From Halapricum desulfuricans (lineage in GTDB: Archaea; Halobacteriota; Halobacteria; Halobacteriales; Haloarculaceae): a DNA stretch of 64,000 bases. The translations under genes were made by a program, and so were the position numbers. Where the stretch lies: positions 186,001 through 250,000 of the forward strand of contig NZ_CP064788.1 in assembly GCF_017094525.1 (NCBI RefSeq), in the 5' to 3' direction. Shown here piece after piece: positions 1 through 64,000 of the stretch. The notes under the pieces are model-generated. The model searched no databases, was not told the origin of the DNA, and saw only the letters and a program-made list of their open reading frames with translations. Every line of letters begins with the position of its first letter. The stretch's first letter is position 1.

Positions 1-15
1 AGAACGGTATAGACG

Positions 16-1047
16 ATGCCCCACACCTGCGAGGACTGCGGTGCGGAGTTCGAAACGCTGTCGAGCCTGCGCCTGCACGATGGTCCGGACGACGAACCTA
101 CCCGGGACGATGAGTGGTTCGAGGAGCGCAGGGCCGAGATCAGGAAGCAACGACGCGAAACGGCACGGAGAGTCAAACGAAACGCCAGCCACGAACTGAC
201 GGACGCCATCGACCAGGCACAGCGGGGCGAGGAAATGGCTGTCTATCAGGCCCTCGCACAGTACGAACGCCATCTCTCCGAAGAGTGGGCAAAGGGCGAG
301 GACGGAGAGTACTGGGGGTTTCACCGCGTGTTCTATGGCCCAGTGGTCGGGAGTCTCGAACCGTTCGTCAAGCGGGAAGGATGGTCGTGGTTGCTGGACG
401 TGCTGGAGGCCTACTGGCCCGACGCCACGTACGACTTCGAGACCTATCCCGAACACGAGGACTTCGGTGGCGCTGAGCGAGGTGATTTCGAGGAGTACCC
501 ACACGTCAGCCACGTGCTCGCGACTGTCACTGGCAAGCAACTGGTTCGAACACGCCGTGCCGACGGTGTCAGAGCGGCTCCAGCCGACGCACTCGACTAT
601 CTGTTGGAGTTCCACCGCCACCCTGGCGACCAGCACCCCTGGATCGATTCGATGAGCTACGGCTGGGGTATCGGCCATCCGGACCACCCGTTCGAAGACA
701 CCATCGAGACACTGGTCGACGGAGAGTACGAAATCTGGGTGAGCACAGCTATCGAACACGCGATGCACGCCGACCAGCACGCTGCGACGGACCTCGTCGA
801 AGCCCTGTTTGCTGCGGGTATCGTCACGGACCCGGCCCAGATTCTCCATCTTCTCGGGCGAATCGACGACGGCTACCCGCCCGATACGAGTGACCACTGG
901 GATTGGGGATCGCTATTGCCCGAATTTCACGCGGATGGCTTCGACTGGGACCCTGTTGTTCGGGACCGACTGCGGGCTGTCGTCGTCGACTGTGGGCTCG
1001 CCCGGCAGTTACCCGACGACTGGGAGTTCACCGATATTGTTCTATAA
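16..1047 (+). CDS. Zinc-finger-like protein of unknown function
   Basis: A 343-residue acidic, soluble-looking protein. Cys5, Cys8 and His21 form the first part of a C2H2-type finger (CxxC-x12-H), but no second histidine follows at the usual spacing, so the finger may be degenerate. The remainder is rich in Trp, Tyr, His, Asp and Glu and shows no membrane segment or catalytic motif I recognise. ATG at 16 is the first start visible; the window begins only 15 bases upstream, so a longer N terminus is possible. The next gene follows 33 bases later on the same strand but has its own TATA-like box. Function unknown. Confidence 0.7.
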   Translation: MPHTCEDCGAEFETLSSLRLHDGPDDEPTRDDEWFEERRAEIRKQRRETARRVKRNASHELTDAIDQAQRGEEMAVYQALAQYERHLSEEWAKGEDGEYWGFHRVFYGPVVGSLEPFVKREGWSWLLDVLEAYWPDATYDFETYPEHEDFGGAERGDFEEYPHVSHVLATVTGKQLVRTRRADGVRAAPADALDYLLEFHRHPGDQHPWIDSMSYGWGIGHPDHPFEDTIETLVDGEYEIWVSTAIEHAMHADQHAATDLVEALFAAGIVTDPAQILHLLGRIDDGYPPDTSDHWDWGSLLPEFHADGFDWDPVVRDRLRAVVVDCGLARQLPDDWEFTDIVL

Positions 1048-1049
1048 AA
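1043..1049 (+). promoter_or_regulatory. TATA-like box before the gene at 1081
   Basis: The heptamer TATAAAA sits at the very end of the preceding gene, about 35 bases before the ATG at 1081. In an archaeal promoter this would place the transcription start near 1072 and give a very short leader. It suggests that the cluster from 1081 onward can be transcribed separately from the gene at 16. Confidence 0.4.
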
Positions 1050-1080
1050 GTTTGTGTGTATCGCCGAATATCTCTTCGGT

Positions 1081-2301
1081 ATGAACAATAACCCTGACGA
1101 GTACGAGGATGTAGACCTGCCAGAAGGTCTCGATATCGCTCCTGCCGAACTCGAAGCGGTCTCCGAAGAGTTGGCTGTTGTCGACGAGGCGATCGAATCA
1201 CTCTCTCCCGAACAGACGGCGGCGATCGAGGAAGTTCTGGAAGCGCTGGACGGCGAGGCGGTCGTTCCCGAGCGGGACACGCTCTTCGCAGATCTCGATA
1301 CGACGCCCGAAGAAGCCCAGGAAGCCCTCGATATCCTCCTCACGGAACTGGAGGAGTCCGACATCGATCTCGGTACTGGACCGGGCGACGACGACAGTCC
1401 GTCGGTGCTGGATACTGAACAGGCCGAACGCTTCCTTGAACTGTACGGTCGGCTCCTCGTCTACGTCAACGATCGGTTCGACGTTGTCAGCGGAATCGAC
1501 ACTTACGAGGAGTTCAGCGAGGCGTTTATGGACGAAATCTATCCAATTCGCGAACGGCTATACGAGGAAGATGCCGAGTCGCTCATCGCGGACTTCGTCG
1601 CCGAGAACCCTGCGGGGCTGTCCGAGTCCGAGCTGGAAGTGCTCAGAGAATGGCGTGACTACGAGTTCTGTGAGTTCGCCGCCGTCGTCGAACACCGCGA
1701 CGACGATACCATTTTCGTCGAACCCGAAGCGCCGCAAGCGTTCGCCGTGACCGCGATCCACGACCCGTTCGAGCAGCAGTTCCCGGAGCCAGTGCTGCCA
1801 GTGATACTGAACGACCTGGTGTTGCTCCCGTTCGAGGGCGAAATCGTCCACGACGGGTGGCTGCTGTCCGAACCACTCGGTCCGATGATGCTCGACCTCC
1901 TCGACATGGACATCGAGACGGCGTACGGGGAAGCCAAACACAGCCACGGAATCGTCGAGTCGCTTCCTCCAGGCGAGGGCTCGGGGACGAGCGACGCCGA
2001 GCGCCTCCGCTTCTACACGAAGAACGAGGAGAACCGCGAACGCTTCGCCGACGAGATCGAACAACTCAGAAGCCGGAGCGACGAACTAGAGCGAATCTAT
2101 CACGAGCAGATGGGGAAGGCACAGGCACGGAGACTCGGGCGCGAATTCCGCGATCTTGACCTGCGGGAAGCCTACGTCGCCATCTACGACGGTCAGGTCG
2201 TCGCGACCGCGCCCACCGAGGACGCACTCGCCGAGGCGTTGTCTTCCATTATGCCCGAGGACGCCGTCGACCATCCCTACATTTACCACTACGATCCCTG
2301 A
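1081..2301 (+). CDS. Conserved protein of unknown function (406 aa)
   Basis: ATG at 1081 was chosen over one nine codons upstream because the TATA-like box at 1043 and the Asn/Asp/Glu-rich start fit it. Residues 1-110 are extremely acidic. The middle (about 130-300) resembles, from memory, a family of unknown function also found in bacteria, with conserved blocks around 'LYGRLLVYVN', 'VILNDLVLLPFEGEIVHDGW' and a Gly/Ile-rich tail of that domain. A helical, charged stretch near residues 320-345 could be a coiled coil. No catalytic residues are obvious. It heads a run of same-strand genes up to the SWIM gene. The family resemblance is unverified recall; function unknown. Confidence 0.75.
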   Translation: MNNNPDEYEDVDLPEGLDIAPAELEAVSEELAVVDEAIESLSPEQTAAIEEVLEALDGEAVVPERDTLFADLDTTPEEAQEALDILLTELEESDIDLGTGPGDDDSPSVLDTEQAERFLELYGRLLVYVNDRFDVVSGIDTYEEFSEAFMDEIYPIRERLYEEDAESLIADFVAENPAGLSESELEVLREWRDYEFCEFAAVVEHRDDDTIFVEPEAPQAFAVTAIHDPFEQQFPEPVLPVILNDLVLLPFEGEIVHDGWLLSEPLGPMMLDLLDMDIETAYGEAKHSHGIVESLPPGEGSGTSDAERLRFYTKNEENRERFADEIEQLRSRSDELERIYHEQMGKAQARRLGREFRDLDLREAYVAIYDGQVVATAPTEDALAEALSSIMPEDAVDHPYIYHYDP

Positions 2302-2359
2302 TCTCGTCGAACGCTCGGCATCGGAAAGTATTGATACTGTCCTGACATACAGTCCCGTA

Positions 2360-2992
2360 ATGGCCGATGTAGACCAGTACAAGACCTATCGGGAAGTCGG
2401 GACGCAATTGAACAGCGACATCCTCGAGGCGTACTCTGACCGGGAACTGATCGTAGAAACCGCGTCCGAGTTGGACATCGAATTCGACGGACTGAACCTG
2501 GCCTACGAGTTCGAGTCACAGATGGCGGCCCACTTCGAGTTCGCGCTGTACGAATACCGCCGGGACGGGGCCACCGCGGCGGAGCGATACCTCGAAGCGG
2601 AGCGCTGGGAGAGCGAAACCGAACGGGAGATTCTCGAAGCCACCGTCGACGCCGAGCCCTCGCTGTTCGAGGTCGAATCCATCAGCGACTCAGGGCCCCG
2701 TCTGACCGTAACCGATCTGCTCGACGGTCGCGAAGAACAGACGCTGTTGGACGTCAATCTCAGCCGAACCGCAGAGCCGGGTGTCGTGCTGTTTTTCAGA
2801 CCCGTTCAGTACGACGAGTTCACGACGACTTCCGGCGTCTCGTTTCCGTTCCCCGGCGAGGAGAAAACCCACCTTCTCGAAGAGCACGACCGTCGAGTAG
2901 AGCCAGACGAGTCGAAAGCGGTCTCTCGACAACGGTTCGTCGCGTTCCACGACCTGTATCGCGACTATGGCATCTACATCCAGTACCGGTGA
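2360..2992 (+). CDS. Conserved protein of unknown function (210 aa)
   Basis: Acidic soluble protein starting at the ATG at 2360, which follows a 58-base gap after the previous stop. The open frame extends further upstream, but that part is arginine- and proline-rich shadow sequence. Visible features are an N-terminal helical half with many Glu/Tyr residues and a C-terminal half with 'SLFEV', 'VTDLL' and a 'GVSFPFPG' loop. From memory this layout recurs in unannotated bacterial proteins, but I cannot name the family. The next gene starts six bases after its stop, so the two are very probably cotranscribed. Confidence 0.7.
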   Translation: MADVDQYKTYREVGTQLNSDILEAYSDRELIVETASELDIEFDGLNLAYEFESQMAAHFEFALYEYRRDGATAAERYLEAERWESETEREILEATVDAEPSLFEVESISDSGPRLTVTDLLDGREEQTLLDVNLSRTAEPGVVLFFRPVQYDEFTTTSGVSFPFPGEEKTHLLEEHDRRVEPDESKAVSRQRFVAFHDLYRDYGIYIQYR

Positions 2993-2998
2993 TCAACA

Positions 2999-3769
2999 AT
3001 GAGTGAGCTAACAGACAGATTCGTCATCGAGATCGGAACCGGAACGGTCGCGCACATCATCGATATGGACGCCGATCAATCGGAGACGGACTCTCGCTTC
3101 TCACTCGGGCTCAGTGGTCCCGGCGAGAAGATGTGTAGTCGAGGGAACCGCCATCCAGGAGACAAGCGAGTCCCGTTTGCGGAGTTTGCCTCCCACCACG
3201 ACATCGACAAAGTAGGATTCGAGGGCGATGCACCTGACGAGATCTGCTCGTACTGCTGGTCGAACACGCGTGAAGCAGTGGAGAACGACCGGGACCCTGA
3301 CGACCTGTCCGAGCAGATCGGTACTGTCGGGTATCGCCTCCGGTGGAAGCAAAAAGGGCGTGCACGCGAGGAGTGGTACGATATCGTCGTCAGACCGGAG
3401 ACGACGATGGCGGAACTGGACAGACTCGTGTGTCGGATCACGACGCTCGACGACTTCCACCTCCGGATGTACGGCCTCGAAGACGAGTACCTGGAGTCCA
3501 GTCTCAACGTCCTGCCCGACCACCAGTACGAGGAAGCGGGCGACCGGACGTACACGAGAGCGAGCGAGATGACGATCGCGGACGTCGCCGAACGGGCCCG
3601 ACTCCGAGAGGGCGACAGACTCAGCCTCATCTACGACTTCGGGACGCCCTCGCACTACTACTGCATCGTCAAGGAGGTCTACGAACCAGACAGACTCGAC
3701 GAGGTGCTCGACGGCGACGTGATCACGTCGACCGACACGGCTGCGATCGTCAGGGAGAAGCGACCATGA
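2999..3769 (+). CDS. Plasmid pRiA4b ORF-3-like domain protein with zinc-binding N terminus
   Basis: A 256-residue protein. The N-terminal third contains spaced Cys/His pairs (a CSRGNRH segment and CSYC), suggesting a zinc-binding module. Residues from about 110 to the end resemble the pRiA4b ORF-3 (IS1096 TnpR-like) domain: a beta-rich segment after 'YRLRW', a 'TTMAELDRLV' helix start, an aromatic/His 'DFHLRMYG' block and the hallmark 'LIYDFGTPSHYY' near residue 212. Members of that family occur on plasmids and mobile regions, but their biochemical role is not known. It overlaps the next gene by four bases (ATGA), so translation is probably coupled. Confidence 0.75.
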   Translation: MSELTDRFVIEIGTGTVAHIIDMDADQSETDSRFSLGLSGPGEKMCSRGNRHPGDKRVPFAEFASHHDIDKVGFEGDAPDEICSYCWSNTREAVENDRDPDDLSEQIGTVGYRLRWKQKGRAREEWYDIVVRPETTMAELDRLVCRITTLDDFHLRMYGLEDEYLESSLNVLPDHQYEEAGDRTYTRASEMTIADVAERARLREGDRLSLIYDFGTPSHYYCIVKEVYEPDRLDEVLDGDVITSTDTAAIVREKRP

Positions 3770-4134
3770 CACAGGAGACAGAGCAAGAGCGAAACAAGCG
3801 AATTCGGAGGGAAGTACTCACCGACGCCTACACCACAAGCGAGCGGGCGATCAGCTGGTGCTATCACCTCGAACGCGAGATGACGTTCCCGTTTCAGGCG
3901 CGGTGTATCGAGGGGCGAACGATCTCGCCCCTGCACGAGGGCGAAGAAGTGCCTGTCGTCGGGATGACGGATGAGGTCGTCAGTAGTCGTGAGATGTTCG
4001 TCCTCGTGGAGTGGATGGACAGGGAGTTCGGTGTCCCGTTGTCACAACTCGAAGTACTCGACGTGGATCAGGACACTCGAGAGGCAGTCGACGACTGGCA
4101 CTACTGGAACGGCGAGGGCGGCCGATTGGGCTGA
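3766..4134 (+). CDS. CcbP-like (calcium-binding domain) protein
   Basis: 122 residues starting at the ATG that overlaps the previous stop codon. The sequence follows the pattern of the CcbP family (calcium-binding protein first described in Anabaena): a helical start with Arg/Glu, an aromatic 'WCYHLE' motif, 'FPFQARC', a 'GEEVPVVGM' strand, 'EMFVLVEWMDR', 'VPLSQLE' and the terminal 'DDWHYWN' motif. Acidic residues near the C terminus could bind calcium. Placement directly behind a pRiA4b-like gene is consistent with an operon. Family assignment is by motif recall; the role in archaea is unknown. Confidence 0.72.
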   Translation: MTQETEQERNKRIRREVLTDAYTTSERAISWCYHLEREMTFPFQARCIEGRTISPLHEGEEVPVVGMTDEVVSSREMFVLVEWMDREFGVPLSQLEVLDVDQDTREAVDDWHYWNGEGGRLG

Positions 4135-4210
4135 GAGACATTGCGACCAAGCCCTAATGATGAGACAGCGTCACGTTTTCGGGACGTACCACAGTAGGCA
4201 TACACACAGC

Positions 4211-6349
4211 ATGGACTACCCGGCCCGCGAGGAAATTCGGTCTCTCTGTACCGAACAGTCGTTCGAACGCGGTGTCAACTATTACCACCAGGATCGGGTG
4301 CAGGAACTGGAGGTTGACGGTGACGAGATCAGAGCTACTGTTCGCGGTTCCAGCTACTACGACGTCGCTATCGATATCGTGGACGATACCATCCGTACCC
4401 ACTGTAGTTGCCCATACGACTACGCAGGTGACTGCAAACACATCGTCGCGGTCCTGCTCGCTGTCGATGATCGAGACACCGAGACGATGAGTGACACTGA
4501 TCCCGAACGAGATGAAACGGTCGACATCGAATCGTTGGTCGAGCAGACAAATGCGGAGGACCTCCGAACGTTTCTGCTGGACATCGTTGCAGAGGATCAG
4601 GATATCCGTGACCGGTTCGTCGCGTTCGTCGGCGAGGACACGGGCAAGACGGTGTACGACTACAAGCAGGAGATCGATCGACTGTTCGATGACGCTGTCA
4701 GTCGCCGAGGGATGGTCGAACACGACACGCACATCGACTTCTCGCAGTACACCGACCTCGCGGAGACACATCGAGAACGGGGCCACGTCGAGACGGCGAC
4801 GGATATCTATCGAGCGGTTTCCGAGGCGATACGCGAGAATCTGGACCAGGTCGACGACAGCAGCGGGCACTACGGCCGCGAGCTGGAACGCGCTATCGAG
4901 GCATATGCAGAGACGGTCGCAGAACAAGAGTTCGACCACGAGCGAAAGCAGTCGTACATCCAGTATCTCTGTGCGGAGTTCGTCAGGGCAGACCACGGCT
5001 TCGCCAGCGACTACTACGACGACGCACTCCGAATGCTCTGCACGGAGGACGCGGACCTCGCATACTGGCTGGAGCAACTTGACGCCCACGTGTCCGGTGT
5101 CACGCCCGATGCAGTGCTCTCGGGAGAGTTGGCCTCGAAAGCGGACGACCGACGAGATGTAACTGCGGACAGCGTCGATACATCCGACGGATCAGCGAGC
5201 GACGACGATTCCACAGACCACCCCGAGCGGACGGACGACGTTCTCTACGCATCCGATTTCACCGATGGTCCGCTCAGCACCGACGATTTCACCAGTGGAG
5301 CGCTTGACGTCGAACACTTGGCCGTTGAGACACTGCAATTCGAGTACTTCGTCGGTGACGCGTTCGAGGAGTTACGCGTCGATGAACCGACGACCGTCGA
5401 GAAACACACCGCTAGCGTCGAACCGACCGAATCAGGAACGACCGACACGGAGATATCGTCGTCACTCCAGAAGCGACGGATATTCTCGACCTACGTTTAC
5501 ATCCTCGAGGAACTCGGCGACGAAGACGCCCTTTCGCAACTCTACGAGGAAATCTACCTCGAGAGCAAGCGCTTCTGCGAAGAGTATGCCCGACGGCTGA
5601 TCGACGAGGGCAACGAAAGCCGGGCAATCGAAGTGATCGAAGACGGGATCCATACCTTCCGGTCACCCTGTACCCTTCGCTGGCTTGCCGCCGACCTCTA
5701 CGAAGACCGGGATATGGACGAGTACCGTGACCCGGTCGCAACCACGGCGCCGGTCGAGTACTTCGAACTCTACCGGGAACTGCTCGTCCCGTTTGCCGCT
5801 GACGACACCGGCCGACGACACTACCGAGAGATCGCCGACCACGTGAAGTACCCCGCGCACGGTGGCGCGAGGCTTCGCCGTTTGGCCTCTCCCAACAGGG
5901 AGCGTAACGGCGGCAGGCGAATTTAATTCCCTCCGCACTTCCCAGATGGGTCGTGTGGGAGCAGTAACACCCGAACACACCGCGAATCCCACCGCAACAG
6001 GGGTCGCCTGTTGCCGCCGTGGGTGGTGTGTCCGTGGAGGTCGGCGGCTTCACCACTGCCCGACACACTTGAAGCCCGGCGCAACCTTGCGGTGTTTTGC
6101 GAGGCGGATACCGTGGCTCCCGTACTGTAAATATGGTTCGACAGCAACTTGAAGATATGGATTGTGCAGCGGAGCGTACGCGCTTCACCCCCGCCCACGG
6201 TGGGGCGGGGAACTCGCGCTGCTTTCCGTTTAGAAGAGATGCAGGGGTTGGTCCCCGAAGCGCGGTTCGAAGAGTTCGTCGATTTCCTGAAAGACACACA
6301 CTCTAACCGGCCGGCGTTCCTGGACGAACTGGAGAAGGCCGGATTCTGA
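4211..6349 (+). pseudogene. SWIM zinc-finger protein gene interrupted by a palindrome-bounded element
   Basis: The 5' part (4211-5926, 571 codons) has a SWIM motif, Cys65-x-Cys67-x7-Cys75-x-His77, then a long alpha-helical region. Its last ~24 residues are low-complexity and Arg-rich because the frame runs into foreign DNA. The true C terminus is at 6230-6349, where an open segment starting Leu-Glu-Glu-Met-Gln and ending '...LDELEKAGF' looks like the normal tail of haloarchaeal SWIM proteins. Both halves are in the same frame, separated by about 380 bp with an in-frame stop at 5924. Removing that DNA would rejoin them to roughly 610 residues. A shortened protein may still be made. ATG at 4211 was preferred over 4157 because the family usually begins close to the 'EEIRSLC' segment. 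Confidence 0.7.
5850..6230. mobile_element. IS200/IS605-type palindrome-associated mini-element (PATE-like)
   Basis: The left end carries a hairpin at 5851-5872 (stem CCCCGCGC / GCGCGAGG, one mismatch) and the right end a perfect hairpin at 6189-6210 (stem CCCCGCCC / GGGCGGGG). Both have the identical six-base loop ACGGTG. Subterminal hairpins with a shared loop and no terminal inverted repeat or target duplication are the signature of IS200/IS605 ends. No TnpA or TnpB reading frame fits in 380 bp, so this is a non-autonomous derivative of the kind called PATE in Haloquadratum. It splits the SWIM zinc-finger gene. The exact borders are inferred from the reading frame either side and could be off by a few bases. 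Internal sequence may contain a remnant of the parent's 3' RNA region, which I could not confirm. Confidence 0.6.
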
Positions 6350-6408
6350 TTCCCGCTATCCTCTCTTGCTGCGAGGGTTTATCTCCGATACCGGCCCCAG
6401 ACGCGATC

Positions 6409-6915
6409 ATGGACGAGATACGACACGCGAACTCGCTCCCCACGACGATACTACGAGACACCCGCGAACAGCGGCCCTGGACGTTCGACGGGTGTGCAGT
6501 CGAGACGCGTGACGTAACACTCTCGACCGGGGACTACACCGTCCCGACTGCCTGTACGCACGATCCCGAATCGGACACCTATCACCCACGGTTCGCGGTC
6601 GAACGCAAGTCTGGCCACGACTTTCTCACCGCACTCACGTGGGAGCGAGACCGATTCAGTGACGAGTTACGGCGGGCCGCCGAGTGGCCACACCCTCTCG
6701 CGGTCGTCGTAGAGACATCCTGGGAAACTCTCCTCCGGAACCGGGGGTGTATGGCGTGGCGGGACATCCACCCGAACCAGGTCGTCGGGACGCTCTCGGC
6801 GTGGACACGTCACTACAACGTCGCGTTCCGTTTCGCCGAGTCCCGTAGACGAGCCGAGTTGTGTGCGTTTCTCCTGCTGGTCCGTCACAGTCTCCGACGA
6901 CGTGAGCAAATCTGA
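6409..6915 (+). CDS. ERCC4/XPF-type nuclease domain protein
   Basis: A 168-residue stand-alone nuclease domain. The active-site signature is visible: Asp17 and Arg19-Glu20 in 'DTREQRPW', Asp42 in 'LSTGDYT', and Glu65-Arg66-Lys67 in 'AVERKSG', followed by an aromatic-rich C-terminal half with 'VVVETSWE'. ERCC4 nucleases cut branched or flap DNA in a metal-dependent way. Here the helicase and helix-hairpin-helix parts of the cellular XPF/Hef proteins are missing, as in small versions carried by viruses and plasmids. It stands alone between the broken SWIM gene and a convergent TumE-like gene, consistent with an accessory origin. Confidence 0.8.
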   Translation: MDEIRHANSLPTTILRDTREQRPWTFDGCAVETRDVTLSTGDYTVPTACTHDPESDTYHPRFAVERKSGHDFLTALTWERDRFSDELRRAAEWPHPLAVVVETSWETLLRNRGCMAWRDIHPNQVVGTLSAWTRHYNVAFRFAESRRRAELCAFLLLVRHSLRRREQI

Positions 6916-6922
6916 CGCGAAC

Positions 6923-7210
6923 TCACTCCGTCCAGAAAGCTCGCTGTCGAGCTTCGACCTCGCCGAGAACCATCGACAGCACGTCGCGCCACTCCGCCGG
7001 ATGTGAGATGTCGTCGCCGGGTGTCGGCGCGTCCGGACCGGGGTGAACGTGGTCACGTGTGTTGTGATCCGAGGGATACCGATCCCATCGGCGGTCGAAC
7101 TCGCTATCCCGGTGCTCTTCGTGGTAGTGCAACGAGAAGTCCCCGTTCTCGAACCACACGATCAAGCGCACGCTCGGGATTCGTTGTGCGAGCGCGCTTG
7201 CGCAACTCAT
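6923..7210 (-). CDS. TumE/DUF6516-like small protein, probably 5'-shortened
   Basis: 95 residues from the ATG at 7210; a TTG start at 7243 would add 11. The core 'LIVWFENGDFSLHYHEEH', followed by 'RRWDRYP', a His-rich 'TRDHVHPG' and an acidic 'EWRDVLSMVLGEVE' tail, matches the haloarchaeal TumE-like family, which is often encoded next to a partner HTH gene as a toxin-antitoxin-like pair. Usual members are around 130 residues; here a stop codon and then a mini-element (7251-7328) lie directly upstream, so the N-terminal part seems lost. No partner gene is adjacent. It may be a relic. Confidence 0.5.
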   Translation of the reverse strand: MSCASALAQRIPSVRLIVWFENGDFSLHYHEEHRDSEFDRRWDRYPSDHNTRDHVHPGPDAPTPGDDISHPAEWRDVLSMVLGEVEARQRAFWTE

Positions 7211-7250
7211 CGGAGGGAAACGCTCTTTGAATTCACTCAACAACTACTGA

Positions 7251-7328
7251 TACTGCCGGCTGTAACAAACTGAAGGAATTCGCCACCCCGGGGTGGCGAA
7301 TATCTTTACGAACTTACAGCCGGCAGTA
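7251..7328. mobile_element. Inverted-repeat mini-element (MITE), copy 1
   Basis: A 78-bp element with perfect 15-bp terminal inverted repeats (TACTGCCGGCTGTAA ... TTACAGCCGGCAGTA), flanked by the direct repeat TGA on both sides (7248-7250 and 7329-7331). The centre holds a perfect 24-bp palindrome, 7278-7301. It encodes nothing. Its ends resemble those of the other mini-elements in this window (TA-C/G-T/G-G ... TGTAAC), although its core is unique here. Confidence 0.75.
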
Positions 7329-7331
7329 TGA

Positions 7332-7430
7332 ATCCGGTTGTGAGTAAGTCACATTTCCCACCGGGTTCCTCAGACTGGTAGCATCAGCGATATATGATCA
7401 CCGAGCGGCGGTGACCTGAATCGCTAAACT
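7332..7430. other. Non-coding stretch between two mini-elements
   Basis: About 100 bases without a credible reading frame. Together with the mini-elements on either side it makes a gene-free interval of roughly 400 bases between the TumE-like gene and the Tat repeat-protein gene. A short imperfect dyad lies around 7397-7420, but nothing else recognisable is present. Confidence 0.4.
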
Positions 7431-7505
7431 AGAACGGATGGCGTTCGTACAGATATCTGGCACAACGGCGTGCCAGATCATTTCGAAATGGTATAGCCAC
7501 CGGCA
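7431..7505. mobile_element. Inverted-repeat mini-element (MITE), copy 2, degenerate left end
   Basis: Shares its core (GATATCTGGCAC ... GTGCC(A/G)GATCATTTCGAAATGGTAT) and right end (GCCACCGGCA) with the copies at 31318 and 39954. The left terminal repeat has decayed. A TGA follows the right end at 7506-7508, the same target triplet seen at other copies. The left boundary is approximate. Confidence 0.6.
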
Positions 7506-7586
7506 TGACCCGTACCCAGCACAACGATGGCATAACGGGGGTGGCCGACATGTGGTGACTACAACGGTGATTTGGGTTATCGGTTC

Positions 7587-7594
7587 TTTTTATG
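7587..7594 (+). promoter_or_regulatory. TATA-like box of the Tat repeat-protein gene
   Basis: TTTTTATG centred about 26 bases before the ATG at 7617. This spacing is typical of haloarchaeal promoters that give leaderless transcripts, and it supports 7617 rather than the in-frame ATG at 7572 as the start. Confidence 0.45.
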
Positions 7595-7616
7595 CGTAGC
7601 GTCGAAATCCTCGTGT

Positions 7617-10532
7617 ATGGTACGACCCTCCCGCCGGGGCTTCCTTGAAGGAAGCGCCCTGACACTTGCAGCGCTGACTGGAGTTTTTAACCCTGCAACC
7701 AACGTACACGCTTCCAGCCGATCGGCTGAGACGCTGGCCGACCTCGACATTTCGGCACCGTTCGCCGACGCATTTCTCCCAGTTCCAGCAGAGGACGCGC
7801 TATCGACAACGTATGCAACGCTCATCGCAGAGCGCGTTGACGCTGACACGGCAGAGGAGCTGAGCTACCGTGCTCGCTCCACGACCGAGCAGCTCGACAT
7901 CGATGTCGACGAACTGTCTGCGACAGTTGCGGTCATGCCGGCCGATCGTGGGATCCGACTGGTGACGGCCGCTGGCGGCTTCGACCGGCTCGATCACGGC
8001 GAGACGCTCGCGGTCGGTGAGAGGAACGGGACTACCGGCGGCGAGTCGAACGACGGCCCCTCCACGGAAGCCGAGACGACGGACGAACTCCCTGCCGGCT
8101 GGCGGCTCACCGACGACGGTGAGATTGCACTCGTCACCGGGGACGGCGTGGCGGCCGCTGCGATCGGCAGTACATCTTCGTCGAGTCCTCGCGGTCGTTC
8201 GACCCCGTCGGGAGACGACGTGAGCGACCAGCGGATCGAAACCGTCCGCGAAGCCGGCCGTGCGGCCGCAGGCGAGGCTGACCGGTTTGCTGCATCGCCG
8301 CTGGGCGCGGCCGCTCTCTCTCGGCTTGGGGGATTCGAAACAGTGCTTTTGATTCCGGACGCCGATAGTGGTCCGTTTCTGTCCAGGGTTCCCGACAACG
8401 TGGACGCATTCGCCGTCGGCTTCGAGACCAATCCCGAGGACCTCAGAGACATAGAAGGAACGGTAGAGAACGCATACGTGATCCGTGCGGTTGATGGTGC
8501 TGACGGGCTCGACGACGAGACCGTCGAGCGACTCGTGCGTACCGTCGATCCCGCCGTTCCGGTCGAAACTGATATCACACGAACTGACGGACTCGTACTC
8601 GTCGATGCCGTCGTTGAGGCACCGCCTGAGTTCGACCGCGAGGCATCACCGGACGCCCGAGTACAGTCACGGTTCAACCGTGCAGCCGGAACGGTGACGT
8701 TTGAGCACGTCGAAGGCGAAGCGGTGCCGGCCGACGAGCTGGAGGTATGGCACAGCGGCGAGGAGGTGAGCGATACAGTCCTCAACGGGGAGGAATTCAC
8801 GGCAGGCGACGAAATCACTGTCGAGACCGGGCTGATCGCGACCGTCACGCTACGGTGGTTCGACCCCGATGCGAACGTTTACGACACGTACGCCAGCGAA
8901 CGGGTCGACCGCGAGGCGTTCGCCTTCAACTACGACATGACAGCCGAGACACTGGAGCTCACCTACGAGGCCGAGCGCTCCGCCGACGCGAGCAACCTTC
9001 GGCTGGTCCACCGCGGTGAGAGCGGCGTCCGAACAGTTGGAGACGAATTCGTCGACGGAACGCTCGAACCCGGCGATTCTGTCACCGTCAGGGACGTGTC
9101 TGTTGGCGACAGTGTTCGACTGGAGTTCGACGTCGAGCAACCGCCGGACGGCGGTTCGCTCGTCCATTACCGTGCCCGCCCCCCGAGCGTTTGGATCAGC
9201 TCGCGCGCCGAGGAAGGGACTACAGTGAGATACGACGGAGAAGAGTCTCGCCCTGCTGACGCGTTCGTGACGCTGGTCAACGGAGAACCAACCGACCTGC
9301 AGTTCGCCGACGAGTACGACACTCTCTCGGGCGACGAGGAATTGGTACTCGGCGAACTCCCACTGGGGAGTACGGTCGCAGTCGAGTGGCACGAGCCGAA
9401 CGAACCGGTCGTTATCTCCGAAGAAGAAGTCGTGCCAAACACTCACGCATCAATAGAGTACGACCCAGACGCCGGCGAGATTACCGTCCAGCATCGAGGC
9501 GGTCGGACGCTTCCCGCTTCGGAGCTGGAGCTACAGGCCGGTCGGGCGCCAACCGATGTCCAGCCCGCGGACAAACTCGACGAGTTCGGCCCCGATGACT
9601 CGTTTACCGCTCCGGTTCCGCCACTCTCGCGGGTACGACTTGTGTGGACCGGTGGCGAGGACGAGCATTACCTCGGCGGAACGACCACGGCACGCGACGC
9701 AGTCGCAGCCACTTACGATGTCGACACCGAGGCCATGACGATCGAGTACGTCGGCGAGCAGCCCGCCGACCCCGAGCGGCTGCGCGTATCGGTGACCGGT
9801 ACTGGTAAATCCCGAGGGCGAGAACTAGATCGGGAGTCAGCGTTTGCGGCCGAATACGACGAATTAACGGCAGGGGACGCGATCACGGTCGACGACGTCG
9901 GGCTCGACAACACCGTGGTCGTCAGTGTCCACACCGAGTTCGAGAACGGTGCGGCGACCAGCTCCGTCGCTCACTTCTCGGCGACACCCCGTCGCGGATT
10001 CGTCGTCGACGATGGGGGCGACAACGAGGCGTCTGGGACGACCCTCCGCTACGTCGGCGAGGTTCGCCGTGACGCCGACGCGTTCCGGGTCCTGATCGAC
10101 GGCGAGCCCGCGACAAACCAGCCCACTGACGAGACGGATCGACTAACTGGCGGGGAGACACTGTCGCTCGGCGACCTGTCCGCCGGCACGTCAGTCGCTG
10201 TCGAGTGGGCTGCCGGCGACGAGACCCGAACCGTGATGGAGCACGTGATCCCACCGCAGGCGACGTTCGAGGTCACATATGAATCGGCCGACGACGGCAA
10301 GGGCGGCGTCGTAACGTTCACCCACGCCGGTGGCGACACACTTGACGCCGACCGCGTTGACGTGGTCGTCGAACCGGCGACCGATGGATTGCGTCCCTGG
10401 GATTCCGACACCGACGAGGTGACCGCCGGCGATGAGACGAGCGTCACGGCCGACACGGAACCGAAGCTGGCTGTCGTCGTCTTCAACGAGCACGAAACAC
10501 TTCACCACGAACCGCTCAACCGAGACACGTGA
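7617..10532 (+). CDS. Large Tat-exported protein with seven beta-sandwich-like repeats
   Basis: 971 residues. A twin-arginine signal (SRRGFLEG at residues 5-12, then a hydrophobic segment) predicts folded export. Residues 40-345 form a unique domain with a Ser/Thr/Gly-rich linker near residue 190. From about residue 355 to the end I count seven diverged repeats of 80-90 residues; each opens with a strand such as 'GTVTFEHVEGEAVPADELEV', has a 'D-x-L-x-x-GD' turn and ends with 'V-x-L-x-W'. The strand pattern recalls the C-terminal domain of archaeal type IV pilin-like proteins ('H-x-G-G-D'), but that is only a resemblance. There is no lipobox, sortase-like or C-terminal membrane anchor. It probably works outside the cell. 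A promoter box lies at 7587. Confidence 0.8.
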   Translation: MVRPSRRGFLEGSALTLAALTGVFNPATNVHASSRSAETLADLDISAPFADAFLPVPAEDALSTTYATLIAERVDADTAEELSYRARSTTEQLDIDVDELSATVAVMPADRGIRLVTAAGGFDRLDHGETLAVGERNGTTGGESNDGPSTEAETTDELPAGWRLTDDGEIALVTGDGVAAAAIGSTSSSSPRGRSTPSGDDVSDQRIETVREAGRAAAGEADRFAASPLGAAALSRLGGFETVLLIPDADSGPFLSRVPDNVDAFAVGFETNPEDLRDIEGTVENAYVIRAVDGADGLDDETVERLVRTVDPAVPVETDITRTDGLVLVDAVVEAPPEFDREASPDARVQSRFNRAAGTVTFEHVEGEAVPADELEVWHSGEEVSDTVLNGEEFTAGDEITVETGLIATVTLRWFDPDANVYDTYASERVDREAFAFNYDMTAETLELTYEAERSADASNLRLVHRGESGVRTVGDEFVDGTLEPGDSVTVRDVSVGDSVRLEFDVEQPPDGGSLVHYRARPPSVWISSRAEEGTTVRYDGEESRPADAFVTLVNGEPTDLQFADEYDTLSGDEELVLGELPLGSTVAVEWHEPNEPVVISEEEVVPNTHASIEYDPDAGEITVQHRGGRTLPASELELQAGRAPTDVQPADKLDEFGPDDSFTAPVPPLSRVRLVWTGGEDEHYLGGTTTARDAVAATYDVDTEAMTIEYVGEQPADPERLRVSVTGTGKSRGRELDRESAFAAEYDELTAGDAITVDDVGLDNTVVVSVHTEFENGAATSSVAHFSATPRRGFVVDDGGDNEASGTTLRYVGEVRRDADAFRVLIDGEPATNQPTDETDRLTGGETLSLGDLSAGTSVAVEWAAGDETRTVMEHVIPPQATFEVTYESADDGKGGVVTFTHAGGDTLDADRVDVVVEPATDGLRPWDSDTDEVTAGDETSVTADTEPKLAVVVFNEHETLHHEPLNRDT

Positions 10533-10647
10533 GCGATAGGGATACGAGCGCATATCCCCGCCTTCCCGTGTGTGAGCGTTCCGACACCCTGTCGGTGTAG
10601 TCCCGTGCAAAACAATGTGGGTAGTATCGCTTGTACCGGCACTTGTT
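10533..10647. other. Non-coding sequence downstream of the repeat-protein gene
   Basis: No credible reading frame. Together with the relic at 10648 and the sequence to 11223 this is a gene-poor interval of about 690 bases, best read as scar tissue of lost mobile elements. Confidence 0.4.
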
Positions 10648-10782
10648 TCACAGCCAGCAACTGTCCACAAAAGCACCAAGACCTGTGGCGTAGGTTTTCG
10701 CGTGACGGCGTTGTGCCGGTGACAACGAGTCGAACTCGTCGAACACGTGCGTACACGACAGGAAGTCCGTAATCAGCATCAT
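10648..10782 (-). pseudogene. Relic of an IS701-like transposase N terminus
   Basis: On the minus strand a 44-codon open segment begins Met-Met-Leu-Ile-Thr-Asp-Phe-Leu-Ser-Cys and contains 'FDEFDSLSPAQRRHAKTYATGL'-type sequence, which recalls the start of haloarchaeal IS701-family transposases ('RRHAKTY-x-TGL'). It stops at 10648 and the catalytic domain is absent. A frame change near the 'TVAG' block follows, after which similarity is lost. I read it as a heavily deleted transposase. The family name is recalled, not searched. Confidence 0.4.
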
Positions 10783-10902
10783 CTGTCTTTGCCACTGCCT
10801 ACGTCACGCTACCACTTCAACGTGCAAAGCTGAGTTACTTTCTGTTTGCTGTGGCGCTATATAATCTGTGGGTGTTGACGAATCTGCTCCTCACGCCAGA
10901 TC

Positions 10903-10938
10903 GGGCGGTCGGGGGAATACCAGTCCTCCCGACCGCCC
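10903..10938. repeat. Perfect 11-bp stem inverted repeat
   Basis: GGGCGGTCGGG (10903-10913) and its exact reverse complement CCCGACCGCCC (10928-10938) are separated by 14 bases. As RNA or DNA this would form a very stable hairpin. It lies in the non-coding interval between the transposase relic and the SppA-like gene. It could be a remnant of a mobile-element end, a terminator or part of a small RNA; the sequence does not decide. Confidence 0.5.
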
Positions 10939-11223
10939 TGTTCCGGCACTTTCTGGGTCCTATCCCGGGCGGGTAGGGTTGCTCTCGGCGGTTGATTCGG
11001 GCCGGTCCATGAGTGGGGACACAGGTAAAACGCAGTTCAGTGTTTCAGCGTCGGCAATTCGGCTCCGTAGGCTGCATATTTTCGCGGTACTGTCCCGGGC
11101 TATCCGTTTCGGCAAGTCTCCGGTTCCGCCTCACTGGTGATCGGCATTGTCCCCGGCAAAGTGATTCCGAGCCAGAAACAGTGCGGCACCTGTCTTGTGT
11201 GCAACGGAAGAACACGCAGGTGC
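10939..11223. other. Non-coding leader region before the SppA-like gene
   Basis: About 285 bases with no credible gene. Short open frames here are Arg/Gly-rich shadows. It must contain the promoter of the gene at 11224, but no TATA box stands out clearly. Confidence 0.35.
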
Positions 11224-12201
11224 ATGCCCATTGGTCCACTCAGATCGAGACGGGGGCAATTGGCCCTCGTCGTGATCCTTGCGGTCGGTACGGGTGCCGT
11301 ACTCGCACCACAGGTGTACAGTTCGGTGACCGGGCCAGAGGGAACCGTCGCCGTGGTCGAACTCTCCGGGACGATCGATGAGCCGACCGCCCAGTTCGTC
11401 GAGCGGCAACTCCGGGACGCGCGGCACAACAACTCGATCAAGGGTGTGGTCCTCGACGTTGAGAGTGGGGGCGGCCTTCCTGCTCAAAGCGAACGGATCT
11501 ACGCCGCGGTCGAGCGGACGAGCGAGGAGATGCCGGTGATCGCCACCGTCGATACGCTTGGTGCCTCGGGCGCGTATCTCTCGATGGTCCCGGCCGACGA
11601 GATCTACGTCGCCCCCTCGGCACAGGCGATCGGCAGCGTCGGCGTGACCGGAGCCGCACCACAGTCGCTACAGCCCTCGGCCGGCGACACCGGGCCGAAC
11701 AAAGGCGGGTTCCACCCTGACGAAGCCAGGGAGAACCGGGAGATCCTCGCGGAATTGTTCATCGAGAGTGTGATGACACAGCGTGGCGACGAGATCGAGT
11801 TGAGTCGCACGGAGGTCTCCAGAGCGAAGGTCTACCTGGGCACGGAAGCCGTCGAGAACGGCTTCGCCGACGAACTCGGCTTCGTCGATGACGCGATCGC
11901 CGACGTCGCCGACCAGGCCGGTCTCGACTCATACACGGTCGAGACCCGGGATATGGAACAGCAGGGGAACCTTCTGGGTAGTCTGCCGATCGGCGATGCT
12001 GAAAGCGACGCTGTCGTAACCGTCCGGACGGATGACGGCCTGAGCCGACAACTGGTCCTGGCTGTTGCCCCCCAGTTCGTCGATCGCGCCGTCGGCGACG
12101 ACATCGAGGTCGTCTATCACTCGGGCGAATATCTATCGAGCGATAGGACCGGTCAGCCGGTCCGTGATCGCGCTCCCGAGACCGGAGGTGACGGAGAATG
12201 A
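11224..12201 (+). CDS. S49-family protease, signal peptide peptidase SppA-like
   Basis: 325 residues from the ATG at 11224; the frame is open back to 11137, but that part is Cys/Arg-rich and precedes the positively charged start of a typical membrane anchor. Residues 8-30 form one transmembrane segment with the protease domain expected outside. The S49 signature is clear: 'VVLDVESGGG', 'IATVDTLGASGAYL' with the probable nucleophile Ser in GASGAYL, 'APSAQAIGSVGV', and a later 'SRAKVYLGTEA' segment with the likely general-base Lys. SppA enzymes degrade leftover signal peptides or other membrane peptides. The stop overlaps the next start by four bases, so the pair is cotranslated. Confidence 0.82.
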   Translation: MPIGPLRSRRGQLALVVILAVGTGAVLAPQVYSSVTGPEGTVAVVELSGTIDEPTAQFVERQLRDARHNNSIKGVVLDVESGGGLPAQSERIYAAVERTSEEMPVIATVDTLGASGAYLSMVPADEIYVAPSAQAIGSVGVTGAAPQSLQPSAGDTGPNKGGFHPDEARENREILAELFIESVMTQRGDEIELSRTEVSRAKVYLGTEAVENGFADELGFVDDAIADVADQAGLDSYTVETRDMEQQGNLLGSLPIGDAESDAVVTVRTDDGLSRQLVLAVAPQFVDRAVGDDIEVVYHSGEYLSSDRTGQPVRDRAPETGGDGE

Positions 12202-13313
12202 ACCGCTATATGACCGCTGTCGGTGTTTTCGTCTCTGTACTGCTGCTGACGGTCGGTGCCGTCACAGTTGCCGGATACGTTCTCGCCGAGGAGACGCCCG
12301 AACAGCCCGACATCGAGACAGATCAGTGGCAACTCGACAACGTCCAGCCTGACGGAGCGACCGAAGGCGGAGCGATCGAAATGGCGAGCACCGGAGCATC
12401 GAAGACAGTTGTCGTCCACCTCGGAACTCCGTCGAGTAGTAGCAGTTCGGTACTGGATGGAATCCCACTCCAGGGCGTCGATAGAGCGATCACGACCGGT
12501 TCGGCCGCAGGCCGTGAACGAGCAGTTACAACGCTGCTCTCGACGCTCGTGTCCAACGGACACGAGGTGGAATTCTACACCGGTTCCGCGGGAAGCGGCT
12601 CGTTCGGTGACACCCCAACGCTCGCGGACGATCTGACGGATGCCGACGCGTTCCTCACGACTGCTCCGACCGCCCTCTCGACGACTGAGCGGGAGACGGT
12701 GACCGCCTTCGCTGACGCGGGTGGCCGGGTCTTCGTCGGTGCCGATCCCGGCGAGGCACGCGGCGTCGCGGACCTCGGCTCGGCCGTCGGGATCTATCAG
12801 GAGACCGGCTACCTGTATAACGTCGTCAGGAACGATCAGAACTACCTGAGTATCTTCGCCGAACCGGCAGGCTCGTCCTCGCTAACTAAGGGCGTCGAGC
12901 GCGCCGTCTTCCGCGGTGCCGCGCCGATCGGCCAGTCCGGAACCGGCCCGGCACTGGTCACCGGAGGGGAGACCGAACTCTCGACGACCCAGCGAGCCGA
13001 CGCCTACGGGGTCGCCGCCGTCTCCGGGAACATCTCCGTCGTGGGCGACACGAGCTTCCTGCAACCCGAGAACGCGTATCGCGCCGACAACAACGTGTTG
13101 ATCGGCAACGTCGCGGACTTCCTCGTGACCGGAACCGTGAGCGAAACCGCGGTCGGACGACTGGGCGACGACGGTGGAACCACGTTGCCAGGCAATGGCG
13201 GGATGCAACCGCCGGGCGGAAACGTGACCCAGCCTTCGATCGGCGAAAACGGATCTGCAAGTCAGAATGCGTCCACATCTTCCAAAGTCGAGATGATCAG
13301 TCGCAACGACTAG
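12198..13313 (+). CDS. Membrane-anchored DUF4350/GATase-like protein
   Basis: 371 residues with a single N-terminal transmembrane segment (about residues 5-28) and an exported body. Residues 70-310 look like a class I glutamine-amidotransferase-like alpha/beta fold of the DUF4350/GldG-related type: 'KTVVVHLGTPSSS', 'LTDADAFLTTAPTALSTTERETVTAFADAGGRVFVGADPG' and a late 'VSVVGDTSFL' strand ('D-x-x-F/S-L'). The C terminus is a Gly/Asn/Ser/Thr-rich low-complexity tail. No catalytic Cys is visible, so a scaffolding or binding role is likelier than amidotransfer. ATG overlaps the SppA-like stop, pointing to a joint membrane-quality-control task (inference). Confidence 0.7.
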   Translation: MNRYMTAVGVFVSVLLLTVGAVTVAGYVLAEETPEQPDIETDQWQLDNVQPDGATEGGAIEMASTGASKTVVVHLGTPSSSSSSVLDGIPLQGVDRAITTGSAAGRERAVTTLLSTLVSNGHEVEFYTGSAGSGSFGDTPTLADDLTDADAFLTTAPTALSTTERETVTAFADAGGRVFVGADPGEARGVADLGSAVGIYQETGYLYNVVRNDQNYLSIFAEPAGSSSLTKGVERAVFRGAAPIGQSGTGPALVTGGETELSTTQRADAYGVAAVSGNISVVGDTSFLQPENAYRADNNVLIGNVADFLVTGTVSETAVGRLGDDGGTTLPGNGGMQPPGGNVTQPSIGENGSASQNASTSSKVEMISRND

Positions 13314-13623
13314 CAATTATCCAATCGATTCTGCGTTTCCCGTGTTGCTCAACGCAATTATCATCGGTCTGTGATTGAGACTGTCCTCTTCGCACTCAAG
13401 CAACGGTACGGTGACACGTTCCGGGCTTGAACCTGGTTCGGACAGTATCGGGAACGTGTGCTGAAAGCAGCCGTGAGAAATCCAACAAACGTATTTTCTC
13501 TAGCCATTCCAGTTTCCACGCCGACCACAGTAACACGATTACTTGACAGATAGACGTACCAATGGACGATAAACGAACCGCCAGATCTGGCGAGACACAG
13601 CAGACAAAGTATTTCGGATACAC
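13314..13623. pseudogene. Relic of an IS5-type (ISH) transposase C terminus
   Basis: On the plus strand from about 13350 to 13490 the translation reads 'NYHRSVIETVLFALKQRYGD', then 'TFRA', an in-frame TGA stop, and 'TWFGQYRERVLKAAVRNPTN'. This matches the end of many haloarchaeal IS5-type transposases, which carry a Ser-Val-Val/Ile-Glu-Ser/Thr-Val-Phe helix containing the catalytic Glu, then 'R-T-W-F-G-Q-F-R-E-L-V-L-K-A-A-V'. Upstream and downstream parts are gone. The remainder of this 310-base interval is non-coding. Confidence 0.6.
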
Positions 13624-14076
13624 TCAGATCAGGACTGTCGGTGTCTCTTCTTCGATCTCCAATGCCCGCATTTCCAGTACTTCTCCCGGGGCTGAATGAG
13701 CAACTGCCACGACATCGGGTACCTCCCGGAACGAGACTGTTGCGTCATATTCGTAATAGCGTGTACACGACTTACAGTCTTCGTCAGTCAACAGCATGAC
13801 TTCCACGATGTTTCGGTCGGATTCGTGGTTGCGGGCGTACGAAATATCGAGTGGCTCACACGCTGCTGTCTCCGATATTATGGCTTCGAGGTGAAGTTAG
13901 TTGACGGATACATCAAACCGGGGCAATATTTTCTTCTGTTTGTCGTCACACCCACGAGCACGGACATCGACGGTTCTATCTGTCACGAATAGTTCATTCC
14001 TGTCGCGTCCGAGACACCCGCTTGCGGCGACGAGTCCACCACACGTCCCAGCGAGGAACCTACGACGATTCATCAT
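13624..14076 (-). pseudogene. Lipoprotein gene with one premature stop codon
   Basis: Reading from 14076, the product begins Met-Met-Asn-Arg-Arg-Arg-Phe-Leu-Ala-Gly and has a lipobox (Ala-Ala-Ser-Gly-Cys), so it would be a Tat-type archaeal lipoprotein. After 'RFDVSVN' the codon at 13897-13899 is TAA. In the same frame the sequence continues 'LHLEAIISETAACEPLDISY...' to a normal end at 13624, including 'DEDCKSCTRYYEYDATVSF', which resembles the conserved C-terminal half of small haloarchaeal lipoproteins of unknown function. Thus only one nonsense codon separates the halves. The intact gene would encode about 150 residues. Confidence 0.6.
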
Positions 14077-14134
14077 CGATGATTAGAACGTGACAAGTTG
14101 GTTAGCCTGTTCGTGATCAGTCCTGACAGCATCA

Positions 14135-15139
14135 TCAAACGCCGAGCAGGCTCCTATGCACTGTCCACAGCGAGTCCGTCGGTATCGAGACGTGGGCGGT
14201 TACGACACTCGAAGAGACGGACTGATCGACGAGCCGTACCCCCTCGTGTGCCCGTAGATCCGCCAGTAGTGTAACGAATGCCTGGCTCGCTGAGGGATTG
14301 TCGTCAAGAGAGAACGTGTACCGTAGCTCGGTGATTGCCGCGTTCCCCTGGATCGCGACGCCTGCCTCCTGGATCGAACGGACAAACCGACGGAGTCTCT
14401 CGGGGGACGAGGGCAGCACATCGAGGAGTCGCCGGCGCATCGGTTCGTCGAGACTGACGTGTGCAGTCACGACGCTGTCCTGAGCCGACGCGGTGTCCAC
14501 CTCGCCCCGTGTGGATCCCCCGACCCGGGTCGATCGGCGTCGCCATCTCGCCAGTCGCTCGGCTGCAGCGGTCCGAGTTGCGTCGACAGCCAAGTTGATC
14601 CGTGATGGTTCAAGAACGAGGACTGACGCGGGCTCTACCCGGGCCAGGAGCTCGCTCGGGGACTCCCGGGCTTCACGATGACGATCAGCCGATGACGCCG
14701 TCACTGTGACACCGAAACCGGAAGCTGTCCCAGTGCTGTTCGATCCCTTGGTCCGATTGATCCGACTGAACGCGGTGTGACGCTGTAGGTCAGTTGCGAT
14801 CGACCGCACATCGAACGAGCCGATGGCCGTGCCCGAACCGCCGCTGAGTTGGCCGTCCCGTGTCTCGATCTTCCCGGCGATATGATCCACGTCACCTGGG
14901 GAGACGATGGCGGCGTATCGACCGATAGTCCCGAAGGACACTCCCGGGACCGCCGGGAGTCCGATCTGGCCAACGATAGCTGGGTCTCCCGAAACAGTAA
15001 GTTCCGTAGTGCTCTGACTGGCCGACTGTTGGTCTTCGTCTCCGGATGGTCGTCCCGTCGCGGTCGCTCCTACATTCAAGAGTGAGCCACCGAGCGCGAT
15101 CGCGGCAACCTGTGAGAGGAACGATCGTCTGGTCTGCAT
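14135..15139 (-). CDS. Tat-exported protein of unknown function (334 aa)
   Basis: ATG at 15139 is preferred over one 46 codons upstream because it starts exactly at a twin-arginine signal (Met-Gln-Thr-Arg-Arg-Ser-Phe-Leu) followed by a hydrophobic segment with AIALGGSLLN. After cleavage the mature protein has a Gln/Ser/Thr-rich linker, then an acidic-to-neutral domain with 'GRYAAIVSPGDVDHIAGKIE', 'LVLEPSRINLAVD', and two similar 'SVVTAHVS' strands near residues 215 and 320, hinting at an internal repeat. It has no lipobox and no enzyme motif I recognise. Its signal peptide and exported nature parallel the 971-residue protein at 7617. Confidence 0.65.
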   Translation of the reverse strand: MQTRRSFLSQVAAIALGGSLLNVGATATGRPSGDEDQQSASQSTTELTVSGDPAIVGQIGLPAVPGVSFGTIGRYAAIVSPGDVDHIAGKIETRDGQLSGGSGTAIGSFDVRSIATDLQRHTAFSRINRTKGSNSTGTASGFGVTVTASSADRHREARESPSELLARVEPASVLVLEPSRINLAVDATRTAAAERLARWRRRSTRVGGSTRGEVDTASAQDSVVTAHVSLDEPMRRRLLDVLPSSPERLRRFVRSIQEAGVAIQGNAAITELRYTFSLDDNPSASQAFVTLLADLRAHEGVRLVDQSVSSSVVTAHVSIPTDSLWTVHRSLLGV

Positions 15140-15376
15140 GGGCCAGAATACGTGTCCAACGGCCTTACGAACTGACCTCCGTTTCAGAGACAGAAACGCG
15201 GTTAGCACCAAAAGGAACGGAAGTTGACCCATCCGTTCCAGTGTTTCTGACTCATAGGGATCAGCAGAGATACTCATAGATTCTCGGTGAGTTCAGCGAG
15301 GGAAGTTTTGGTACTTCCCGACCAGCGTAATTAGCGGAATTGAATCGTCGAGTTAACCAAGAGAAAGTGTCTGGAT
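15140..15376. other. Intergenic region between divergent genes
   Basis: About 240 bases holding the divergent promoters of the Tat protein (minus) and the transposase fragment (plus). A short dyad, GGAAGTTTTGGTACTTCC at 15301-15318, may be the tip of a mobile-element end or an operator. Confidence 0.35.
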
Positions 15377-15667
15377 ATGGACGTGTTCAATATCCCCGAT
15401 CCAGACGAGTACCTTTCGGCGTCGGACGTAAAAGACGTAGCGGAAGAAGTCATCGCTCCACTCCCGTTGCCGGGTGTCGAGGGGAGCCCCCTCGACTCCG
15501 GCGACATCTGGCTCGTCGTTATCTTGGCCTGCGTCAACCAGAACTCGATCTGGGATACCTGCAACGATACCAATGGGACTCCGTGTGACGACACCGTTCA
15601 CAGGGTCCGAGACGGAATTGAAGAGCTATTCGATGCTGTTGACGGCGTCATCCTATATGTCAACTGA
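15377..15667 (+). pseudogene. N-terminal fragment of an ISH3-like transposase
   Basis: 96 codons. The segment 'SGDIWLVVILACVNQNSIWD' followed by 'TCNDTNGTPCDDTVHRVRDG' resembles the N-terminal region of ISH3-type transposases ('DIYEVLVGACADGTSVSTLC...NTVLYHL'). The catalytic DDE part is missing: the frame stops at 15667, inside the 3' end of the convergent recombinase gene. A small intact protein of other function cannot be excluded because the frame itself is clean. Confidence 0.42.
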
Positions 15668-16603
15668 ACTACGTTCGTACTTCTCGGTAGTGGGTTTGGA
15701 TTTGTGACGGCACTGTTGGGCGGCCACGGCCAGCCCTTCCTCGTCGGCAATGTAGGTGGCTGTACTGTGACGGATACTGTACGGTGTTAGGTCCCGGTTC
15801 TCCAGGTCCAATCCTGCTTCCTCGGCGACGTTGCGGAAGACGGTACGGAACGAATCCTTGTCGTACCGGTTGCTGTATTTGGTCAGCCAGAGGGCGTCAC
15901 AGTCGTCGTATTTTTCTCGTGTCTCGCGTTCGTCGATCCAGCGCTTGAGGATGGAGACGGTCTCGTTTTTCAGGGCGACGATCCAGTTTTCCCGGTTCCA
16001 GTCCTGCTTTGTCACTTCGTCCTTCGGTTTCTGGAGGCGTTGTGCGAGGTAGGTTTTCCACCGGTCGCGTTCCTCAGGTGCGACGGAGTTGTAGTGGGGG
16101 ACGCTGCCGTATTCCATCGCGGCTTCACGGAGTCGGCGGCGGTCCTGCCGGGTCAGGTAGTCCCGGGGCTGGTAGTTTGTCGACGGGTCGCTGTATTCAA
16201 TCTCGGGATCCCATTCGGTGTCGCTGCCGCGGGCGTGTCGTTTCCACTTGAACAAGGTGCGGGCGGCTTTCTGGTAGTGGCATTTCGTGGATTCTTTGTA
16301 GTCCTGCCGGGCGAGCCACCGCATCCAGGTGTCGGCGTGGTCGGTAGTGAGGTCCTGGATGTAGCGGCCTTTGCGGTCCCAGATGAAGCGATAGAAGATG
16401 TCGAGGCGGTTCATCCGGTTCTTGGCAGTGGTGTAGCTGTATACTTCTGCCTTGGACGGATTCTTGCCGAGGGATAGCATCCATTCGGCGAGTTCGCGGC
16501 GGTGTTCGCGGTAGGTAATCTCTTGTTTGGGGTTGAGGAATTCTTGTGCGTCCTCGGTGACGAGGACAATCCCGTCGACTTTGTTATCGGCGCTATGCGG
16601 CAT
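15653..16603 (-). CDS. Tyrosine recombinase (integrase) with a deleted catalytic segment
   Basis: 316 residues. The N-terminal half (about 1-120) is a SAM-like core-binding domain ('YTTAKNRMNRLDIFYRFIWDRKG', 'KCHYQKAARTLFKWK'). The C-terminal boxes are present: 'YSIRHSTATY' (Box II Arg region) and 'CRHKSKPTTEKY' with the nucleophile Tyr. However, between 'KPKDEVTKQDW' and 'NRENWIVALKN' about 45 residues expected in this haloarchaeal family are missing, including the first catalytic Arg ('LDAGLRPIEVERA'-type) and the beta-hairpin Lys. The extreme C terminus also looks short. The enzyme is therefore probably inactive. It starts 198 bases from the 3' end of tRNA-Thr, the usual place for an island integrase. 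Confidence 0.78.
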   Translation of the reverse strand: MPHSADNKVDGIVLVTEDAQEFLNPKQEITYREHRRELAEWMLSLGKNPSKAEVYSYTTAKNRMNRLDIFYRFIWDRKGRYIQDLTTDHADTWMRWLARQDYKESTKCHYQKAARTLFKWKRHARGSDTEWDPEIEYSDPSTNYQPRDYLTRQDRRRLREAAMEYGSVPHYNSVAPEERDRWKTYLAQRLQKPKDEVTKQDWNRENWIVALKNETVSILKRWIDERETREKYDDCDALWLTKYSNRYDKDSFRTVFRNVAEEAGLDLENRDLTPYSIRHSTATYIADEEGLAVAAQQCRHKSKPTTEKYERSSVDI

Positions 16604-16801
16604 GTTCTCGATCCCTCCGGCTAGAAGCTAGCGATCTGAACCTGCAAAATTTAAATTCCTTTTCCAATATACCTGACTGTTCCACAGAATCGCGTGACAG
16701 CGTCGGGGTAGTCACATTCGAACCACCCTCGCGTCCTTTCACCCTGGTCATTGTTGCAACGACAGATAGTGTGATAACTACCGGATGTAACAGGGAAAGA
16801 G

Positions 16802-16873
16802 AGCCTAGGCCGGGATTTGAACCCGGGCTCTCGTCCTTACCAAGGACGCGCTTTACCGCTAAGCTACCCAGGC
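16802..16873 (-). tRNA. tRNA-Thr (anticodon GGU)
   Basis: 72 nt on the minus strand. Acceptor stem GCCTGGG pairs with CCTAGGC (one G-U), the D arm has AGCTTAGCGGTAAAGCGC, the anticodon stem CGTCC/GGACG encloses loop TTGGTAA with anticodon GGT, and the T arm carries the GTTCAAATC loop. Discriminator base T. CCA is not encoded. Its 3' end faces the defective integrase. Confidence 0.93.
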
Positions 16874-16954
16874 GCGCATCTGTTGGTTACCCCGAGTTGT
16901 CTTTAGGCGTTTCGATTTGGCGGTGGCAGCTGTCGCGCCTCGAGAAGCGTTCGA

Positions 16955-17617
16955 TCAGTGATCGACGGAGGTCCGGACGCCGTCAGTACCGCTGGAATCG
17001 ACGTTCACGACGGTGGTGAGTTGGTCGTGAAGCGTCCGGGGCAGTGATCCGTCAGAAGACTCGTCCCCGAGATCCGTTGCGAGCTCGCGAAGCTGGGGCG
17101 TCGGGCTGACGCCGGCAGCGGTCGCGCCGGCGACGGCGGCCAGTTCGAAGACGTCACGTTCGAGGTTCGCGTCGAGCGATTCGCCGGTCTCACGGGCGAC
17201 GGTCTGATCGCGGCCGAAGGCTCTGACGACCGCGACGGCCTCGTCGCTGGCTTCGGTCCGGGCGAGCAAGTAGAAGCCACGGGCGACGAGGATATCCGCG
17301 ACGAGAATATCGAGGTTGGCCGCATCGCTTTCGCCGGTCGCCCACGGCTGGTCGGCAGCGAGCGTCCGCGTCCGACTGAGACCGACATAGATGAGCTGGA
17401 CGCCGGCCGCTCGCTTGGCGAGCGCGTCGTCGGCGTCGAGATCGGCGGTTGTTCGACCCGAGCGTTCACGGATCGCGTTCGCACACGCGACGGTGAACAC
17501 GCCCGGAGCCATCGACTCCTGGTCGAACAGTTCGCCGATCCGCTCGTAGATGGCCTGCGGGTCGACGTCTTCGACGGCGTCGAGCGCGGCCGCCCGGATC
17601 GCCCCGGCTTCCTGCAT
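16955..17617 (-). CDS. DUF7114-like conserved haloarchaeal protein
   Basis: 220 residues, almost entirely helical and rich in Ala/Asp/Glu, with no membrane segment. It begins with 'AIRAAALDAVEDVDPQAIYE' and has 'GVQLIYVGLSRTRTLA' and 'DILVADILVARGFYLLARTE' blocks. The 'NLDILVADILVARG' helix recalls trans-prenyltransferase-like folds, but no Asp-rich DDxxD motif is present, so it would not be an active prenyltransferase. I recall this as the haloarchaeal family DUF7114; the number is from memory. It is transcribed in the same direction as nadE, about 94 bases downstream of it. Confidence 0.6.
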   Translation of the reverse strand: MQEAGAIRAAALDAVEDVDPQAIYERIGELFDQESMAPGVFTVACANAIRERSGRTTADLDADDALAKRAAGVQLIYVGLSRTRTLAADQPWATGESDAANLDILVADILVARGFYLLARTEASDEAVAVVRAFGRDQTVARETGESLDANLERDVFELAAVAGATAAGVSPTPQLRELATDLGDESSDGSLPRTLHDQLTTVVNVDSSGTDGVRTSVDH

Positions 17618-17711
17618 CGAGTGATGCTAGTGGTGGGACAGGCAAAGACCTTTGGAAACGACCACTCGCTGTCGTTCTGGCGATCGAGTGCCCGTCGGTT
17701 TCGGAACGCAG

Positions 17712-18542
17712 CTAGTACGGCGCGTCGGGACCGGGCGGGACCTGACGCTTGTGTGCGCTGTGTTCGTACAGCGCCCGGACGCGCTCGACGACCGCCTCCT
17801 CGACGCCGATCCCGCGAGCGGTCGCACCGACGGGCACGCCGCCTTCGACGTGCAAGGCGAGGATCGAATCGAGCGTGTCGTACTCGATCCCGAGTTCCTC
17901 TTCGTCGGTCTGACCGACCCACATCCCCGCAGTTGGGGTGCGCGAGGCGACCGATTCGGGGACGCCGACGTGACGGGCGAGCTGGCGCACCTGCTGTTTG
18001 TAGAGGTTGGCGATCGGATGGCAGTCGACCGCGCCGTCGCCGTACTTGGTGAAATAGCCGATCAGCGCTTCCGTCCGGTTGCCCGTCCCGATCACCAGCC
18101 CGTTCTCGGTGTTGGCCACGAGGTAGTTCAGGACCGCTCGCGTTCGGACCCGGACGTTTCCGGCGGCCATCTGGTGATTGCGTCCTTCGGGGTACGCCTC
18201 GAGGAAGGCGTCGACAATCGGGCCGACTTCGATCACGTCGTGCGGGAGTTCGAACGTCTCCGCGACGCGGACGGCGTCACTCATCGTCTCGTCGTCGTTC
18301 ACCTCGCTGGGCATCACCAGCCCGTGGACCCGGTCGGGACCGAGCGCGTCGGCGGCGAGGCCGGCTACGAGGGCGCTGTCGACCCCGCCGGAGATCGCGA
18401 CGACGGCCGTCTCTGTCCCCGCCGCGTCCATCTGTTCTCGGATGAACGCGGTGATGTGCTCGTGTCTGTCCCCGAGTTCCGCGTCGGTCAGCGAGAGATC
18501 GAGCGGTTCCTCGGCCTGTGCGATCGTTTCCTCGTCGGTCAT
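17712..18542 (-). CDS. nadE: NAD(+) synthetase, ammonia-dependent type
   Basis: 276 residues. It catalyses the last step of NAD synthesis, amidation of nicotinate adenine dinucleotide with ATP. The ATP-pyrophosphatase P-loop 'SGGVDSALVAGLA' is near residue 53, followed by 'GLVMPSEVNDDETMSDAV', 'GTGNRTEALIGYFTKYGDGAVDCHPIANLYK' and 'RTPTAGMWVGQTDEEELG' typical of NadE. There is no N-terminal glutaminase (nitrilase) domain, so ammonia is the likely nitrogen donor. ATG at 18542 was chosen because a TATA-like box lies 28 bases upstream. Confidence 0.95.
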   Translation of the reverse strand: MTDEETIAQAEEPLDLSLTDAELGDRHEHITAFIREQMDAAGTETAVVAISGGVDSALVAGLAADALGPDRVHGLVMPSEVNDDETMSDAVRVAETFELPHDVIEVGPIVDAFLEAYPEGRNHQMAAGNVRVRTRAVLNYLVANTENGLVIGTGNRTEALIGYFTKYGDGAVDCHPIANLYKQQVRQLARHVGVPESVASRTPTAGMWVGQTDEEELGIEYDTLDSILALHVEGGVPVGATARGIGVEEAVVERVRALYEHSAHKRQVPPGPDAPY

Positions 18543-18566
18543 GTACGGGGGTTTCGGCACGAACGA

Positions 18567-18573
18567 GTAAATA
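18567..18573 (-). promoter_or_regulatory. TATA-like box of nadE
   Basis: On the minus strand TATTTAC is centred about 28 bases before the nadE ATG at 18542, the spacing expected for a leaderless haloarchaeal transcript. It argues against the in-frame ATG at 18578. Confidence 0.45.
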
Positions 18574-18730
18574 GGCACCCGTCCGCTCGGCAGAACTGGA
18601 CGACCGTCGAACGGTTCGAAACGCTATATTGAAGTGCGACGGCCGTTCAGAAACGTAGTGACGAGCGCGCCGGTGGTGAGCAAATCTGTCGGATTTGCGA
18701 GTCTCGGTGCGATGTGAACGCAGTGAACGA

Positions 18731-18801
18731 GCGCCGGTGGTCTAGTGGTAGGACATGAGCTTCCCAAGCTCATAGCCCGGGTTCAATTCCCGGCCGGCGC
18801 A
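18731..18801 (+). tRNA. tRNA-Gly (anticodon CCC)
   Basis: 71 nt. Acceptor GCGCCGG pairs with CCGGCGC, D-loop contains AGTGGTA, anticodon stem TGAGC/GCTCA encloses TTCCCAA with anticodon CCC, T loop is GTTCAATTC, discriminator A. No intron, CCA not encoded. An A/T-rich element (CTATATTG) about 100 bases upstream may be its promoter. Confidence 0.93.
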
Positions 18802-19035
18802 CTTCTGCGAGGAACGGGCGTGACGAGCGAAGTCGCCAGCGGGAATCGAATCACGCGAGTCCCAGCCCACGACTGATCTCGGCCGCCCCTTCTATAGATT
18901 CGACTACATCACTGATAGATTGATTTGATTGATATTTGAACTACGGATGATGGCAGTTAGAGGGGGCACTACCAGCAACGGACTGTCGAACGCGGCAAAC
19001 GCGAGATTTACAGTGCTCGAAATCTCACGGAGAGT

Positions 19036-19791
19036 GTGCGCGTCGAGAACAGCTTCATTCCGGTTGAGGGCGTCGGCGAGACGACCGAGCGACGCCTCTG
19101 GGAGCAGGGGATCACCCACTGGGAGGAGTTCTACCCGGACGCGGTCGGCGAGACGACCGGCCGACGCATCGAGTCGTTCATCGACCGGGCGAGCGACCGC
19201 CTCCGGGCGGGCGACGCAGACTTCTTCGCCCGGGAGTTCCCCAGCGCTGAGCAGTGGCGGCTGTTCGAGACCTTCCGCGAGAACGCGTGTTTCTTCGACA
19301 TCGAGACGACGGGACTGGACGAACGTCGCAACGAGGTGACGACCGTCAGCGCCCGACTCGGCGACGAGACGACGACGCTCGTGCAGGGCCGCGATCTCCA
19401 TGACGACGCCCTGCGGGACCTGTTTGCCGACGCCGACCTGCTCGTGACCTTCAACGGCAAGCGCTTCGACGTCCCCTTCCTCGAGGCGAACTTCGACGTC
19501 TCGCTGTCGGACACGCCTCACCTCGATCTCATGTATCCCTGTCGTCGCCTGGATCTCACGGGCGGTCTGAAGACCATCGAGGGGGAGATCGGCATCGACC
19601 GCGATCGCCCGGACATCAGCGGCCGGGAAGCGGTCCAGCTGTGGCACCAGTACGAGCGCGGCGACGAATCTGCACTGGAAACGCTCATCTCGTACAATCG
19701 CGAGGACGTCGAGAACCTCGAACCCCTCACGGAACGAGTCAACGAGCGCCTCGAGCGCTCCGTCCTGCCGGAGACGGCGACGCTGCGGTAG
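19036..19791 (+). CDS. RNase H-like exonuclease (YprB/DEDD family)
   Basis: 251 residues with GTG as the likely start. An N-terminal helix-hairpin-helix-like segment ('EGVGETTERRLWEQGITHWEEF', then 'GETTGRRIESFI') could bind DNA. The nuclease domain has the DEDD residues: Asp-Ile-Glu in 'FFDIETTGLD', Asp in 'TFNGKRFDVPFLE', and 'SYNREDVENLEPL' near the end. Bacterial YprB and archaeal relatives are annotated as RNase H-like exonucleases of unknown substrate. The gene stands alone between tRNA-Gly and the convergent rhomboid gene. Upstream sequence (18850-19030) is AT-richer than average. Confidence 0.8.
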   Translation: MRVENSFIPVEGVGETTERRLWEQGITHWEEFYPDAVGETTGRRIESFIDRASDRLRAGDADFFAREFPSAEQWRLFETFRENACFFDIETTGLDERRNEVTTVSARLGDETTTLVQGRDLHDDALRDLFADADLLVTFNGKRFDVPFLEANFDVSLSDTPHLDLMYPCRRLDLTGGLKTIEGEIGIDRDRPDISGREAVQLWHQYERGDESALETLISYNREDVENLEPLTERVNERLERSVLPETATLR

Positions 19792-19826
19792 CGAGACGAC
19801 CCTTCTGTTTCCGGTGGAGATCGGCT

Positions 19827-20438
19827 TTATCGCCGGCTGTAATGTGCCGAGGACGGACCGGTGGACGACCGAAGCAGGTGTCGGCGACCGCTGAGGACGC
19901 CGACCGCGAGACCGGTGAAGTGTGCGATCAGGGCCGTCTGTGGGCCGGCCGTCGCGAGCGTCAGGCCGGCCGCCACCACGAGCAGGAGACCCAGTTGCGC
20001 GACCGGACTGACCGTGATCCCGCCCGCGACGAACTCGGTCAGGCGGTTCCCGCCGAGGACGTAGCCGAACAGCGCGAAGACCGCGCCGCTGGCACCGAGC
20101 ACCGCTGCCCGGTGGTCGAACACGAGCGTCGCGACGGTTACTTCCATCACGCCGGCGACGATCCCGGTCGCGAGGAAGAACGCGTAAAACCGGGCTGGAG
20201 AGGTTTTGCGCTCGAGAAACAGGCCGACGACCACCAGCCCGATCAGGTTCGACAGGAGGTGCCCGGGCCCGCTGTGGGCGAAGACGCTAGTCAACAGCGT
20301 CCAGGGGTTCTCGCCGAGCGGCCAGGCGAGCGCGAGAGCGTAGGGGTCGACGCCGACGATCGCCAGCAGCATCTGTGCGATGCCGACGACGACGGCGAGG
20401 GCAGCCAGCGACAGGGAGGGACTCGAGGGCTCGTCCAT
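19827..20438 (-). CDS. Rhomboid-family intramembrane serine protease
   Basis: 203 residues with about six transmembrane segments. The catalytic dyad is visible: Ser in 'GASGAVFALFG' and His in 'ALIAHFTGLAVG'; the oxyanion-side motif 'HSGPGHLLSNL' also fits. Rhomboids cut membrane-anchored substrates within the bilayer. ATG at 20438 was chosen; a TTG three codons upstream is the alternative. It is downstream of the feo operon on the same strand (54-base gap after the zinc-ribbon gene), so read-through is possible. Confidence 0.88.
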   Translation of the reverse strand: MDEPSSPSLSLAALAVVVGIAQMLLAIVGVDPYALALAWPLGENPWTLLTSVFAHSGPGHLLSNLIGLVVVGLFLERKTSPARFYAFFLATGIVAGVMEVTVATLVFDHRAAVLGASGAVFALFGYVLGGNRLTEFVAGGITVSPVAQLGLLLVVAAGLTLATAGPQTALIAHFTGLAVGVLSGRRHLLRSSTGPSSAHYSRR

Positions 20439-20492
20439 ACCGGCCAAAGGGTGTGGATCGGAAAAAGTGAGGTGGTCGTGCCGACAGCGCGA

Positions 20493-20654
20493 TCAGTCTC
20501 CCGAGCGGATCTTCCGCCCGATTTGCTGGAAGACGTCGTTACAGGCGTCGCAGTTGGCACAGCCGATCTCGCTGCAGTCGATGGCCGCGCCGCAGCGCGG
20601 ACACTGCAGCCCACGGGAGAGATCGAACTCGAAGTCGCAACTCGGACAGATCAT
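20493..20654 (-). CDS. Small zinc-ribbon protein coupled to feoB
   Basis: 53 residues starting at the ATG that overlaps the feoB stop codon (ATGA). Ten cysteines are arranged as CPSC near residue 3, CPRC near residue 17, then Cys-x4-Cys-x2-Cys-x2-Cys, enough for two zinc or one Fe-S site. Size and position after feoB are reminiscent of FeoC in bacteria, which is also a small Cys-containing partner, but there is no sequence similarity I can claim. A role in sensing or assembling the Fe(II) transporter is an inference from translational coupling. Confidence 0.7.
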   Translation of the reverse strand: MICPSCDFEFDLSRGLQCPRCGAAIDCSEIGCANCDACNDVFQQIGRKIRSGD

Positions 20655-22531
20655 AGGATCACCGCCAGCAGGCCACCGACGCCGAAGGCGACGACCCAGG
20701 AGCCGATCCACATCAGTAGCGCGCTCTTTGCGTCCCGTTCCTTGAGGATCATCACCATCGCGAGGATGCAGGGGACGAACAGCGTGATGACGACCAGTCC
20801 GACGAAGGTCTCGGCGGTGGTGAACGCCATGTCGGTCATCCCGGCCGCAGCGAAGTCACGCCGGACCAGTCCCAGCAGGAGGACGCGCGCGAACTCCTGG
20901 GGGAGTCCGACCAGTGCCGTGACCGGCGACAGCGCACGCTGAATCAGGCCGAACCCGCCGACGTATTCGAGCACCGAGATCGCGATCGCGGTCACGCCGA
21001 ACAGCGGGATCGCCTCCCGGAGGAACATCTTCGTCCGGTTGTAGGTCTTCCGGAGGATGTTCCGCGGGCGCGGGACGCGCATCCGCGGAAGCTCGGTCAC
21101 CAGCGGCGTGCTATCGCCGGGAAGCGTCCGGTCGAGGAAGAGCCCGGCGACCCCGAGCACGACCAGCAGGACGCCGAGGTAGCCGAACCACCAGATCAGC
21201 CCCAGGCCGGCGAGCAGTCCCATGATGATCCCGAGCTGGGCAGAGCAGGGCACGGCCAGCCCGAGCAGCGCGGTCGAGATGAGGCGCTCGCGGCGGTTGC
21301 CGACCATTCTGGTCGTGATGACCGCCATTGTCACACAGCCGACGCCGACGATCATCGGGACGATCGCCCGGCCGTTCAGCCCGATCCGGTTGAGCCCGCG
21401 GTCGGTCAGCACGGCCAGCCGGGGGAGCATCCCCGAGTCCTCGAGGATTCCGATCACGAAGTAGAAGGCCACGACCAGCGGCAACAGGACGCCGACGATG
21501 TACTGGACGGTGATCGTCAGCAGGCCGAGGTTGCCGTTGATCAGCATGAATTCGACCGGCTCGGCCCAGCCTGCAGCAGGCAGAAGACTCTCGACGGTGT
21601 TGTTGACGACCGGGTTGTAGTACTCGCCGAACACGATCGTCTCGAGGAAGCCGACGATCTTCTGGGCGACGACAACCCCGATGAAGTAGAATATTCCACC
21701 CAGCATCACGAGCGCGATCGGGGTCCCGGTCAGGGGGTTGAGCATGAGATCGCTGAACCGTTCGGCCCAGGACGAATCGCGCTCCTCGCGAGAGAGGACG
21801 CCGCCGACGATGTCTTCGACGCGGCGACGGCGGTGTCCGTAGACGTCTTCGCGCTGGCCGGTCTCCGCGAGCGCCGGGACGCCGCCGTCGGCGACGACCT
21901 TGCCGGTCGAAACGCGCTCGGCGGTCGGCTCGTCGCCCTCGACCAGCAGCGTCTTCTCCGCGCGCGTGGCCTCCACATCGTCAGGCAACTCGTCGAACCA
22001 CCGTTCGATCGAGGTCGACTCGGGCGCGCGAGCCTCGTCGACGCGGTCGCGCAACTCGTCGATCCCCTCGCCGTCGACCGCGACCGTGGGAACGACCGGG
22101 ACGCCCAGTTCGGCTTCGAGCGCGTCGGCGTCGATGTCGATCCCGTCGGCCTCGGCCTCGTCCATCATGTTCAGCGCGACGACCGTCGGGATCCCCATGT
22201 CGAGCAACTGCAGCGTCAGGAACAGGTCCCGGTTGAGCTGGGTCGCGTCGACGACGTTGACGACCGCGTCGGCTTCGAGAACGATCTCGCGGGTCACTCG
22301 CTCTTCCTCGTCGAAGCTGGAGATCCCGTAGACACCGGGGGTGTCGGTCAGTTTCGCGTCGCCGAAAGCGGCCTCGGTCGTGTCGACGGTCGTTCCCGGG
22401 TAGTTCGAGACGTCGACGTACTGCTCGGCGAGCTCGCCGAAAACGACGCTCTTGCCGACGTTCGGACAGCCGACCAGCGCGACCGTCTCGTCGGCGTCGA
22501 CCTCGTTGTCGCGGGTCTCGTGACAGCTCAT
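20651..22531 (-). CDS. feoB: Ferrous iron transporter FeoB
   Basis: 626 residues. The N-terminal G domain has G1 'GCPNVGKS', the 'NYPGTTVD' switch I, G3 'DTPGVYG' and G4 'NMMDEA'. A charged linker (about residues 160-260) leads to a membrane domain of eight or more helices with two Gate regions, including 'GILEDSGMLPRLAVLTDRG', 'PMIVGVGCVTMAVITTR' and 'AVPCSAQLG'. FeoB imports Fe(II), gated by GTP. Its start overlaps feoA and its stop overlaps the zinc-ribbon gene, so the three form one translationally coupled operon under the DtxR-type box at 22762. Confidence 0.97.
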   Translation of the reverse strand: MSCHETRDNEVDADETVALVGCPNVGKSVVFGELAEQYVDVSNYPGTTVDTTEAAFGDAKLTDTPGVYGISSFDEEERVTREIVLEADAVVNVVDATQLNRDLFLTLQLLDMGIPTVVALNMMDEAEADGIDIDADALEAELGVPVVPTVAVDGEGIDELRDRVDEARAPESTSIERWFDELPDDVEATRAEKTLLVEGDEPTAERVSTGKVVADGGVPALAETGQREDVYGHRRRRVEDIVGGVLSREERDSSWAERFSDLMLNPLTGTPIALVMLGGIFYFIGVVVAQKIVGFLETIVFGEYYNPVVNNTVESLLPAAGWAEPVEFMLINGNLGLLTITVQYIVGVLLPLVVAFYFVIGILEDSGMLPRLAVLTDRGLNRIGLNGRAIVPMIVGVGCVTMAVITTRMVGNRRERLISTALLGLAVPCSAQLGIIMGLLAGLGLIWWFGYLGVLLVVLGVAGLFLDRTLPGDSTPLVTELPRMRVPRPRNILRKTYNRTKMFLREAIPLFGVTAIAISVLEYVGGFGLIQRALSPVTALVGLPQEFARVLLLGLVRRDFAAAGMTDMAFTTAETFVGLVVITLFVPCILAMVMILKERDAKSALLMWIGSWVVAFGVGGLLAVIL

Positions 22532-22761
22532 CTATCGGCCCCCGCTCGCGAGATTTCGATCTCGGCGGCCAGATCGGCCCCGAGTGCCATTTCCGTGCCG
22601 TTGCGCCTGAGAACGATCGGCCCCTTCCGGAGCCGATGGCGACACTCCACGGTTCCGTCCAGAAAACCGAGCCTGAGCAGGCGCGCCCGGACGTCGTCGT
22701 CCGGTACCTGCTCCAGCGAGACGGACTCGCCCGGGGCCGTGTCGGCCAGCACCTCAGTCAT
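22528..22761 (-). CDS. feoA: FeoA, SH3-like partner of FeoB
   Basis: 77 residues with the SH3-like FeoA fold: 'VSLEQVPDDDVRARLLRLGFLDG' followed by 'KGPIVLRRNGTEMALGADLAAEIEI'. FeoA binds FeoB on the cytosolic side and supports ferrous iron uptake. It overlaps feoB by four bases. The ATG at 22761 is directly adjacent to a TTAGGT-CC-ACCTAA palindrome, so occupancy of that site would block transcription or translation initiation. Confidence 0.93.
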   Translation of the reverse strand: MTEVLADTAPGESVSLEQVPDDDVRARLLRLGFLDGTVECRHRLRKGPIVLRRNGTEMALGADLAAEIEISRAGADR

Positions 22762-22775
22762 TTAGGTCCACCTAA
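22762..22775 (-). promoter_or_regulatory. DtxR/IdeR-type operator at feoA
   Basis: TTAGGTCCACCTAA is a 6-2-6 inverted repeat that begins one base before the feoA start codon. It matches the TTAGG...CCTAA consensus of DtxR-family metal regulators (Idr1/Idr2, SirR in haloarchaea). With a promoter in the AT-richer sequence to 22800 it would repress feoAB when iron is plentiful. Confidence 0.7.
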
Positions 22776-22872
22776 CTGAAGATAGCCAACCAAAGGGGTA
22801 AAGAAAGGGCGACGGTTCCCAGGCGCTGAAAACAGATATTGACAATTGTGTAGAATTCGGCCAGCCAAAACC

Positions 22873-23331
22873 ATGCGGCAGTGCGGTTTTGTGTACGACA
22901 GTGCAAGCAAGATTGTGACGAGTGGCACCTACACGCTGTTGATCGAGCTGCCCGAGTCGGTGACGATCACGTTCGGGGCGGCCGGCGAGCGCGAACTGGC
23001 GGCCGGAACGTATGCCTACACCGGCAGCGCGTTCGGCCCGGGTGGGTTCTCCCGGATCGATCGCCACCGACGAGTGGCGAGTGGCGAAAACGACGCGCGC
23101 CACTGGCATGTCGATTACCTGCTCGGCCATCCGGGCACGCGGATCGTCGAGGTCGTCCGCTCGGCCGAGGCCGACATCGAGTGTGCGGTCAGCCGGCGTC
23201 TGGCCGGCGAGCCGATCGAGGGGGTCGGTGCGTCGGACTGCGACTGTAACAGCCATCTGGTGTACGGCGGCGAGGGCGAAGCGTTTCCGGACGAAGTTCG
23301 GCGGACACACGCGAGTGCGCGAAACGATTGA
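22873..23331 (+). CDS. DUF123 (GIY-YIG-like) protein
   Basis: 152 residues from the ATG at 22873, nine codons inside a slightly longer frame. The DUF123 pattern is clear: 'GTYTLLIEL', 'AAGTYAYTGSAFGPGG' (the GIY-YIG-like core), 'RIDRHRRVASGENDARHWHVDYLLGH', then 'ECAVSRRLAG' and 'GASDCDCNSHLVY'. DUF123 is sometimes fused to endonuclease III and is placed in the GIY-YIG nuclease superfamily, but activity has not been proven for the free-standing archaeal form. It is divergent from feoA. Confidence 0.85.
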   Translation: MRQCGFVYDSASKIVTSGTYTLLIELPESVTITFGAAGERELAAGTYAYTGSAFGPGGFSRIDRHRRVASGENDARHWHVDYLLGHPGTRIVEVVRSAEADIECAVSRRLAGEPIEGVGASDCDCNSHLVYGGEGEAFPDEVRRTHASARND

Positions 23332-23426
23332 GTTCGTAGAACGACTCGAGACCTAAGACGGCTTTCGTTCGCCGGAAATCGTTGCGAGGGATCGCGTCGC
23401 TACTCTCGAATTAGTCGCCAGAGAAG

Positions 23427-23499
23427 TAGTCCTGGGAGGATTCGAACCTCCGTCGAGGGCCCCAGAAGCCCGCATGATTGGCCACTACACCACAGGACT
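23427..23499 (-). tRNA. tRNA-Gln (anticodon CUG)
   Basis: 73 nt on the minus strand. Acceptor AGTCCTG pairs with CAGGACT, the D region has GGTGTAGTGGCCAATCA, the anticodon loop TTCTGGG within GGGC/GCCC gives anticodon CTG, and the T arm is GGAGGTTCGAATCCTCC. Discriminator A. No intron. Confidence 0.9.
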
Positions 23500-23525
23500 G
23501 CATTCGACAGAATGCCGTGGGTTTA

Positions 23526-24467
23526 CTAAATGTTGTCGCTTTCTTCTGGGGTAACTACGAGGCGCTCGTAGTGTTCTTTCCGATGGCAATTCGCGCAGAG
23601 AACGACACACTTCTCGACTTCTGCGCGTATATCCGACTCGGGTTTGCCATTGGCAATCATTTCGCTGACACCTGCGTATTTCTCCGAGACGTGATGAAAC
23701 TGCAAACACACTGGATCGGTCTCCGAGCAACGCTGACAGCCACGCGTGCGCTTGTACTCGTAAGCCCACTGCCGGAGCCGTTCCACTCTAGTCTGAGGCC
23801 CTTCCACCATCACGTGCGCCTCTGGCGCTGAAACGTGTTCTTTTGCGTGGCAATTTGCACACAGAATCTCACATTTCTCCATTTCGGCCTCGATATCGGA
23901 TTTCGAGTATCCGTACGGGATCATCTTGTTGACGGCCATCTCCTTGTCCCCACTCGATAGGTGATGGAAATCAAGACAGGCCGGGTCAGACTCGGTGCAG
24001 TTGCGACATCCGTCACTGTTGGCTTTTCGCTCGTGTATCCACTCGCGAAGGCGCGCACGGCGTTTGAGGGTCCGTTCGGTATTCCACTCCCGGTTTTTGT
24101 AATGCCAGCGTTGATATCTCGTGAGGTCTTCCCAGATGAGTTCGTCTGGAAGATCGACGTCATCCGGTTTGGGCTGGACGCGGGATCCGTGCGAGTCATA
24201 CGTCTCCAGCCCCGCCGCTTCCTTCGCGTCGTTCCAACCGCCCATCACGCGCTGAATCGTGCCCGAGGCAGGAGTTAGCCCCAACCCCTCGTACTGGGCT
24301 TTCGTCGGAGACTCGCCCAGCGCCTCGGCGGCTTCCCGCAGCGCATCGACACACTCGGACTCGGTGGTCACACCACACGTTGTGCCGTCTTCCGGGATAA
24401 AGAGATGGGACGTACCCGTTTCCGATGAGATAGCTCGGAAAACACAGTCTGGACCGTCTTTCGGCAT
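23526..24467 (-). CDS. Protein with an HNH-associated repeat and two tandem HNH-like zinc modules
   Basis: 313 residues. Residues 36-85 look like a homing-endonuclease-associated repeat ('ALREAAEALGESPTKAQYEG', 'GTIQRVMGGWNDAKEAAGL'). Two similar HNH-like modules follow, each with C-x-x-C, a 'C-L-x-FHH' signature and a closing 'LCANCH-x-KEH' (about residues 150-210 and 240-300). HNH modules cleave or bind DNA; two in one chain is unusual. The gene ends 26 bases before the 5' end of tRNA-Gln. It is probably an accessory gene, as no operon partner is present. Target unknown. Confidence 0.75.
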   Translation of the reverse strand: MPKDGPDCVFRAISSETGTSHLFIPEDGTTCGVTTESECVDALREAAEALGESPTKAQYEGLGLTPASGTIQRVMGGWNDAKEAAGLETYDSHGSRVQPKPDDVDLPDELIWEDLTRYQRWHYKNREWNTERTLKRRARLREWIHERKANSDGCRNCTESDPACLDFHHLSSGDKEMAVNKMIPYGYSKSDIEAEMEKCEILCANCHAKEHVSAPEAHVMVEGPQTRVERLRQWAYEYKRTRGCQRCSETDPVCLQFHHVSEKYAGVSEMIANGKPESDIRAEVEKCVVLCANCHRKEHYERLVVTPEESDNI

Positions 24468-24530
24468 TCTATATACACGATAATAGAGGTCTTAGCAAAC
24501 GCTATTCCGCACCCCTTCGTCTCGGCAGAT

Positions 24531-24947
24531 ATGACCGATAATGTCAAACTCGGTTTCGTCTGTGTCCAGAACGCGGGTCGAAGCCAGATGTCAGCCGCGT
24601 TCGCGCGCCGAGAATGGGACCGACGAGGGCTGAACGGGGATGTCCAAATACTCACCGGCGGGACCGACCCCGCCGAAGAGGTCCATCCGGAAGTCGTCGA
24701 GGCGATGGCCGAACTCGACATCGATATCTCCGACCGCCAGCCCCGGGCGGTCTCGACGGACGAACTGAACGACTGTGACGTCGTCGCCACCATGGGCTGT
24801 TCGACGCTCGAACTCGACGCCGACGTCGACGTCCGCGACTGGACCTTGGAGGACCCACACGGCAAAGACGTCGAAACCGTCCGCGAGATCCGCGAGGAGA
24901 CCGAGGGTCGGGTCACCGACCTCTTCGAGGAGTTCGTCGAGGCGTAG
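24531..24947 (+). CDS. arsC: Low-molecular-weight phosphatase-type arsenate reductase
   Basis: 138 residues. The P-loop 'VCVQNAGRSQMSAA' (Cys-x5-Arg) at residues 10-18 is the signature of LMW protein tyrosine phosphatase/ArsC proteins, and 'DWTLEDPHGKD' supplies the catalytic Asp. ArsC of this type reduces arsenate to arsenite with thioredoxin-type electrons. Further Cys residues near 73 and 85 could be the resolving cysteines. Its neighbours, a broken arsR, an ArsP-like permease, a thioredoxin-like protein and another ArsR, support a metalloid-resistance role. Confidence 0.85.
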   Translation: MTDNVKLGFVCVQNAGRSQMSAAFARREWDRRGLNGDVQILTGGTDPAEEVHPEVVEAMAELDIDISDRQPRAVSTDELNDCDVVATMGCSTLELDADVDVRDWTLEDPHGKDVETVREIREETEGRVTDLFEEFVEA

Positions 24948-25165
24948 CTGATTCGAGGTCCAACAAGCCCTGATTGCCGGTCGCTCTCGCGAGCGCCATC
25001 GAGCGCGATCACGAGCGCGGTCGCCCGCCTCGTGGTCCGGTACGTGCGCCACTTGCCCTCTTTGCGGCGGGTCACCAGTCCGGTTGAGCTTCGACAGCGC
25101 GTGGCTGATCGCCCTGTCGCTGACGTTGAGCAGCGGCGCGAACGCACGGTGCGCGTCAGAGCACA
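24948..25165 (-). pseudogene. Truncated and frameshifted ArsR-family regulator
   Basis: On the minus strand the segment 'FAPLLNVSDRAISHALSKLN' is in one frame, and 'LVTRRKEGKWRTYRTTRRAT', then 'ALVIALDGARESDRQ', in the next frame. Joined, they give the recognition helix, wing and C-terminal helix of a typical haloarchaeal ArsR protein. The frames switch near 25083, consistent with a small deletion, and the N-terminal third with the usual metal-binding motif is missing. It lies convergent to arsC and divergent from the permease, exactly where a local repressor would sit. The right-hand boundary is approximate. Confidence 0.65.
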
Positions 25166-25184
25166 ATCCTCACGATCGATTCTG

Positions 25185-25202
25185 TTTCAATAGTTTTTGA
25201 AA
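25185..25202. promoter_or_regulatory. Inverted repeat in the permease promoter region
   Basis: TTTCAA-TAGTTT-TTGAAA is a perfect 6-6-6 dyad about 55 bases before the permease start and just upstream of an AT-rich 'ACTATATG' box. It is placed as an ArsR-type operator would be. The broken arsR beside it may have been its original regulator. Confidence 0.45.
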
Positions 25203-25257
25203 CCATCAACTATATGTGGGTCTGCGTTTTAGATTGATTTGAAATGGTGGTCGCACC

Positions 25258-26424
25258 GTGACGCCGATCGACGTGCTCGTGCCGATAATACGGGCCGGAA
25301 TCGACGAGACGCTGTCGTACCTGACGCTGCACGTCATCACGTGCCTGGTGCCTGCGTTTTTCATCGCGGGCGGGATCTCCGCGGTGTTGTCGGACCGGTT
25401 CATCGAGAAGTATTTGAGCAGCGACGCACCCAAGCTTCAGGCGTACTCCATCGCGTCGGTGTCGGGAGTCGCGCTGGCGGTGTGTAGCTGTACGATCCTC
25501 CCGATGTTCGCCGGCCTCTACAAGAAGGGCGCGGGGATCGGTCCCGCGACAGCCTTCCTGTTCTCGGGCCCGGCGATCAACGTCCTGGCGATCGTGTTCA
25601 CCGCCCGCGTGCTCGGGTTACCGCTGGGCGGCGCGCGAGCGTTCTTCGCGGTCGCGATGGCCGCCGGGATCGGCCTGACGATGGCGCTGGTCTTCGGGAG
25701 TGGCGACGACAGCGAGTCGCCCGAGGGGCAGACCGTCGCCACCGACGGGGGCCAGATCGTCGCCGAGCGCGACCGCCCCCTCTGGGTGACGGGCGGCTTT
25801 TTCGGCAGTCAGGTCGCGATCTTGCTGATCGCCGCCACCGGCCTGCTCACCTGGGCGGTCAAGGCCCCGCTGCTCGCGCCGTGGTTCGCACTGCTGGGGT
25901 ACCTGCTGTACACGCAGTTCGACCGCGACGTGATCGACGAGTGGCTCCAGGAGACGTGGTTCTTCACGAAGGCGATCTTCCCGCTTTTGATCGCCGGGAC
26001 GTTCGTCATCGGCATCATCGGCGCTATGGCCGCCATGGCTCAGGGAATGGGGCCGCTGGAGACGGTCACGACCGACGCCGGCGAGACCTTTACCGCCCAT
26101 CAGGTCGCACCCGGGTTGTTGACCCAGGGAATATTCGGCGAGACGACGCTGCTCTCGTCGGGCTTGGCGTCGGTCATCGGCGCGGTGCTGTACATGCCGA
26201 CGCTCCTTGAGGTTCCCATCATCGGGTCCCTGTTTGGCTACACCAACGGCCTGATGGCCGACGGGCCGGCGCTGGCGTTGCTGCTTGCGGGCCCGTCGCT
26301 GTCGCTGCCGAACATGCTGGTTATCTGGAAGACTATCGGCACCAAGCGGACGGCCCTGTACATCAGCCTCGTGGCGGTTTCCGCGACCGTCGCAGGGCTG
26401 ATCTGGGGGCTACTGATCGTCTGA
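25258..26424 (+). CDS. ArsP/DUF318-family permease
   Basis: 388 residues with about ten transmembrane segments in two bundles separated by an acidic loop (residues 145-175). The diagnostic 'VCSCTILPMFAGLYKKGAG' motif is present near residue 65, and the second half repeats a 'GPALALLLAGPSLSLPNML' block, as in ArsP-like permeases (methylarsenite or metal efflux). GTG at 25258 is the likely start. A thioredoxin-like gene and an ArsR gene follow on the same strand within 400 bases, forming a metal(loid)-efflux module. Substrate cannot be fixed from sequence; arsenic species are favoured by the nearby arsC. Confidence 0.85.
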   Translation: MTPIDVLVPIIRAGIDETLSYLTLHVITCLVPAFFIAGGISAVLSDRFIEKYLSSDAPKLQAYSIASVSGVALAVCSCTILPMFAGLYKKGAGIGPATAFLFSGPAINVLAIVFTARVLGLPLGGARAFFAVAMAAGIGLTMALVFGSGDDSESPEGQTVATDGGQIVAERDRPLWVTGGFFGSQVAILLIAATGLLTWAVKAPLLAPWFALLGYLLYTQFDRDVIDEWLQETWFFTKAIFPLLIAGTFVIGIIGAMAAMAQGMGPLETVTTDAGETFTAHQVAPGLLTQGIFGETTLLSSGLASVIGAVLYMPTLLEVPIIGSLFGYTNGLMADGPALALLLAGPSLSLPNMLVIWKTIGTKRTALYISLVAVSATVAGLIWGLLIV

Positions 26425-26465
26425 CGTATCGACCTATAACCAACACACACCACACAACACAACCC

Positions 26466-26708
26466 ATGAAAATCGAAGTCATCGGACCTGGCTGCGCCAG
26501 GTGCAAGAAGACCGCACAGAACGTCAACAAAGCGCTTGAGACGCTTGACGGAGAGGTAGAAGCAACCGTCGAGAAAGTCGAAGCACAGATGGAGATCATC
26601 GACCGCGGCGTGATGCACACGCCCGCGGTCGCCGTCGACGGCGACGTCGCAGTCGAGGGCGAGATCCCCGACGTCGATCAGCTTGTCGACCTGTTCGAGA
26701 CGGCCTAG
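26466..26708 (+). CDS. Small thioredoxin-family (redox-active disulfide) protein
   Basis: 80 residues. 'MKIEVIGPGCARCKKT' carries the CxxC redox motif at the start of helix 1, and 'GVMHTPAVAVDGDVAVEGE' contains the cis-Pro. This small family is commonly encoded beside ArsP-like permeases. It could pass electrons to the arsenate reductase or deliver metal(loid) to the permease. It begins 41 bases after the permease stop, probably in the same transcript. Confidence 0.88.
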   Translation: MKIEVIGPGCARCKKTAQNVNKALETLDGEVEATVEKVEAQMEIIDRGVMHTPAVAVDGDVAVEGEIPDVDQLVDLFETA

Positions 26709-26743
26709 GGCCGCTTTCCCCGGCGGTTCGACTGCGTGGATGC

Positions 26744-26761
26744 ACACACTGATTTGTGTGT
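26744..26761. promoter_or_regulatory. Inverted repeat upstream of the ArsR gene
   Basis: ACACAC-TGATTT-GTGTGT is a perfect 6-6-6 dyad 24 bases before the ATG at 26786. It has the same half-site and spacer lengths as the dyad before the permease but a different sequence. The position suits autoregulation by the ArsR protein that follows. Confidence 0.5.
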
Positions 26762-26785
26762 ACGTTCTATCCCCACACACCAACC

Positions 26786-27121
26786 ATGTCCTCACAATCG
26801 AACGACTACCGGGTTTCACCGGAGACGATGTCGGATCTGGAGTCGATGGCCGCGACCTGTAACGTCGAGAGCGCCCGGGATATCTTCCAGGCGCTCTCTG
26901 ACGACCGACGTCTCACGATCATGCGGCTGCTCGGCGAGTCGGAACTCTGTGTCTGTGACATGGTCGAGCTGTTCGACATCGAGTACTCGAAGCTCTCCTA
27001 TCACCTCAAGAAACTCAAGGAGGCGAACCTCGTTGAGGCGGATCGGGAGGGCAACTACGTGACATACCGGCCGACCGAGCACGGGGAGGACGTCATCGAG
27101 ATCGTCCGTAGCATGTGCTGA
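26786..27121 (+). CDS. ArsR-family metal-responsive repressor
   Basis: 111 residues, winged helix-turn-helix. 'IFQALSDDRRLTIMRLLGE' is the first helix pair, 'ELCVCDMVELFDIEYSKLSYHLKKLKEANLV' is the HTH, and 'REGNYVTYRPT' is the wing. The ELCVCD motif in the recognition-proximal helix is the classical As/Sb/Cd-binding site of ArsR proteins, and Cys-terminal 'RSMC' could add a ligand. It probably represses the permease-thioredoxin-arsR unit and is released by metal(loid). ATG at 26786 follows the dyad at 26744. Confidence 0.9.
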   Translation: MSSQSNDYRVSPETMSDLESMAATCNVESARDIFQALSDDRRLTIMRLLGESELCVCDMVELFDIEYSKLSYHLKKLKEANLVEADREGNYVTYRPTEHGEDVIEIVRSMC

Positions 27122-27241
27122 CAGTTTCGGCACGGACGGGCGTACTCGCAGGACCGCTGGTACTGCAGCGAGGTGCGTCACTGTATACCACGACGCTCCG
27201 GGACCGATACGACCATGTCAGCGGCGCGAGCACGGACAGAC

Positions 27242-27832
27242 ATGTACGTCGGACGATTCGTGATCGTCGGGCCCGAGGTCGGCGCCTATCGCGTCTCCTC
27301 GCGCTCGTTTCCACATCGCCAGGCTGTCGACCGCGACGGCACCGTTACGATCGAACCCACGCCGGACGCACCGCCGTCGGACAACCCCTATATCTCGTAT
27401 AACGGGTTGCGCGTGACCGAGAACGGTGCGGTCGTCGGCAACGGCAGCCACGTCGACCCCATCGCCGAGAAACTGCAACTTGGCTATCCAGCGCGAGACG
27501 CACTCGCAGAGCCGCTGCTGGCGCTCGATTTCGAGAAGGACGACTACGACACCCCGCGCATCGCCGGCATCGTCGGGCTGGACGACGACCCCACGGCCGA
27601 GGACGCCGTGATCGGGACGGTCCGTCGGGATGCGCTACTCGTCGAGGAGGTCACCGAACCGACGCTGGTCGCGACCTACGAGAACGACCGCCCCGAAGCG
27701 TTCGATTTCGAGGCGGGCGACGCCGCCGGGGCCGCCCGCGAGGCCTACGATTTGGACTTCGAGCACGCCGTCTGTGCGGCGGGCGTCGCCGTCGACGGCG
27801 ACGGCTTCGAGACGGCGATCGTCAACGAGTAG
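27242..27832 (+). CDS. purO: Archaeal IMP cyclohydrolase
   Basis: 196 residues. PurO performs the last step of IMP synthesis, ring closure of FAICAR, in archaea lacking the bacterial PurH cyclohydrolase domain. The family start '[27 protein letters not shown]' fixes the ATG at 27242, 23 codons inside a longer open frame. Other conserved parts are '[11 protein letters not shown]', '[11 protein letters not shown]' and 'TPRIAGIVG'. Haloarchaeal length is normal. Confidence 0.95.
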
Positions 27833-27853
27833 ACGGGATACGCGTCTCGCGTG

Positions 27854-28864
27854 TCACGCCCGCGTTTCCGCCGGCAGCGACGCCAGAAAGTGCGAGAGGT
27901 GCAGCCGATCGTCGGTCCCCTCGACCAGGTCAAAGTCGATCTCGCCGGCGAGTTGGTGGACCCGGGCGAGTTGCCGCCCGGTGTAGCGTGATCGGGCGGT
28001 CCGCAGGATCGCCTCCATCAGCTCGGCACCGCTGTAGCCCTCGTCGACGAGCAGGTCGTCGAGCGTCGAGCGCGCGTCGTCGAAGCGCCCCTCTTCGGCG
28101 GCGACGAGCATCGCTTCGACGTCGTCGTCGGCCTCGACCTCGCCGAGTACCTCGTAGGCCGCGTTCATCGTGATCTCGCCTTCGGCCTCGGCGGTGGTCT
28201 GGGCGCTCAACACGGCCGTCCGGACGTCGCCGTCGGCGTAGCCGGCGACGTACTCAAGCCCCTCCTCGTCGTGGTCGACGCCTTCGGCTTCGACGATCCG
28301 TTCGAGGACGGCGACGAGTTCCTCGTGGGTCGGCGCGCGCACGGGAACGGGGAAGCAGCGCGAGCGGATCGGCGCGATCAGCGTGCTGGGCTGGCGCGTC
28401 GCGATGACGAACTGCGTGGCCTCGTAGTACTGCTCCATGACCCGACGCAGCGCCTGCTGGAAGTCCTCGCGCATCGACTCGGCGTTGTCCAGCAGGATCG
28501 TCTTGTAGTTCCCGCCGACCGGCGTGTAACTGGCCGACTCTTTGAGCACGTAGTTGATCATCTCCCGCTTTGGGAGGTCGCTCTTGCCGGCGAGAAACGA
28601 CCGAAACCGGGGGTCGTTCTTGATCTCGGTCTTCGAGCGGTCGAAGAAATCGGCGACGTTGAGCTCGATGAAGTCGTTCTCGGCACCCTCGTGTACGTCG
28701 GCCGCGAGCGCTCTGACGGCGGCGGTCTTGCCGGCCCCTTTCGGTCCGTGAACGAAGAGGTTCATCGGTTCCTCGCGGGCGCGTTCCACGCGCTCGCGCA
28801 CCGTCCCCTGGGGCAGGTCGTCGATCGCCGGCGCGTGCGTCTCGGTCCACAGCGGCCCGTCCAT
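27854..28864 (-). CDS. rfcC: Clamp-loader-type AAA ATPase, RfcC-like
   Basis: 336 residues from the ATG at 28864. The open frame continues far upstream, but antisense to idi. Walker A 'GPKGAGKTAAV' is near residue 42; the Walker B position reads 'TILLDNAESM' rather than the usual DEAD/DEVD, keeping the Asp but moving the Glu. An arginine-finger-like 'PIRSRCFP' lies near residue 165. A C-terminal collar domain follows. Haloarchaea carry RfcA, RfcB and this third small-subunit type; together they load PCNA. It is convergent with purO. Confidence 0.85.
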   Translation of the reverse strand: MDGPLWTETHAPAIDDLPQGTVRERVERAREEPMNLFVHGPKGAGKTAAVRALAADVHEGAENDFIELNVADFFDRSKTEIKNDPRFRSFLAGKSDLPKREMINYVLKESASYTPVGGNYKTILLDNAESMREDFQQALRRVMEQYYEATQFVIATRQPSTLIAPIRSRCFPVPVRAPTHEELVAVLERIVEAEGVDHDEEGLEYVAGYADGDVRTAVLSAQTTAEAEGEITMNAAYEVLGEVEADDDVEAMLVAAEEGRFDDARSTLDDLLVDEGYSGAELMEAILRTARSRYTGRQLARVHQLAGEIDFDLVEGTDDRLHLSHFLASLPAETRA

Positions 28865-29023
28865 CGGGTCGGCGTAGGCGGGCGGCGTTGAAGTATCCTG
28901 CGAGCGACGGGCGGGCGGGTCGAACGACAGATCCCAGTCGGCAGGCGTCGACCCGCAGGAACCGACTGCGATCGGTCCCGGAAGTCGAAGAGCGTATGAA
29001 CCAGCCAGCCTACCTGACGACCA

Positions 29024-29575
29024 ATGAGTGCCGACGAGACCCACGAGAACGCCGAGCAGGACGTCATCGCGGTCGACGCCGAGGACAACGAGCAGGGGCT
29101 GGTCAACCGACTGGATTCCCACACCGGCGACGGGATCCGCCATCGCGCGTTCACCGCGCTGCTGTTCGACGGGGACGGGAACGTCCTGCTGGCCCAGCGC
29201 GCCCCGGAAAAGCGGCTGTGGAACACCTACTGGGACGGGACGGTCGCCTCCCACCCGCGGGAGGGACAGACCCAGGAGGAAGCGACGGAGATCCGCCTGG
29301 AGGAGGAACTCGGCGTCACGCCGGACCAGTACGAGAACCTCCGGGTGACCGATCGCTTCGAGTACAAGCGCTACTTCGAGAACGCGGGCGTCGAACACGA
29401 GGTCTGTACGGTGTTGCAGGCGACGCTGACCGACACGACGCTCGATCCCGATCCCGAGGAGGTCGCCGGCCTGCTGTGGGCTCCCTACGAGCGCCTGCAG
29501 GACCATCCCGAGCAGTACCGCCAGCTTCGGCTCTGCCCCTGGTTCGAAATCGCGATGCGCCGCGACGCCGACTAG
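29024..29575 (+). CDS. idi: Isopentenyl-diphosphate delta-isomerase, type I (Nudix)
   Basis: 183 residues. Interconverts IPP and DMAPP for isoprenoid lipids. The Nudix fold is clear: 'HRAFTALLFDGDGNVLLAQR', 'LWNTYWDGTVASHPREGQT' and 'EATEIRLEEELGV'. The metal and acid residues near 'HEVCTVLQA' are kept. At the position of the bacterial catalytic Cys (V-C-G-H-P) this sequence has Val-Ala-Ser-His-Pro, so that cysteine is absent; from memory haloarchaeal Idi proteins commonly show this. Archaeal lipids make the reaction essential unless a type II enzyme is present elsewhere. Confidence 0.9.
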   Translation: MSADETHENAEQDVIAVDAEDNEQGLVNRLDSHTGDGIRHRAFTALLFDGDGNVLLAQRAPEKRLWNTYWDGTVASHPREGQTQEEATEIRLEEELGVTPDQYENLRVTDRFEYKRYFENAGVEHEVCTVLQATLTDTTLDPDPEEVAGLLWAPYERLQDHPEQYRQLRLCPWFEIAMRRDAD

Positions 29576-29616
29576 CGATTTCACCTCTTTCTCGTTCGAG
29601 TGGATAGCGACGTTGC

Positions 29617-30324
29617 TCAGACCAGTCGCCACTCGGTCCGGCCCTCGTCGGGGCTGTCGACGGGCTCGATCACGTCGCGGCGTTCCATCTCCTTGAGGAC
29701 TTCCCCGAGGCGGTCGGGCTGGGCGATCTCCATCTCGATGCGCTCGATCCCGTGGTACTCCCGCAGTGCCGCGCGGATGTCTTCCCGGTCGAAGGTCTCG
29801 GCGTCGGATTTCTCCATCACGCCCGAGACGAGATCGACCATGTCCTCGACGAAGTTCCAGGGGTAGACGATCCAGGCCCACTGCTCGAGGCGCTCGCCGA
29901 CGAAATCGGGTTCGAACTCGCTGGTGCCAAGCAGTTGCAGCGTCGCCGTCCGGACGGCGCCGGGGTCGCGCTCGCGGACGTATTCGGCGGCGTGAGCCAT
30001 CGACTGGCCGGTGTCGGCGATGTCGTCGACGATTAGGACGTCCTTGCCCTCGACGGACCCTTCCGGCATCGGGTAGCGCACCTCGGGCTCGTCGCCCTTG
30101 GCGGCTGCGCCGACGTAGTGTTCGATCTTCAGGCTCGTCAGGTCGTCCAGCCCGAGGAAATCACAGAGCGTGCGCCCGGCGAACCAGCCGCCGCGGGCCA
30201 GCGCGACGACGACGTCCGGCTCGAAGTCGTCGGCCTTGACCTCGTCGCTGACCGCCCGCGTGAGGCCGTAGATGTACTCCCAGTTCGTGATCGTGCAGGG
30301 GAACTCCTCCGGCAGGTCGCTCAT
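29617..30324 (-). CDS. Phosphoribosyltransferase with C-terminal winged-helix-like domain
   Basis: 235 residues from the ATG at 30324. The PRPP-binding motif 'VLIVDDIADTGQSMAHA' and the early 'VVVALARGGWFAGRTL' loop define a type I phosphoribosyltransferase; 'SLKIEHYVGAAAKG' fits purine-base enzymes of the Gpt/xanthine type. The last 60 residues ('DIRAALREYHGIERIEMEIA...EMERRDVIEPV') look like a small winged helix. Likely purine-base salvage, perhaps with a DNA- or subunit-binding extension. Exact base preference is not visible. Confidence 0.85.
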   Translation of the reverse strand: MSDLPEEFPCTITNWEYIYGLTRAVSDEVKADDFEPDVVVALARGGWFAGRTLCDFLGLDDLTSLKIEHYVGAAAKGDEPEVRYPMPEGSVEGKDVLIVDDIADTGQSMAHAAEYVRERDPGAVRTATLQLLGTSEFEPDFVGERLEQWAWIVYPWNFVEDMVDLVSGVMEKSDAETFDREDIRAALREYHGIERIEMEIAQPDRLGEVLKEMERRDVIEPVDSPDEGRTEWRLV

Positions 30325-30426
30325 CCGGTAGTCACCGTCCGAACGATTGCTCCGACCGGCCATTAACCCGGCGGGTTCGAGCGGGAACGCCAAACCGTTA
30401 ACCGGCCAGCCCACCCACCGACAGCC

Positions 30427-31317
30427 ATGGACACCCGCGACGCATACCTCGTCGACGCGTTCACCGACGAACCGACCGACGGCAACCCCGCCGGTGTCGT
30501 TCCCGAGGCCGAGGACCTCGACGCCGACCAGATGGGAGCGATCGCGAACGAACTCGGGGCCAGCGAGACGGTCTTTCTCCGGGACAGCGACGGCGCCGAC
30601 CGCCAGCTCCGGTATTTCACCCCCGAGACGGAGGTCGATCTCTGCGGGCACGCGACGATCGCGGCCCACGCGTGGCTGTACGAACACGGCGTCATCGGGG
30701 CCGGCGAGCATACCGTCGAGACGGCCGTCGGCGTCCTCGACGTCCGTGTCGAGTCCGACGGCACGGTCTGGATGTCCCAGAACGACCCCACAGTGGTGGA
30801 ACTGGACGCGGACGCGGCGCAGGTGGCCGACGCGCTGGGGATCGAAGCCGACGCGATCAGGACGGTCGGGTTGCCGATCGCGCGCACCTCGACGGGCCTG
30901 CCCTTTCTCGCGGTGCCGGTCGAGTACTTCGCGCACCTCTCGTCGATGGAGCCGGACATGCGCGCGATCGAGCAACTCTGTGCGACGCACGACGCGACCG
31001 GGATCTACGCGTTCACCTTCGACACGCTCGAGGGCGACTCGACGCTGCACGGGCGGATGTTCGCTCCCGGGGCGGGCGTCGAAGAGGACCCGGTCACCGG
31101 GACCGCCAGCGGCGCCGTCGGGGCCTATCTCGCCTATCAGGGGGCACTGGAGGAGACGACGGACATGGTCTTCGAGCAGGGCCATTTCCTGAATCGGCCG
31201 GGGACGGTCTCGGTCAGCGTCGGTCCGACGGTCGAGGTCGGCGGACGAGCTGTCACGACGCTCGAGGGAACGGTCGTCGTCCCCGAGAGCGACGACGACG
31301 AGATCATCGAAGTGTGA
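30427..31317 (+). CDS. PhzF-family isomerase/epimerase
   Basis: 296 residues with two similar alpha/beta barrel-like halves. Conserved points are 'DAFTDEPTDGNPAGVV', the catalytic Glu in 'LGASETVFL', 'DLCGHATIAAHAWL', and 'GTASGAVGAYLAY' in the second half. The PhzF family includes a phenazine-pathway isomerase, but most members, including archaeal ones, have unknown substrates, so no gene symbol is assigned. The mini-element at 31318 begins at the base immediately after its TGA stop. Confidence 0.88.
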   Translation: MDTRDAYLVDAFTDEPTDGNPAGVVPEAEDLDADQMGAIANELGASETVFLRDSDGADRQLRYFTPETEVDLCGHATIAAHAWLYEHGVIGAGEHTVETAVGVLDVRVESDGTVWMSQNDPTVVELDADAAQVADALGIEADAIRTVGLPIARTSTGLPFLAVPVEYFAHLSSMEPDMRAIEQLCATHDATGIYAFTFDTLEGDSTLHGRMFAPGAGVEEDPVTGTASGAVGAYLAYQGALEETTDMVFEQGHFLNRPGTVSVSVGPTVEVGGRAVTTLEGTVVVPESDDDEIIEV

Positions 31318-31395
31318 TACTGGTGGCTATACGGTCGGAACGATATCTGGCACGACGGCGTGCCGGATCATTTCGAAATGGTATCGCCACCAGTA
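31318..31395. mobile_element. Inverted-repeat mini-element (MITE), copy 3, abutting the phzF-like stop
   Basis: 78 bp with terminal repeats TACTGGTGGCTATAC ... GTATCGCCACCAGTA (14 of 15 match). The left flank is TGA, which is the stop codon of the PhzF-family gene; the right flank is CGG, so the target duplication has been lost or changed. The core GATATCTGGCAC...GTGCCGGATC forms an internal hairpin shared with the copies at 7431 and 39954. It lies about 105 bases before mfnA. Confidence 0.75.
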
Positions 31396-31500
31396 CGGGC
31401 CCGGATCGGTCGACGGTCGGCCGAGTTCTCAACGGTTTATCGGACGAAATCGACCGATAGCGCAACTCCTATACGGAAGAAAGACAAACGTGTGACCAGT

Positions 31501-32556
31501 ATGCAGCGGCTCGAGTCGGCGCCGCAGGACTTCGATCGGGTGCTGTCCTCGATGTGCACCGAGCCACATCCGGCGGCCCGACAGGCGGCCGAGCGGTTTC
31601 TCGCGACGAATCCGGGCGACCCGGAGACCTACCGGACGGTCGCCGATCTGGAGCGCGACGCCGTCGAGTTGCTCGGGACGGTGACCGGCCTGCCCGAACC
31701 AGCGGGCTACGTCACGAGCGGCGGGACCGAGGCGAACATCCAGGCCGTGCGGATCGCGCGCAACCGCGTCGAGACCGACGACCCGAACGTCGTCGTGCCG
31801 ACACATGCTCACTTCAGTTTCTGGAAGGCGGCCGACCTCCTGGGGGTCGAACTCCGGACCGTGCCGGCGCGCGACCACCGCGCGAACACCGACGCGGTAG
31901 CCGAGTCGCTCGACGGGGATACCGTGCTCGTCGTCGGCGTCGCCGGATCGACCGAGTACGGTTACGTGGACCCGATACCGGAACTGGCCGAGCTGGCCCA
32001 CGACGCCGGCGCGCTCTTTCACGTCGACGCCGCGTGGGGCGGGTTCTATCTGCCCTTTACCGAGCACCGGTGGCACTTCGGTCACGCGGACATCGACACG
32101 ATGACGATCGACCCTCACAAGGTCGGGCAAGCCGCAGTACCAGCGGGCGGGTTGCTCTCGCGATCCCCGACACTGCTTGATGAGCTGGCGATCGACACGC
32201 CGTACCTCGAATCGACCGAGCAGATCACGCTGACGGGCACGCGCTCGGGGGCCGGCGTCGCCAGCGCCGTCGCGGCCATGGAGGCGCTGTGGCCCGACGG
32301 CTACCGCGAGCAGTACCGCCGCTCGATGGACAACGCCCGGTGGCTCGCCGACGAGCTGGCCGAGCGGGGCTACGACGTGATCGAACCGGAACTCCCGCTG
32401 GTCGCCGCGGACGTCTCCCAGTCGCTGGTCGAGAAACTCCGCGACCGGGGCTGGCGCGTCGCCCGGACCGGATCGGACGAACTCCGGGTGGTCTGTATGC
32501 CCCACGTCACCCGGTCGATGCTGCGGTCGTTCGTCGCGGATCTGGACTGGTACTAG
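31501..32556 (+). CDS. mfnA: PLP-dependent tyrosine/aspartate decarboxylase MfnA
   Basis: 351 residues. The pyridoxal-phosphate lysine is in '[18 protein letters not shown]', with '[20 protein letters not shown]' and '[13 protein letters not shown]' typical of group II decarboxylases. MfnA makes tyramine in methanogens; in haloarchaea, which lack methanofuran, the annotated activity is L-aspartate 1-decarboxylase giving beta-alanine for coenzyme A. ATG at 31501 begins the conserved '[19 protein letters not shown]' start. The preceding mini-element is close enough to alter the 5' region. Confidence 0.92.
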
Positions 32557-32599
32557 CGCCGAGCCGAAACCGATACGTTTTATCAACCCGTCCGATCCA

Positions 32600-33175
32600 G
32601 TGACTACCGTGTCCGTCGAACTGGTCCCCGTCCTCGCGAGTGGCACACTCGAAGGGCTCTACGCGACGATCGAAGGTGCAATCAGGACAGCGACGGGGCC
32701 AGTCGGGCTACTCCTGATCGGGGTCTACTCGTTTCTGATCGCGTTCGTGCTCCCGCTGCCCAGCGAGATCGTCCTGGCTCCCGCGAGTCACATGAACCTC
32801 GGGCTACCGACGGAGGCGAACGTGGCACTGATCGTCCTCGTCAGCGGGCTCGGCAAGGCGGCCGGCAGCGTCTTCGCCTTTCACATCGGACAGGAGGCCA
32901 AGCAGTCGGGCCCGGTCATCCGGTTCGTGCGTCGATCGCGGTTCGACATCGTCAGCTGGTCGGAAAAGAAGACGGTCGAGCTCGCCCAGAAGTACGGCTA
33001 CGTCGGCATGGCCCTGGCGCTGTCGGTCCCGGGCTTTCCCGACACGATCTCGATCTATGCCTTCTCGGTGCTCGAGACCGATTACTACCGCTTCGCGGCG
33101 GCGACATTCGCCGGCAGCGTCGGCCGGCTCGTCGTCACGATCGCGGGGTTCGCCAGCGTGACGGCGCTGCTGTGA
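32600..33175 (+). CDS. VTT/DedA-like membrane protein
   Basis: 191 residues with four or five transmembrane segments. The VTT (SNARE-associated) pattern is 'FVLPLPSEIVLAPASHM', 'LVSGLGKAAGSVFAFHIGQ', a charged amphipathic loop and 'GMALALSVPGFPDTISIYAFSV'. VTT/DedA proteins act as lipid scramblases or flippases or in membrane homeostasis. GTG at 32600 is the chosen start; a second GTG three codons later is possible. Its last codons are duplicated just downstream (see the repeat at 33184). Confidence 0.82.
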   Translation: MTTVSVELVPVLASGTLEGLYATIEGAIRTATGPVGLLLIGVYSFLIAFVLPLPSEIVLAPASHMNLGLPTEANVALIVLVSGLGKAAGSVFAFHIGQEAKQSGPVIRFVRRSRFDIVSWSEKKTVELAQKYGYVGMALALSVPGFPDTISIYAFSVLETDYYRFAAATFAGSVGRLVVTIAGFASVTALL

Positions 33176-33183
33176 CGCTCGTC

Positions 33184-33215
33184 GGGTTCGCCAGCGTGAC
33201 TGCACTGTTGTGACG
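33184..33215 (+). repeat. Second copy of the VTT gene's last codons
   Basis: The 32 bases starting GGGTTCGCCAGCGTGAC repeat bases 33146-33177 with three differences (ACG/ACT, GCG/GCA, CTG/TTG). All three are synonymous: both copies encode Gly-Phe-Ala-Ser-Val-Thr-Ala-Leu-Leu-stop. The repeat unit is 38 bases. This looks like the tail of a former homologous gene left behind by recombination rather than a slippage duplication. Confidence 0.6.
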
Positions 33216-33291
33216 GGTTTTCTGCCGAGAACCGCGCCGTGATATCCTGTCACTCAGATACACTTATTGTCTCGGTCGTCGTCTAGAGCGC

Positions 33292-34048
33292 ATGCAGACT
33301 CGTCGCATCTCCTCGCAGTCGGTTCTCGGAGCGCTCGTGATCGTCATCGGACTCGCACTACTGGCGGAAACGACAGGCTATGCCGACGTCAGCGTCTTCT
33401 GGACGTACGTCCCGTCGCTGTTCGTCCTGCTGGGGCTGTTCGCGCTGGTCGCCAGCGGGTTCCGGAACGTCGTCGGTCCAGTGGCCGTGATCGCCGTCGC
33501 TGTCGCGTGGCAACTCGTCGCGCTTGATACGGTCGGTTGTAACGATTTACCGGTACGATCGCATACCGGGTGCGATCGACCCGGAACAGACTTACAACCG
33601 ACCGTATGAGTATCTCACCGCCGAGGAAGTCATTCAGCTGTGGCCGCTCGCGCTCGTCCTGTTCGGGCTGTCGCTCGTGCTCGGACAGTATCGGTCGCAG
33701 GTCCAGCACGTCGACGGATCGTACATCACCGGGCTGGGCGTGTTCGGTGACACCGAAAAGCGGGCGTCAAAGCTGTTCACCGGCGGGTCGCTGACGGCGC
33801 TGTTCGGCGGAGCCACCCTGGATCTGCGCGACACGACGCTCGAGGGCCGTCCCGTGACCGTCACGGCGACGGCCGCGTTCGGCGGCGTCGACCTCATCGT
33901 CCCCCGCGAGTGGAACGTCGCCCTCGACGTGTTGCCGATCTTCGGCGGGGCGAGCGACGATCGACTCCGGGCACAACACCAGCACGACGACGTCGATCTG
34001 ATCGTGACCGGGTTCGCTGTCTTCGGCGGCGTTGCCGTCAAGGACTGA
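33292..34048 (+). pseudogene. LiaF-like membrane protein gene split by a mini-element
   Basis: The 5' part (from 33292) has three short membrane segments ('ALVIVIGLALLAE', 'PSLFVLLGLFALVAS', 'VAVIAVAVAWQLVAL'); the 3' part (to 34048) has a fourth ('PLALVLFGLSLVLG') and a LiaF-like beta-helical C terminus ('FTGGSLTALFGGATLDLRD', 'AFGGVDLIVP', 'VFGGVAVKD'). A 79-bp element plus its 3-bp target duplication (82 bp in all) shifts the frame by one. Excising it restores '...GTCGCGCTTGAGTATCTC...', which reads Val-Ala-Leu-Glu-Tyr-Leu in frame. LiaF-type proteins respond to envelope stress in bacteria. The gene is probably inactivated. Confidence 0.75.
33528..33606. mobile_element. Inverted-repeat mini-element (MITE), copy 4, inside the LiaF-like gene
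   Basis: 79 bp with perfect 15-bp terminal repeats (TACGGTCGGTTGTAA ... TTACAACCGACCGTA), flanked by TGA on both sides (33525-33527 and 33607-33609). The core (CGATTTACCGGTACGATCGC ... GCGATCGACCCGGAA) is related to the copies at 34080 and 49404. The clean duplication and gene break suggest a relatively recent insertion. Confidence 0.85.
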
Positions 34049-34079
34049 TCGATTCCATCCCGGTCACACGGATCGGCTC

Positions 34080-34152
34080 ACTGTGATTGCTGTACCGGTG
34101 CGACCGCACCACTTCGTGCGGTCGACCCGGAAGGGACGTACAGTAATCAGTA
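34080..34152. mobile_element. Inverted-repeat mini-element (MITE), copy 5
   Basis: About 73 bp. Core GTACCGGTGCGACCGCAC-CAC-TTCGTGCGGTCGACCCGGAAGG is close to copies 4 and 6, with a GACCGCAC/GTGCGGTC hairpin. The ends (CACTGTGATTGCTGTAC and GTACAGTAATCAGTA) are only partly complementary and no target duplication is evident, so it is an older copy. It lies between the broken LiaF-like gene and carB. Confidence 0.65.
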
Positions 34153-34230
34153 TGTTGCCGAGAGCGTGCCGACTGTCGCTCCGTTACGATTTCCGAAAAT
34201 CGGTTTCGAGGTTCGTAATCTTTCGCCGGG

Positions 34231-34237
34231 CTTATTA
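34231..34237 (+). promoter_or_regulatory. TATA-like box of carB
   Basis: CTTATTA is centred about 28 bases before the carB ATG at 34262, giving a leaderless-type promoter. It supports that ATG over the in-frame ATG at 34166. Confidence 0.45.
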
Positions 34238-34261
34238 CGATGTGCGGACTCCGGTGGGACA

Positions 34262-37200
34262 ATGACAGACGACGAGAGACCGACGATCCTGCTGATCGGG
34301 AGCGGCCCGATCCAGATCGGACAGGCCGCGGAGTTCGATTATTCCGGCGCGCAGGCGTGTCGCGCGTTGCAGGAAGAAGGCGCGCGGGTCGTGCTGGTCA
34401 ACTCGAACCCGGCGACGATCATGACCGATCCGGAGATGGCCGACAAGGTGTATCTGGAGCCGATCGAGACCGAGCCCATCGCCGAGATCATCCGCAAGGA
34501 GCAGCCGGACGGCGTCATCGCCGGGCTGGGCGGCCAGACCGGACTGAACGTCACGGCGGAACTCGCCGAGGAGGGCGTCCTCGAGGAACACGACGTCGAG
34601 GTCATGGGCACGCCGCTCGAGACGATCTACGCGACAGAGGACCGCGAGCAGTTCCGCGACCGGATGCACAAGATCGACGAGCCGGTCCCTCAGTCGGTCA
34701 CCATCGGGAGCATGGATGAGGTCGAGGACGCCGTCGAATCGGTTGGCGGGCTGCCGGTCATCATGCGCACGACCTACACTCTGGGGGGCGCGGGATCGGG
34801 CGTCATCGACAACATGGACGAACTCACGGAGGCCACCAGGAAGGGGCTGCGCCTCTCGCGGAACGACGAGGTAATGATCACAGAGTCCATCGACGGCTGG
34901 GTTGAACTCGAATACGAGGTGATGCGCGACGCCGACGACTCGACGATCATCATCTGTAACATGGAGAACATCGATCCGATGGGCATCCACACCGGCGAGT
35001 CGATAGTCGTCACGCCCAGTCAGGTCATCCCGGACAAGGGTCACCAGGAGATGCGCGACGCCGCGCTGAAGGTCATCCGGGAACTCGGCATCGAGGGCGG
35101 GTGTAACATCCAGTTCGCCTGGCACGACGACGGCACGCCCGGCGGCGAGTACCGCGTCGTCGAGGTCAACCCCCGTGTCTCTCGTTCCTCCGCTCTCGCA
35201 TCGAAGGCGACCGGCTACCCGATCGCCCGCGTCACCGCGAAGGTCGCGATGGGCAAGCGCCTCCACGAGATCGAAAACGAGATCACCGGCGAGACGACCG
35301 CCGCCTTCGAGCCCGCGATCGACTACGTCGTCACGAAGGTCCCGCGCTGGCCCAAAGACAAGTTCCGCGACGTCGAGTTCGAACTCGGGCCGGCGATGAA
35401 ATCGACCGGCGAGGCGATGGCGATCGGTCGCACCTTCCCCGAGAGCATGCTGAAGGCGCTTCGCTCCAGCGAGTACGACCCGGCCGCCGACTGGACGGAG
35501 GTCGACGACGCGACGCTCGAAGCGGAGTATCTAGAGCGCCCAACCCCGGACCGCACCTACGCCATCTTCGAGGCGTTCGACCGGGGTTACTCTGTCGAGG
35601 AAGTCGCTGCGCTGGCCGACATCAAGGAGTGGTATCTCGAACGCTATCAGGAGATCGCCGAGGCCGCCGAGGCCGCCGCCGAGGGCGACTTCTACACCGC
35701 CGGACAGGCCGGTTTCACCGACCAGGAGATCACCGCCATCGCCGGCGGCGAGTTCAACGACACACACCGGTCGTGGCTCCCCGCAGAGATCGAGGTCGAG
35801 GAAGGCGACGAGGGGACCGAGGCGGCCGCCGACGGCGGGAGCGAGGCGACTTCGTCGCCCCGACAGGACGGCGGTACCACCGCCGTTCCCGAGGAAGTCA
35901 CCGTCGAGACCGTCGAGGCCGAGACGACCGACCGGGACTTCAAGCTGGTCGACACCTGCGCCGGGGAGTTCGAGGCGACGACGCCGTACTACTACTCGAC
36001 GCGTGACCCGCTCTCGGGGATCGATCGCGACGAACTGCTCGTCGACCGCGAGGTCGAGAGCGTCGTCGTGGTCGGGGGCGGCCCGATCCGTATCGGGCAG
36101 GGCGTGGAGTTCGACTACTGTTCGGTCCACGCCGTCCGTGCGCTGCGTGAGATGGGCATCGACGCCCACGTCGTCAACAACAACCCCGAAACTGTGTCGA
36201 CGGACTACGACACCTCTGACGGCCTGTTCTTCGAGCCGATCACCGCCGAGGAAGTCGCGGACGTCATCGAGGCGACCAACGCCGACGGCGTGATGGTCCA
36301 GTTCGGCGGTCAGACCTCTGTCGACATCGGCCACCCCCTCGAGCAGGAACTCGAGCGCCGCGAGCTTGACTGCGAGATCATGGGCACCAGCGTCGACGCG
36401 ATGGACCTCGCGGAGGACCGCGACCGGTTCAACCGCCTGATGGACGACCTGGGTATCGCCCAGGCAGAGGGCGGGTCGGCCACCAGCGAGGAGGAAGCGA
36501 TAGAACTGGCCCGCGAGATCGGCTATCCCGTCCTCGTGCGCCCCTCCTACGTGCTGGGCGGGCGCGCGATGGACGTCGTCTACAACGACGAGGACCTCAA
36601 GACTTACATCGAGGAGGCGGTCCGGGTCAGCCCGGACAAACCGATTCTCGTCGACGACTTCCTGGCCGACGCGGTCGAGCTGGACGTCGACGCCGTCGCC
36701 GACGGCGAGGACGTGCTGATCGGCGGCGTCATGGAACACGTCGAGACCGCCGGCGTCCACTCCGGCGACTCCGCCTGCATGATCCCGCCGCGCAGTCAGG
36801 AGATCAAGGCGGTCATGCCCCGCATCCGCGAGGTGACCGAGCAGATCGCGGACGCGCTGGACACGGTCGGGCTGCTGAACGTCCAGCTTGCGGTCCGTGA
36901 CGGGACGGTCTACGTTCTGGAGGCGAACCCCCGCTCGTCCCGTACCGTCCCGTTCATCTCAAAGAGCACTGGCGTCCCGATCGCGAAAATCGCCGCGCAG
37001 GTCATGGCCGGCACGACCCTCGAGGAACTGGACATCCAGGAGCAGATCCCCGATCAGGTCTCGATCAAGGAGGTCGTGTTGCCGTTCGACCGCCTGCCCG
37101 GATCCGACCCGCGCCTCGGCCCGGAGATGAAATCGACCGGCGAAGTCATGGGCACCGCCGGCAGCTTCGGCAAGGCCTACCAGAAGGCCCAGTCGGCCGT

Positions 37201-37519
37201 CGGCAAGCCGATCCCGCTCGAGGGGACGGCGCTGGTCGACCTGCCGGTGCTGGGCTACGAGGAGCACTTCGAGACGCTCGATCTCGAAGACTTCGAGGAC
37301 ACCGACGCCGTGGTCGAAGCGATCAGAAACGGCGAGATCGACCTCGTGCTCTCACGGGAACGCGACATCCTCGAGGCCTGCGTCCAGGAGACCGTGACGT
37401 ACTTCTCGACCATCGAGAGCGCCGAAGCGGGACTCGAAGCGATCAACAGCGCCGACGAACCGCTGAACGTGCAGGCGATCGGCGACCGCCCCACCGACCA
37501 GCGCGAGTGGGGACGGTAG
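34262..37519 (+). CDS. carB: Carbamoyl-phosphate synthase large subunit
   Basis: 1085 residues. Makes carbamoyl phosphate for pyrimidines and arginine with the small subunit CarA, which is not in this window. Two ATP-grasp halves are visible: 'ILLIGSGPIQIGQAAEFDYSG' starts the first and 'VVVVGGGPIRIGQGVEFDYC' the second (near residue 605). Each has the 'P-V-I/L-V/M-R-x-x-Y-x-L-G-G' loop and 'VLEANPRSSRT/VVEVNPRVSRS'. Between the halves is an acidic, Ser/Gly-rich haloarchaeal insertion (about residues 515-555). The C-terminal regulatory domain is present. Confidence 0.97.
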   Translation: MTDDERPTILLIGSGPIQIGQAAEFDYSGAQACRALQEEGARVVLVNSNPATIMTDPEMADKVYLEPIETEPIAEIIRKEQPDGVIAGLGGQTGLNVTAELAEEGVLEEHDVEVMGTPLETIYATEDREQFRDRMHKIDEPVPQSVTIGSMDEVEDAVESVGGLPVIMRTTYTLGGAGSGVIDNMDELTEATRKGLRLSRNDEVMITESIDGWVELEYEVMRDADDSTIIICNMENIDPMGIHTGESIVVTPSQVIPDKGHQEMRDAALKVIRELGIEGGCNIQFAWHDDGTPGGEYRVVEVNPRVSRSSALASKATGYPIARVTAKVAMGKRLHEIENEITGETTAAFEPAIDYVVTKVPRWPKDKFRDVEFELGPAMKSTGEAMAIGRTFPESMLKALRSSEYDPAADWTEVDDATLEAEYLERPTPDRTYAIFEAFDRGYSVEEVAALADIKEWYLERYQEIAEAAEAAAEGDFYTAGQAGFTDQEITAIAGGEFNDTHRSWLPAEIEVEEGDEGTEAAADGGSEATSSPRQDGGTTAVPEEVTVETVEAETTDRDFKLVDTCAGEFEATTPYYYSTRDPLSGIDRDELLVDREVESVVVVGGGPIRIGQGVEFDYCSVHAVRALREMGIDAHVVNNNPETVSTDYDTSDGLFFEPITAEEVADVIEATNADGVMVQFGGQTSVDIGHPLEQELERRELDCEIMGTSVDAMDLAEDRDRFNRLMDDLGIAQAEGGSATSEEEAIELAREIGYPVLVRPSYVLGGRAMDVVYNDEDLKTYIEEAVRVSPDKPILVDDFLADAVELDVDAVADGEDVLIGGVMEHVETAGVHSGDSACMIPPRSQEIKAVMPRIREVTEQIADALDTVGLLNVQLAVRDGTVYVLEANPRSSRTVPFISKSTGVPIAKIAAQVMAGTTLEELDIQEQIPDQVSIKEVVLPFDRLPGSDPRLGPEMKSTGEVMGTAGSFGKAYQKAQSAVGKPIPLEGTALVDLPVLGYEEHFETLDLEDFEDTDAVVEAIRNGEIDLVLSRERDILEACVQETVTYFSTIESAEAGLEAINSADEPLNVQAIGDRPTDQREWGR

Positions 37520-38221
37520 TCACGGGGATCGGACGGACACCCGACGACTTTTGAGTTCCCGTTCGGCGTCAGTTATCGTCTCCGCGACGGTCTCGAACGC
37601 CTCGACAACCGGACTGTCAGGATAGGCGTCACGCACCGGCTGCCACGTGCGCTGGGCTCGGGCGGCGTCGCCGTGACGTTCGATCGTGACCGTCGGTGCG
37701 CCGATCGCCCGTTCGAGCCGGTTGGCGATCACCTCGTCACCGGCCGACTTGTTGAGCACGGCCGAGACGACCGGCGTCTCGAGTGCCCGCGCCAGCTGGC
37801 GAGTCCGGAGCGCACTCGACAGTCCCGCACGCGTCGGCACAGTCACCAAGACAGCGCCGTCGGCACTGAACAGCTGAGAGCCGACGTCTGCGCCCATGCC
37901 AGCGGGACAGTCCAGAATCACCCGTCCGTACCGGCGGTCGAGCGGACCGACGATGTCGGCGATCCGCTCCAGATCGGCGGCCCGCGCCCCCGCGAGCGTC
38001 CGACCGCAGGGGAGCACGTCGACAGTGCCGACTCGTTCGACAGCATCGACCGGCGACGCGCGCCCGGCGAGCACGTCGTGGAGGTCCGGCCCGCGTCCCC
38101 ACGGCAGGTCCGGCGTCGTGAGATCAGCGTCGACGACGACGGCGTCGAGTTCGCGGGCGAGGTTCAGCGACACTGTCGACTTCCCGACGCCACCCTTGCC
38201 GCCACACACGGCCAGAATCAT
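37520..38221 (-). CDS. MinD/ParA-family ATPase
   Basis: 233 residues from the ATG at 38221. The deviant Walker A 'GGKGGVGKSTVSLNLA' at residues 7-22, switch I 'VDADLTTPDLPWG' and switch II 'VILDCPAGMGADV' mark a SIMIBI-class MinD/ParA ATPase. There is no amphipathic membrane-targeting helix at the C terminus, so it is not a standard MinD. Its ATG overlaps the stop of the upstream gene (ATGA), so the two proteins are likely partners. Role (positioning, or metal-cluster handling) unknown. Confidence 0.85.
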   Translation of the reverse strand: MILAVCGGKGGVGKSTVSLNLARELDAVVVDADLTTPDLPWGRGPDLHDVLAGRASPVDAVERVGTVDVLPCGRTLAGARAADLERIADIVGPLDRRYGRVILDCPAGMGADVGSQLFSADGAVLVTVPTRAGLSSALRTRQLARALETPVVSAVLNKSAGDEVIANRLERAIGAPTVTIERHGDAARAQRTWQPVRDAYPDSPVVEAFETVAETITDAERELKSRRVSVRSP

Positions 38222-38592
38222 GACTCCTCGCCGAACAGCTCCGCCGGCGGTTCCCACCCGCCCAGTTTCGCGACGACGGCCTCCGGGTCAGTTTCGTCGA
38301 CACCTACGCGCCGTGTCGCTGTGACTTCGACCGGCCTGTGCCCCGGAACGTCGGGGAGCGCAACTGGACTCGCGAAGCCGACGCCGCGTGTCCGTCCCGG
38401 CAGGATCGTCCCTGTCCAGGTGTCGTCGTCCCAATCCGGCGTATCGACGACGCCGGTCCGTGGCGGCCAGATCGGCCCCTCGAGCGCGCTCCGGAGAGTG
38501 ACTCGCTGGGGCGTTCGCCGAGTGTTCGACACTCGAACCGAAACGAGGGTCACGCCGTCGCGCCTGCTGGCGTCCGACTCGATCGAGACCAT
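38218..38592 (-). CDS. Conserved haloarchaeal protein coupled to a MinD-like ATPase (DUF7857-like)
   Basis: 124 residues, beta-rich: 'SDASRRDGVTLVSVRVSNTR', 'QRVTLRSALEGPIWPPRTG', 'WTGTILPGRTRGVGFASPV'. It looks like a small immunoglobulin-like or CARDB-like beta sandwich without a signal peptide. Translation is coupled to the MinD-like gene. I recall this as the haloarchaeal family DUF7857; the number is from memory. Function unknown. Confidence 0.65.
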   Translation of the reverse strand: MVSIESDASRRDGVTLVSVRVSNTRRTPQRVTLRSALEGPIWPPRTGVVDTPDWDDDTWTGTILPGRTRGVGFASPVALPDVPGHRPVEVTATRRVGVDETDPEAVVAKLGGWEPPAELFGEES

Positions 38593-38639
38593 ACGGCTAC
38601 TCGCCGCGTGTTCGTATATAAATATGGACACGGCTACTG

Positions 38640-38899
38640 GTGGCCGCGGTTGGTTCCGGGAGGGAGTATACGTTTGCCGGGTCGTGCAGAGGCTCCGTGG
38701 TCGACACATCTCGACTCCTCGTCGACGGTGCCGCCGAGCCGACGCTCCGGCACGCGCTCGCGGAAGCCCGCGACGCAGTCGTCGAATTCGCAACCCCGGT
38801 AGAGATCGTCGTCTTTGTCGATGCCGGGACAATCGAACCCGGCGCCGTCCGAGCGGCCGTAGAGACCCCGGTCGGAGTGGCAAACCGGTACAGCACGCG
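38640..38899 (+). other. Possible truncated gene or remnant between divergent operons
   Basis: A plus-strand frame open from 38640 reads 'GREYTFAGSCRGSVVDTSRL', then 'LAEARDAVVEFATPVEIVVF', then 'DAGTIEPGAVRAAVETPVG', which looks coding-like and could be the shortened start of a gene of the DUF7856 type. From about 38890 it continues only antisense to the next gene. I regard it as a remnant; nothing else fills this 300-base gap. Confidence 0.25.
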
Positions 38900-39205
38900 T
38901 CACCGATACAGCGAGAGATACAGCATCGCGAACCCGACGATGAAGGGGATCGTCTCGGACGCCTGGAAGAAAATCCGGACGAGTTCGACCGTTTCGGTCA
39001 TCCAGCCGATCTGGGTGACGACGTTGCTGACGGCCACGCCCATGCTGATGAACGCGAACCCGATAAAGGCGTACTGGAGTCGCTCGGTCCTCTGTGACCG
39101 GTAGGCCTGAAAGCTGATGACCGTCAGCCCCAGCGACAGACCGAACAGCGTGAGACGGAGAAGCATCAGTACGCCCTGCGCAGCCCAGATGGTGAGATCC
39201 GCCAT
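38900..39205 (-). CDS. DUF7521-like small membrane protein
   Basis: 101 residues with three transmembrane helices ('VLMLLRLTLFGLSLGLTVISF', 'YAFIGFAFISMGVAVSNVV', 'IPFIVGFAMLYLSLY'). This pattern fits the haloarchaeal DUF7521 family, which is almost always encoded directly after a small winged-helix regulator, as here (103 bases upstream on the same strand). The pair may be a membrane sensor and regulator; that is inference. Confidence 0.75.
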   Translation of the reverse strand: MADLTIWAAQGVLMLLRLTLFGLSLGLTVISFQAYRSQRTERLQYAFIGFAFISMGVAVSNVVTQIGWMTETVELVRIFFQASETIPFIVGFAMLYLSLYR

Positions 39206-39307
39206 ACAGTCCCGTGGGATAGAGACCTACTAAGGCATTTTCATCGCACTTTCGAACGGCTGGATAGAAATCACGATCTGTCTGCACGAGCGAGGTCCGC
39301 GGACCCG

Positions 39308-39661
39308 TCACTCCGCGCCGAGTTCGTCCCAGAGCTGGCTGAACCGGTCGGGCAGGTTCTCGGTGCGGTAGATCCGCACCTGATACTGATCGTCTTCCAG
39401 CGAGATCACGGTACTCTCGAAGTTCGACTCGAAGACCTTGTAGTGGTTGCCGTCCTCGGCGACCAGCGTCCGATCGGAGATCAGATCGTACTCCTCGAGC
39501 ATCTCGATGCGGCGATATACCGTCGGTAGCGAGAGGTCACACTCCTCGCTGAGTTCCTTCGCGGACTTCGGCTCGCGGCTGACAGCCGCGAGGAGGCGCC
39601 GAGCGTGCTGGTCCCCGATCGTATCCAGAATCTCCTCGATGCTTCGGTCGTCCTCTGGCAC
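39308..39661 (-). CDS. ArsR-like winged-helix regulator
   Basis: 117 residues. 'EILDTIGDQHARRLLAAVSREPKSAKELSEECDLSLPTVYRRIEML' is a classical wHTH; a wing with 'DGNHYKVFESNF' and a C-terminal 'ISLEDDQYQVRIYR' dimer part follow. No Cys is available for metal sensing apart from one in helix 3. It is paired with the DUF7521-like membrane protein. Haloarchaeal relatives are annotated as helix-turn-helix domain proteins of unknown target. Confidence 0.85.
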   Translation of the reverse strand: MPEDDRSIEEILDTIGDQHARRLLAAVSREPKSAKELSEECDLSLPTVYRRIEMLEEYDLISDRTLVAEDGNHYKVFESNFESTVISLEDDQYQVRIYRTENLPDRFSQLWDELGAE

Positions 39662-39953
39662 TACTCGCTAGTTCTCACGGGCGGTCAAAAAAGGCTTGTT
39701 AGTCGCGGCTCGACATCGGGTCAGCTTCTTCTCACTGCGAAAACGCTGACCGGGGATTAAGAGCTATCCGGTCATTTCGCCGGATGGATCGGATCCGGCC
39801 GCCACTGGCCGTCTCGAGCGCTCGTTTCCACATCCCCCCAGGTGTCGTCGTGACGGCTGTTAATCCGAACGCCAGAACTGGCGACCCGGAGCCGATCCAC
39901 CGGCGTGTGGCTCCACGCCGGGACTCTTCCGAAACGGTCACACAGCTCGCTCA
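39662..39953. other. Non-coding region beside a mini-element
   Basis: About 290 bases between the wHTH gene and the mini-element downstream of uvrC. A small hairpin (ATCCGG/CCGGAT) lies at 39767-39786. The promoter of the wHTH gene should be at its left edge. No reading frame is convincing. Confidence 0.4.
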
Positions 39954-40026
39954 TACTGGTGGCTATACGAACGATATCTGTCACGACGGCGCGTCAGATC
40001 ATTTCGAAGTGTTACAGCCACCACTA
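39954..40026. mobile_element. Inverted-repeat mini-element (MITE), copy 6, abutting the uvrC stop
   Basis: 73 bp with near-perfect ends (TACTGGTGGCTATAC ... GTTACAGCCACCACTA) flanked by TCA on both sides (39951-39953 and 40027-40029). The right-hand TCA is the complement of the uvrC stop codon TGA, so the element sits immediately after uvrC. Same core as copies 2 and 3. Confidence 0.8.
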
Positions 40027-41790
40027 TCAGTTCGATCTGACCGCCGACAGCGCACGCTCTATCGACTCGGCCGTCACCTCGCCGACGCCCTCGACGGACT
40101 GCAACTCCTCGAGCGAGGCGTCCCGGATCGCCTCGACGCTGCCGAACTGTCCCAGCAGTCGCTTGCGCGTCTCCGGGCCGACGCCGGGTACCTCGTCTAG
40201 CGGGGTCGAGACGTCGTCTCTCAGCGTCTGGTGGTACTGGACGGCGAAGCGATGGGCCTCGTCGCGCACCCGCTGGAGCAGGTGCAGCTGCGGCGCGTCG
40301 TCGGGCCAGTGCTCGACGCCCTCGGGCGTGACGACCAGTTCCTCGGACTTGGCCAGCGCGACCGCCGGCACGTCCCAGCCGGTTTCCGCCAGCGCGTCGC
40401 GCGCCGCGCCGAGTTGGCCCTCGCCGCCGTCGATCAACAGCAGGTCCGGATCGGCCCGATCGTCGCGGCCCTCGATCGCGCGTTCGGCCCGCCAGCGCAC
40501 CAGCGACCGCATGTTGGCGTAATCGTCGTTTCGATCGGGGAGTCTCTTCCGTCGGTACGCGGCCTTCTCGGGACTGCCGTCGACGAAGGTGACGTCGCTG
40601 CCGACCGCCGATCGGCCCTGCGCGTGGCTCACGTCGAAGCCCTCGATGCGCTCGGCCCGGTCGAGCCCGAGCGCGTCGGCCAGCGCGGCCGTCTCATCGC
40701 GGTCGCCGCCGCGTCTCCGGGCGTTTTTCAGCGCCAGATCGACCAGCGTCGCTTCCCGGCCCGCGCCGGGAACCCGGAGATCGACGCCCTCCCGATCGAG
40801 CCACGAGCGCAACTCCGCGTCGTCGGGTCGGTCTGACAACAGCAGGGCGTCCGGGAGATCGCGCTCGGCGTAGTACTGGGCGACGAACGCGCCCAGCACT
40901 GCGCCCGCGCCCTCGCCCTCTGGGTAGTTCAGGCGGTGGCGCTCGCGCTCGACCAGCGACCCGTCGACGCTCTGTAAGCGCGCGACCGTCGCCCGCTCGC
41001 CCTCGACGGTGACGCCGAGCACGTCGACAGTGCGCTGTTCGCCGGTCGCCGTCGCGACGGCGTCGCTGCTCTCGGCGTGGAGCGACTCGACGGCTTTCAG
41101 GCGGTCCCGGAGGTTCGCGGCCCGCTCGAAGGCCTCTTGCTGGGCGGCCTCGTTCATCTCCCGGCGGATCGGGTCCGCGACGACGCCGGTCTCGCCCTCG
41201 AAAAAGCGCTGTACGGTCTCGCAGTCGGCACGGTAGTCGGCCTCGCTGATCTCGCCGGTACACGGCGCGGTGCACAGCCCCATCTCGTAGTCCAGACACG
41301 GTCGGTCGCGGTCGGCGTACTTGTGATCGGAACACCCGCGAAGCCCGTAGGTTTCCCGGACGGCTTTGAGGACGGTCTCGAGACGGCCCTTATCGGTAAA
41401 CGGGCCGTAGACGGTCGCGTTCTCGTCCGGATCGCGGGTAATCTCGATCCGCGGGACGGGATGGTCGGTCAACTGGACGAGCGGGTAGGACTTGTCGTCT
41501 TTCAGCCGGACGTTGTAGCGGGGCTGGTGGCGCTTGATCAGGTTCGCCTCAAGCAACAGCGCCTGGGTCTCGGTGTCGGTGACGACGGTGTCGATCGTTC
41601 CCGCACGGTCGACCATCTGCCGGATGCGCTCGCCGCGGGGATCGGCGTAGGAGCGCACTCGATCGCGCAGGTCGACCGCCTTGCCGACGTACAGGACTGT
41701 CGCGTCCTCGCTGTCCCCGCCGAGAAACCGGTACACGCCCGGTTCCGTCGGGAGATCGCCCGCCCGCTCGCGCACCGCCTCGGCGTCCAT
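40027..41790 (-). CDS. uvrC: Excinuclease ABC subunit C
   Basis: 587 residues from the ATG at 41790. Nucleotide-excision repair: UvrC makes both incisions around a lesion. The N-terminal GIY-YIG domain is 'PGVYRFLGG...[17 protein letters not shown]'; a Cys-rich segment '[17 protein letters not shown]' follows, then the UvrB-interacting UVR helix, the RNase H-like domain with Asp in '[10 protein letters not shown]' and '[10 protein letters not shown]', and tandem HhH motifs at the C terminus ('[18 protein letters not shown]', '[12 protein letters not shown]'). All catalytic regions look intact. Confidence 0.97.
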
Positions 41791-41866
41791 CGTCGGCCCT
41801 AGCGGCGACGACGGTTTGGTCCTGTCGGATCCACTCCCGTGGCGGACGGGGACGATCCGCTCGTGG

Positions 41867-42457
41867 CTACGTGTCCCCGGTCGATCCCGGTCGGATCGCG
41901 CTGTCCAGTCTGTCGACGACCGCCTCGGCGTCAGACTCCGGCGCGGGCAGGCTGATCGACTCGTCGTCTTCGGCGAGGTCGACCACGAGCGAGCGCTCGC
42001 GCGACCAGAGGTAGACGCCGAACGGGACGATTGCAAACAGCAACAACAGCGCCCCGGTAAGCTGCATGAACTCCCCGAGGTTCCGGAGGATCGAGATGAT
42101 CTGCTCGAACAGCCCCAGCACGCCGCCGATCCCGAGTTGTCCCGTCGATTCCGGCATCGCGACGTCCGAGAGAACCGAATCGAGCGGCACCAGTAGCCCC
42201 GCGACGATCAACACCAGCCCGTAGACCGTCGCCCGGACGGCGTACCCGAGAAACCGTGAGTCGCCGTTCGACTCGACCGAGACGCCGGTCACGTTCGGTC
42301 GGTCGGCCTGCTGGAAGTTCTCCCCGTCCCGTTCGGGCGTGAACGCGAGCACCCGGTGGCTCGTGACGGCGACCGTCGCCGTCCCGACCTCGAGGCGCTC
42401 CTCGACGGTTTCCCCCTCGTAGAGCAGGTCCTCGATCCGCTCGCTCCAGCGGCTCAT
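41867..42457 (-). CDS. Bacterial-PH-domain membrane protein
   Basis: 196 residues. Residues 1-65 resemble a bacterial PH domain ('[23 protein letters not shown]'); two transmembrane segments follow ('[17 protein letters not shown]' and '[19 protein letters not shown]') and a short acidic tail. Such proteins are common in haloarchaea with unknown roles, presumably envelope-related. It is upstream of uvrC on the same strand with a 76-base gap, so cotranscription is possible. Confidence 0.75.
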
Positions 42458-42568
42458 CGGCTCACCGTAGCACGGCCCCGATCAAAACGATAGGGGATCG
42501 GGGGCGGACGCCAGCGGTCGTCGCCTCGAACCGTGATATACAATCGTCTGCCCGCCGAACGTCCGCTC

Positions 42569-42832
42569 ATGTCAGAGACGGTGCGGTGCTGGCTGGTCGA
42601 ACGCGACTACTACGACGAGGACCTGGTGACGCTCGTCTACGCGACGCCGGACGGATCGCGCCATCTCACCCAGCAGCTCTCGACGGCGCTGCTGAGCAAG
42701 AAGCCGCCGACGGCTGCCAAGGACGTCGAACCCGACCGGCTCGAACCCGTGGCCGACGAGGAGACCCGAACGCGCTACGCGACCGAGGCCGAGCGGATGG
42801 TCGACCGCCACGACCCCGACGACCGGGTGTGA
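42569..42832 (+). CDS. Conserved small haloarchaeal protein
   Basis: 87 residues, acidic, no membrane segment. It begins 'MSETVRCWLVERDYYDEDLV' and has 'LVYATPDGSRHLTQQLS' and 'RYATEAERMVDRHDP' blocks. I recall similar short proteins across haloarchaea, usually annotated as hypothetical. ATG at 42569 is the most conserved start; an ATG twelve codons upstream is possible. No function can be given. Confidence 0.7.
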   Translation: MSETVRCWLVERDYYDEDLVTLVYATPDGSRHLTQQLSTALLSKKPPTAAKDVEPDRLEPVADEETRTRYATEAERMVDRHDPDDRV

Positions 42833-42903
42833 TGGCCTTGATTCGCCGGCCGAGAGCGTCCCATTCACAATCCTCTTGACGACGTGTCCCCACGGTTCGG
42901 GTA

Positions 42904-44676
42904 ATGGTTTCGACGCTGACGCTGGTGATCGCGGGGGTGTTGCTCTACACTGTCGTCGCGATGGGGCTTCGACAGCGCGGGGTGCTCCCCGAGTTCGTCC
43001 ACGTTTCCGGCCCGCTGACGACGATTCACACGCAGCGCGGCAAGCGGTTTCTCGATCGGCTGGCCCGACACGAGCGGTTCTGGCGCGCCTGGGGTAACCT
43101 CGGACTCGGGATGGCGCTGGTGTTTCTCATCGGGCTGTTTCTGGTCGTCCTGCTGTCGGCCTATCAGAGCCTGCTCCAGCCGGCGGCCTCGGCGATCCAG
43201 GAGCCACAGAACGCGCTGGTCATCCCCGGTGTCAACGAGTTCCTGCCGCTGTCTGCCGCCCCCGAGATCGTCTTCGGGCTGCTCGTCGGGCTGGTCGTCC
43301 ACGAGGGCGGGCACGGCCTGCTCTGTCGGGTCGAAGACATCGACATCGAGTCGATGGGGATCGCCCTGCTGACGGTCGTCCCGCTCGGCGCGTTCGTCGA
43401 ACCCGACGAGGAGGACCGCAAACGGGCCGGCCGCGGCGCACAGAGCCGGATGTTCGCCGCCGGCGTCACGAACAACTTCGCGATCACCGTGATCGCGTTT
43501 GCCCTGCTGTTCGGGCCGGTGACAGGGTCGATCGTGGTCGCGAGCGGCGTCCCGGTCGGCGGCTCCATGCAGGATTCACCGGCGCGCGTGGCCGGGATCG
43601 ACGGGGGCGATCGGATCGTCTCGATCGCCGGGGTCGACGTCGATTCGTCCGCCGACGTCGACGCCGTGCTGGCCAATCACACCGAACAGAACGTGACGGT
43701 GACGACCGGTTCCGGGGAGTCGGTGCCAGTCAGTCGCTCGGCGCTGGTGACCCGCGCGCTCGCGGGCGGGCCGTTCGCGATCGACGCCGGGGCGACGATC
43801 GCCGCCGTCAACGGCACGACCGTCGATACCGAAGCCGAGTTCGCCGCCGCCGTGGCCGACCGGCCGACTGCGCGGCTCACGACCGCCGACGGATCGGACG
43901 TGACCGGCCCGATCGGTGCCTACGCCAGCGCGGTCGACGAGGGCGGCCCGCTGGCCGATGCCGGTGCACCTGCCGGCGAATCGATCGTCGTGACCCGCGT
44001 CGACGGGACGCGCACCCCCGACGCCGAGGCGATGCAGGACGTGCTCGCCGAGCTCGACCCCGGGACGACCGTCTCGGTCGAGGCGTCCGTCGACGGATCG
44101 GTCGACCAGTACAACGTCACGCTGGACGAAAACCCCCGTACCGACGGCGCGCTCGTCGGCGTTCTGGGCGTCCAACCCGGATACAGCGGGCTCGTGATCG
44201 ACGACTTCGGGATCCAGGTCTACCCCGCCGAGTCGTATCTCGCGGCCCTGTCCGGTGACGGCGCGCTCGGCGGGATCGGTCAGGGCTCGCTTGCGACCGT
44301 CGCCGTGACGCTGCTGGTATTGCCCTTTGCGGCCGTCGCGTCACCGTCGCTGGGCTTTAACTTCGCCGGCTTCCTCGATCCGATCACGAGTTTCTACGTC
44401 GTGCAGGGACCGCTCGAACCGCTCGGCGGCGGCGTGTTCCTGCTCGCGAATCTGCTGTTCTGGACCGGCTGGATCAACTTCAACCTCGGGCTGTTCAACT
44501 GCATCCCGGCGTTCCCGCTTGACGGCGGGCACCTCCTGCGGTCAAGCACCGAGGCGATCCTCGCGCGGACGCCGCTGAACCATCGTCGGCACGTCCGGAC
44601 AGTCACGATCTCGATCGGACTGATCATGGGTGTCAGCCTGATCCTGATGCTGTTCGGCCCACAACTCCTTTCCTGA
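42904..44676 (+). CDS. Site-2 protease family membrane metalloprotease with two PDZ-like regions
   Basis: 590 residues. The zinc motif HExxH appears as 'VVHEGGHGLLCR' in the third membrane segment (about residue 137), and the third ligand motif as 'NCIPAFPLDGGHLL' near residue 540. Between them lie two PDZ-like stretches ('ARVAGIDGGDRIVSIAGVDVD' and 'AIDAGATIAAVNGTTVDTE'). S2P enzymes release membrane-bound regulators by intramembrane cleavage. About six transmembrane helices are visible. Its stop lies within the repeats that precede pitA. Confidence 0.88.
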   Translation: MVSTLTLVIAGVLLYTVVAMGLRQRGVLPEFVHVSGPLTTIHTQRGKRFLDRLARHERFWRAWGNLGLGMALVFLIGLFLVVLLSAYQSLLQPAASAIQEPQNALVIPGVNEFLPLSAAPEIVFGLLVGLVVHEGGHGLLCRVEDIDIESMGIALLTVVPLGAFVEPDEEDRKRAGRGAQSRMFAAGVTNNFAITVIAFALLFGPVTGSIVVASGVPVGGSMQDSPARVAGIDGGDRIVSIAGVDVDSSADVDAVLANHTEQNVTVTTGSGESVPVSRSALVTRALAGGPFAIDAGATIAAVNGTTVDTEAEFAAAVADRPTARLTTADGSDVTGPIGAYASAVDEGGPLADAGAPAGESIVVTRVDGTRTPDAEAMQDVLAELDPGTTVSVEASVDGSVDQYNVTLDENPRTDGALVGVLGVQPGYSGLVIDDFGIQVYPAESYLAALSGDGALGGIGQGSLATVAVTLLVLPFAAVASPSLGFNFAGFLDPITSFYVVQGPLEPLGGGVFLLANLLFWTGWINFNLGLFNCIPAFPLDGGHLLRSSTEAILARTPLNHRRHVRTVTISIGLIMGVSLILMLFGPQLLS

Positions 44677-44698
44677 AACGAAAGGTATTTTCCTGAAA
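44667..44698 (+). promoter_or_regulatory. Dyad and direct repeat in the pitA promoter region
   Basis: CCTTTC-CTGAAAC-GAAAGG (44667-44685) is an inverted repeat, and TTTCCTGAAA occurs twice exactly 20 bases apart (44669-44678 and 44689-44698), i.e. two helical turns. A TATA-like CCTTATGC follows at about 44709. The arrangement suggests binding of a dimeric regulator ahead of the heme-related gene. Confidence 0.4.
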
Positions 44699-44736
44699 GG
44701 CAAACGTCCTTATGCCCGCGTCCCAAAGTGGCGACG

Positions 44737-46698
44737 ATGACTACAGAGCGACGGGACGCGCCCCCCACGGCGGAAGGGTGGTATGTGCTGCACGACGTTC
44801 GGACGATCGACTGGGCCGGCTGGGCGGAGGCCGCCCAGCGCACGCGCGACCGGGCCATCGAGGAGGGTATCGAGTTTCTCCAGTCGGTCACGGCCGTCGA
44901 AGACGCCGACGCGGGCGACTCGATGGTCGTCTCGATGCTGGGACACAAGGGCGATCTCATGATCGTCCACATGCGACCGACACTCGCGGATATCGACGAA
45001 CTGGAGCGTCGGTTCGAGCGCACGCCACTGGCGTCGTTCACCGAACGGGATCGGTCCTTTGTCTCCGTGACCGAGGCCTCTGGCTACTCCGAGCGCGGCC
45101 GGGAGTTCATCGAGGGCGATCTCGACGATGACTCGGGGCTGGCAAGATATATGCGCTCGCGGCTGTATCCCGAGATTCCCGAGAAAGAACACGTCTGTTT
45201 CTACCCGATGGACAAGCGACGCGATCCCGAGTACAACTGGTACGATCTGCCATTCGAAGAGCGGGCCGAGCATATGGACGCTCACGGCGACATCGGCCGC
45301 GAGTACGCCGGGAGGGTGACCCAGATGATAACCGGCGCGATCGGCATGGACGACTGGGAGTGGGGCGTCACGCTGTACGCCGACGACATGACCGACGTGA
45401 AGGACCTGCTCTACGAGATGCGATTCGACCCCTCCTCCTCGAAGTTCGCCGAGTTCGGCCCCTTCTGGATCGGCCGGCGCTTTGACCCCGCCGATCTGGA
45501 CGCCCTGCTGGCCGGCGAGCTGCTCTCGACCCCGTGGGAAGACGCTGCGGGCGACCACTCGGGACACGGCCGCCCGCCGGCGACGCCCGAGGACGCCGCG
45601 GAGGGGCACGGCGAGAACGGGCATCCGCACGAGGATAGCGAACACTCACACGGCGACGACGAGAGTGACGACCACCCCGATGGCGACGAAACGGACGAGC
45701 ATCCGAGCACGGGCGGCGGTCGGCCGGCGACGACCGATTCCTGGAGCGAGGCGATCGCCGAGATCGACGACGTGACCGCCCGACTCGCCACTGCCGGCCT
45801 CCACGAGGGCGAGGACTACACGGGAGAGGCGTACGCGCTCGTCTTCGAGACCGACCGCGACGCCGCCGACCTGGCTGACGAGGTCGAGGGGCTGGCCTCG
45901 AACTTCGATCACTACGACACCCACGTCACGACGGCGGTCCGCGCCAGCGGCGGCCACACCTATCTGGTGAGCCTCTGGGCGACCGAGGACGCCGCGCAGA
46001 CTGCCTCGGGATTTCTGACTGATCTCGACGGCATCGACACCGGCGCGCGCGGCTGGGCGGGCGAGCCACGGGGCGAGACGGGCGACGGCGCGAGCGGGCC
46101 TGCCGGGACGGACGAGGACACCGACATCCGGTCGCAACTGGCCAACCAGGGGATCTACGCCGGTCAGCCCCACGGCGAGGACGTCTACGCGCTCGTCGTC
46201 TACTCCGAGGCGGACCTCGACCGTCTGCGCTCGGCCGTCGAGGATCTGCGCGCGTCCTTCGATGGCGACGATCACGTCAAGACGGCCGTTTACGACGACC
46301 CCGACGACGAGGTCGCGGCCGTCGTCAGCCTCTGGGCGGACGAAGCCGCCGCACAGCACGCGAGCGGGGACCTCGAGTCGGTCCCCGGCGTCGTCCGAAA
46401 GGCGGGCGAAGGAGAGGGGTTCGGCACGATGGGGATGTTCTACACGGTCAAACCCGACTATCGCGAGGCGTTCGTCGAGACCTTCGGGACCGTCGGCGAG
46501 CAACTCGCGACGATGGACGGCCACCGCGAGACCGCGCTGCTGGTCAACGACGACGACGAGAACGACATGTTCATCGCTTCCCGGTGGGACGACCGCGAGG
46601 ACGCGATGGCCTTCTTCCGGTCGGATGACTTCCGAGAGACCGTCCAGTGGGGCCGCGAGATCCTGGCTGACACGCCGCGACACGTCTTTCTGGCCTGA
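44737..46698 (+). CDS. pitA: PitA-type fusion: chlorite dismutase-like heme protein with antibiotic monooxygenase-like domains
   Basis: 653 residues. Residues 1-260 are a chlorite dismutase/HemQ-type domain ('GWYVLHDVRTIDW', 'FYPMDKRRDPEYNWYDLPFE', 'EHMDAHGDIGREY' with the likely proximal His, 'EWGVTLYADDMTDVKDLLYEMRFD'). A His/Asp/Glu-rich linker (about 270-335) could bind metal. Two related ferredoxin-like domains ('YALVFETDRDAADLADEVEG', 'YALVVYSEADLDRLRSAVED') precede a C-terminal antibiotic-monooxygenase domain. The family is called PitA in haloarchaea; the HemQ part is thought to work in coproheme decarboxylation, i.e. heme synthesis, and the role of the tail is not known. ATG at 44737 was preferred over GTG at 44728. 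Confidence 0.88.
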   Translation: MTTERRDAPPTAEGWYVLHDVRTIDWAGWAEAAQRTRDRAIEEGIEFLQSVTAVEDADAGDSMVVSMLGHKGDLMIVHMRPTLADIDELERRFERTPLASFTERDRSFVSVTEASGYSERGREFIEGDLDDDSGLARYMRSRLYPEIPEKEHVCFYPMDKRRDPEYNWYDLPFEERAEHMDAHGDIGREYAGRVTQMITGAIGMDDWEWGVTLYADDMTDVKDLLYEMRFDPSSSKFAEFGPFWIGRRFDPADLDALLAGELLSTPWEDAAGDHSGHGRPPATPEDAAEGHGENGHPHEDSEHSHGDDESDDHPDGDETDEHPSTGGGRPATTDSWSEAIAEIDDVTARLATAGLHEGEDYTGEAYALVFETDRDAADLADEVEGLASNFDHYDTHVTTAVRASGGHTYLVSLWATEDAAQTASGFLTDLDGIDTGARGWAGEPRGETGDGASGPAGTDEDTDIRSQLANQGIYAGQPHGEDVYALVVYSEADLDRLRSAVEDLRASFDGDDHVKTAVYDDPDDEVAAVVSLWADEAAAQHASGDLESVPGVVRKAGEGEGFGTMGMFYTVKPDYREAFVETFGTVGEQLATMDGHRETALLVNDDDENDMFIASRWDDREDAMAFFRSDDFRETVQWGREILADTPRHVFLA

Positions 46699-46762
46699 TC
46701 ACGATGCGGTAGGCCGCCATCCGGTCCAAAGCGAGAAGAACCTGGAGCTATGACGGACAGGT

Positions 46763-47152
46763 GTGACGGACGACTTCGATCGGCAACCGGACGTACCCGG
46801 ACGCAGCGAACCCGACGACGCGCCGGGGAACGACGCGATCGACGACACGCCGACGATCTCCTGCGAGCGCTGTGGCCGATCCTGGGATCTGGCGTACGAA
46901 CTCGATGAACTCGCCGTGGGCAATCAGGCGGTCCAGCAGTTCGCGCTGGACCATCACCGTCACACCGGCCACTTCCCCGACGGGATCTCGACCTGGCAGG
47001 CGAGTTGCCGACAGTGTCCGGAGACCGTCGAACGCCTCGAGGAGAGCGCCGCCAGACGCTGGGCCGAGACGCACGCTCGTCACACTCGACACAGCGTAGC
47101 GATCGAACGCGGCGAGCAAAAGGTGGACGTCGTCACCGCGCCGGAGCGGTGA
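46763..47152 (+). CDS. Small zinc-binding haloarchaeal protein of unknown function
   Basis: 129 residues with GTG as the likely start. Two Cys pairs ('SCERCGRSW' near residue 34 and 'SCRQCPETV' near residue 87) frame a helical segment rich in His ('DHHRHTGHFPDG'), consistent with a zinc-ribbon-like fold. The C terminus has 'ARRWAETHARHTRH'. No enzyme motif. It follows pitA by 64 bases on the same strand. Confidence 0.68.
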   Translation: MTDDFDRQPDVPGRSEPDDAPGNDAIDDTPTISCERCGRSWDLAYELDELAVGNQAVQQFALDHHRHTGHFPDGISTWQASCRQCPETVERLEESAARRWAETHARHTRHSVAIERGEQKVDVVTAPER

Positions 47153-47180
47153 CTGTCACTCGGGACCGTCGCCAGCGGTC

Positions 47181-47624
47181 CTACTCGGGCACGTCCGGAT
47201 CGTCACTTTCGGTCCGCGTCTTGTCGAGGTCTTTCTCGCCGAGGTAGATCTCCGCCCCGTCCTGGGCGACTTTTTCGGCCAGGACGGCGCATTTCACCCG
47301 CATCGGCGAGATCTCGACGCCGAGCATGTCGATGATGTCGTCGCGGTCCATCTCCCGCAGTTCCTCGATCGAGGTGCCCGGCAGTCGCTCGCTGAGCATC
47401 GAGGCCGAAGCCTGCGAGATCGCACAGCCGTCCCCGCGGAACGCGACTGCCTCGATGGTGTCTTCGTCGTCGTCGAGGACCACGTCCATCTCGATGGTGT
47501 CACCGCACATCGGGTTCTCACCGACGTGCGTGAACGTCGCATCCTCGATCTCCCCGTAGTTGCGGGGATTCTTGTAGTGATCGAGGATCTGCTGTCGGTA
47601 CATGTCCGAGCCGCCGATACCCAT
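47181..47624 (-). CDS. NifU/SufU-like Fe-S cluster assembly scaffold
   Basis: 147 residues. The U-type scaffold fold is clear, with 'MYRQQILDHYKNPRNYGEI' and the three ligand cysteines in 'NPMCGDTIEMDVV', 'FRGDGCAISQASASML' and 'MRVKCAVLA'. SufU/IscU proteins assemble 2Fe-2S clusters or transfer sulfur within the SUF system. ATG at 47624 adds 'MGIGGSD' before the usual 'MYRQQ' start (47603), which is the alternative. The acidic tail is haloarchaeal. Other suf genes are not in this window. Confidence 0.9.
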   Translation of the reverse strand: MGIGGSDMYRQQILDHYKNPRNYGEIEDATFTHVGENPMCGDTIEMDVVLDDDEDTIEAVAFRGDGCAISQASASMLSERLPGTSIEELREMDRDDIIDMLGVEISPMRVKCAVLAEKVAQDGAEIYLGEKDLDKTRTESDDPDVPE

Positions 47625-47733
47625 TGTTGTCCGACTGTAAGCGTCTCCGCCGCAAAAGCGTTCCGCGGGAGACGCTGGCACGCGGTCCGACCCGCACGGG
47701 TACGGTGCGACCGTTGAGTTCCGGGAGTATCAG

Positions 47734-49158
47734 TCACTCGATATACTGGATGAGACGGGCCATCCCGGATTCGAGGTGATAGAGGTTGTGACAGTGGAAC
47801 AGCCAGTTGCCGGGGTTGTCGGCGAGGAAGTCGAACGTCACTGTCCCCATGTGGCCGGGAACGACGACGGTGTCCTTGACTGCGTTGCCGACTTGGAAGA
47901 AGTGGCCGTGGAGGTGCATCGGGTGGACGACCGGGCTTCGATTCCGCATCGTGACCCTGACGTGTTCGCCCTCTTTGATCTGGAGGGGGTCGGCGTCCGG
48001 GTACGCCTGCCCGTCGATCAGCCACCCGGACTGGCCAGCCGAGAGCGTCAGGTTGAACGTCCGGTCCGGGCTGCCATCGAGCCCGTCGATCGGCGTGCGT
48101 GCGACCAGATCGCCGTATGAGAGTTCCCGTCCCGTGGCGGACGGCGAGACCGGCGCGGAGGTGCCCCCGTCGTACGACAGGAGCGCTCTGGCAGGCGACT
48201 CACGCCCGTTGAGAGCCGTCGCCAGCAGCTCCCACGTTCCGGGGTTGGTCGCGTCCACGACCACGTCGTAGCGCTCGCCCGCTCCGAAACGGAACGAGTC
48301 GACAGCGACCGGGTCGACCGGCCGGCCGTCGGCGTGCGTGACCGTCATCGGGTGGCCGCCCAGTCGCACACGGAAGTACGTCGCGCTGCTCGCGTTGATG
48401 AACCGAACGCGGACGCGCTGACCCTCTCGAACGTCGAGCCGCTGGGGGTCGTTCGGCGGGCGACCGTTGGCGAGTAGCGCGGCGTACGGCGGTCGCCTGT
48501 CTCCCATCATCCCGCCCATACCGGGGCCGCCACCTCCCATACCTGGACCGCGCCCGCCGCTGTCGGTCCCCTCGTAGAGTGGCTGGGGCGCTCCGTCGAG
48601 GTAGTCGTCGAGTACCACCGTGTACTCCCGGTCGTACTCGACGTGTGGGTCGGATTCTTCGACGATTAGCGGTGCAAGTAGTCCCCGGTCAAGCTGGAGT
48701 CCGACGTGGCTGTGGAAGAAGTACGTCCCGGCCGGTTCGGCACGGAACCGGTAGGTGAACGACTCGCCGGGCCCGGCCGGCTGCTGGGTGACGCCCGGGA
48801 CGCCGTCCATCGGGTTCGCCACGGGCACGCCGTGCCAGTGGACTGTCGTCTCTCGGGGCAGACCGTTCGCCAGCTCGACCTCCAACACGTCGCCCTCGGG
48901 AACCCGAAGCTGGGGCCCGGGAAACCCCTCGTTGTATATCCAGGTGTCCGGAGACAGGCCGCTGGCCGCCTGTGCCGGGGCTGGCCGGACCGTCGCAGCG
49001 GTGTCTGCCGGTCCCGATGGCGGCGAGCGCGGTGTCGCAGTCGGGACGTCGCTGTCGTTCGACAGCGCTCCGATTCCCGTACAGCCCGTGAGCCCCCCGA
49101 GGCCGGCCGCGCCTAGCGCAGCCAGGAACCGTCGCCGCGTCGTCGATGACCGAGTCAT
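47734..49158 (-). CDS. Tat-exported multicopper oxidase lipoprotein
   Basis: 474 residues. It has a Tat signal (Thr-Arg-Arg-Arg-Phe-Leu) with a lipobox ending in Cys (GLTGC), so it is likely membrane-anchored outside. All four copper-binding segments are present: 'TTVHWHGVPV', 'YFFHSHVGLQ', 'HPMHLHGHFF' and 'HCHNLYHLESGM', the last with the type 1 Cys and axial Met. A Gly/Met-rich loop (about residues 205-222) may bind Cu(I). Such enzymes (laccase- or CueO-like) oxidise Cu(I) or phenolic substrates with O2. Three-domain length is normal. Confidence 0.92.
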   Translation of the reverse strand: MTRSSTTRRRFLAALGAAGLGGLTGCTGIGALSNDSDVPTATPRSPPSGPADTAATVRPAPAQAASGLSPDTWIYNEGFPGPQLRVPEGDVLEVELANGLPRETTVHWHGVPVANPMDGVPGVTQQPAGPGESFTYRFRAEPAGTYFFHSHVGLQLDRGLLAPLIVEESDPHVEYDREYTVVLDDYLDGAPQPLYEGTDSGGRGPGMGGGGPGMGGMMGDRRPPYAALLANGRPPNDPQRLDVREGQRVRVRFINASSATYFRVRLGGHPMTVTHADGRPVDPVAVDSFRFGAGERYDVVVDATNPGTWELLATALNGRESPARALLSYDGGTSAPVSPSATGRELSYGDLVARTPIDGLDGSPDRTFNLTLSAGQSGWLIDGQAYPDADPLQIKEGEHVRVTMRNRSPVVHPMHLHGHFFQVGNAVKDTVVVPGHMGTVTFDFLADNPGNWLFHCHNLYHLESGMARLIQYIE

Positions 49159-49403
49159 CGTGCCCCGGGCGCACCGGTGTCGTTTCCGGTTTCTCCCGTG
49201 TCAGGCACGCTGTCGCGGAAAACACCTGCCGTCTCGTCCGCGCGCGCTGCACGCGAGTCGATCTCGCCTACTACCCTGTCAGACAGCCTCCGTCTCACGT
49301 CGTTCATACTCTACGGTACTCGCTGGACGCGGATGACGGTTCCGCGTATGCCGTTGACAGGCGTGTCTGTCCGCCGCTGTGCCGCTGTGGTCCCGTCGTG
49401 TGA
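49159..49403. other. Non-coding region upstream of the multicopper oxidase
   Basis: About 245 bases without a convincing gene, ending at the mini-element/IS composite. It should hold the promoter of the oxidase gene, but no strong TATA box was identified. Confidence 0.35.
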
Positions 49404-49449
49404 TAGTGACCGTTGTACCGATTTGCCGGTGCGACCGCACGGCGAGTGG

Positions 49450-49980
49450 TCAGCGTAACTTCTGGACATCTGGGAGGAACGTCTCGATCCAATCACTAGC
49501 GAAGCTGACCTGCTGACTCAACCGGTGGAATGTCTCGGTGAGGAACTCTCGAAAGTTGTCTTTGTCATCGAAGATTTCAGGAGAGATATCTCGTTTGAGG
49601 TCTTTCCAGAGCGGTTCGATTGCGTTCAATGTCGGTGAATACGGCGGAATGAAGACGAACTCGATGCCGAGTTCGTCGGCCCGTTGCTGTGTGAGTTTCG
49701 CATGGTGAGAGCCGTAGTTATCGGCCACGAGCAGAATCCGGCCCCGCGGATTCTGCTCGCGGATCTCCTCTAACGCCTCGACGATTGTCTCTTTGACTAA
49801 CCGCTTTTTGAACGTAATCACACTTTGACCAGTCAGCGCGTAGAAACCGATCGACCGCCATGGAAACGTCACTAGCGGTTTTGCGATCGTGACCGTCCGA
49901 TCAAACGACCAGAGTCGCTGTGAATTCTCGAACGGTTGAGGCCACGCTTCATCGAAAAAACCCCAACACGACGGGATCAT
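49450..49980 (-). CDS. IS630-family transposase, catalytic part (ORF B)
   Basis: 176 codons. The DDE triad is visible: first Asp in 'GFFDEAWPQP', second in 'ILLVADNYGSHHAKL', Glu in 'PPYSPTLNAIEPLWKDLKRD'. Its own ATG at 49980 lies within ORF A, and the conserved 'VVLGFFDEA' start is split between the two frames, so the active enzyme is probably an A-B fusion made by a +1 (or -2) frameshift on the TTTTTTC run at 49954-49960. Confidence 0.85.
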   Translation of the reverse strand: MIPSCWGFFDEAWPQPFENSQRLWSFDRTVTIAKPLVTFPWRSIGFYALTGQSVITFKKRLVKETIVEALEEIREQNPRGRILLVADNYGSHHAKLTQQRADELGIEFVFIPPYSPTLNAIEPLWKDLKRDISPEIFDDKDNFREFLTETFHRLSQQVSFASDWIETFLPDVQKLR

Positions 49981-50509
49981 CCTCCTCGGTATCGTGGTCG
50001 TCCTCGCCGAGCGCCTCAGTCAGGCGCTCGGCGAGAATCTCATCTGCGTCAGCCGGACTACGCGGATCCATCGGCCGCGGCTTGGCGTAGTTCATGCCCG
50101 CGGCACGAAGTTTCCGGCTGAGATGCGCCGGGTGGTAGGTGACATCGTAGCGGTCTTCGATTAGGGCGTGAATGGCTTGCGGTGTCCAGGGTTGATCCTC
50201 TTCGAGGATACCACAGAGTTCATCGAACTGCGTGGGAGTGAGCTTCGGCGGCCGGCCGCCGCCGAAGCGCGGGCGGAGTCCCTCTACACCGTCATCATTC
50301 CACGCGCGAGCCCATCGACGCGTCGTAGATCGGGAGATTCCGACGCGTCGGCCCGCCTGCTTGCGGGTATCGCCCTGATAGAGATTCTTGATGAAACACA
50401 GCCGCCGGACGAGACGGGTCTCGTCCGCCGACTGTGCATCTTCGATAGCCTGCTCGAGCTCTTCTTCCGACAAATGCCGCACTAACTCTCCGCGTTGGCT
50501 TGTGTTCAT
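49949..50509 (-). CDS. IS630-family transposase, DNA-binding part (ORF A)
   Basis: 186 residues. Two helix-turn-helix regions typical of IS630/Tc1 transposases: 'TRKQAGRRVGISRSTTRRWA' near residue 55, and 'GGRPPKLTPTQFDELCGIL...WTPQAIHALIEDRYDVTYHP' near 85-130 with the GRPP linker. The end 'PVVLGFFR' runs into the catalytic frame. It begins 47 bases inside the right end of the element. Confidence 0.85.
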   Translation of the reverse strand: MNTSQRGELVRHLSEEELEQAIEDAQSADETRLVRRLCFIKNLYQGDTRKQAGRRVGISRSTTRRWARAWNDDGVEGLRPRFGGGRPPKLTPTQFDELCGILEEDQPWTPQAIHALIEDRYDVTYHPAHLSRKLRAAGMNYAKPRPMDPRSPADADEILAERLTEALGEDDHDTEEDDPVVLGFFR

Positions 50510-50599
50510 CGAGAGCTATACGCTTCCAGAAGAGTCAACTCTTTCGCAGACCACTCTTCGTGCGGTCGATCCGGAAGGGACGTACAACGGTCACTATGA

Positions 50600-50867
50600 G
50601 CGTTCGTTGCCCGGAATGGCGAGGTCGCCCCCGTCCCGTCTGCCCGTCCGCTCGTCCAACGGCGTAGTTGTGTCCCGTTTCTCCACAACTCAAACCCTTC
50701 AGGACACAACTGATCCACAGAAACGGATAGGGAAGCGTGAAATAACTCCGGGCAGACGAGAACCCCCTCTCGGAACAGTTGAGTATGTCCAATACTATTC
50801 TTTATCAGTAACTGGGGTAGCGTGAGTAAACTAAAGGGGAGTGATTACCAAGTCCCGACGAGAACCG
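50600..50867. other. Upstream region of glpA
   Basis: About 270 bases without a gene, between the MITE/IS composite and glpA. An AT-rich segment 'CTATTCTTTATCAG' around 50793-50806 is a plausible TATA box. Any divergent neighbour of glpA is absent here. Confidence 0.4.
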
Positions 50868-52562
50868 ATGAGTGAACCATCGACGATCGTCATCGGAGGC
50901 GGTGCGACCGGCGTCGGGATCGCGCGCGACCTCGCGATGCGCGGGGTCGACGTGACCCTTCTGGAGAAGGGGAATCTGACCCACGGGACATCCGGCCGGA
51001 TGCACGGGATGCTCCACAGCGGTGGCCGGTACGCCGTCACCGACCAGCACAGCGCGGAAGACTGCATGACAGAGAACCGTATTCTCCGGGATATCGCTTC
51101 CCACTGCGTCGAGATGACCGGCGGGCTGTTCGTCCAGATGCCCGAGGACGACGACGAATACTTCCAGCAGAAACTGGAGGGATGTCGCGAGTGTGGCATC
51201 CCCGTCGAGGTGCTGTCCGCCGAGGAGGTCCTGGAGATGGAGCCGTATCTCTCGGAGGACCTCGAACGGGCGATACAGGTGCCCGACGGGGCGATCGACC
51301 CCTTCCGGCTCTGTGTCGCAAACGCCGTCAGCGCGGAGAACCACGGGGCACGGATCGAGACCCACTCCGAGGTGACCGACCTCCTCGTCGAGGACGGCGA
51401 GGTCGTCGGCGTCGAGGTCGAACACAAGTCAGGGGCGGGGAGTCGCGTCCACGGCGCTGCCGGCGAAACCGAGGAGATCTACGCTGACCACGTCGTCAAC
51501 GCTGCGGGAGCATGGGCCGGGGAGATCGGTGCGATGGCCGACCTCGACGTCGAGGTCATCCCGGCGAAAGGCGTCATGACCATCATGAACGTCCGGCAGG
51601 TCGACATGGTGATCAACCGTTGCAAGCCGCGTGGCAACGCGGACATCATCGTCCCCCACGAAACGACGGCCATCCTCGGGACGACCGACGAGGAGGTCGA
51701 AGACCCCGAGGACTTCCCGGAGGAGAAATCGGAGGTGGACTTCCTCATCGAGGAGATGTCGAAGATGGCGCCGATCCTCGAGGACGCCCGGACCCTGCGA
51801 TCGTACTGGGGCGTGCGACCGCTGTACGAACCGCCGGGGACGGGCACCGAGGAGACCGAACAGATCACGCGGAACTACTTCGTGCTCGACCACGACGATC
51901 GGGACGACACGCCCGGCCTGACGACCGTCGTCGGCGGGAAGTTCGTCACTTACCGGAAGATGGCCGAGGACTGTGCCGATCACGTCTGTGGCCGGCTGGG
52001 CGTCGACGCCGAATGCCGGACTGCCGACGAACCGCTCCCGGGCAGCGAGGACGGTGCGATACTGAGCGACGCGATGGACCGCTACGGGCTGCGATCGCCG
52101 CTGGCCCGACGCAACAAACAGCGACTCGGAAGCCGCTACGACGACGTGCTCTCGGGCGGGGATCCCAACCCCGTCGTCTGTGATTGTGAGGGCGTGACCC
52201 GTGCCGAGATCCAGGACGCGATCGAGAGCGCCGGGACTGACCTCAACTCGGTACGCCAGCAGACCCGCGCGTCGATGGGGACCTGTCAGGGCGGGACCTG
52301 TGCACACCGGCTGGCGGCCGAGCTCCACCCCGAGTACGACGAGGAGGCGGCCCGGGCCGCACTCGAAGAACTGTACCAGGAGCGCTGGAAGGGCCAGCGC
52401 CACGCCCTCTGGGGCGAGCAACTGGACCAGGCGACGCTCAACCACGCGCTGCACGCGAGCACGATGAACCGCGATCGCGACCCCACAGACGTCAGCGTCG
52501 ACTTCGAGTCGTTCGACGCTGGTCGTGCCGTGGCCGACGGGGGTGACTCCGATGGCAATTGA
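50868..52562 (+). CDS. glpA: Anaerobic glycerol-3-phosphate dehydrogenase subunit A
   Basis: 564 residues. FAD-dependent catalytic subunit oxidising glycerol-3-phosphate to dihydroxyacetone phosphate. The Rossmann fingerprint '[20 protein letters not shown]' begins at residue 6, followed by '[17 protein letters not shown]'. Near residue 440 a BFD-like [2Fe-2S] segment has '[13 protein letters not shown]' and '[11 protein letters not shown]'. ATG at 50868 is preceded by a short leader. glpB starts inside its last codons and glpC inside glpB's stop, so translation is coupled. In haloarchaea this operon mediates growth on glycerol. Confidence 0.95.
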
Positions 52563-53814
52563 AGACGACGTGCTGGTGATCGGCGGCGGCATCGCGGGGC
52601 TGTCGAGCGCCATCGCGGCCGCGGAGACGGGCGCACGCACGCGTCTGATCACCCACAAACAGAGTACGCTCGGGAACGCAAGCGGGCTGGTCGACGTGCT
52701 CGGCTACGCGCCGGACGACGATACGCCCCGTGCCGATCCCTACGACGCGATCGCGCAACTCCCCGCCGAGCATCCCTACAGCAAGGTCGGGGCCGACGCT
52801 GTCCGCGAGGGGCTGGCGCTGTTCGACGACGCCGTCGGGGACCGCTACCGCGGGAGCCACTCGGCGGCGAACGCGCTCGTTCCGACACACGCCGGCTCGG
52901 TCAAGCCGACGGCGCGATACCCGCGTTCGACCGCCCCGGGACTCGTCAGCGACGACCGGGACATGCTGCTTGTCGGCATCGACAGCGTCACCGGCTTCGA
53001 CGCGCCGATGGCCGCCGACCATCTCTCGGCCGTCGGCGTCCCCTTCGACGTGCGCGGTGAGACCGTCCGCTTCCCCAAATCGTTCCCGCAGGACGCGGAC
53101 GTGACACGCTATGCCCGCGCGCTTGACCGCGACGAGTCGGTCGACGACGGGACCGTTCGGGAAGTGCTTGCCGACCGCGTCGAGGCCGTCCTCGAAGACG
53201 AGCGCCGCGTCGGCTTCCCGGCGATGCTGGGCGACTCTCGTCACGAAGCCGTCCGGACGGAGTTACAGGACCGGCTCGGCGTCGACGTCTTCGAAGTGCC
53301 CACCGGGCCGCCGAGCCTTCCGGGACTGCGTTTGGAGGACGCCCTCTACGACGCGGCCGAGGACGCTGGCGTCCGGATCACGTCCGGCAACCCGATCGTC
53401 GACTTCGACGCCGACGGCGGCCGGGTCCAACAGGTGCTCATGGACCGGCTGGGCTCGGAGGTCGCCTACGAGGCCCAGCAGTACGTGCTGGCGACCGGCG
53501 GCCCCGTCGGCGGCGGGATCGAGTCCGACCGGGACGTCGTCGAGGAGTCGATCTTCGGTCTGCCGGTTGAGCACCCCGAGGATCGCTACGAGTGGTTCGA
53601 CGACGACGTCTGGGGCGACCACGCCTACACGGAGTTCGGCGTCTCCGTCGACGACGATCTGCGCCCGGTCGCGGGCGAGGAGGTACAGTTCGAGAACCTT
53701 CGCGCCGCCGGCAATGTGATCGGCGGCTACGACTTCGCCACCGAGAAATCCGGCTGTGGCGTCTCGCTGGCCACGGGCTACGTGGCCGGCAGTGAGGCAG
53801 GTGAGTTGACATGA
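52552..53814 (+). CDS. glpB: Anaerobic glycerol-3-phosphate dehydrogenase subunit B
   Basis: 420 residues. FAD/FMN-binding start '[21 protein letters not shown]'; further flavoprotein segments are '[20 protein letters not shown]' and '[25 protein letters not shown]'. GlpB passes electrons from GlpA toward the GlpC membrane-associated subunit. It overlaps glpA by 11 bases and glpC by four. Confidence 0.93.
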
Positions 53815-55136
53815 GCAAACAAGCAGAATCCGAGACGTTCGATCCAGTGGACCTGTTCCCGGATGCGACGGATATGGACCTCCGCCCGGGAGTCGACAAG
53901 TGTGACAAGAACGGCAACTGTGAGACGGTCTGTCCGGTCGCGGAAGTCAACGAGGACTTCCCGGGGCCGAAGTTCCAGGGGCCCGAACAGTGGCGACTCA
54001 CCCGCAAGGGGGACATCGAGTTCGACGAGTCCGTCGACAAGTGTCTGAACTGCATGCGGTGTGACACCGCCTGTACGAACGACGTTCCGCTGGGGCAGAT
54101 GCACAACGTCGCCCGGGCGAACTACGTCAAAAACCAGAAAAATCACGCCTCCCGGGAGTACCTCCGCAACAAGATGCTGGCCAACTACGGCACGCTGGGG
54201 AAACTCGGGAGCATGATGCCCCGGATCTCCAACGCCGTCTTCGGGCTCGGCGCGACGCGCTGGCTGAACGAGAAGCTGCTCGGCTTCCCGAGCGAGCGTT
54301 CCTTCCCCGATTTCGCAACCCAGACGTTCCGCGGCTGGTGGAGCGACCGCGGCGGCGACGCCACATCGGCCGAACGAGCCCGCGAAGCCCGCGAGGCGCG
54401 CGGCGAGACCGGCGTGGACAAGAAAATCGCGTTCTTCCACGGCTGTTACGCCAACTACCACCAGACCGAGGTCGCAAAGTCGATGGTCCGGCTCTACGAG
54501 TCGCTGGGCTACGAGATCGTCGTGCCCGAACAGAGCTGCTGTGGCACGCCGATGTTCGCGAACGGGATGCTTGACGACGCCCGTGGCGTCGCCGAGGAGA
54601 ACGTCGACACCTTCGGCTCGCTCGTCGAGGACGGCTACGATCTGGTCGCGACCTGCACCTCCTGTTCGATGGCCCTGCGCAAGGAGTACCCCGAACTGTT
54701 CGACATCGACGGCGTCGAGGAGGTCGCCTCGCACATGTTCGACGCGGTCGAGTATCTGCGGGTCAACGAGGATCTCGAAGCCGAACTCGCCGGTGCCGAC
54801 GTCGACTTCCCGGCGATGACCTACCACGCCCCCTGTCACGGCGAGGTCATGGGCGTTGAGGGAATCGTCACCGAACTCTTCGCGGATGTCGACGGCGTCG
54901 AACTCGACGACACGGGCGACGTCTGCTGTGGCCTGGCCGGCACGTACGGCTGGAAAGACGAGAAGTACGACGACTCGATGGAGATCGGCGCGGAGATGTT
55001 CGAGGCCTTCGAGGAGGCCCCCGGCGAGGTCGCGCTGACAGAGTGCCCGATGTGTAGCGCCCAGATCGAACACGGCACCGGCTACGAGGTCAGACACCCA
55101 ATGGAACTGCTCGAGACGGCGCTGGTCGAGTCCTGA
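53811..55136 (+). CDS. glpC: Anaerobic glycerol-3-phosphate dehydrogenase subunit C
   Basis: 441 residues. Two ferredoxin-type clusters are marked by 'CDKNGNCETVCPV' and 'CLNCMRCDTACTNDVP' in the first 100 residues, followed by two CCG domains ('CCGTPMFANGM' and 'CCGLAGTYGW') that bind a noncubane 4Fe-4S cluster in heterodisulfide-reductase-like proteins. It links GlpAB to the quinone pool. Length and domain order are normal. Confidence 0.95.
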   Translation: MSKQAESETFDPVDLFPDATDMDLRPGVDKCDKNGNCETVCPVAEVNEDFPGPKFQGPEQWRLTRKGDIEFDESVDKCLNCMRCDTACTNDVPLGQMHNVARANYVKNQKNHASREYLRNKMLANYGTLGKLGSMMPRISNAVFGLGATRWLNEKLLGFPSERSFPDFATQTFRGWWSDRGGDATSAERAREAREARGETGVDKKIAFFHGCYANYHQTEVAKSMVRLYESLGYEIVVPEQSCCGTPMFANGMLDDARGVAEENVDTFGSLVEDGYDLVATCTSCSMALRKEYPELFDIDGVEEVASHMFDAVEYLRVNEDLEAELAGADVDFPAMTYHAPCHGEVMGVEGIVTELFADVDGVELDDTGDVCCGLAGTYGWKDEKYDDSMEIGAEMFEAFEEAPGEVALTECPMCSAQIEHGTGYEVRHPMELLETALVES

Positions 55137-55207
55137 CAGCGTCGCATCGACTGCCATCCGACGAGCGAAGCGCAACGGAGTTGTTGCCTGCCCCCGACCG
55201 TCCGGGC

Positions 55208-55495
55208 ATGAAGTGGCTCCAGAGCGGCCGTCGCCGCGATCTCTGTGTCCTGCTGTACGGCGACGACGGGGTGCCCGCACAGAAACTCAAGACGGCGCTC
55301 GAACGTCGCTACGACGAGCGGATCGATCCCAAGCAGTTCTACGGCGCGCTGGAAGCGCTCGAACGACTGGGCCACGTCCGGTCCCGAACCGAGGGGCTGA
55401 GCGACGTTTACGAGCTGACTGACGCCGGACGGGAACACGTCGAGGCGTACGCCGCGTGGCTGGACGAAGAGGTCGGATGTGGCGAGAGGCGCTGA
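55208..55495 (+). CDS. PadR-family transcriptional regulator
   Basis: 95 residues from the ATG at 55208. Winged helix: 'RRDLCVLLYGDDGVPAQKLKTALERRYDERIDPKQFYGALEALERLGHVRSRTEGLSDVYELTDAG'. The C-terminal dimer helix is short. It follows glpC by 71 bases on the same strand, so it may be cotranscribed; whether it regulates glp is unknown. Confidence 0.85.
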   Translation: MKWLQSGRRRDLCVLLYGDDGVPAQKLKTALERRYDERIDPKQFYGALEALERLGHVRSRTEGLSDVYELTDAGREHVEAYAAWLDEEVGCGERR

Positions 55496-55505
55496 TTTGC
55501 CACAG

Positions 55506-56825
55506 TCACGATGACGAAGCGTTTCCGAACCGCTGTCCGATAGCGAACAGTGGGGTGCCGAGGAGCGCCGTCCCGATCGATAGCAGCAGCAACATCGCCG
55601 GGGTGACGAACACGACCCCGGAGCGAGGCACGAACGGAAGCGCAGCCGCGACCGCCCCGAGCGCGGCGACAAAGGGGAAGAGGAAACGGCCCCAATGTCT
55701 CGCGGCGGCGAGAATACCGAACGGCAGGAAGACCAGCTGACCGGCGACGAGCACGAGCAGTCCGCCCGCCCGAGCACCGACGAGCAGCGCGAGTGTCCAC
55801 ACCGCGACTGCGGCCACAGCCATTCCCGGGACGTTCCGGTCGGTCTCCTCGTCCACGAAGTCGGCGAGCGCGGCGGCCGTGGCCGTCGAGAGCGCCTGCG
55901 GAATCAGTCCGATGCCGACTACTCCCAGGACGACCCCGACACCGTTGCCCGCCAGCGCCACGACGGCGGTGAGGCCAGCGTACAGGCCGCCGCCTGCGGC
56001 GAGCCATCGCAGGACCGTCCGCCCCTCCCCGAGCGTTGCGGGGAGACGATCACCGGCGAGCAACAGCCCGGTCGCGACGAGCGCGAGAAGTGCGGCCGGA
56101 ACTGTGGCGTACGCGCGCAGTTCCGACTCGATCATCCCGAGTGCGTGCAGCCGAACCGCGCCGACAGTGACCGCCTGTGCGAGGAGACCGTCGTCGGGAG
56201 CGAACGCGACTGTCGCCTCGCGGCCGAGCGGGGAATCGAATCGTTGCCTGTCGTCGCCGGGCCTCCAGACGGCCCGGTTCCTGCTGACTGTCCCCCCTGG
56301 CGGTGCGTGGGTGATCGCCGTCCCGGACGGGCCTTCGACGGTGAGCGCGTCCGTGTTGATGTACGGTGCGCCGTGGGGCGGGTAGCGAGCGAAGCCGTCG
56401 AACAACAGCACACCGCCCGGGTATCGGTGCGTAGCGTCCGAGGCCGTGAACGTGGCCGTGACGGTGGGGTCGGCAAGCGCCACCGAGAGGTTCTCAGGGT
56501 CGTCCACGACGGTCCGGTACGAACTGTAGCTCTGACCGACGGTGCGATAGAGGAGCGTTCGGTTCCCGGCGAACCGCTCGGCGGCGTCCCGATTCAGGGT
56601 GGCGGTAGCCGTCCAGTGACTGTCCCCGTCGGCGGTGATTTCGACGGTAAGACTGCTCTCAGTGACGGTGGCGTTCACGCCGTTGTCCTCGGCCGCTCGC
56701 TCGAACTCCGGCCCGCAGATCCCACAGACCCCTTCCGGTGGCGGGGTCGTCGAACCTCCGGGGGCAAGTATCGCCACGACGAGCAATGCCGCAACGATGG
56801 CGAGGATCACGTGGCGAGTGCGCAT
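55506..56825 (-). CDS. Exported/membrane protein of unknown function (439 aa)
   Basis: An N-terminal hydrophobic segment (residues 5-24) is followed by 'CGICGPEFERAAEDNG', a CxxC pair that could form a disulfide or bind metal, and an extracellular beta-rich domain to about residue 210. The C-terminal half has about seven transmembrane helices. This layout, a secreted N-terminal domain plus a polytopic membrane half, is common among unannotated haloarchaeal proteins. No catalytic motif. Confidence 0.75.
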   Translation of the reverse strand: MRTRHVILAIVAALLVVAILAPGGSTTPPPEGVCGICGPEFERAAEDNGVNATVTESSLTVEITADGDSHWTATATLNRDAAERFAGNRTLLYRTVGQSYSSYRTVVDDPENLSVALADPTVTATFTASDATHRYPGGVLLFDGFARYPPHGAPYINTDALTVEGPSGTAITHAPPGGTVSRNRAVWRPGDDRQRFDSPLGREATVAFAPDDGLLAQAVTVGAVRLHALGMIESELRAYATVPAALLALVATGLLLAGDRLPATLGEGRTVLRWLAAGGGLYAGLTAVVALAGNGVGVVLGVVGIGLIPQALSTATAAALADFVDEETDRNVPGMAVAAVAVWTLALLVGARAGGLLVLVAGQLVFLPFGILAAARHWGRFLFPFVAALGAVAAALPFVPRSGVVFVTPAMLLLLSIGTALLGTPLFAIGQRFGNASSS

Positions 56826-56951
56826 TGTCGGAGTGTGATTTCCCGATGCACTAAATATCTATATATTTGGTATTAGACAATTCTGGCAGGGTCTCTGTTA
56901 GTTCAGAATTTTCAGACGAATTTTGCGAATGACCCGAAACCGCCCAGCAGC

Positions 56952-59783
56952 TCACTCCCAGAAGGATTTCGTCCGGGCGTACTCGCGTTCCCGGGCGAGG
57001 ATATCCCGGTAGAAGTCGTCCTCGTCCTCCCGAAGTTTGTTGATGATCCGGGCGGCGTTATGTGGCCCGACGCCGCGGGCCGCGAGCGCGATGATCGCCC
57101 GCTTGCCGTGACTCTGGACGAGACTCGCCGCCCGGTAGGCCCGTTCGGTCTGTTTTTCCTGTTCGTCGTCCTTGTTGTCGGCCTTCACGGCCTGGACGAC
57201 CTCGTCAGCCCAGGGGTTCAGCGCGGCGATCTGGGTCGACCCACAGTGGGGACACGCCGGCTGGTCGCTGACGGTCTTGACCGTCCGCCTGGATTCCCAG
57301 TCCTGACAGTGCAGACAGAACAGCAACACCTGGTCGTTCTGGATGCGCTCGCGCACGGTCTGGACGACGCTGGCGTCGGCGTTTTCGGGAGCCAGCAGTT
57401 CCTGGCCGCTCGAGCGGCCGCCCCGGCCGAGTGGGGTGCGCTCGCCGACGGTCTCGACGCTGATCGCGCCTGACTGGATCGCTTCGAGGATCTCGCTCGC
57501 TTCCTCAACGGCCAGTTCCTCGTGGAGGACTGCCCGCAGCGCCTCGTCGTAGACGGGGGTGTCCTCCAGCGCCGCGAGGAGCCGATCCCGACCGAATCGG
57601 TTGCTCCCACTGCCCCGCCACCGCTTGAGTGCCCCGAACTTCGCAGCGACCTGGGCCAGCCGGAACTTGAGTACGTCGGCGTTCTTGAGGCTGAGTTCGA
57701 TGATCGCCTCCAGATGGTCGGGATCAGTTTCATTGAGCACTTCGACGACGTCCCGGGCCGCGACCCCGCCGGGCACCTCCAGCTCGATCCGGTAGGGGTC
57801 GATCTCCATGCCGACCGAGGAACCGGTCCGCTGGCCGAGCATCGACGAGACGAGTCTGCCGAGCGTCTCGTTGACGGTGTGTCCGAAGTGGGCGTTGATC
57901 ACGACTTGCCGGCCCCGAAACTCCACGAGGAGCCGGTCGTCGGTCGGCAGCGCGGCCTCGTGGCGGTCCAGCGGGTCGAGCGCCTCGGCGATCGTGTGCT
58001 CGTCGGCCGGGTAGTGCCGCCGCAGGTCCCGGGCGGTCGCTTCCGGCGTCGCGCCACCCCGCAACTGCGTGCCCGTCACCTCGCGGATCTCGCCGACCTC
58101 CTGGGCGACCTCGTAGGGGACGGGGATCTCCTGGCCGACCCACGAGGGGACTTCACCGCCGGGGTCGGCGACGGGGCTGACCTGGACGCGCTCCTCGTCC
58201 TCGTCGATCTCGACGATACGCCACATCTCCCCGCGCTGGATGAAGATCTCGCCGGGCTGGGCGAAGTTGACGACGAACCGCTCGTCGAGCGTCCCGATGC
58301 GATCGCCGGAAGCGACGTCCTCGACGGTGTAGGTCGCCTCGTCGGGGATCATCGAGAGGTTCTGATAGAAGTACTGCCAGGTGCCCCGGCGCTTTTCGAG
58401 CGTATCGCGGTCCTCGTCTAGCCAGACCACGTCGTTGCCCGCGAGTTCCCGGACGACCTGCTTGAACTCGTCTTCGCCGACCTCCGCGAAGGGGTAGGCG
58501 CGAGTGAGAATCTCGTAGGCCTCCATCGCCCGGATCTCGCCGACGTCCATGACGAGGCCGGCGATCTGGTTGGCGACAGTGTCGAGGCTGCCGTGGTGGA
58601 TCGCCGCGGGTTCGACCTCGCCCTCGCTCGCTCGACGGGCGATCGCCAGCGCTTCGAGCGTGTCGTCCGGGCGGGTCGTGATCACCGTCCCCGAAGAGAC
58701 GACGTCTCGACGGTGGCCGGCCCGGCCGACGCGCTGGAGCAACCGCCGCACCTCGCGGGGGCTGTTGTACTGGACGACGTGATCGACGTGGCCGACGTCG
58801 ATGCCCAGCTCCATCGAGGACGTACACAGTAGCGCGTCGAGGTCGCCGGACTTGAACCGGTCCTCGACGTCGATCCGGGCCTCCTTCGAGAGCGAGCCGT
58901 GGTGGACGCCGATGTCGGTGCCGAGCTTTTTGAATCGCGAGCCGAGCGCCTCGGCCGTCTGACGCGTGTTGACAAAGATCAGTGCCGAGTCGTGATCGGC
59001 GATGATCTCGTCGATCGCCCGGACGTGGCTGGCGACGTCGGCGTCGGTCATCAGTTGCCCGGCGAGTCGTTCGTCCTCGTCGGTGACTCGAGGTTGCCGG
59101 ACTTCGACATCGAGGCGACTCCCGACGTCGACTTCGACGATGCGACAGCCCCGATCACCGGTGAGGAACTTGCCGACCTCCTCGGGGTCGCCGACGGTCG
59201 CCGAGAGGCCGATCCGCTGGAAGGGGCCGGCCAGTTCGCGCAGCCGCTCCAGCCCGACGGTCAGTTGCGCCCCGCGTTTCGCGGCGGCCAGTTCGTGGAC
59301 CTCGTCGACGACGACATGTTCGACGTCTTCGAGTGCGCGTCGGAGCTTCTTGCCGGTGAGCATCGCCTGCAGCGTCTCGGGCGTCGTGACGAGCACGTCC
59401 GGAGGATCGTCGGCCTGCTTGCTGCGCTGGTAGTCGGTGGTGTCACCGTGACGGACGTCGACGTCGAGATCCAGCGTCTGGCCCCACCACTCGAGGCGTT
59501 CGCGCATGTCCCGGTTGAGCGCGCGCAGCGGCGTGACGTACAGCGCGCCGATCCCGAACCGGTCCTCGCCCTCGAGCGCGTCCAGCACGGGCAACATCGC
59601 CGTCTCGGTCTTGCCAGTCCCGGTCGGCGCGACGACGAGCGCGTCCCGTCCTCGTGCGATCGGTCCGATCGCGCGACGCTGTGGCTCGGTGGGCGTCCGA
59701 AAGCCACGCTCGCCCAGCGCCTCGCGGACGGCCTCACCCAGTGCGGTGAACGCGTCCCGACCGTCGACCGCTGACTCTGCCAT
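56952..59783 (-). CDS. Lhr-type ATP-dependent helicase
   Basis: 943 residues from the ATG at 59783. Superfamily 2 motifs: I 'APTGTGKTETAML', II 'VVDEVHEL', III 'GLSATVGD', IV 'ALIFVNTRQTAE', V 'LLCTSSMELGIDVGHVDHVVQ', VI 'LLQRVGRAGHR'. A long C-terminal region has the Lhr winged-helix/beta-barrel core, and a Cys4 zinc motif ('LFCLHCQDW...CPHCGS') near residue 810. Lhr helicases act in DNA repair and replication-associated remodelling. The zinc motif and long tail resemble the haloarchaeal Lhr2-like group; subgroup not certain. Confidence 0.92.
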   Translation of the reverse strand: MAESAVDGRDAFTALGEAVREALGERGFRTPTEPQRRAIGPIARGRDALVVAPTGTGKTETAMLPVLDALEGEDRFGIGALYVTPLRALNRDMRERLEWWGQTLDLDVDVRHGDTTDYQRSKQADDPPDVLVTTPETLQAMLTGKKLRRALEDVEHVVVDEVHELAAAKRGAQLTVGLERLRELAGPFQRIGLSATVGDPEEVGKFLTGDRGCRIVEVDVGSRLDVEVRQPRVTDEDERLAGQLMTDADVASHVRAIDEIIADHDSALIFVNTRQTAEALGSRFKKLGTDIGVHHGSLSKEARIDVEDRFKSGDLDALLCTSSMELGIDVGHVDHVVQYNSPREVRRLLQRVGRAGHRRDVVSSGTVITTRPDDTLEALAIARRASEGEVEPAAIHHGSLDTVANQIAGLVMDVGEIRAMEAYEILTRAYPFAEVGEDEFKQVVRELAGNDVVWLDEDRDTLEKRRGTWQYFYQNLSMIPDEATYTVEDVASGDRIGTLDERFVVNFAQPGEIFIQRGEMWRIVEIDEDEERVQVSPVADPGGEVPSWVGQEIPVPYEVAQEVGEIREVTGTQLRGGATPEATARDLRRHYPADEHTIAEALDPLDRHEAALPTDDRLLVEFRGRQVVINAHFGHTVNETLGRLVSSMLGQRTGSSVGMEIDPYRIELEVPGGVAARDVVEVLNETDPDHLEAIIELSLKNADVLKFRLAQVAAKFGALKRWRGSGSNRFGRDRLLAALEDTPVYDEALRAVLHEELAVEEASEILEAIQSGAISVETVGERTPLGRGGRSSGQELLAPENADASVVQTVRERIQNDQVLLFCLHCQDWESRRTVKTVSDQPACPHCGSTQIAALNPWADEVVQAVKADNKDDEQEKQTERAYRAASLVQSHGKRAIIALAARGVGPHNAARIINKLREDEDDFYRDILAREREYARTKSFWE

Positions 59784-59899
59784 CGGGTCCGATTGGGGCT
59801 TGAACCGATTAAGCGCCGCGGTGGCTCCCGACGGACGCATCGCCGGCAACGACTACCGGAACGCCGGGAGTTATCAAACACAATTGTTAATAATTATGT

Positions 59900-60040
59900 A
59901 TGACGCCACAAAGTACGATACACGCTTGCCCGTCCTGTGAGAGTAGCCAGCGGGTGAAAACCGCGCACGAACAGGTACCGGGCGGCACAGACTGGCGGCA
60001 CTACGAGTGTCGGGACTGTGGGTACGAATGGCGCGTCTGA
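59900..60040 (+). CDS. 46-residue zinc-ribbon mini-protein
   Basis: Met-Thr-Pro-Gln-Ser-Thr-Ile-His-Ala then 'CPSCESSQRVKTAHEQVPGG' and 'YECRDCGYEWRV': two CxxC knuckles that fit one zinc ion (CPxC ... CRxCG). Small CPxCG-type proteins are widespread in haloarchaea and several affect stress or biofilm traits. ATG at 59900 is preceded by an AT-rich 'TTAATAATTATG' stretch that can supply the promoter. It lies between divergent lhr and the M48 protease gene. Confidence 0.7.
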   Translation: MTPQSTIHACPSCESSQRVKTAHEQVPGGTDWRHYECRDCGYEWRV

Positions 60041-60115
60041 GAGTCGGTCTGTCCGGTCGTCCCCGGGGCTAACAGTCCATAGCTTTCTCGTCGGTCGGGG
60101 TCCGAGTGGCGTGAC

Positions 60116-61399
60116 ATGCTCGAACTACATGCGGCCTTCCTGGCGCTCGTGGGGGGGACCGAACTCTTTTTCGCCGCGCTGGCGCTGTTGAACGTCCGGC
60201 ATGGGGCCGAGACCGTCGCCGAGCGAGCGGAATGGGTCAGCGAGCGTCTCGGTGTCGCGGATACCGAACGGCTGGTGGCGTATCAGCGTGCCGGCACGGG
60301 GCTGTCGTTGCTTCGGTCGGTCGTCGGCCTGGCGGTCGTGTTGCTCATGCTCTACTCGGGGCTGTTCGGCGACGTCGTCGCCGCGCTGGAAGGAGTGGCG
60401 CTCCCGCCGGTCGCGCGCGGCGTGATCTTTTTCGCCGCACTCGTCGTCGTCGCGCGCGTCGCCAGCGCCCCGTTCTCGCTGTACGAGACGTTCGTCGTCG
60501 AGGAGCAGTTCGGATTCAACCAGCAGTCGCCGCGGCTGTGGCTCCGGGACCTCGTCGTGGGGCTGGTCGTCTCGCTCGTGCTCGTGGCGATCGTCGCCGG
60601 CGGCGTCCTGCTGACGCTCGAGCTGTTCCCTGAGTGGTGGTGGGTCGGTGCCTGGGGGCTGTTCGTCGCCTTCTCGCTGGCGATGCTGGTGATCTATCCA
60701 CGAGTGATCGCGCCGCTGTTCTACGACTTCGAGCCGGTCGAGACGAGCGATCTCAGGGACGCGGTCGATGACGTCTTCGAGCGTGCCGGCTTCGACTGCG
60801 AGCAGGTGTACACCATGGACGCCTCCAGTCGCTCTTCGCACTCGAACGCGTACTTCGTGGGCTTCGGTCGGACCAAGCGAGTCGTCCTGTTCGATACGCT
60901 GATCGAGCAGATGGATCACGAGGAGATCAAAAGCGTCCTCGCACATGAACTCGCCCACTGGAAGCGAGGGCACATCTGGAAGCAACTGGCCAGTTCCGCC
61001 CTGCGAATCGGGATCGTACTGGTGATCTTCTCGGTCCTGATCGAGCAACCCTGGCTCTACGAGATGTTCGGCGTGCCGGAGACGGCCTACGCGGGGCTGG
61101 CGCTCGGGACGCTGTGGATTGAGCCGCTGGTGCGTCTCAGCGCGCCCCTGGAGAACCGACTCTCGCTACGACACGAGCGGGAGGCCGACAGTTTCGCCGT
61201 CGATGTCATGGGAAGCGGGTCGGCGCTGTCGGACGCGCTGGCGAACCTGACCAGCGAGAACCTCGCCAACCCCTTCCCCCATCCCCTCTATGCGACGTTC
61301 CACTACACTCATCCGCCGATTCCAGACCGAATTAGATATATCGAACGTCAGGGCGATAGCGGGAACGCGGACGGACACGCCGGCGAAGCGGCGGGCTGA
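60116..61399 (+). CDS. M48-family (Ste24-like) membrane metalloprotease
   Basis: 427 residues. The zinc motif 'VLAHELAHWKRGH' lies near residue 283; the third ligand Glu is in 'RHEREADSFAVDVM'. Four or more transmembrane helices precede it and two follow. The alignment pattern resembles Ste24/CAAX protease 1 rather than HtpX ('SSRSSHSNAYFVGFGRTKRVVLFDTLI', 'NPFPHPLYATFHYTHPPIPDRI'). Archaea lack CAAX prenylation, so it may serve membrane-protein quality control. Confidence 0.92.
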   Translation: MLELHAAFLALVGGTELFFAALALLNVRHGAETVAERAEWVSERLGVADTERLVAYQRAGTGLSLLRSVVGLAVVLLMLYSGLFGDVVAALEGVALPPVARGVIFFAALVVVARVASAPFSLYETFVVEEQFGFNQQSPRLWLRDLVVGLVVSLVLVAIVAGGVLLTLELFPEWWWVGAWGLFVAFSLAMLVIYPRVIAPLFYDFEPVETSDLRDAVDDVFERAGFDCEQVYTMDASSRSSHSNAYFVGFGRTKRVVLFDTLIEQMDHEEIKSVLAHELAHWKRGHIWKQLASSALRIGIVLVIFSVLIEQPWLYEMFGVPETAYAGLALGTLWIEPLVRLSAPLENRLSLRHEREADSFAVDVMGSGSALSDALANLTSENLANPFPHPLYATFHYTHPPIPDRIRYIERQGDSGNADGHAGEAAG

Positions 61400-61480
61400 T
61401 CGGAGCGACGGACCCGGTTCGGCACCGACCCTCATCGATAGCAGATACTATATGCGGGAGCGTCCACAAACAGTAGCGTA

Positions 61481-62431
61481 ATGGATCTGCCCGAGCCCGT
61501 TCGATCGGCACTCGACACACTTCCGGCTCCACGCACAGTCGTGGTCGCCGTCGTCGTGTCACTGGGATTGATCGCCCTGCTGGTGACAGTACTAGTCGCG
61601 ACCGGTGTCCTCGCACAACCGACCGTCGAGAGTATTGACAGCCAGTGGGGTGAGGCCACCAACGAGACAACACAGATAGAGACACAGGCCATCGTCGACA
61701 ATCCCAATCCGATCGGGATACCCGGCGTCGTCTCCGTCGAGTACACGGCGTCGCTGAACGACATCGTCCTCGTGGACAACGAGAAGTCCGGGATCGGACT
61801 TTCTCCCGGGAAAAACACCATCGAGTTTACCGCCGCGATGGACAACGACCGGATCGCTGACTGGTGGGTCACACACATCAACGGCGACGAACGATCGACG
61901 ATGACAATCGAGCCGACGGTGAGCGGGCCGGGAGTCAGTCAGTCGCTGCCCGATCAGACCTCTGACATCGAGACCGACCTACTCGCCGGTCTGAACACTG
62001 CCGAACCGCAGCCGGTCGGGACGAGCGACCGAGAGTACTTCACCGCCGAGTCGACCTCGGTCGAATGGGGCGAGGCGACGCCACAGGTGGCCCCCCTCGA
62101 TATTCGGAGCATGCTACGAAACGAGCAACCGGTGCCGATTACGATCCGGGAGATCAGTTACGACGTCTCGATCGGCGGTGTCACGCTGGCCAACGGCAGC
62201 CAGGACGACGGAACGACGATCGGACCGGGAGAGAGCGGGGTCGTCGATCCGACGATCGACCTCGACAACTCCCGGATGGACGAGTGGTGGGTCAGCCACG
62301 TCGAAAACGGTGAACGATCGACGCTTTCGGTCGACGCGTGGGCGACGATCGAAGCAGGTGGTCAGACCGAGACAGTCCCACTGTCGATGTTTGCGACGAA
62401 CGAAACCGTCGAGACGGATCTGTTGGGCTGA
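61481..62431 (+). CDS. Membrane-anchored protein with two LEA-14/WHy domains
   Basis: 316 residues. One transmembrane segment (residues 21-45) anchors an extracellular pair of similar beta-sandwich domains of about 125 residues each. Both begin with 'VESIDSQWGEAT / STSVEWGEAT', contain a 'NP/EQPVPI-x-I' strand and a 'D-E/D-WWV-S/T-H-x-x-N/E-G-E-R-S' motif near the end. LEA-14 (WHy) domains are associated with desiccation and osmotic stress. The duplication inside the protein is obvious by eye. Confidence 0.85.
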   Translation: MDLPEPVRSALDTLPAPRTVVVAVVVSLGLIALLVTVLVATGVLAQPTVESIDSQWGEATNETTQIETQAIVDNPNPIGIPGVVSVEYTASLNDIVLVDNEKSGIGLSPGKNTIEFTAAMDNDRIADWWVTHINGDERSTMTIEPTVSGPGVSQSLPDQTSDIETDLLAGLNTAEPQPVGTSDREYFTAESTSVEWGEATPQVAPLDIRSMLRNEQPVPITIREISYDVSIGGVTLANGSQDDGTTIGPGESGVVDPTIDLDNSRMDEWWVSHVENGERSTLSVDAWATIEAGGQTETVPLSMFATNETVETDLLG

Positions 62432-62454
62432 CCCAACTGTTCCGCTGCTGTCGT

Positions 62455-63444
62455 CTAGATTCCTTCCAGCGGCGAGTCCTTCGACTCGGCGAGGCGTTCG
62501 AACTGTTCACCGGTCAGTTCGACCTCGGTCGCACCGAGGTTCTCCTCAAGCTGTTCGACGGTTCGTGCACCGACGATGGGGGCCGCAACCGACTGGTGGT
62601 GCATCAGCCACGCGAGACTGACCTGTGCCGGCGTGGCGTCGACTTCCTCGGCGACGGCCCGGACCTCGTCGACGACCTCGAAGTTCGCCTTGGTGAGGTA
62701 GTAGTCTTCCCAGCCCTCGTCTTCCGAGGCCGTCGAGTCCTCGGGCATGTCATCGCGGCTGTACTTGCCCGTCAGCACGCCCTGTCCGAGGGGGCTCCAC
62801 GGGACGAGTTCGATCCCGTAGTCGGCACACATGTTCAGATAGGTGTCCTCGACCTCCCGGTTGACGAGATTGTACCGCGGCTGTGAGACGGTGAAGGGTT
62901 CGAACCCGTAGCGTTTGGCGATCTCGTTGGCCTTTGCGACGTGCCAGGCGTCGGGGACGTGTGTCGAGGCCCCGAGGAAGTTGACCTTGCCGTCCTCGAC
63001 GACGCCGTTGAGCGTGCGCATCAACTGCTCGGCAGGTGTGGCATCGTCCCAGCGGTGGATGTACAGCACGTCGAGGTAGTCGGTCCCGAGGCGGTCGAGG
63101 ATCGCGTCGACTTGCCGCCGGACGTGGGTCCGCGAGAGCCCCCTGAAGTTGGGGTTGTCCTCCCGTGTCGGCCAGTAGACTTTCGAGGCGATGACGTACT
63201 CGCTGCGATCACGCTCGGCGAGCCAGTTGCCGATCCAGCGCTCGCTGTCGCCGTCGCCGTAGATGTCGGCGGTGTCGATGAACCGTCCGCCACACCCCTC
63301 GTAGGCGTCGAGCAGTTCGTAGGCCCGTTCCTCGGTGATCTCGACCGAGTCCTGATCGGTCGTGCGGCCGAACCGCCAGGTCCCGAACGCGAGTTCGCTC
63401 ACTTGCAGGCCGGTGCGTCCCAGGGGGACGTATCCGAGTTCCAT
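62455..63444 (-). CDS. Aldo/keto reductase
   Basis: 329 residues, (beta/alpha)8 barrel. The catalytic tetrad is visible: Asp and Tyr in 'FIDTADIYGDGDSE', Lys in 'YVIASKVYW', His in 'VLYIHRWDDATP'; the NADPH-binding C-terminal 'APIVGARTVEQLEENLGA' is also present. Closest layout is the Kvbeta/YajO-like group of NADP-dependent oxidoreductases. Physiological substrate unknown. Confidence 0.92.
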   Translation of the reverse strand: MELGYVPLGRTGLQVSELAFGTWRFGRTTDQDSVEITEERAYELLDAYEGCGGRFIDTADIYGDGDSERWIGNWLAERDRSEYVIASKVYWPTREDNPNFRGLSRTHVRRQVDAILDRLGTDYLDVLYIHRWDDATPAEQLMRTLNGVVEDGKVNFLGASTHVPDAWHVAKANEIAKRYGFEPFTVSQPRYNLVNREVEDTYLNMCADYGIELVPWSPLGQGVLTGKYSRDDMPEDSTASEDEGWEDYYLTKANFEVVDEVRAVAEEVDATPAQVSLAWLMHHQSVAAPIVGARTVEQLEENLGATEVELTGEQFERLAESKDSPLEGI

Positions 63445-63576
63445 ACGTACACGCGGGGTGGCCCGGGCTTGAAATTTCTGCCCGCTTTCGACCCTGAATT
63501 GCGCCGCAAAACGGGCCGTCTGACAGCGATCCGGAAGTGGAAAGCGTTATCAATTGCTGTCTGTGTTTGGTAATTA

Positions 63577-64000
63577 ATGTCCGACCGTTTCGACGTGGTC
63601 GTCGCCGGGGCCGGCCCGGCCGGCGCGCAGGCCGCACGCGACATCGCCGCGAGGGGGTACGATGTCGTCGTGCTGGAGACCGAGCCCGAATCGGAGTTCC
63701 CGCGACAGAGCAACAAGTCGACCGGGGGGACGTTCCCCTCGATGCTCACCGCGTTCAACGTCCCCGACGACGTCGTGATGCAGTTCACCGACAGCGTCGT
63801 CCTCGAATCGCCGAACCACCACTTCGAGCAACCGCAGGCCGGAGCCGTCCTCGAGTTCGCCGACTTCAAAGAGTTCCTCGTCGAGGTCAGCCGAGCGAAC
63901 GGTGCCGAATACCGCTTCGACGCCCGCGTGTCCGGCCCGATCATGGAGGGCGGAGAGATCGTCGGCGTCGAGTACAACGGCGATCGGGAGGTCTACGGCG
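63577..64000 (+). CDS. Geranylgeranyl reductase family protein (5' part)
   Basis: 141 codons are present and the gene continues beyond the window. The FAD motif 'VVVAGAGPAGAQAARDIAARG' starts at residue 7, followed by 'VVVLETEPESEFPRQSNKST' and 'LEFADFKEFLVEVSRANGAE'. The family saturates geranylgeranyl chains, including those of archaeal ether lipids; which member this is (lipid core or another isoprenoid) cannot be decided from the N terminus. It is divergent from the aldo/keto reductase. Confidence 0.85.
   Translation, partial: MSDRFDVVVAGAGPAGAQAARDIAARGYDVVVLETEPESEFPRQSNKSTGGTFPSMLTAFNVPDDVVMQFTDSVVLESPNHHFEQPQAGAVLEFADFKEFLVEVSRANGAEYRFDARVSGPIMEGGEIVGVEYNGDREVYG

Follow-up and report, generated by a model that had tools for sequence, protein, structure and literature searches.

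An IS630-related insertion sequence in the hairpin loop of a mini-element, and the palindromic targets of its haloarchaeal relatives

To our knowledge, TA is regarded as the sole target of transposases of the IS630/Tc1/mariner type, and for IS630 itself a preference for CTAG was reportedly described by Tenzen and Ohtsubo in 1991. The available text on ISY100, a member of the IS630 family, describes insertion at TA with duplication of the TA and a family with a single transposase gene (PMC2170065), and IS630 is placed at 5'-NTAN in the accessible part of another report (PMC5678879). The same report covers IS1272, of the IS1182 family, whose inverted-repeat-replacing transposition targets inverted repeats that differ in sequence (terminal repeats of the target 5-17 bp) with no target duplication and for which a cruciform model was proposed (PMC5678879). 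The REP-targeting insertion sequences IS1397, ISKpn1, IS621 and ISPsy8 go for host REP elements; ISPsy8 enters a predicted hairpin on its axis of symmetry and duplicates 3 bp, and the families named in the available part of that account are IS3, IS110, IS4, IS256 and IS5, not IS630 (PMC1525189). In Haloquadratum walsbyi, the SMR-A repeats (about 110 bp, with terminal inverted repeats and no transposase) lie inside palindromes close to the ends of IS605-type elements and PATEs, without target duplication; the portion of the source at hand calls their mobilisation enigmatic and their inverted repeats unrelated to known transposons (PMC3119063). A literature search over titles and abstract openings, with few subscription journals among them, found no account of IS630 elements that target palindromes or insert without duplication.

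A mini-element split by an insertion sequence

The window is the whole stretch of DNA that was analysed, 64 kb out of the 2.89-Mb single-contig genome of Halapricum desulfuricans. The features of the locus are as follows.

49401-49403, no strand: TGA, left copy of the 3-bp target duplication of the mini-element (from sequence)
49404-49443, plus: left half of the mini-element, TAGTGACCGTTGTAC...GACCGCACG+GC (from sequence and copies in the genome)
49432-49441, plus: left arm of the target hairpin, CGACCGCACG, with loop nucleotides 1-2 at 49442-49443 (GC) (from sequence and folding)
49444-50556, minus: IS630-like insertion sequence, 1113 bp, ends GAGTGGTC(A)GCG / CGC(A)GACCACTC (from three further genome copies)
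49450-49980, minus: transposase frame B, 176 aa, DDE half (from Pfam and NCBIfam; D-(34)-E by reading)
49949-50509, minus: transposase frame A, 186 aa, helix-turn-helix half (from Pfam and NCBIfam profile matches)
49954-49960, minus: TTTTTTC at the overlap of frames A and B, candidate +1 frame-change site, TTT CGA TGA (from alignment of relatives)
50557-50596, plus: right half of the mini-element, TT+CGTGCGGTC...GTACAACGGTCACTA (from sequence and copies in the genome)
50559-50568, plus: right arm of the target hairpin, CGTGCGGTCG, with loop nucleotides 3-4 at 50557-50558 (TT) (from sequence and folding)
50597-50599, no strand: TGA, right copy of the target duplication of the mini-element (from sequence)

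A preliminary description of this DNA had recognised a mini-element with perfect 15-bp ends and TGA flanks, and its coordinates proved exact: the left end, TAGTGACCGTTGTAC, occupies 49404-49418 directly after one TGA, and its perfect inverse stops at 50596, directly before the other. The mini-element is 80 bp long, 49404-49443 plus 50557-50596, and is parted, as had also been claimed, by an insertion sequence (IS) with two transposase frames and terminal repeats of its own, which are short (GAGTGGTC[A/T]GCG). Most of the 72 genome matches are mini-element halves, many of them adjacent to each other. Joining the two window halves restores a 76-bp core, GTGACC..GGTCAC, a length shared by 11 of the 15 genome rows examined (one of the remaining four resembles a chance match). 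In solo mini-elements of the same genome the halves join exactly, with 0 nt duplicated and 0 lost, and the solo copy L017 carries a hairpin identical over 22 nt, GACCGCACG-GCTT-CGTGCGGTC, so the IS entered between loop nucleotides 2 and 3. The exact borders that the preliminary description had proposed to draw from an empty site thus came from solo mini-elements and homologous uninterrupted sites, and they bear out its placing of the insertion point in the loop of a palindrome: 2|2 in the 4-nt loop GC|TT, between 10-bp arms.

Folded as DNA, the joined mini-element forms a single long hairpin (-34.4 kcal/mol, z -8.5). It is largely self-complementary, and the genome holds dozens of half-matches to it (at loci including L009-L030 and L251-L257). 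T(G/C)A stands on both flanks of most of the copies examined by eye. A search for an autonomous partner in seven stretches gave only further or decayed copies of the mini-element.

The left and right ends of the locus give a gap-free alignment of ~54 bp that contains conserved blocks, and this led us to suspect a single element whose long imperfect terminal repeat has the mini-element halves as its outer part, with no nesting at all. Three other copies of the IS in the same genome span all 1113 bp at 99.7-99.9% identity; they align over 49444-50556 between unrelated flanks, and the many IS-free mini-elements have both halves directly joined. With these two sets of copies the single-element reading is almost certainly wrong and was ruled out in favour of one element nested inside the other.

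The preliminary description had also called the element IS630-type, and the profile matches agree. Against NCBIfam NF033545 (IS630 transposase, length 299, cut-off 100), frame A covers positions 2-146 at 111.2 bits and frame B positions 147-298 at 125.1 bits, so that the two jointly cover 2-298; the Pfam matches of the two frames are HTH and DDE_3. None of the IS1182-family models matched the transposase at E 0.001. Read by eye, the DDE triad of frame B has 34 residues between D and E (DNYGSHH...NAIEP), and this D-(34)-E spacing is that of the IS630 family. Two traits of the family differ here: the window element has two frames instead of a single transposase gene, and no duplicated TA target. 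Fragments of a diverged relative lie elsewhere in this genome (G000:C1:777967-780994; L005-L007 and L096), at 73-81% identity.

The division into two frames is shared by most relatives. Of 31 aligned elements, 26 read TTY TTT (C/T)GA at the frame junction and have one base more there than the single-frame relatives; the extra base is absent from L101, L102, L103 and L139, the transposase gene is one frame in L101, L102 and L139, and L036 has lost the junction site. By our reading the first catalytic D, in frame B, lies just past the site. Since the frame offset has long been conserved, it suggests a +1 frame change that is programmed, or in some elements slippage on the run of Ts. The available text of PMC5009743 speaks of frameshifting among IS630-family elements.

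Insertion sites of the haloarchaeal relatives

Relatives were collected from 146 genomes of the family (46 gave a match of any kind), 391 class genomes (31 matched at E 1e-30), genome contigs (25 loci) and plasmids (26 records, 12 of them taken). After removal of 30 duplicates and 21 records without a usable end pair, the 85 records left 34 non-redundant two-ended insertions. L032, which carries a further insert, was left out; its flanks look palindromic.

The preliminary description had proposed looking at whether other copies of the IS also interrupt palindromes. All four copies in this genome sit centrally in inverted repeats, each of a different sequence, although that of L002 is imperfect, with 6 uninterrupted pairs. 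Across the relatives, the flanks of 21 of 34 insertions form an inverted repeat that runs for 8 bp or more without interruption at the junction, compared to 8 of 1122 mispaired flank pairs, in which left and right flanks were drawn from different copies (Fisher p about 1e-29, the mispaired sets being non-independent), and compared to a background of 0.4% of window positions. Among junctions of mini-element copies scored in the same way, 0 of 13 reach 8 bp, and the longest run is 4. Averaged over all 34 insertions, the first two flank bases pair at 0.26 and 0.21 (control 0.26 and 0.25), bases 3-13 at 0.53-0.79 (control 0.24-0.41), and those past base 13 at 0.35 and 0.32, near the control values of 26 and 27%. 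The arms are mostly about 8-18 bp long, usually around a 4-nt loop, with no sequence in common.

Folding the flanks placed the junction in an apical loop in 30 of 34 insertions, exactly 2|2 in 21 of them, compared to some apical loop in 392 of 1122 mispaired pairs. Under a narrower folding criterion the counts were 20 of 34 against 102 of 1122, a less striking control, so the run-length control is the sharper of the two. A sequence motif at the target was considered and rejected: information is at most 0.72 bit at any single position over the 34 insertions, without a consensus. Judged from these comparisons, the target palindromes differ in sequence and are struck at their centre of symmetry. 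Insertion into unstructured DNA at a simple TA, the outcome named beforehand as speaking against structural targeting, is not the rule, as TA stands on both sides of the element in 0 of 34 cases and five of the 34 are unexplained. The earlier suggestion that the IS may target cruciforms is accordingly supported as far as palindromes go, and the anatomy of the sites is what points to extrusion. Some sites recur: the same IS1595-like and IS110-like transposase-gene hairpins were struck in several genomes (L033, L072, L074; L003, L041, L087).

Palindromic flanks could also be the product of the insertion, for instance through inverted duplication of a flank, which would likewise account for unrelated inverted flanks without direct duplication. 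Empty sites were sought for 20 palindromic junctions, namely all whose runs reach 8 bp, the window's own excepted, and a later alignment covered all 34 junctions against the loci already collected. Uninterrupted homologues bridge 14 of the 34. Ten of these 14 alignments are gap-free, with 0 nt duplicated and 0 lost (L002, L003, L062, L063, L070, L098, L099, L130, L139 and L141); at L004, where the fold gives a 3-nt loop, 1 nt is duplicated, and the alignments for L033, L071 and L119 are gapped. For L063, four empty sites (L154, L155, L156 and L190) are 100% identical over 100 bp. Both arms are already present in the uninterrupted homologues, namely the solo mini-elements and the gap-free sites, indicating that the palindromes are older than the insertion wherever such a homologue can be aligned. 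Palindromes made by insertion were rejected for sites with an empty counterpart, and as a general account they are extremely improbable.

The other 13 of the 34 insertions fall under the 8-bp criterion. Three have imperfect palindromes (L002, L100 and L119). In L061, L087 and L073 a single flank runs, in the uninterrupted homologue, into a hairpin at the exact junction point, the two flanks of L073 deriving from two different hairpins, and in L072 the flank continues into an imperfect hairpin there. Because the uninterrupted homologue of the flank is a hairpin at that very point, these four are probably copies rearranged after insertion; L036 may be another, a weaker case made by eye. For L064, L069, L097, L113 and L115 we have neither a palindrome nor an explanation.

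More distant haloarchaeal relatives (ISHam1, ISHti6, ISNpe13 and a Salinibaculum copy; 45.6-51.5% protein identity) end in TAGTG...CACTA or close to it. Fifteen of 20 such TA-ended elements were scored, with borders taken from copy comparison and placed at TA; L076 runs off its contig, L208 shares the site of L205, and L198, L206 and L207 have unsure ends, although L206 looks palindromic. By the 8-bp criterion 11 of the 15 lie in palindromes, compared to 2 of 210 mispaired pairs, and 4 of the 15 fail. Empty sites were sought for 12 of the 15 junctions, omitting three without a palindrome, and six were aligned. In three of them, those of L199, L200 and L203, the target has no TA; the queries carry one TA and the empty sites none, which rules out TA duplication there. 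L209 fits a 1-nt duplication, L205 a 2-nt one, and the sixth aligned site is that of L196. TA-ended elements would be read as IS630 elements with a duplicated TA, a reading with which these three empty sites disagree.

Inspection by eye showed 2|2 hairpins around elements annotated as ISNpe13 and ISHti6 and a palindrome around L250, and no palindrome at the copy annotated ISHam1 (L246) or at L249. A tree of 43 rows, built without five short ones (L084, L113, L195, L210 and L243), places the 27 GA/TC-ended elements on one side of a branch with support 96/93; its Methanohalobium row carries a provisional TA-ended label. No palindrome was seen by eye at three copies of the Geobacillus element ISBs2, so the habit is shown within the haloarchaea only. 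A strict terminal pattern for short non-autonomous relatives of the clade found them in 0 of 381 genomes.

Hairpins in transposase genes

Thirteen target frames were read from uninterrupted loci, and the ten that were scanned all match transposases: IS66, IS110, IS701, IS1595 (twice), IS4 (twice), IS6, IS5 and ISH3, with the IS5 match under its curated cut-off. A further 21 frames were read across joined flanks, and ten of them, mostly the longer ones, were scanned (unscanned: L036, L064, L069, L072, L073, L101, L102, L103, L113, L115 and L120). Six of these ten are transposases, IS630, IS5 and IS110 above cut-off and IS66, IS1634 and ISH3 below, and four had no match. Overall, transposase matches account for 16 of the 20 frames scanned, 12 of these above cut-off; the 16 represent ten IS families in all. 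This is a share biased upward because repeated DNA makes empty sites easier to find.

These counts would also be expected if the element preferred, or were tolerated in, transposase genes, with hairpins incidental to genes that are rich in them. Counting stems of 8 bp or more, eleven target transposase frames do contain another 26 hairpins (2.3 per kb), compared to 0.42 per kb outside target frames and 0.27 per kb in the window. A preference for the gene, however, does not predict insertion at the centre of symmetry, mostly 2|2, and the window target is a non-coding mini-element. We therefore regard that account as very unlikely and retain the palindrome as what is chosen; transposase genes are plausibly hit often because such genes are hairpin-rich. 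Many perfect hairpins, above background, occur in the transposase genes examined from several unrelated haloarchaeal IS families. The IS in the window contains four conserved hairpins of its own.

49654-49677, no strand: 10-bp arms, 4-nt loop (relatives aligned)
50003-50035, no strand: 14-bp arms, 5-nt loop (relatives aligned)
50242-50268, no strand: 11-bp arms, 5-nt loop (relatives aligned)
50406-50427, no strand: 9-bp arms, 4-nt loop, sense position about 140 (relatives aligned; coordinates from sequence)

Stems of at least 9 bp occur at 2.8 per kb in 31 related elements, compared to 0.08 per kb elsewhere in the window and to 0-2 stems per shuffle when all 31 elements were shuffled. As the 31 elements are related, these amount to four conserved hairpins and not 97 independent ones. 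In one of the conserved hairpins both stem sides change together in L101-L103. The 5-nt loop of this hairpin (sense position about 538) appears in both orientations across elements, as if inverted, examples being GATCA/TGATC and GATCG/CGATC.

A structural route to the target, and known systems

Taken together, the insertion sites make it highly probable that this haloarchaeal IS630-related group has a transposase that picks its target by DNA structure, with blunt or near-blunt joining at the centre of a palindrome. The sequence comparisons establish target choice and borders; from them we infer a target in the form of an extruded cruciform or a single-stranded hairpin, contact of the protein with the hairpin, and activity of the element. 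As linear duplexes, palindromes of arbitrary sequence would share only the capacity to pair with themselves, so the transposase would have to meet them folded. It probably attacks the loop tips of an extruded cruciform or a single-stranded hairpin, and the element joins blunt or nearly so, without TA and usually without target duplication. Symmetric attack, with two opposed 4-nt loops cut centrally, would give flush insertion, and a small offset between the two cuts could yield duplications of 1-2 nt such as those seen. The victim in the window is the hairpin of the 80-bp mini-element; elsewhere it is frequently a hairpin in the transposase gene of another IS.

Recognition of a single-stranded hairpin, on the lagging-strand template or in a transcription bubble, and not of a duplex cruciform, fits the anatomy equally well, and the available text of PMC6006769 describes IS200/IS605 elements as using single-stranded DNA. 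IS630-type transposases, on the other hand, attack a duplex target with both 3' ends, staggered, in the part of the ISY100 report at hand (PMC2170065), and flush insertion into two strands suits two opposed loops better, an argument rather than a test. On this balance we consider single-stranded recognition unlikely, if a serious contender, and favour the extruded cruciform.

More broadly, and with somewhat less than even confidence, we propose a lineage of structure-guided haloarchaeal IS630-like transposases that would recognise hairpins once extruded, whatever their sequence, and integrate flush into the middle of the loop. Its members would be largely parasites of the hairpin-bearing transposase genes of other ISs, SMR-A-like repeats might be non-autonomous passengers, and the TA of the TA-ended branch would be element sequence. 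If this is true, a clade that ignores TA and reads the fold would represent natural shape-directed integration by a DDE enzyme, and natural insertion maps would record which palindromes extrude in living archaea. The finding also exposes an unexplained hairpin richness in the haloarchaeal transposase genes examined.

Compared with known systems, the element shares with the IS630 family (IS630, ISY100; Tc1/mariner-like) an NF033545 transposase, here in two pieces, a DDE triad and terminal inverted repeats; unlike that family, it has no TA target or TA duplication and enters the centre of a palindrome. Insertion into palindromes is common to it and the REP-targeting ISs, whereas its palindromes are mutually unrelated and often lie in transposase genes, of ten IS families in all. 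Like IS1272 it takes inverted repeats of no fixed sequence without duplication, but IS1272 deletes and replaces its target palindrome, while the element here keeps both arms and the loop bases, and the transposase belongs to IS630 and not to IS1182. SMR-A, likened here by description, is also haloarchaeal, with terminal inverted repeats and duplication-free insertion into palindromes, and differs in that the present element encodes a transposase. The element therefore works like IS1272 and SMR-A, and by descent it is IS630-related, departing from that family in its TA.
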